A stretch of DNA of 7,408 nucleotides from a bacterium. Its GTDB lineage: Bacteria; T1Sed10-126. The DNA lies in NCBI GenBank assembly GCA_003554945.1, contig PWHN01000027.1:1-7408 (forward strand), read 5' to 3'. This document shows, piece after piece, positions 1 to 7,408 of the stretch (positions are counted from its first letter, which is position 1; each line of letters opens with the position of its first letter). The notes under the pieces are model-generated. The model did no database searches. It was given only the letters and a program-made list of their open reading frames with translations, and had not been told where the DNA came from. A program made the translations under genes and the position numbers.

Positions 1-60
1 ATCCTTAGGAAAGTTGCTGAATCCGAGACGGACCCGACGGCGTATTATGAACTCCGCTAG
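1..60 (+). CDS. C-terminal tail of an upstream gene (partial, unidentified)
   Basis: Frame 1 is open from the window edge to a TAG at 58-60 and reads as 19 residues ending in ESETDPTAYYELR. The composition is typical of a soluble protein, and the other two forward frames look less protein-like. Too little is present to name a family. No terminator hairpin with a T-run follows. The call rests only on the open frame and its amino acid make-up. Confidence 0.35.
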   Translation: MLRKVAESETDPTAYYELR

Positions 61-72
61 TTTGGGATGCTG

Positions 73-105
73 CTTTACAGCAACTTTACAGTAACTTTAC
101 AGTAA
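73..105 (+). repeat. Three tandem 11-bp repeats (CTTTACAGYAA)
   Basis: CTTTACAGCAA at 73-83 is followed by two exact copies of CTTTACAGTAA at 84-94 and 95-105. The period of 11 bp is close to one helical turn, so a protein bound to each copy would sit on the same DNA face. The first copy also takes part in a small palindrome (TGCTG 68-72 with CAGCA 78-82), and the last contains TTTAC-A-GTAAA at 96-106. It could be an iteron-like binding site or simple replication slippage. Confidence 0.6.
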
Positions 106-392
106 ATATGTGTGTCTCTTGCTCAAAAAACACCATTGCTTCAAATCCGAATTTAATCAGATCTCCATCCCGTCCAATAGATTCTGGTGTTTTTTTGGTG
201 TAATCAGCGCCAACCGGCGTCAATCCGCGTCCCAAAAGTTTTCCGCCTTTGACCAGCAACTGTCATTTTTCTTTATCTCTTGCACCACAGTTTCTGATAA
301 GTTGAAACAACAACTGTGTCCGTGTATGATGATATTATTCAATAACAGGGTAAATTTGGTCCCCAAAAGGATATGAGCTTAAGTAAAAAAAG
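106..392. other. Noncoding spacer upstream of higBA
   Basis: I see no credible gene on either strand. The open frames here lack ribosome binding sites and read as low-quality protein rich in F, S and C. Around 203-232 there are degenerate copies of a short AATC-x-GCG-type motif (AATCAGCGCC, CCGGCGTC, AATCCGCGTC), with a small CGCC-AACC-GGCG palindrome at 208-219, resembling decayed intergenic repeats. GTCCCCAAAAG at 359-369 recurs at 4270-4280 in the loop and right arm of a hairpin. Confidence 0.5.
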
Positions 393-421
393 TTGACATT
401 TGTAGCGGGAGGCACTACACT
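393..421 (+). promoter_or_regulatory. higBA promoter with overlapping palindrome
   Basis: TTGACA at 393-398, a 17-nt spacer and TACACT at 416-421 form a near-consensus sigma-70 promoter. Between and over the boxes lies an inverted repeat, TGTAG (401-405) with CTACA (415-419), that overlaps the -10 box. This is where autorepression by the HigA antitoxin would be expected. The same stretch holds a ribosome binding site, GGGAGG (407-412), 8 nt before the TTG at 421. Promoter and translation signals therefore overlap, and transcription from this -10 (start near 428) would leave out the TTG codon. Confidence 0.55.
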
Positions 422-720
422 TGAATAGACAGCAAAATATTCGTTCGTTTGCCGATGAGGGGACAAGCGACATTTTTGCGGGCAAAAACAGCAAAAAAGC
501 GCGAAGTACTTTACCAGTGAATTTGCATAAAAAAGCCCGTAGGATCATGGAGACCCTGGATAAAGTCAGCGAACTTAACGGTTTGAAGCAGTATGATCTC
601 AAGAGTCTGGCTGGTGATCGTTCGGACCAGTTTTCTCTGCGAATTAACCGGCAGTATAGAGTTTGTTTTGTCTGGAAAGATGGGAAAGTACATTTTGTAC
701 AAATTTTGGATTATCACTGA
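421..720 (+). CDS. higB: HigB-type toxin, RelE/ParE superfamily mRNA interferase
   Basis: The protein is 99 residues with a TTG start preceded by GGGAGG at 8 nt. HigB toxins are RelE-fold, ribosome-dependent ribonucleases that cut translated mRNA and are neutralised by HigA. What shows this is the core RSFAD (8-12), LAGDRSDQFSLRIN (63-76), QYRVCF (78-83) and the terminal DYH (97-99). From memory of Proteus vulgaris HigB, the catalytic Arg73 and Asp90/Tyr91/His92 correspond to R80 and D97/Y98/H99. The lysine of LKGDR (Lys57) is Ala64 here, a position I believe varies in the family. The first six residues exceed the usual HigB start, so initiation may lie further in. The stop is 10 nt before the antitoxin ATG, the toxin-first order typical of higBA. 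Family assignment is strong; activity is not shown by sequence. Confidence 0.88.
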   Translation: MNRQQNIRSFADEGTSDIFAGKNSKKARSTLPVNLHKKARRIMETLDKVSELNGLKQYDLKSLAGDRSDQFSLRINRQYRVCFVWKDGKVHFVQILDYH

Positions 721-730
721 GGTGTCAAAT

Positions 731-1108
731 ATGGAAAAAGAGATTCTGGAAGAAGATTGCTCTCCTAATCGCCCGTTCAAGCGAGAAGCGGTGGTTGAGA
801 GAGAGGTAGACCATCAGCGCCAGCCGGTTCATCCAGGGAAAATTTTGGAAGACTACATGGAAGCTGACGGCTGGAATCAAACCGATCTTGCGGAGACAAT
901 CGGGGTTTCAAGGGATAGAATCAATAAAATTGTCAATGGCAAACGCGGCATTTCACACGAAACTGCGATCAGACTTTCCATTGTTTTTAAAAACACTCAA
1001 CCTGATTTTTGGCTTGCGCTTGATAATGACCGCCGTCTCTGGGAGGAACGCCAGAAAAACGCCGATGAATTTAAAAAAATACAGGAGCGAGTAAAAAAAG
1101 CAAGCTAA
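731..1108 (+). CDS. higA: HigA-family antitoxin with XRE helix-turn-helix
   Basis: The protein is 125 residues. I chose ATG 731 because AGGTG lies about 6 nt upstream and the start falls 10 nt after the toxin stop; the frame stays open further upstream, but only inside higB. Residues 34-40 (HPGKILE) begin the standard HigA domain. The helix-turn-helix is at about 48-70 (WNQTDLAETIGVSRDRINKI), followed by RGISHETAIRLS and PDFWLALDND (91-100), all typical of HigA. It should bind and neutralise HigB and repress the operon promoter at 393-421. The oddity is an extra charged N-terminal stretch of about 30 residues before HPG, where most HigA proteins have only a few. It has a cysteine (C10) and looks disordered. 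The protein ends in a lysine-rich helix. Confidence 0.88.
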   Translation: MEKEILEEDCSPNRPFKREAVVEREVDHQRQPVHPGKILEDYMEADGWNQTDLAETIGVSRDRINKIVNGKRGISHETAIRLSIVFKNTQPDFWLALDNDRRLWEERQKNADEFKKIQERVKKAS

Positions 1109-1124
1109 AATCCGATCAGTTTTC

Positions 1125-1164
1125 AACTAACCAACTAGCTAACCAGTTAACTAGCCAACTAACC
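1125..1164 (+). repeat. Five tandem degenerate 8-bp units (AACTARCC)
   Basis: The stretch divides cleanly into AACTAACC, AACTAGCT, AACCAGTT, AACTAGCC and AACTAACC, each starting with AAC. It begins 16 nt after the higA stop. A related TTAACTAACT occurs at 1463-1472 at the far side of the hairpin cluster, so similar sequence brackets the repeat block. The function is unknown; slippage-derived repeat or a border of the block are both possible. Confidence 0.6.
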
Positions 1165-1261
1165 CCTGGGAATGCATCTTGACGTTGACTTTGATGTTAA
1201 GTATTTACTTTCTCACTTTCACACTTTTACACTACCTACCGGGAATCCATAGCATTAACGA

Positions 1262-1306
1262 CGTCATTGTCTGGCTTGACCAGACAATCCATCTTGATTT
1301 TGATTC
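1262..1306 (+). repeat. Palindromic repeat unit 1 (9-bp stem, CTTGA loop)
   Basis: CGTC, then stem arm ATTGTCTGG (1266-1274), loop CTTGA (1275-1279) and the perfectly complementary arm CCAGACAAT (1280-1288). CCATCTTGATTTTGATTC follows. All nine pairs are Watson-Crick. Flanks, loop and tail match unit 2, and the inner stem differs. Confidence 0.75.
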
Positions 1307-1316
1307 ACCAGATAGC

Positions 1317-1362
1317 CGTCATTATCGAACTTGATTCGATAATCCATTTTGACCTTGATTTC
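1317..1362 (+). repeat. Palindromic repeat unit 2 (9-bp stem, CTTGA loop)
   Basis: CGTC, then arm ATTATCGAA (1321-1329), loop CTTGA (1330-1334) and arm TTCGATAAT (1335-1343), again nine perfect pairs. CCATTTTGACCTTGATTTC follows. The unit starts 55 bp after unit 1 and keeps the same geometry. Four of the six inner stem pairs differ between the units, and each change is matched on the opposite arm. Confidence 0.75.
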
Positions 1363-1533
1363 GGGCTTTTATTTTCCCACCCGGCTCTTTCACACTTTCC
1401 CACTCAAACGCCATCGACTGCTGACGATCAGTTGCAACCACCGAGGCAAATGGATTCCCATTGATTAACTAACTCAAATTCTGTTAAACTACAGCTTGCT
1501 AATCAAGAATACTTCGATTCGTCCGGGGACAAA

Positions 1534-1614
1534 ATGAACACAAAAATTAATGATCTAGCCAAAAAATATCGCACTATGGCCTTCGGAACTAACCGAAGCC
1601 CGCTTACGGACTGA
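1534..1614 (+). CDS. Possible 26-residue peptide or gene remnant
   Basis: ATG 1534 follows GGGGA (1525-1529) by 4 nt and opens a 26-codon frame ending at TGA 1612-1614. It starts MNTKINDLAKKYR and ends in NRSPLTD. The start is helical and protein-like. The last third is read through a small hairpin (CTTCGG 1581-1586 with CCGAAG 1593-1598). I do not recognise a family. It may be a real small protein, the start of a decayed gene, or chance. It is separated from the next gene by about 120 bp. Confidence 0.25.
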   Translation: MNTKINDLAKKYRTMAFGTNRSPLTD

Positions 1615-1677
1615 TTTATCAACATTTAAACAACGTTTGTTTTTTCAGAAACAGAAAAATTTGAGGATGGAAGTATT

Positions 1678-1706
1678 TTGTTCCCCTGAAAAGAGTGAAT
1701 TATAAA
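1678..1706 (+). promoter_or_regulatory. Candidate promoter of the DUF262 fusion gene
   Basis: TTGTTC (1678-1683), a 17-nt spacer and TATAAA (1701-1706) give a plausible sigma-70 promoter with a weak -35 and a 5/6 -10 box. The expected transcript start, near 1713, leaves a leader of about 23 nt that carries the ribosome binding site GGAGGG at 1725-1730, 5 nt before the ATG. This supports the gene being transcribed on its own. Confidence 0.35.
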
Positions 1707-1735
1707 CTAAATCTCTTAACCTGTGGAGGGTTAAA

Positions 1736-3838
1736 ATGGAAATTGGCAAGTTATTAGATCGTGTTGAATCGAATGCTATTGTTTTACCAGAGTTTCAAAG
1801 AGAATTTGTTTGGAAAAAATCTCAGGCCAAGGAATTGATGAATTCTCTTTTTAAAGGCTATCCAATAGGGGGATTACTTGCCTGGGAAACCGAAGACCCT
1901 CCCGAGATAAAAAATGATGCTGTTGATAGGGAAAAACAAGCTTTATTTGAAATATTGCTTGATGGCCAGCAACGGCTCACAGTACTTTATATGCTGATAA
2001 AAAATGATATACCACCTTATTATGAGAAAGCGGACATCGGTAATGATCCAAGGAAACTTTATTTTAATGTTGATACCAGTGAATTTCATTTCGAAAATAG
2101 GCGTGTTAAAGAAGGTAATACGTGGGTAAAGGTAGTAGATTGTTTTTCGGAAAAAGTGGACGGTATTTCAATTGCTCAGGAGCAAGTGGGGGATCAACCA
2201 GAAGAAGTCATAGAAATTTCTAAGAAATATAGTAATCGCATAGGCACTCTAAGAAGTATTAAAAATAGAAATATACCGGTGGAAACCTTACCTAAATCCG
2301 CCAATATTCATCAGGCGATAGAACTTTTTGACAAAATAAATTCTCAGGGTACCCATCTTAGTGATGCAGAGCTTGCATTGGCCCATATGAGTGCTCATTG
2401 GCCGCACATTCGTCGTCATATGAAACGTAAGCAAACGGAACTCGCAGAAAAGGGGTTTGATTTTAATCTTAATTTTTATGTCAAGTGTATGATTGGTTCA
2501 TTGACGGAAACTATGTCTTACGAGCAAGTTTACAATATCCCGAAGGATAAATTGAAAAAGCAATGGCAAAAACTGGCTGATCGAGAAAAAGGGATTTTTG
2601 ATTACCTTTTTAACGTCTTGAAAAATGAGGCCCATATTCCCAGTTCGGATTATATTAACACCCGGGATGCTTTGATTCCTCTGATTGTTTATCTCAATAA
2701 AAAAGGCAGAAGAATATCAAAAGAAGAAAAAACTGAATTTATTCGGTGGATGTATGCGGCTATGATGTGGTCCCGATACAGTGGTTCTGCAGACTCACGA
2801 GTCGAACATGACCTTTCGCTCCTGGATTCAACCTCACCGACTAAATCTTTGATACAAACCATTCGGGACGACCGAGGACGAATAGAAGTTCAACCTTCGG
2901 ATCTGGCCGAACGCGGGAAGCGTGTGCGCCGTTTTTATAACATGGTTCGAATAGTTACTCGAGCCTCCAACCCTGTTGATTGGATCACCGGTGCGCCTTT
3001 GAAAGGGTCTTATAAATTGCAATCCCATCATATATTTCCAAAAAGTAAGCTATACAAAGAGTATGATTCTGGAGTGGCTACGAACAGAAAATTAGTTAAT
3101 GAAATTGCTAACAGAGCTTTCATAACTCCGGAAAGCAACCAACGTTTTAGTGATACCTTGCCAGGCGAATATTTACCCAGGGTGTTAGAAAAACATCCGG
3201 AGGCTCTTTCTTCGCAATATATTCCAGAAAATAAGGAATTATGGAAAATAGAAAATTATGAGGAATTTCTAGCCAAACGTCGGGATATGCTCGCTCATGC
3301 GATCAATGATTATATGAAGGATCTGGTTTTTGGCACTCTTGAAGAACCGACGGAAACCGTGGATAATATGATTGAAAAAGGAGAGAATCCACGAATAGAA
3401 TTCAAAGAAACTCTTTTATATGATGTCTTTCAAAATAAGGCCAATAAGAATTTAAAAATGGAAGTAGCTAAAGAAATTTGTGCTATGGCTAATACTGAGG
3501 GAGGGGTGGTTATAATTGGAGTTGAGGATGCAAGTAAGGAAGTGAAGGGACTTGAAAGAGATTATAGGATTTTGCGTAATGGACAGGATGAATTTGAACT
3601 TCAATTAAGACAAGAAATTGCCAATCGGATCAATGAACTTATGTCTAATACTTATACTACGGTTGATTTTAAAGAAGTAAACGGTAAAGAGGTTTGTGTT
3701 GTTTACGTTGAAGAGAGTCCAAATCCAGTTTACTTCCGGGAAAATGGTGAACAGAAATTTTATGTTCGGGACGGCACATCGTCCAAACCATTAAGCATCT
3801 CTGAAGCAAACGACTATATCAAAATTAATTTTTCTTAA
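1736..3838 (+). CDS. DUF262 (GmrSD/SspE-like)–HNH nuclease–AlbA_2 (Schlafen-like) fusion
   Basis: The protein is 700 residues; ATG 1736 has a strong GGAGGG site. N-terminal DUF262: LPEFQREFVW (17-26), GYPIGGLLAWE (41-51), the hallmark DGQQR (76-80) followed by LTVLY, and FDKINSQGTHLSDAE (198-212). In SspE and GmrSD relatives this domain is a nucleotide-hydrolysing module that licenses cutting of modified DNA. The middle carries an HNH-type nuclease core: HHIFPKSKL (431-439), NRKLVNEIANRAFIT (450-464) and N468, with PGEYL (476-480). The C-terminus (about 548-700) is AlbA_2: IEFKET (554-559), KEICAMANTEGGVVIIGVED (579-598) and FYVRDGTSSKPLS (675-687). Known DUF262-HNH proteins normally stop after the nuclease, so the appended nucleic-acid-binding domain is the notable point. 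No ssp, dnd or other modification gene is visible. Probably a stand-alone restriction-type defence effector; the role is inferred. Confidence 0.85.
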   Translation: MEIGKLLDRVESNAIVLPEFQREFVWKKSQAKELMNSLFKGYPIGGLLAWETEDPPEIKNDAVDREKQALFEILLDGQQRLTVLYMLIKNDIPPYYEKADIGNDPRKLYFNVDTSEFHFENRRVKEGNTWVKVVDCFSEKVDGISIAQEQVGDQPEEVIEISKKYSNRIGTLRSIKNRNIPVETLPKSANIHQAIELFDKINSQGTHLSDAELALAHMSAHWPHIRRHMKRKQTELAEKGFDFNLNFYVKCMIGSLTETMSYEQVYNIPKDKLKKQWQKLADREKGIFDYLFNVLKNEAHIPSSDYINTRDALIPLIVYLNKKGRRISKEEKTEFIRWMYAAMMWSRYSGSADSRVEHDLSLLDSTSPTKSLIQTIRDDRGRIEVQPSDLAERGKRVRRFYNMVRIVTRASNPVDWITGAPLKGSYKLQSHHIFPKSKLYKEYDSGVATNRKLVNEIANRAFITPESNQRFSDTLPGEYLPRVLEKHPEALSSQYIPENKELWKIENYEEFLAKRRDMLAHAINDYMKDLVFGTLEEPTETVDNMIEKGENPRIEFKETLLYDVFQNKANKNLKMEVAKEICAMANTEGGVVIIGVEDASKEVKGLERDYRILRNGQDEFELQLRQEIANRINELMSNTYTTVDFKEVNGKEVCVVYVEESPNPVYFRENGEQKFYVRDGTSSKPLSISEANDYIKINFS

Positions 3839-3902
3839 CCGGGAAACAAGGTATAAACAAAAACGCATCGTAAGAAACGAATTGGGTTTTCGAAAACGAC
3901 GG

Positions 3903-3979
3903 AAACGTATCGTACGAGGACTTTAGGAAGTAATTAGGCAAGAAGCTCTAGAACTTAAAATTCTTGAAGCCTGGCTAAA
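3903..3979 (+). repeat. Direct repeat, copy A (structured, about 77 bp)
   Basis: Positions 3903-3936 (34 bp, starting AAACGTATCG and containing the palindrome TCGTACGA) are identical to 6649-6682. Weaker similarity continues to GGCTAAA. The element can fold: TTTAG (3922-3926) with CTAAA (3975-3979), AGGC (3936-3939) with GCCT (3969-3972), and AAGAA (3940-3944) with TTCTT (3961-3965). In one frame the shared part encodes NVSYEDFRK and a stop (TAA 3931-3933), so it could also be a copied gene end. It lies 65 bp after the fusion gene and may act as its 3' end. Confidence 0.7.
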
Positions 3980-4019
3980 ATTACAAGTTTTATTTCATTT
4001 GAAGCAGTCAGGTATATCC

Positions 4020-4151
4020 TCAGTCATTTTCTTCGCTACCGTTTCCTGAAGTGTTACCGGACTTCACTTTTATCCAGGTGACAACGATCCAGGCAATCGA
4101 AAGCACCAATACAGCACCTACAAAAGCTTCCGGCCAGTTTAGTGGTTCCAT
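4020..4151 (-). CDS. Small single-span membrane protein, 43 residues (unidentified)
   Basis: On the minus strand, ATG at 4151-4149 is preceded by AAAGGGGGG (GGGGGG at 4164-4159) at 7 nt, an excellent ribosome binding site. A TACAAT -10-like box lies at 4177-4172. The frame ends at TGA 4022-4020. The product starts MEPLNWPEAF, has one hydrophobic helix at about residues 9-27 (AFVGAVLVLSIAWIVVTW), then a short basic patch (IKVKS) and a hydrophilic tail of G, S, N and acidic residues. The basic patch after the helix suggests the N-terminus faces out. I do not recognise the family. Candidates include a small membrane effector or toxin, a regulator of a membrane complex, or a phage-derived protein. 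It is the only gene I support on the minus strand, so it is transcribed independently of its neighbours. Confidence 0.6.
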   Translation of the reverse strand: MEPLNWPEAFVGAVLVLSIAWIVVTWIKVKSGNTSGNGSEEND

Positions 4152-4224
4152 ATCATTTCCCCCCTTTGTTGATTGTATTAGTAAGAATAATTGAACTTCC
4201 GTAATCTAGAATTTTTAACTCCGT

Positions 4225-4247
4225 GAAATAGTTTATCAAACTATTTC
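4225..4247. other. Perfect 10-bp stem hairpin
   Basis: GAAATAGTTT (4225-4234), loop ATC and AAACTATTTC (4238-4247) pair perfectly. It lies between the divergent starts of the minus-strand membrane protein and the plus-strand small ORF. No T-run follows on either strand, so it is not a classic terminator. An operator serving one or both neighbours is possible. Confidence 0.5.
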
Positions 4248-4258
4248 TCGCCAGCAGA

Positions 4259-4278
4259 TTTGGGGGCTTGTCCCCAAA
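4259..4278. other. GC-rich 7-bp stem hairpin
   Basis: TTTGGGG (4259-4265), loop GCTTGT and CCCCAAA (4272-4278). The loop and right arm contain GTCCCCAAAAG, also present at 359-369, where a shorter TTTGG-T-CCCCAAA version is seen. It may be a small dispersed palindromic repeat or a weak transcription stop. Confidence 0.4.
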
Positions 4279-4392
4279 AGTTGTACCAGTTAGGCTTGTG
4301 TTTTTGTAACCTCAACAGTTTTTTCTACGCTGGATTTATATTTGGTTTCCTGTAATATATTTATACAGTTCAAAGGGAAATTATTTGAAGGG

Positions 4393-4575
4393 GTGGTTGT
4401 CATCAGTAGAGAGGAAAAAGAATTTCTGGAGCATATTGCTCGCCGTCTGGACCTGCTTGCCGAGTATATTTCTGCCTGCCATTCGGAGTCCGGGGTAACT
4501 CCTGAAGAAAAAGAAGAAATCAAGGAGAAGGCACTGGTCTCCTGGCCGGAGCGGAAGGCAAATGACGGAAAATAG
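4393..4575 (+). CDS. Small helical protein of about 60 residues (unidentified)
   Basis: The frame ends at TAG 4573-4575 and overlaps the exonuclease ATG by 14 nt, suggesting translational coupling. The protein-like part starts ISREEKEFLEHIARRLDLL and continues through a second charged helix (TPEEKEEIKEKAL). It is acidic, amphipathic, and probably a two-helix protein. The start is unclear. GTG 4393 is in frame, but GAAGGGG (4387-4393) abuts it; that Shine-Dalgarno-like stretch would suit a start near 4402, where the codon is ATC. A TTG at 4342 is also in frame but has no ribosome binding site and gives an unconvincing N-terminus. I do not recognise the family. Its overlap suggests a partner, adaptor or regulator of the exonuclease. 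Confidence 0.55.
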   Translation: MVVISREEKEFLEHIARRLDLLAEYISACHSESGVTPEEKEEIKEKALVSWPERKANDGK

Positions 4576-5188
4576 AGATTTTAGCTGCCTGCCTTATGGA
4601 CAGGCGAAAGACTGGCGAATAGCTTTTGTTGATGTGGAGACAACTGGACTTATTCCGGGGCATCACGAAATGGTAGATATAGGTGTCGTAATCTGTGATC
4701 TAAGTGGAGAAGAAATAGCCTGTTTCTTTCAGCGCATAATGCCCCGATATCCCGGGAGGGCCAGCGATGAAGCTCTGAGCTGCAATGGATTTACGGTTGA
4801 GCGCTGGCGAGAAAAGGGAGCTGTTCCCGGGGAAAAAGCGGTTGAGGAAGTAATTGAGTTTTACAATTCAATTGTTCCTGAAGTACATATTCTGATGAGC
4901 GCTTACAATGCCACTTTTGATCACGCCTTCCTTGATCACCTGTTTCGTCAGGTGGGGGAGAAAGCTCGCCAGCTTCATAATTACGTGCTTGATCTGCCGG
5001 CGGTCGCCTGGGGCGCCGGCTATCACAATCTGCACCTCAGCCAAATAGTTGAGCGTCTTGGGGTTGAAGACGAGCCGCGGGTAAGTAACGGGGCAAAAGC
5101 CTGGGAACATACGGGTCTTACTGGGGCGAAGCTGAATAAACGAATTTATCAGAAACTAAAAGCTCAGGAAGGGATTGGAGGCGAGTAA
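4562..5188 (+). CDS. DnaQ-like 3'-5' exonuclease domain protein, ExoIII Asp missing
   Basis: The protein is 208 residues, starting at ATG 4562 inside the end of the upstream small ORF, with GGAGCGGAAGG just upstream. The DEDDh exonuclease motifs are visible: ExoI VDVETTG (23-29, metal ligands D24 and E26), ExoII AYNATFDHAFLD (114-125, D120) and an ExoIII-like WEHTGLTGA (181-189). In active DEDDh enzymes ExoIII reads H-x4-D; here H183 is kept but the aspartate position is G188, codon GGG, two base changes from any Asp codon. The fold is probably retained, but metal binding may be weakened, or a different residue may serve. It is longer than a minimal domain, with about 18 extra residues before the first strand and a lysine-rich C-terminus. 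It is not a full polymerase subunit, and repair, phage-derived or defence roles are all possible. Confidence 0.75.
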   Translation: MTENRDFSCLPYGQAKDWRIAFVDVETTGLIPGHHEMVDIGVVICDLSGEEIACFFQRIMPRYPGRASDEALSCNGFTVERWREKGAVPGEKAVEEVIEFYNSIVPEVHILMSAYNATFDHAFLDHLFRQVGEKARQLHNYVLDLPAVAWGAGYHNLHLSQIVERLGVEDEPRVSNGAKAWEHTGLTGAKLNKRIYQKLKAQEGIGGE

Positions 5189-5251
5189 AAATGGTGCGGA
5201 TGCTTAAGTTGAATCAAAATGACCAAAATTGAAAAGAAACAATAGTTCTAA

Positions 5252-5417
5252 CGGGGTACACCCCGGATGAAGGTAAGCCCTATAATTTCGAGTTAAAACT
5301 TAATTATACCCTTTTCAAAAGGTCATTCCAGCGGAAGCAGGGAACTTCTGAATGGCCTTGAATACGGCATTTGCTGGGCAATGAGAAGGGGTTAAGGTAT
5401 TGCCAAAATTATTTTGG
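5252..5417 (+). ncRNA. Candidate structured leader RNA (four to five hairpins)
   Basis: Successive inverted repeats fill this gene-free stretch. CGGGG (5252-5256) pairs with CCCCG (5261-5265). TATAATT (5281-5287) pairs with AATTATA (5302-5308), with an inner AGT/ACT stem. AAGGTCATTC (5319-5328) pairs with GAATGGCCTT (5350-5359) including one G-T pair, continuing as GGAAG (5333-5337) with CTTCT (5345-5349) across a 4-nt bulge. GGCAAT (5377-5382) pairs with ATTGCC (5399-5404). CCAAAA (5403-5408) pairs with TTTTGG (5412-5417), competing with the previous stem and covering the edge of the next ribosome binding site. I could not match it to a known riboswitch class. A tiny 13-codon frame with an SD (5191-5232) precedes it. 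Confidence 0.4.
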
Positions 5418-5428
5418 GAGGTATTTTA

Positions 5429-5467
5429 ATGACTACGGGTTCGGAAGTTAAATATAGCGATTTGTAG
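5429..5467 (+). CDS. 12-residue leader peptide or interrupted gene start
   Basis: TTGGGAGG (5414-5421) lies 7 nt before ATG 5429, one of the best ribosome binding sites in the window, yet the frame (MTTGSEVKYSDL) ends at TAG 5465-5467. The same frame is open again after this amber codon and runs directly into the 357-residue gene at 5501. It may be a leader peptide, or the original start of the larger gene cut off by a nonsense change. Its SD partly lies within the last hairpin of the candidate leader RNA. Confidence 0.35.
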   Translation: MTTGSEVKYSDL

Positions 5468-5500
5468 GGGATTGAGTTCTATTCTTGGGAGGGAGACAGT

Positions 5501-6574
5501 ATGGACAGATTTACGCTTTTAAAACAATATGGTCAGCAGAATGAGGGAATTCTGACGTATCCGATTTATCTGTCAGAGCCTATCAACGATCAATTACAAC
5601 CCATTACCGACGATGAGGAAGCAGTATTTACAAATCTGCAACAGGTAGGACGGGGAGATAGTGCTCTATTGATAGAGACCGATGTTGATGATGAGCTTCC
5701 CAAGGACGAATTGGTTGCTCTTGACTCTATTCCTGAGCAATTTGTTCAGTTGATCCGGGAGAATCCCGTTCAGGTGATCTATCCGTGTGCGAACGGTGTT
5801 CCAGGGTTCTATCTTTTTGGAGAAATACTGGGGCGTCAAGCTCTGATGAAAAAATATTGGAATCCCCCCGAACTGCGATCCGTTTTACTTACCGATACGA
5901 ATCTTAAGAGTTGTTACGAAGAGAGGCAATCCGATCATGGGACACGGTATATTTTTGAGAAGTTTGGGATTGAGGTGTGCTACCCGGACTCAGATATGAA
6001 AGCGGGTGATTTTTCGTTACAAAAGCTCCCTTCAATCTCCACTGAAATAGAGAAAGATGATATTATCGGGAAAGAGATTGACGTTGAGAAAGAACGGGGG
6101 TTCCCGGGAAAAGATGCATCCGGAGAGGATCGAGTGTTAAATTGGTATCACAAGAATAACTTAGAGACCGGCCCACTTTTTCGGGAGTTTAGGGTTACAA
6201 ATGGTATTGAAAACTCAGCGCGCCAGCGAGCCTTGGATGGACTTCTTATATGTAACGGCGAAGAAAATCAAGTATATAAACCAACACTCCAGAATGGTGG
6301 TTATGAATATGCCAAACATTTAATCGATCAGAACTATCCGCTCATAGCCATTGAAGTGCACAAGTGGGGATGGGAGGGATTCGGCCAAGTGGTAGGGAAG
6401 GCGACTCTATTGGAGGATTTCTGGGATGCTCCTATTGTTCGCAAAGTCCTTGTTGTTAAAAATAACCAGGGAAGGAACTTTGAACGATTGGATCGTGAAA
6501 ATCCCCAGGTTGACCTTGAATCCATAATGGCAGACTACGGCGTAGAAATTGTCATCGCCCCGGAGGATATCTAA
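5501..6574 (+). CDS. Unrecognised protein with duplicated restriction-endonuclease-like domain
   Basis: The protein is 357 residues; ATG 5501 follows GGGAGGGAG (5489-5497). I cannot name the family. Two segments, about 88-163 and 279-354, align with each other: GEILGRQALMKKYW (107-120) with GQVVGKATLLEDFW (295-308), then PELRSVLL with PIVRKVLV, and GIEVCYPDSD with GVEIVIAPED. The second half looks like a PD-(D/E)XK-type nuclease core: LFREFRV with E229, RALDGLLI with D246, then IAIEVHK with E285 and K288, and the GFGQ motif (293-296). In the first half the aspartate may be kept (RGDSALLIE, D53), but the E and K positions appear as Y94 and A97. A charged linker (about 165-215) joins the halves. 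A nuclease with one degenerate and one active-looking copy is my inference. It stands alone, flanked by a structured leader and a direct repeat. Confidence 0.6.
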   Translation: MDRFTLLKQYGQQNEGILTYPIYLSEPINDQLQPITDDEEAVFTNLQQVGRGDSALLIETDVDDELPKDELVALDSIPEQFVQLIRENPVQVIYPCANGVPGFYLFGEILGRQALMKKYWNPPELRSVLLTDTNLKSCYEERQSDHGTRYIFEKFGIEVCYPDSDMKAGDFSLQKLPSISTEIEKDDIIGKEIDVEKERGFPGKDASGEDRVLNWYHKNNLETGPLFREFRVTNGIENSARQRALDGLLICNGEENQVYKPTLQNGGYEYAKHLIDQNYPLIAIEVHKWGWEGFGQVVGKATLLEDFWDAPIVRKVLVVKNNQGRNFERLDRENPQVDLESIMADYGVEIVIAPEDI

Positions 6575-6613
6575 AATATTCAGCATAAAAGCGGGTAGCT
6601 TCAGGCGAAATGA

Positions 6614-6679
6614 ATGAGTAAAAACGGAAAACGTAAAAAACGTATCAAAAACGTATCGTACGAGGACTTTAGGAAGTAA
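6614..6679 (+). CDS. Possible 21-residue basic peptide ending inside repeat B
   Basis: ATG 6614 opens a short frame rich in K and R (KRKKRIK) and ending NVSYEDFRK at TAA 6677-6679. The last nine codons and stop are the ones shared with copy A at 3904-3933. AGG at 6603-6605 is a weak ribosome binding site. It may be a real small basic peptide, the remnant of a gene whose end was copied, or a chance frame through a DNA-level repeat. Confidence 0.2.
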   Translation: MSKNGKRKKRIKNVSYEDFRK

Positions 6680-6724
6680 TTAAGCGCATACTCTCAAAAT
6701 TTAAAATCGAAATGCTTGGCTAAA
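6649..6724 (+). repeat. Direct repeat, copy B (structured, about 76 bp)
   Basis: Positions 6649-6682 equal 3903-3936 base for base. Later parts are diverged but keep the ends. TTTAG (6668-6672) pairs with CTAAA (6720-6724), and AAGC (6682-6685) pairs with GCTT (6714-6717). In copy A the inner pairing is AGGC with GCCT, so one G-C pair has become A-T on both arms. It lies 74 bp after the 357-residue gene, a position like that of copy A after the fusion gene. Confidence 0.7.
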
Positions 6725-6942
6725 GTAGAAACAAAACCGGTTCAGGGCTTGAGCAGGGGGGGAACGAGGTATCGTAATTTAAGTTTTTAGCTATTCCCCG
6801 GAACCCGGCAGCGTATATCCTCATTCCAGACCCGAAATCCTCCTCCATATATCCAAAGTCCCGTACATAAGACATACGATTAGTCTCGCCAAGCCGTCCA
6901 TAACGCCAAATCCCAAAAAATCCCTCCCCGAACTAACCCCAA
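6725..6942. other. Noncoding spacer with two weak minus-strand frames
   Basis: No gene is well supported here. On the minus strand, 6901-6821 reads as 26 residues (starting MDGLARLIVCLMYG). A second frame from ATG 6875 to TAG 6720 reads as 51 residues (starting MSYVRDFGYMEEDF) and stays open well upstream of that ATG. Neither has a proper ribosome binding site, and they overlap each other in different frames. The plus strand has a run of seven G at 6756-6762. It could be a decayed gene or a dispersed repeat. Confidence 0.35.
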
Positions 6943-6987
6943 ATCTGTACAATTCTACAATCGGTACTATTGTACAATTGTACAGAT
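6943..6987. promoter_or_regulatory. Operator-like palindrome with TGTACA boxes
   Basis: ATCTGTACAATT (6943-6954) and AATTGTACAGAT (6976-6987) form a perfect 12-bp inverted repeat with a 21-nt spacer. TGTACA occurs at 6946-6951, 6971-6976 and 6979-6984. The sequence TACAATTGTA (6973-6982) matches the TACANNTGTA operator known for the CopY/BlaI/MecI repressor family. It lies about 60 bp upstream of the candidate promoter at 7048 and 128 bp before the gene at 7116. No matching repressor gene is in the window. Confidence 0.5.
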
Positions 6988-7047
6988 GTGCAAATAGAAT
7001 ATGTAATAAACACAGGATGTTTCCTCCAGTTTAATTAGATGTTCTCT

Positions 7048-7075
7048 TTTACTTCAGGCGCAAATTTCGTATACT
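7048..7075 (+). promoter_or_regulatory. Candidate promoter of the terminal gene
   Basis: TTTACT (7048-7053), a 16-nt spacer and TATACT (7070-7075, 5/6 of the -10 consensus). The expected start near 7082 leaves a leader of about 34 nt to ATG 7116. Confidence 0.35.
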
Positions 7076-7115
7076 CTGCTTGAGCTATCCAATTTTACCG
7101 GGACGGTAGATAATT

Positions 7116-7408
7116 ATGGAAGCTCCCCGCCAGGTTGAGATGATTCTTAAGCATGGTGATGTATCTTCCACCTATAAGTTTGCTCTTCTGAAAAGTATTA
7201 TTGACTATGTCATTGCCCACCCGACGGAAGATGCACGCAACGGGTTTCACTATATCCCCGGGATTTACCTGGCGCGCCAATTTATGCGCTACTACTGGCC
7301 GCTGTGGAGACACGAAATCCCCCAGAATCCCACCGGCCGCACCGCGATGGCCTCCGTTTTTGAAGACTTCCAGGCGAAAGTAGACCACGATCTATACCGG
7401 GAACCGAA
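7116..7408 (+). CDS. N-terminus of a probable HNH endonuclease-family protein (partial)
   Basis: The frame is open from ATG 7116 to the window edge, giving 97 residues and no stop. The ribosome binding site is weak (GGGACGG near 7100-7106). Residues 17-29 (SSTYKFALLKSII) and a later stretch with IPGIYLARQFMRYYWPL and HEIPQNP resemble the N-terminal region of a group of HNH endonuclease proteins that share a YKFALL segment, a YYWPL segment and an IPQ motif. The nuclease domain itself would lie beyond the window and is not seen. A minus-strand frame covering the same DNA is a shadow. The TGTACA operator and the promoter at 7048-7075 lie upstream, pointing to separate control. Family assignment rests on remembered motif likeness. 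Confidence 0.55.
   Translation, partial: MEAPRQVEMILKHGDVSSTYKFALLKSIIDYVIAHPTEDARNGFHYIPGIYLARQFMRYYWPLWRHEIPQNPTGRTAMASVFEDFQAKVDHDLYREP

Follow-up and report, generated by a model that had tools for sequence, protein, structure and literature searches.

The window analysed in this work is an entire contig of 7,408 bases from a 2.2-Mb, 93.5%-complete assembly, whose rpoB is of bacterial type and scored over the cut-off, so that its source is a bacterium. It carries a gene, present as one copy in the genome (assembly search), whose product joins a DUF262-HNH protein to a Schlafen-like AlbA_2 domain. The original prediction suggested that this product could be a single-protein defence effector, in which nucleic-acid binding by the AlbA_2 domain sets the target of the nuclease or relieves its autoinhibition. 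The question raised by this locus is whether the AlbA_2 domain serves the DUF262-HNH part in this way or is an effector in its own right.

Three modules in one polypeptide

The fusion gene and its parts are arranged in the window as follows.

1725–1730, + strand: Shine-Dalgarno-like GGAGGG, 5 nt before the ATG of the fusion gene (sequence reading)
1736–3838, + strand: fusion gene DUF262-HNH-AlbA_2, an open reading frame of 700 aa with an ATG start
1742–2386, + strand: GmrSD_N/DUF262 (ParB/Srx-like NTPase) domain, residues 3–217 (Pfam PF03235; BrxU and ParB folds)
1961–1975, + strand: DGQQR motif, residues 76–80, near-invariant in 28 homologues
2387–2923, + strand: alpha-helical linker from DUF262 to HNH, residues 218–396 (AlphaFold secondary structure; spanned by the BrxU match)
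2924–3328, + strand: HNH (DUF1524/GmrD-like) nuclease region, residues 397–531 (invariant residues; BrxU/SspE/DndI and Cas9-HNH folds)
3026–3040, + strand: HHIFP motif, residues 431–435, equivalent to DHIYP of BrxU (sequence and alignment)
3329–3349, + strand: short flexible linker from HNH to AlbA_2, residues 532–538 (pLDDT below 50 at 533–538)
3383–3793, + strand: Schlafen AlbA_2 domain, residues 550–686, fold 536–700 (Pfam PF04326; SLFN, SAMD9 and DIP2311 folds)
3383–3406, + strand: putative catalytic motif ExxxxExK (E550, E555, K557), invariant, aligned to SLFN14 E206/E211/K213
3527–3529, + strand: third carboxylate D598 (SLFN13 D248, SLFN14 D249), invariant (alignments)

Two Pfam domains were matched far over the cut-off, GmrSD_N (PF03235) at residues 3–217 with E=2.4e-29 and SLFN_AlbA_2 (PF04326) at residues 550–686 with E=2.4e-21. 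The PADLOC model HEC-05, which is BrxU (PMC11411939), matched residues 2–527 with E=4.3e-45, and the SspE model registered marginally (E=0.0087). Thus the domain search proposed with the original prediction detected DUF262 and AlbA_2, but its DUF1524 model (PF07510, GmrSD_C) gave no Pfam match on the fusion protein. The AlphaFold model, built with 28 sequences, had a mean pLDDT of 88.1, the only stretch below 50 being the linker at 533–538, and it showed the expected AlbA_2 fold at the C-terminus (residues 536–700). The HMMs, the fold matches and the motif positions bore out the predicted three modules in one 700-residue chain, and every predicted motif was located in the sequence (DGQQR, HHIFP, N459, N468, IEFKE at 554–558, ANTEGG at 585–590 and GVED at 595–598). 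Promoter and terminator signals near the gene did not exceed chance, and Rfam had no matches in the 7,408-base window.

Residues 1–531 resemble BrxU

The best fold match of residues 1–531 was BrxU (Foldseek E 9e-15; VIA Z about 21, over 460–476 residues), followed by SspE and DndI (VIA Z 11–12). The superposition on BrxU had an rmsd of 15–16 because the domain arrangement differs. BrxU and GmrSD belong to the type IV restriction enzymes, which depend on modification and are characterised by NTP-stimulated cleavage of modified-cytosine DNA. The fusion protein shares with BrxU/GmrSD an N-terminal DUF262 with DGQQR, a helical linker, an HNH region with (D/H)HI(Y/F)P and the overall fold of residues 1–531. 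In contrast, its sequence identity to BrxU is just 18–19%, and it has the additional C-terminal Schlafen domain. The accessory domains given in a survey of GmrSD proteins are DUF4268, DUF4357 and DNA_binding_1, and AlbA_2 is absent from that list (PMC4619093).

The HNH region behind the helical linker was recognised by its residues and fold, PF07510 being silent. Across 28 sequences, some with the C-terminal domain and others lacking it, H432, P435, N459 and N468 did not vary. The HNH motif of BrxU is DHIYP (PMC8565348), and the Sinorhizobium homologue L063 has DHIFP, with Asp in place of H431. A relative from Nostoc (L064) gave a weak PF07510 match at the place equivalent to the HNH region. 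The HNH assignment was made because the H-N-N residues are invariant, residues 1–531 have the BrxU/SspE/DndI fold and PF07510 weakly matches L064. The best reading of residues 1–531 is a BrxU/GmrSD-type, type IV-like DNA restriction enzyme, which would be able to cleave DNA.

The AlbA_2 domain retains the Schlafen RNase motif

In VIA comparisons, residues 536–700 matched the AlbA_2 protein DIP2311 (Z 14.7, rmsd 3.0 over 140 residues), the DNA-binding/tRNase domain of SAMD9 (Z 12–13) and Schlafens 5, 11, 12, 13 and 14 (Z about 10). Together with the PF04326 match, these values (Z 10–15) place the domain in the AlbA_2 fold. The ExxxxExK motif and the third carboxylate of the Schlafen RNases are both present. 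In the family-profile alignment, E550, E555, K557 and D598 correspond to E206, E211, K213 and D249 of SLFN14. For SLFN13 (structure 5yd0), the chain index equals the residue number plus 13, counted from the construct length, so that D598 maps to D248 of SLFN13. The ExxxxExK residues of SLFN14 (E206, E211, K213) are needed for RNA cleavage, their mutants having lost or impaired RNase activity (PMC12215978), and mutation of the SLFN13 triad E205/E210/D248 abolishes or impairs RNase activity (PMC5862951). All four residues were kept in every full-architecture homologue examined. Human SLFN5 has the carboxylate triad, and nuclease activity was undetected in assays (PMC8789055), so the motif alone is no proof of catalysis.

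The fusion protein is thus like the Schlafen RNases SLFN11/13/14 and the SAMD9 tRNase domain in the AlbA_2 fold, the ExxxxExK motif and the third carboxylate. Unlike SLFN11/13/14, it is single-lobed, lacks the Schlafen N-lobe and is joined to a DNA restriction enzyme. The vertebrate SLFN enzymes have a two-lobed, pseudo-dimeric core with an N-lobe arginine. Only one AlbA_2 stretch was found per chain of the fusion protein, and we therefore classify it as Schlafen-like (AlbA_2) rather than as a vertebrate-type SLFN. Its one lobe would need dimerisation, and homodimerisation could supply the second lobe.

The AlbA_2 domain is under purifying selection, as is the remainder of the protein. Its dN/dS was 0.03–0.06 in haloarchaeal pairs and 0.10 in a Methanosarcinales/Methanophagales pair, like that of the other modules. 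Because the complete Schlafen RNase motif is kept in all homologues, an RNase effector is a likelier role for AlbA_2 than one limited to binding or autoinhibition. The complete AlbA_2 domain of the original prediction was upheld by HMM and fold, but a purely targeting or autoinhibitory role was not, the full RNase motif making a second effector likelier.

Distribution and origin of the fusion

Nineteen further homologues share the full architecture, and their hosts are haloarchaea, methanogens/ANME, Bipolaricaulota, KSB1, Aminicenantes, Chloroflexota and Alphaproteobacteria. The 27 listed key positions were kept in these 19 wherever the sequence covers them, with Asp for H431 in L063 as the sole exception. 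When 84,980 species genomes were scanned, 15 loci extended to the end of AlbA_2, coming from haloarchaea, other Euryarchaeota, Bipolaricaulota, Methanosarcinales, Methanophagales, Parvarchaeota, Aminicenantes, KSB1, Anaerolineaceae and two Alphaproteobacteria. Many more relatives end at about residue 530, without AlbA_2. Among 391 genomes sampled from the haloarchaeal class, five carried the full protein and two the form without AlbA_2; among 145 sampled around the source genome, only the source genome itself carried the full protein. The architecture survey suggested with the original prediction thus shows that the fusion recurs yet is uncommon. Plasmid copies occur in the halophilic archaeon DL31, on Haloquadratum walsbyi PL100 and on Sinorhizobium meliloti pSymA, and the GenBank/RefSeq names of these orthologues are only 'DUF262' or 'DUF2081'. 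In Salinibaculum (L008), the fusion copy at 6487–9728 is broken by a DDE transposase gene at 6913–7905. A phage origin was considered and rejected, as no complete homologue was found in the phage collection or the viral contigs.

A tree was built from the DUF262-HNH part alone; its root was not inferred, so the direction of change on it is a matter of interpretation. All 19 AlbA_2 bearers grouped in a single supported branch (100/97), which also holds two haloarchaeal relatives without AlbA_2, and two changes in the presence of AlbA_2 are required on the tree. This is most simply explained by one gain, i.e. a single fusion origin, one loss and horizontal spread. The bacterial fusion protein groups with archaeal ones and is 64–70% identical to them over the full length, which points to gene transfer between hypersaline archaea and bacteria.

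Close relatives of the AlbA_2 domain were also found with other partners. One (L075, 3356–5587, − strand) is C-terminal on a STAND-type ATPase; another (L076, 3410–4885, − strand) is a protein of 491 aa, 39% identical, with a 300-aa unknown N-terminus and a Cys-rich start. Both come from genomes that also carry the fusion. In Bauldia (L046), neighbouring genes encode an AlbA_2 protein and a distant DUF262 protein; the ATG of the AlbA_2 gene (L046:9836) lies 8 nt past the stop of the DUF262 gene, and the AlbA_2 protein has an intact ExxxxExK motif. These partners and the split in Bauldia fit a detachable effector domain better than an integral part of DNA recognition.

The DUF262-HNH chassis carries other tails as well. 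In the haloarchaeal relatives L028–L032 (L028 at 7917–9944; also L029, L030 and L032) it is followed by a different helical tail with RNxxxH, which gave weak matches to HEPN_Swt1 and to PADLOC PDC-M34B and was poorly modelled by AlphaFold (pLDDT about 30–45). This tail is possibly another RNase, which would mean swapping of C-terminal effectors on the DUF262-HNH chassis; we regard it as a lead. A third tail is shared by L064 (Nostoc, 5001–7319), L065 (Paracoccus, 4001–5959) and L059 (genome G112, 1102–3147, − strand), which form one supported clade. Two of these three proteins were scanned, with no Pfam or PADLOC match beyond the chassis.

Genomic neighbourhood

Four other features of the window surround the fusion gene.

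421–720: HigB-like toxin, paired with the next, upstream of the fusion gene
731–1108: HigA-family antitoxin
4562–5188: DEDDh/RNase T-like 3'-5' exonuclease gene, downstream of the fusion gene, resembling PADLOC CRISPR-associated DEDDh models
5501–6574: ORF of 357 aa, unmatched in Pfam, NCBIfam, PADLOC and the viral contigs

Immediately downstream of the fusion gene, a 37-bp direct repeat (3903–3939 and 6649–6685, 97% identical, found nowhere else in the 2.2-Mb assembly) brackets 2.7 kb with the DEDDh exonuclease gene and the 357-aa ORF, and this pair may delimit a segment that was inserted or duplicated. At 6940–6990, upstream of an ORF starting at 7116, there is an operator-like 22-nt inverted repeat, 91% complementary, with the core TTGTACAATTGTACA.

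The homologues adjoin Hma, type I and type IIG systems, so that a single-protein defence effector, as originally proposed, is likely. The neighbours are an HKD-helicase and an HmaB-like methylase at L002; HmaC, a DUF1156 methylase, a second DUF262 protein and a separate AlbA_2 protein at L061; type IIG and HKD-Snf2 genes at L004; type I HsdM/S/R at L007; HsdS/HsdR at L079; type I R-M and an abortive-infection gene at L063; and a type IIG gene at L009. Phage-type integrases neighbour L003 and L005. No defence neighbour was recognised at L011–L016, where the scan covered one gene, in L013. Published GmrSD-like genes are embedded in Hma clusters, which agrees with the Hma setting of the homologues.

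Discussion

We favour, with moderate confidence, a defence enzyme against invaders in which two nucleases are coupled, a DNA-cutting GmrSD part and a Schlafen RNase. Judging from its domains and motifs, the protein probably attacks RNA as well as invader DNA. The DUF262 domain would bind and hydrolyse nucleotide and would recognise foreign DNA, probably in modified form, which the HNH domain would then cut. The single-lobe Schlafen domain (about residues 536–700), held by a short flexible tether, would act as a metal-dependent RNase with E550, E555, K557 and D598 as its active site, most likely on tRNA or other structured RNA. It is expected to be inactive in the resting protein and to be freed once an invader is engaged by the GmrSD part or blocks that part; the freed RNase would then stop translation, adding a second layer of defence. 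On nucleotide binding, the interlocked dimer of BrxU separates into monomers (PMC8565348), and we speculate that a similar switch could govern the meeting of two single-lobe AlbA_2 domains. PrrC is described as a tRNase that a linked type I restriction enzyme keeps silent and that a phage anti-restriction factor activates (PMC2610378), and in BREX loci Schlafen RNases are described as serving in a backup role (PMC12839542). More tentatively, we suggest the full scheme, in which one polypeptide cuts modified invader DNA with its GmrSD part and unleashes its Schlafen domain on RNA (tRNA) when that part is engaged or blocked; a single gene of this kind, with one origin and later passage between archaea and bacteria, would provide two layers of immunity.

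The AlbA_2 domain might instead be non-cutting, binding RNA or DNA to set the GmrSD target or to keep the GmrSD nuclease inactive until a ligand arrives. Its relatives SAMD9 and SLFN5 bind DNA or tRNA, SLFN5 having the triad without detected nuclease activity (PMC8789055), both Foldseek and VIA matched the DNA-bound SAMD9 domain 7ksp, and the two relatives without AlbA_2 (L071, L072) keep the rest, so that the GmrSD part can work alone. We consider this role unlikely, though deserving of weight, because the strict invariance of E550/E555/K557/D598 across archaea and bacteria exceeds the needs of nucleic-acid binding; the triad of the SLFN5 family is, by contrast, poorly conserved between species (PMC8789055). 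It is quite improbable that the RNase is the sole effector and the GmrSD part an NTP-dependent sensor of invader DNA with a weak, nicking or regulatory HNH domain. The AlbA_2 of L075 on a STAND-type ATPase, the only recognised effector candidate there, would suit such an arrangement, but H432, N459 and N468 are invariant with and without AlbA_2, even where HNH is the only nuclease.

Two further readings concern the protein as a whole. A housekeeping or regulatory protein outside defence appears very improbable: its own neighbours (HigBA, the DEDDh exonuclease and the unknown ORF) are not diagnostic, but the patchy distribution, the plasmid copies, the restriction-system neighbours, the transposase-broken copy in L008 and the lack of AlbA_2 in two haloarchaea within the clade all argue for defence. 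Hardly credible is a phosphorothioate-sensing enzyme that partners a Dnd or Ssp modification system. SspE and DndI, which share the DUF262-HNH plan and lack AlbA_2, are among the fold matches (Z 11–12), but BrxU is far better (Z 21) and the SspE HMM gave E=0.0087. The original prediction had argued against such a role from the lack of modification genes beside the gene. That argument carries low weight, as the contig has just 7,408 bases and relatives adjoin DNA methylases, but its conclusion stood. A TIGR03183 search did not find dndC in the 93.5%-complete assembly, which is stronger evidence because the contig is just 7.4 kb, and no dnd/ssp genes occurred among the scanned neighbours of the homologues. 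A phosphorothioate-dependent role was therefore rejected.

The enzyme of two coupled nucleases that we favour has a known counterpart. EcoprrI and PrrC are separate proteins, a type I R-M system and a nuclease of unrelated type. They are alike in coupling DNA restriction to a tRNA nuclease as a second layer (PMC2610378). In contrast, the fusion is one chain, with a type IV-like enzyme and a Schlafen domain. No separate PrrC beside a type I R-M system was found here, the RNase-like domain lying in the same chain and being of the Schlafen type; on our analysis, the fusion protein is best read as a one-chain version of the EcoprrI/PrrC idea. Among prokaryotic Schlafen-linked systems, CbCash (PDB 9ylu) was matched by the fusion-family profile, and a Schlafen-histidine kinase-wHTH system near BREX likewise has an AlbA_2/Schlafen effector in a defence locus (PMC12839542), but the partner domain is different in these systems.

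Both halves of the protein are thus of known kinds. DUF262 and AlbA_2 were not found together in the literature searched, a 2025 preprint on bacterial Schlafens being outside its scope, and GmrSD and Schlafen proteins co-occur there only as separate BREX accessories (PMC12839542). Within that scope the architecture is without description. Since PADLOC labels the protein HEC-05 (BrxU) and database records name plasmid orthologues only 'DUF262' or 'DUF2081', its RNase-like half is hidden in present naming. The known coupling of EcoprrI and PrrC uses separate proteins, and a one-chain form that keeps all catalytic residues would offer a direct way to study how a suicide RNase is controlled by a restriction enzyme. 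Such a form would also link DNA restriction to the Schlafens of archaea and bacteria, which are related to the interferon-induced antiviral Schlafens.

Follow-up and report, generated by a model that had tools for sequence, protein, structure and literature searches.

What kind of protein does an orphan gene encode when it lies in a defence-like neighbourhood and its product appears to consist of two related halves? The gene in question (positions 5501-6574, + strand; 357 aa) is carried by a bacterial genome of 2.2 Mb in 121 contigs, and the window analysed here is one entire contig of that genome, 7,408 bases long. The open reading frame is present, in frame and coding. Its codon-usage log-odds are 0.154 in frame versus -0.085 and -0.061 for the two alternative forward frames, its GC content by codon position is 0.58/0.32/0.43, and a Shine-Dalgarno-like GGGAGGGAG stands immediately 5' of the ATG at 5501.

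The open frame that contains the gene amounts to 368 aa; between the TAG at 5465-5467 and the ATG at 5501 lie 11 sense codons in frame. This TAG closes a 12-codon ORF, MTTGSEVKYSDL (5429..5467, + strand, ATG to TAG), which has a good Shine-Dalgarno sequence and shares the frame of the orphan gene. Judged from its sequence, this short ORF may be a leader peptide, or it may be the true N-terminus of the orphan protein truncated by an amber codon. A further alternative is a decaying gene, in which the TAG cuts off the original N-terminus and the N-terminal half is eroding, as the ribosome-binding site, the common frame and the single intervening TAG of the 12-codon ORF would allow. However, the remaining 357 codons are free of stops, both halves read as in frame by codon use (log-odds 0.132 for the N-terminal and 0.164 for the C-terminal half) and the ATG at 5501 has a ribosome-binding site of its own; we regard decay as very improbable.

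The two halves are related through an internal repeat, which at the level of sequence is real and supports a duplication. Residues 102-166 (5804..5998, + strand) match residues 290-357 (6368..6571, + strand; including GFGQ at 293-296) in a BLASTP alignment of 68 residues with 24% identity (35.4 bits; E 1e-7, calculated for a single comparison). The Smith-Waterman score of this repeat is 78, against 30.3 +/- 5.0 in shuffled sequences, with none of 1000 shuffles scoring as high, and the core of the repeat by itself has a z of 13.9 that none of 2000 shuffles reaches. The self-alignment that the sequence-only reading had proposed as a check is thus significant, but over a shorter span than claimed. 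That reading had aligned residues 88-163 with 279-354 along their full length; the likeness holds for 102-166 and 290-357, while 88-101 and 279-289 are no more alike than shuffles. Nor does its offset of 191 apply throughout: the best ungapped diagonal has an offset of 188 (106-130 with 294-318), and a three-residue gap brings it to 191 near the end. Across the whole upstream part, residues 1-101 and 190-288 show no likeness better than shuffles, as local scores do not attain the mean of the shuffles and 630 of 2000 shuffles equal or exceed the global score.

The limits of the repeat bear on the residues proposed for catalysis. E285 and K288 of the C-terminal half lie just upstream of the significant repeat, and their partners in the N-terminal half are therefore uncertain by three residues. 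MAFFT pairs them with Y94 and A97, as previously stated, and the ungapped register would pair them with A97 and V100; the corresponding stretch Y94-V100 (5780..5800, + strand) has no acidic residue or Lys. The absence of the E/K pair from the N-terminal half is independent of register, because residues 88-103 (NPVQVIYPCANGVPGF) include neither an acidic residue nor a Lys, and in either register no acidic residue is followed by a Lys two or three positions later. The description of the N-terminal copy as degenerate is therefore upheld. The counterpart of D246 is also uncertain, being S54 by MAFFT, with D53 one residue off.

In the C-terminal half, the proposed nuclease-like series comprises D246 (6236..6238, + strand), a candidate first metal ligand within ALDGLLI; E285-V-H-K288 (6353..6364, + strand), a candidate variant of the (D/E)XK half-motif; and, more weakly, E229 (6185..6187, + strand), a candidate upstream acidic residue that by eye resembles the RE preceding the ID strand of NucS. 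All residues named by the earlier reading (E229, D246, E285, K288, Y94 and A97) are confirmed in the protein sequence. The elements follow one another as LDGLLI (D246), IAIEVHK (E285 and K288), GFGQ, VRKVLVV and GVEIVI, with hydrophobic strands preceding both the D and the E, 39 residues from D246 to E285, and then K288 and Q296. The canonical PD-(D/E)XK half-motif has the form (D/E)-x-K, so that E-V-H-K, an E-x-x-K, is one residue longer, a difference that the earlier reading passed over. Variants of the PD-(D/E)XK site are known (PMC1189080). A pattern made of a D, further on three hydrophobic residues directly before E-x-x-K, and later GQ occurs once in the orphan protein; it turns up in 8 of 20,000 shuffles of that protein and is absent from all 245 other ORFs, figures to be read with the fact that the pattern was composed post hoc with knowledge of the orphan sequence. 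The series would suit a PD-(D/E)XK core and is rare in shuffles, but its half-motif is E-x-x-K, and profile, sequence and fold comparisons give it no confirmation. On its sequence, an active nuclease-like domain in the C-terminal half is plausible.

The same half resembles by eye the C-terminal nuclease domain of NucS/EndoMS (DUF91). There the order is an acidic residue and an ID strand, VVELKR, a Q-bearing helix, a VRGILxAP strand, a helix and a GLEF strand; in the orphan C-terminal half it is E229, LDGLLI, IAIEVHK, a GFGQ helix, VRKVLVV, a helix and GVEIV. The two differ in spacing, with 14 residues from D to E in NucS versus 39 in the orphan protein and E-x-K versus E-x-x-K, and their N-terminal parts are different. 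When each orphan half was compared with the NucS alignment by hhalign, 140 of 300 and 126 of 300 shuffles scored as well, and the score against the profile of the NucS C-terminal domain was 11.8 versus a null mean of 11.9. Since hhalign places either half at the mean of shuffled queries, the by-eye resemblance is without statistical support.

Family and fold searches are similarly silent. The orphan protein has no match in Pfam, NCBIfam, PADLOC or PDB sequences, PD-(D/E)XK families included, and its best match in PHROGs is ERCC4-type only (E 0.36, residues 142-197). The PD-(D/E)XK superfamily is often missed by single-sequence queries, and the missing profile match is therefore weak evidence against membership. 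The core fold of this superfamily is a four-stranded mixed sheet with helices on its flanks. AlphaFold2 gave a mean pLDDT of 35 for the whole protein modelled without relatives, too poor to superpose the halves, and of 41 for the C-terminal half with the N-terminal half as sole companion sequence, which is again too poor; a Foldseek search with the latter model, whose quality is too low for the result to carry meaning, had an unrelated fold as its best hit (E 0.52).

These results give some weight to a reading in which an alpha/beta domain of another, non-nuclease fold has been duplicated, the protein serves for binding or as a scaffold, and the E, K and D of the C-terminal half are coincidental. 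The sole significant repeat falls past the supposed catalytic strand, nuclease matches are missing both from the family libraries and from the Foldseek run on the poor model, the E-x-x-K spacing is non-canonical, and the motif pattern was picked after the fact. Against this, the order and spacing of the motif are rare by chance (the 8 in 20,000 shuffles above) and the elements follow a NucS-like order by eye. We consider such a non-nuclease duplicate the closest competitor, possible but less probable than a tandem nuclease.

The distribution of the protein is that of an orphan. Searches of about 1,100 whole genomes, among them its own, 192 and then 386 related genomes and further phyla, gave no relative, and the protein is absent from the one other genome of its phylum in the set searched. 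Plasmids and phages searched by tblastn, and viral contigs searched with single and degenerate queries, likewise contained no relative. Two scans of genome contigs also found none; in one of them the query patterns came from a widened alignment that consisted partly of artificial rows and directed the scan to the wrong stretch, so that this ill-aimed scan leaves the 85,000 species without a good degenerate query. The weak genome matches whose ORFs were read (an ABC transporter, prfB, a sensor kinase and others) are due to chance. One further weak match (E 0.0043), a 65-aa open frame with two internal stops in another genome, was dismissed on these figures alone.

The neighbouring genes, all on the + strand, offer a setting for this protein. 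A HigB-like toxin (421-720) and a helix-turn-helix antitoxin (about 731-1108) form a HigBA pair by family search, and they are followed by a 700-aa protein with GmrSD_N and SLFN_AlbA_2 domains (1736-3838) that several PADLOC defence models match, and by an RNase_T-type exonuclease (4562-5188). With HigBA and the GmrSD-type protein, the neighbourhood of the orphan gene is defence-like. The GmrSD_N and SLFN_AlbA_2 protein is 67-68% identical to plasmid proteins of the haloarchaeon DL31 and of Haloquadratum walsbyi, versus at most 35% for the other plasmid matches listed, and on these sequences an exchange between domains of life is likely. Together, the haloarchaeal plasmid identity and the PADLOC matches of this protein suggest that genes here were acquired horizontally and that their setting is defence-like. 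The haloarchaeal loci around the relative of the GmrSD-like protein contain no relative of the orphan protein.

Between the genes, we note a 37-nt direct repeat, 97% identical, whose copies follow the GmrSD-like gene (3903-3939) and the orphan gene (6649-6685) and so flank the exonuclease and orphan genes on both sides. A 26-nt pattern taken from it, allowing up to three mismatches, occurs genome-wide in exactly these two copies, and the repeat is possibly a trace of insertion or recombination. An inverted repeat at 6940-6990, with 22-nt arms that are 91% complementary around TTGTACAATTGTACA, lies upstream of the last ORF and is a possible operator. That ORF (7116-7406, + strand) is incomplete, running to the contig end, and has no match in Pfam above the cut-off, NCBIfam, PADLOC or plasmids. 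Integron attC-like pairs (RYYYAAC/GTTRRRY) are absent between the genes of the contig, and Rfam and tRNA searches returned no matches.

The same setting admits a tandem PD-(D/E)XK protein of another kind, one in which the C-terminal half has no activity either, or whose work lies in repair or recombination and not in defence. PD-(D/E)XK domains act in repair as well as in restriction (PMC1189080), the neighbours include the RNase_T-type exonuclease, and neither the ORF list nor the family search places a methylase gene in the contig. However, absence from the other genome of the phylum and from all others searched fits an accessory gene better than a core repair gene, and we hold this alternative to be unlikely, behind the non-nuclease duplicate and ahead of gene decay.

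We favour, at a probability of roughly 0.4, a tandem PD-(D/E)XK protein in which an N-terminal pseudo-domain precedes a C-terminal nuclease, probably for DNA restriction or defence. The significant repeat, the rare motif, the NucS-like order by eye and the HigBA, GmrSD_N + AlbA_2 and RNase_T-type neighbours speak for it; the missing family match, hhalign scores at the null level, the E-x-x-K, a catalytic strand outside the significant repeat, two low-confidence models and the absence of homologues from the sets searched speak against it. On this view an ancient duplication, or a fusion, of a single PD-(D/E)XK-type alpha/beta domain would have produced a protein of two domains. Its C-terminal domain (about 208-357) would probably be a Mg2+-dependent nuclease: D246 would sit on a strand, E285 and K288 in the next strand or right behind it, and Q296 where the helix after that begins. 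In the N-terminal domain (about 1-166) the second, structural half of the fold would have been preserved and the E/K pair lost; its binding target may be DNA, a second site or a partner subunit, and it may position or gate the active domain. The most likely role would be restriction or defence against mobile DNA, suggested by the mobile, defence-like segment.

Such an active/pseudo-nuclease pair had been proposed as a notable design for a sensor-effector or a DNA-clamping enzyme; designs of this kind have precedents. In Sau3AI-type IIE restriction enzymes, tandem PD-(D/E)XK domains include a degenerate C-terminal repeat (PMC1189080), and the archaeal COG1395/PAB2104 family, for which an intragenic duplication has been proposed, combines a PD-(D/E)XK domain, a helix-turn-helix and an inactivated PD-(D/E)XK domain (PMC1189080). 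Because tandem active/degenerate chains are thus on record, the design is not new. The orphan protein shares with both two homologous copies in one chain (BLASTP E 1e-7) and one copy without catalytic residues. Like Sau3AI, it is a single chain of two related halves with catalytic residues in one only, but its degenerate half comes first and that of Sau3AI second, and its fold and activity are predictions; Sau3AI itself gave no match in a comparison made via PDB sequence and Pfam searches only. It resembles COG1395/PAB2104 in carrying an active-looking and a degenerate copy within one chain, but in that family the active copy comes first and a helix-turn-helix separates the copies, and none is recognised between the halves of the orphan protein (zero Pfam matches). 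A bolder proposal, which we find distinctly improbable, is that the protein represents an undescribed single-chain active/pseudo PD-(D/E)XK family whose leading degenerate copy would sense or clamp DNA and license C-terminal cleavage, as a stand-alone defence that needs no methylase.

At present the protein stands as an orphan with a well-founded repeat and a plausible nuclease motif in its sequence. If the fold is confirmed, this orphan lineage would join the short list of active and degenerate nuclease pairs that share one chain, and its compact protein would allow the function of a pseudo-nuclease domain to be studied.
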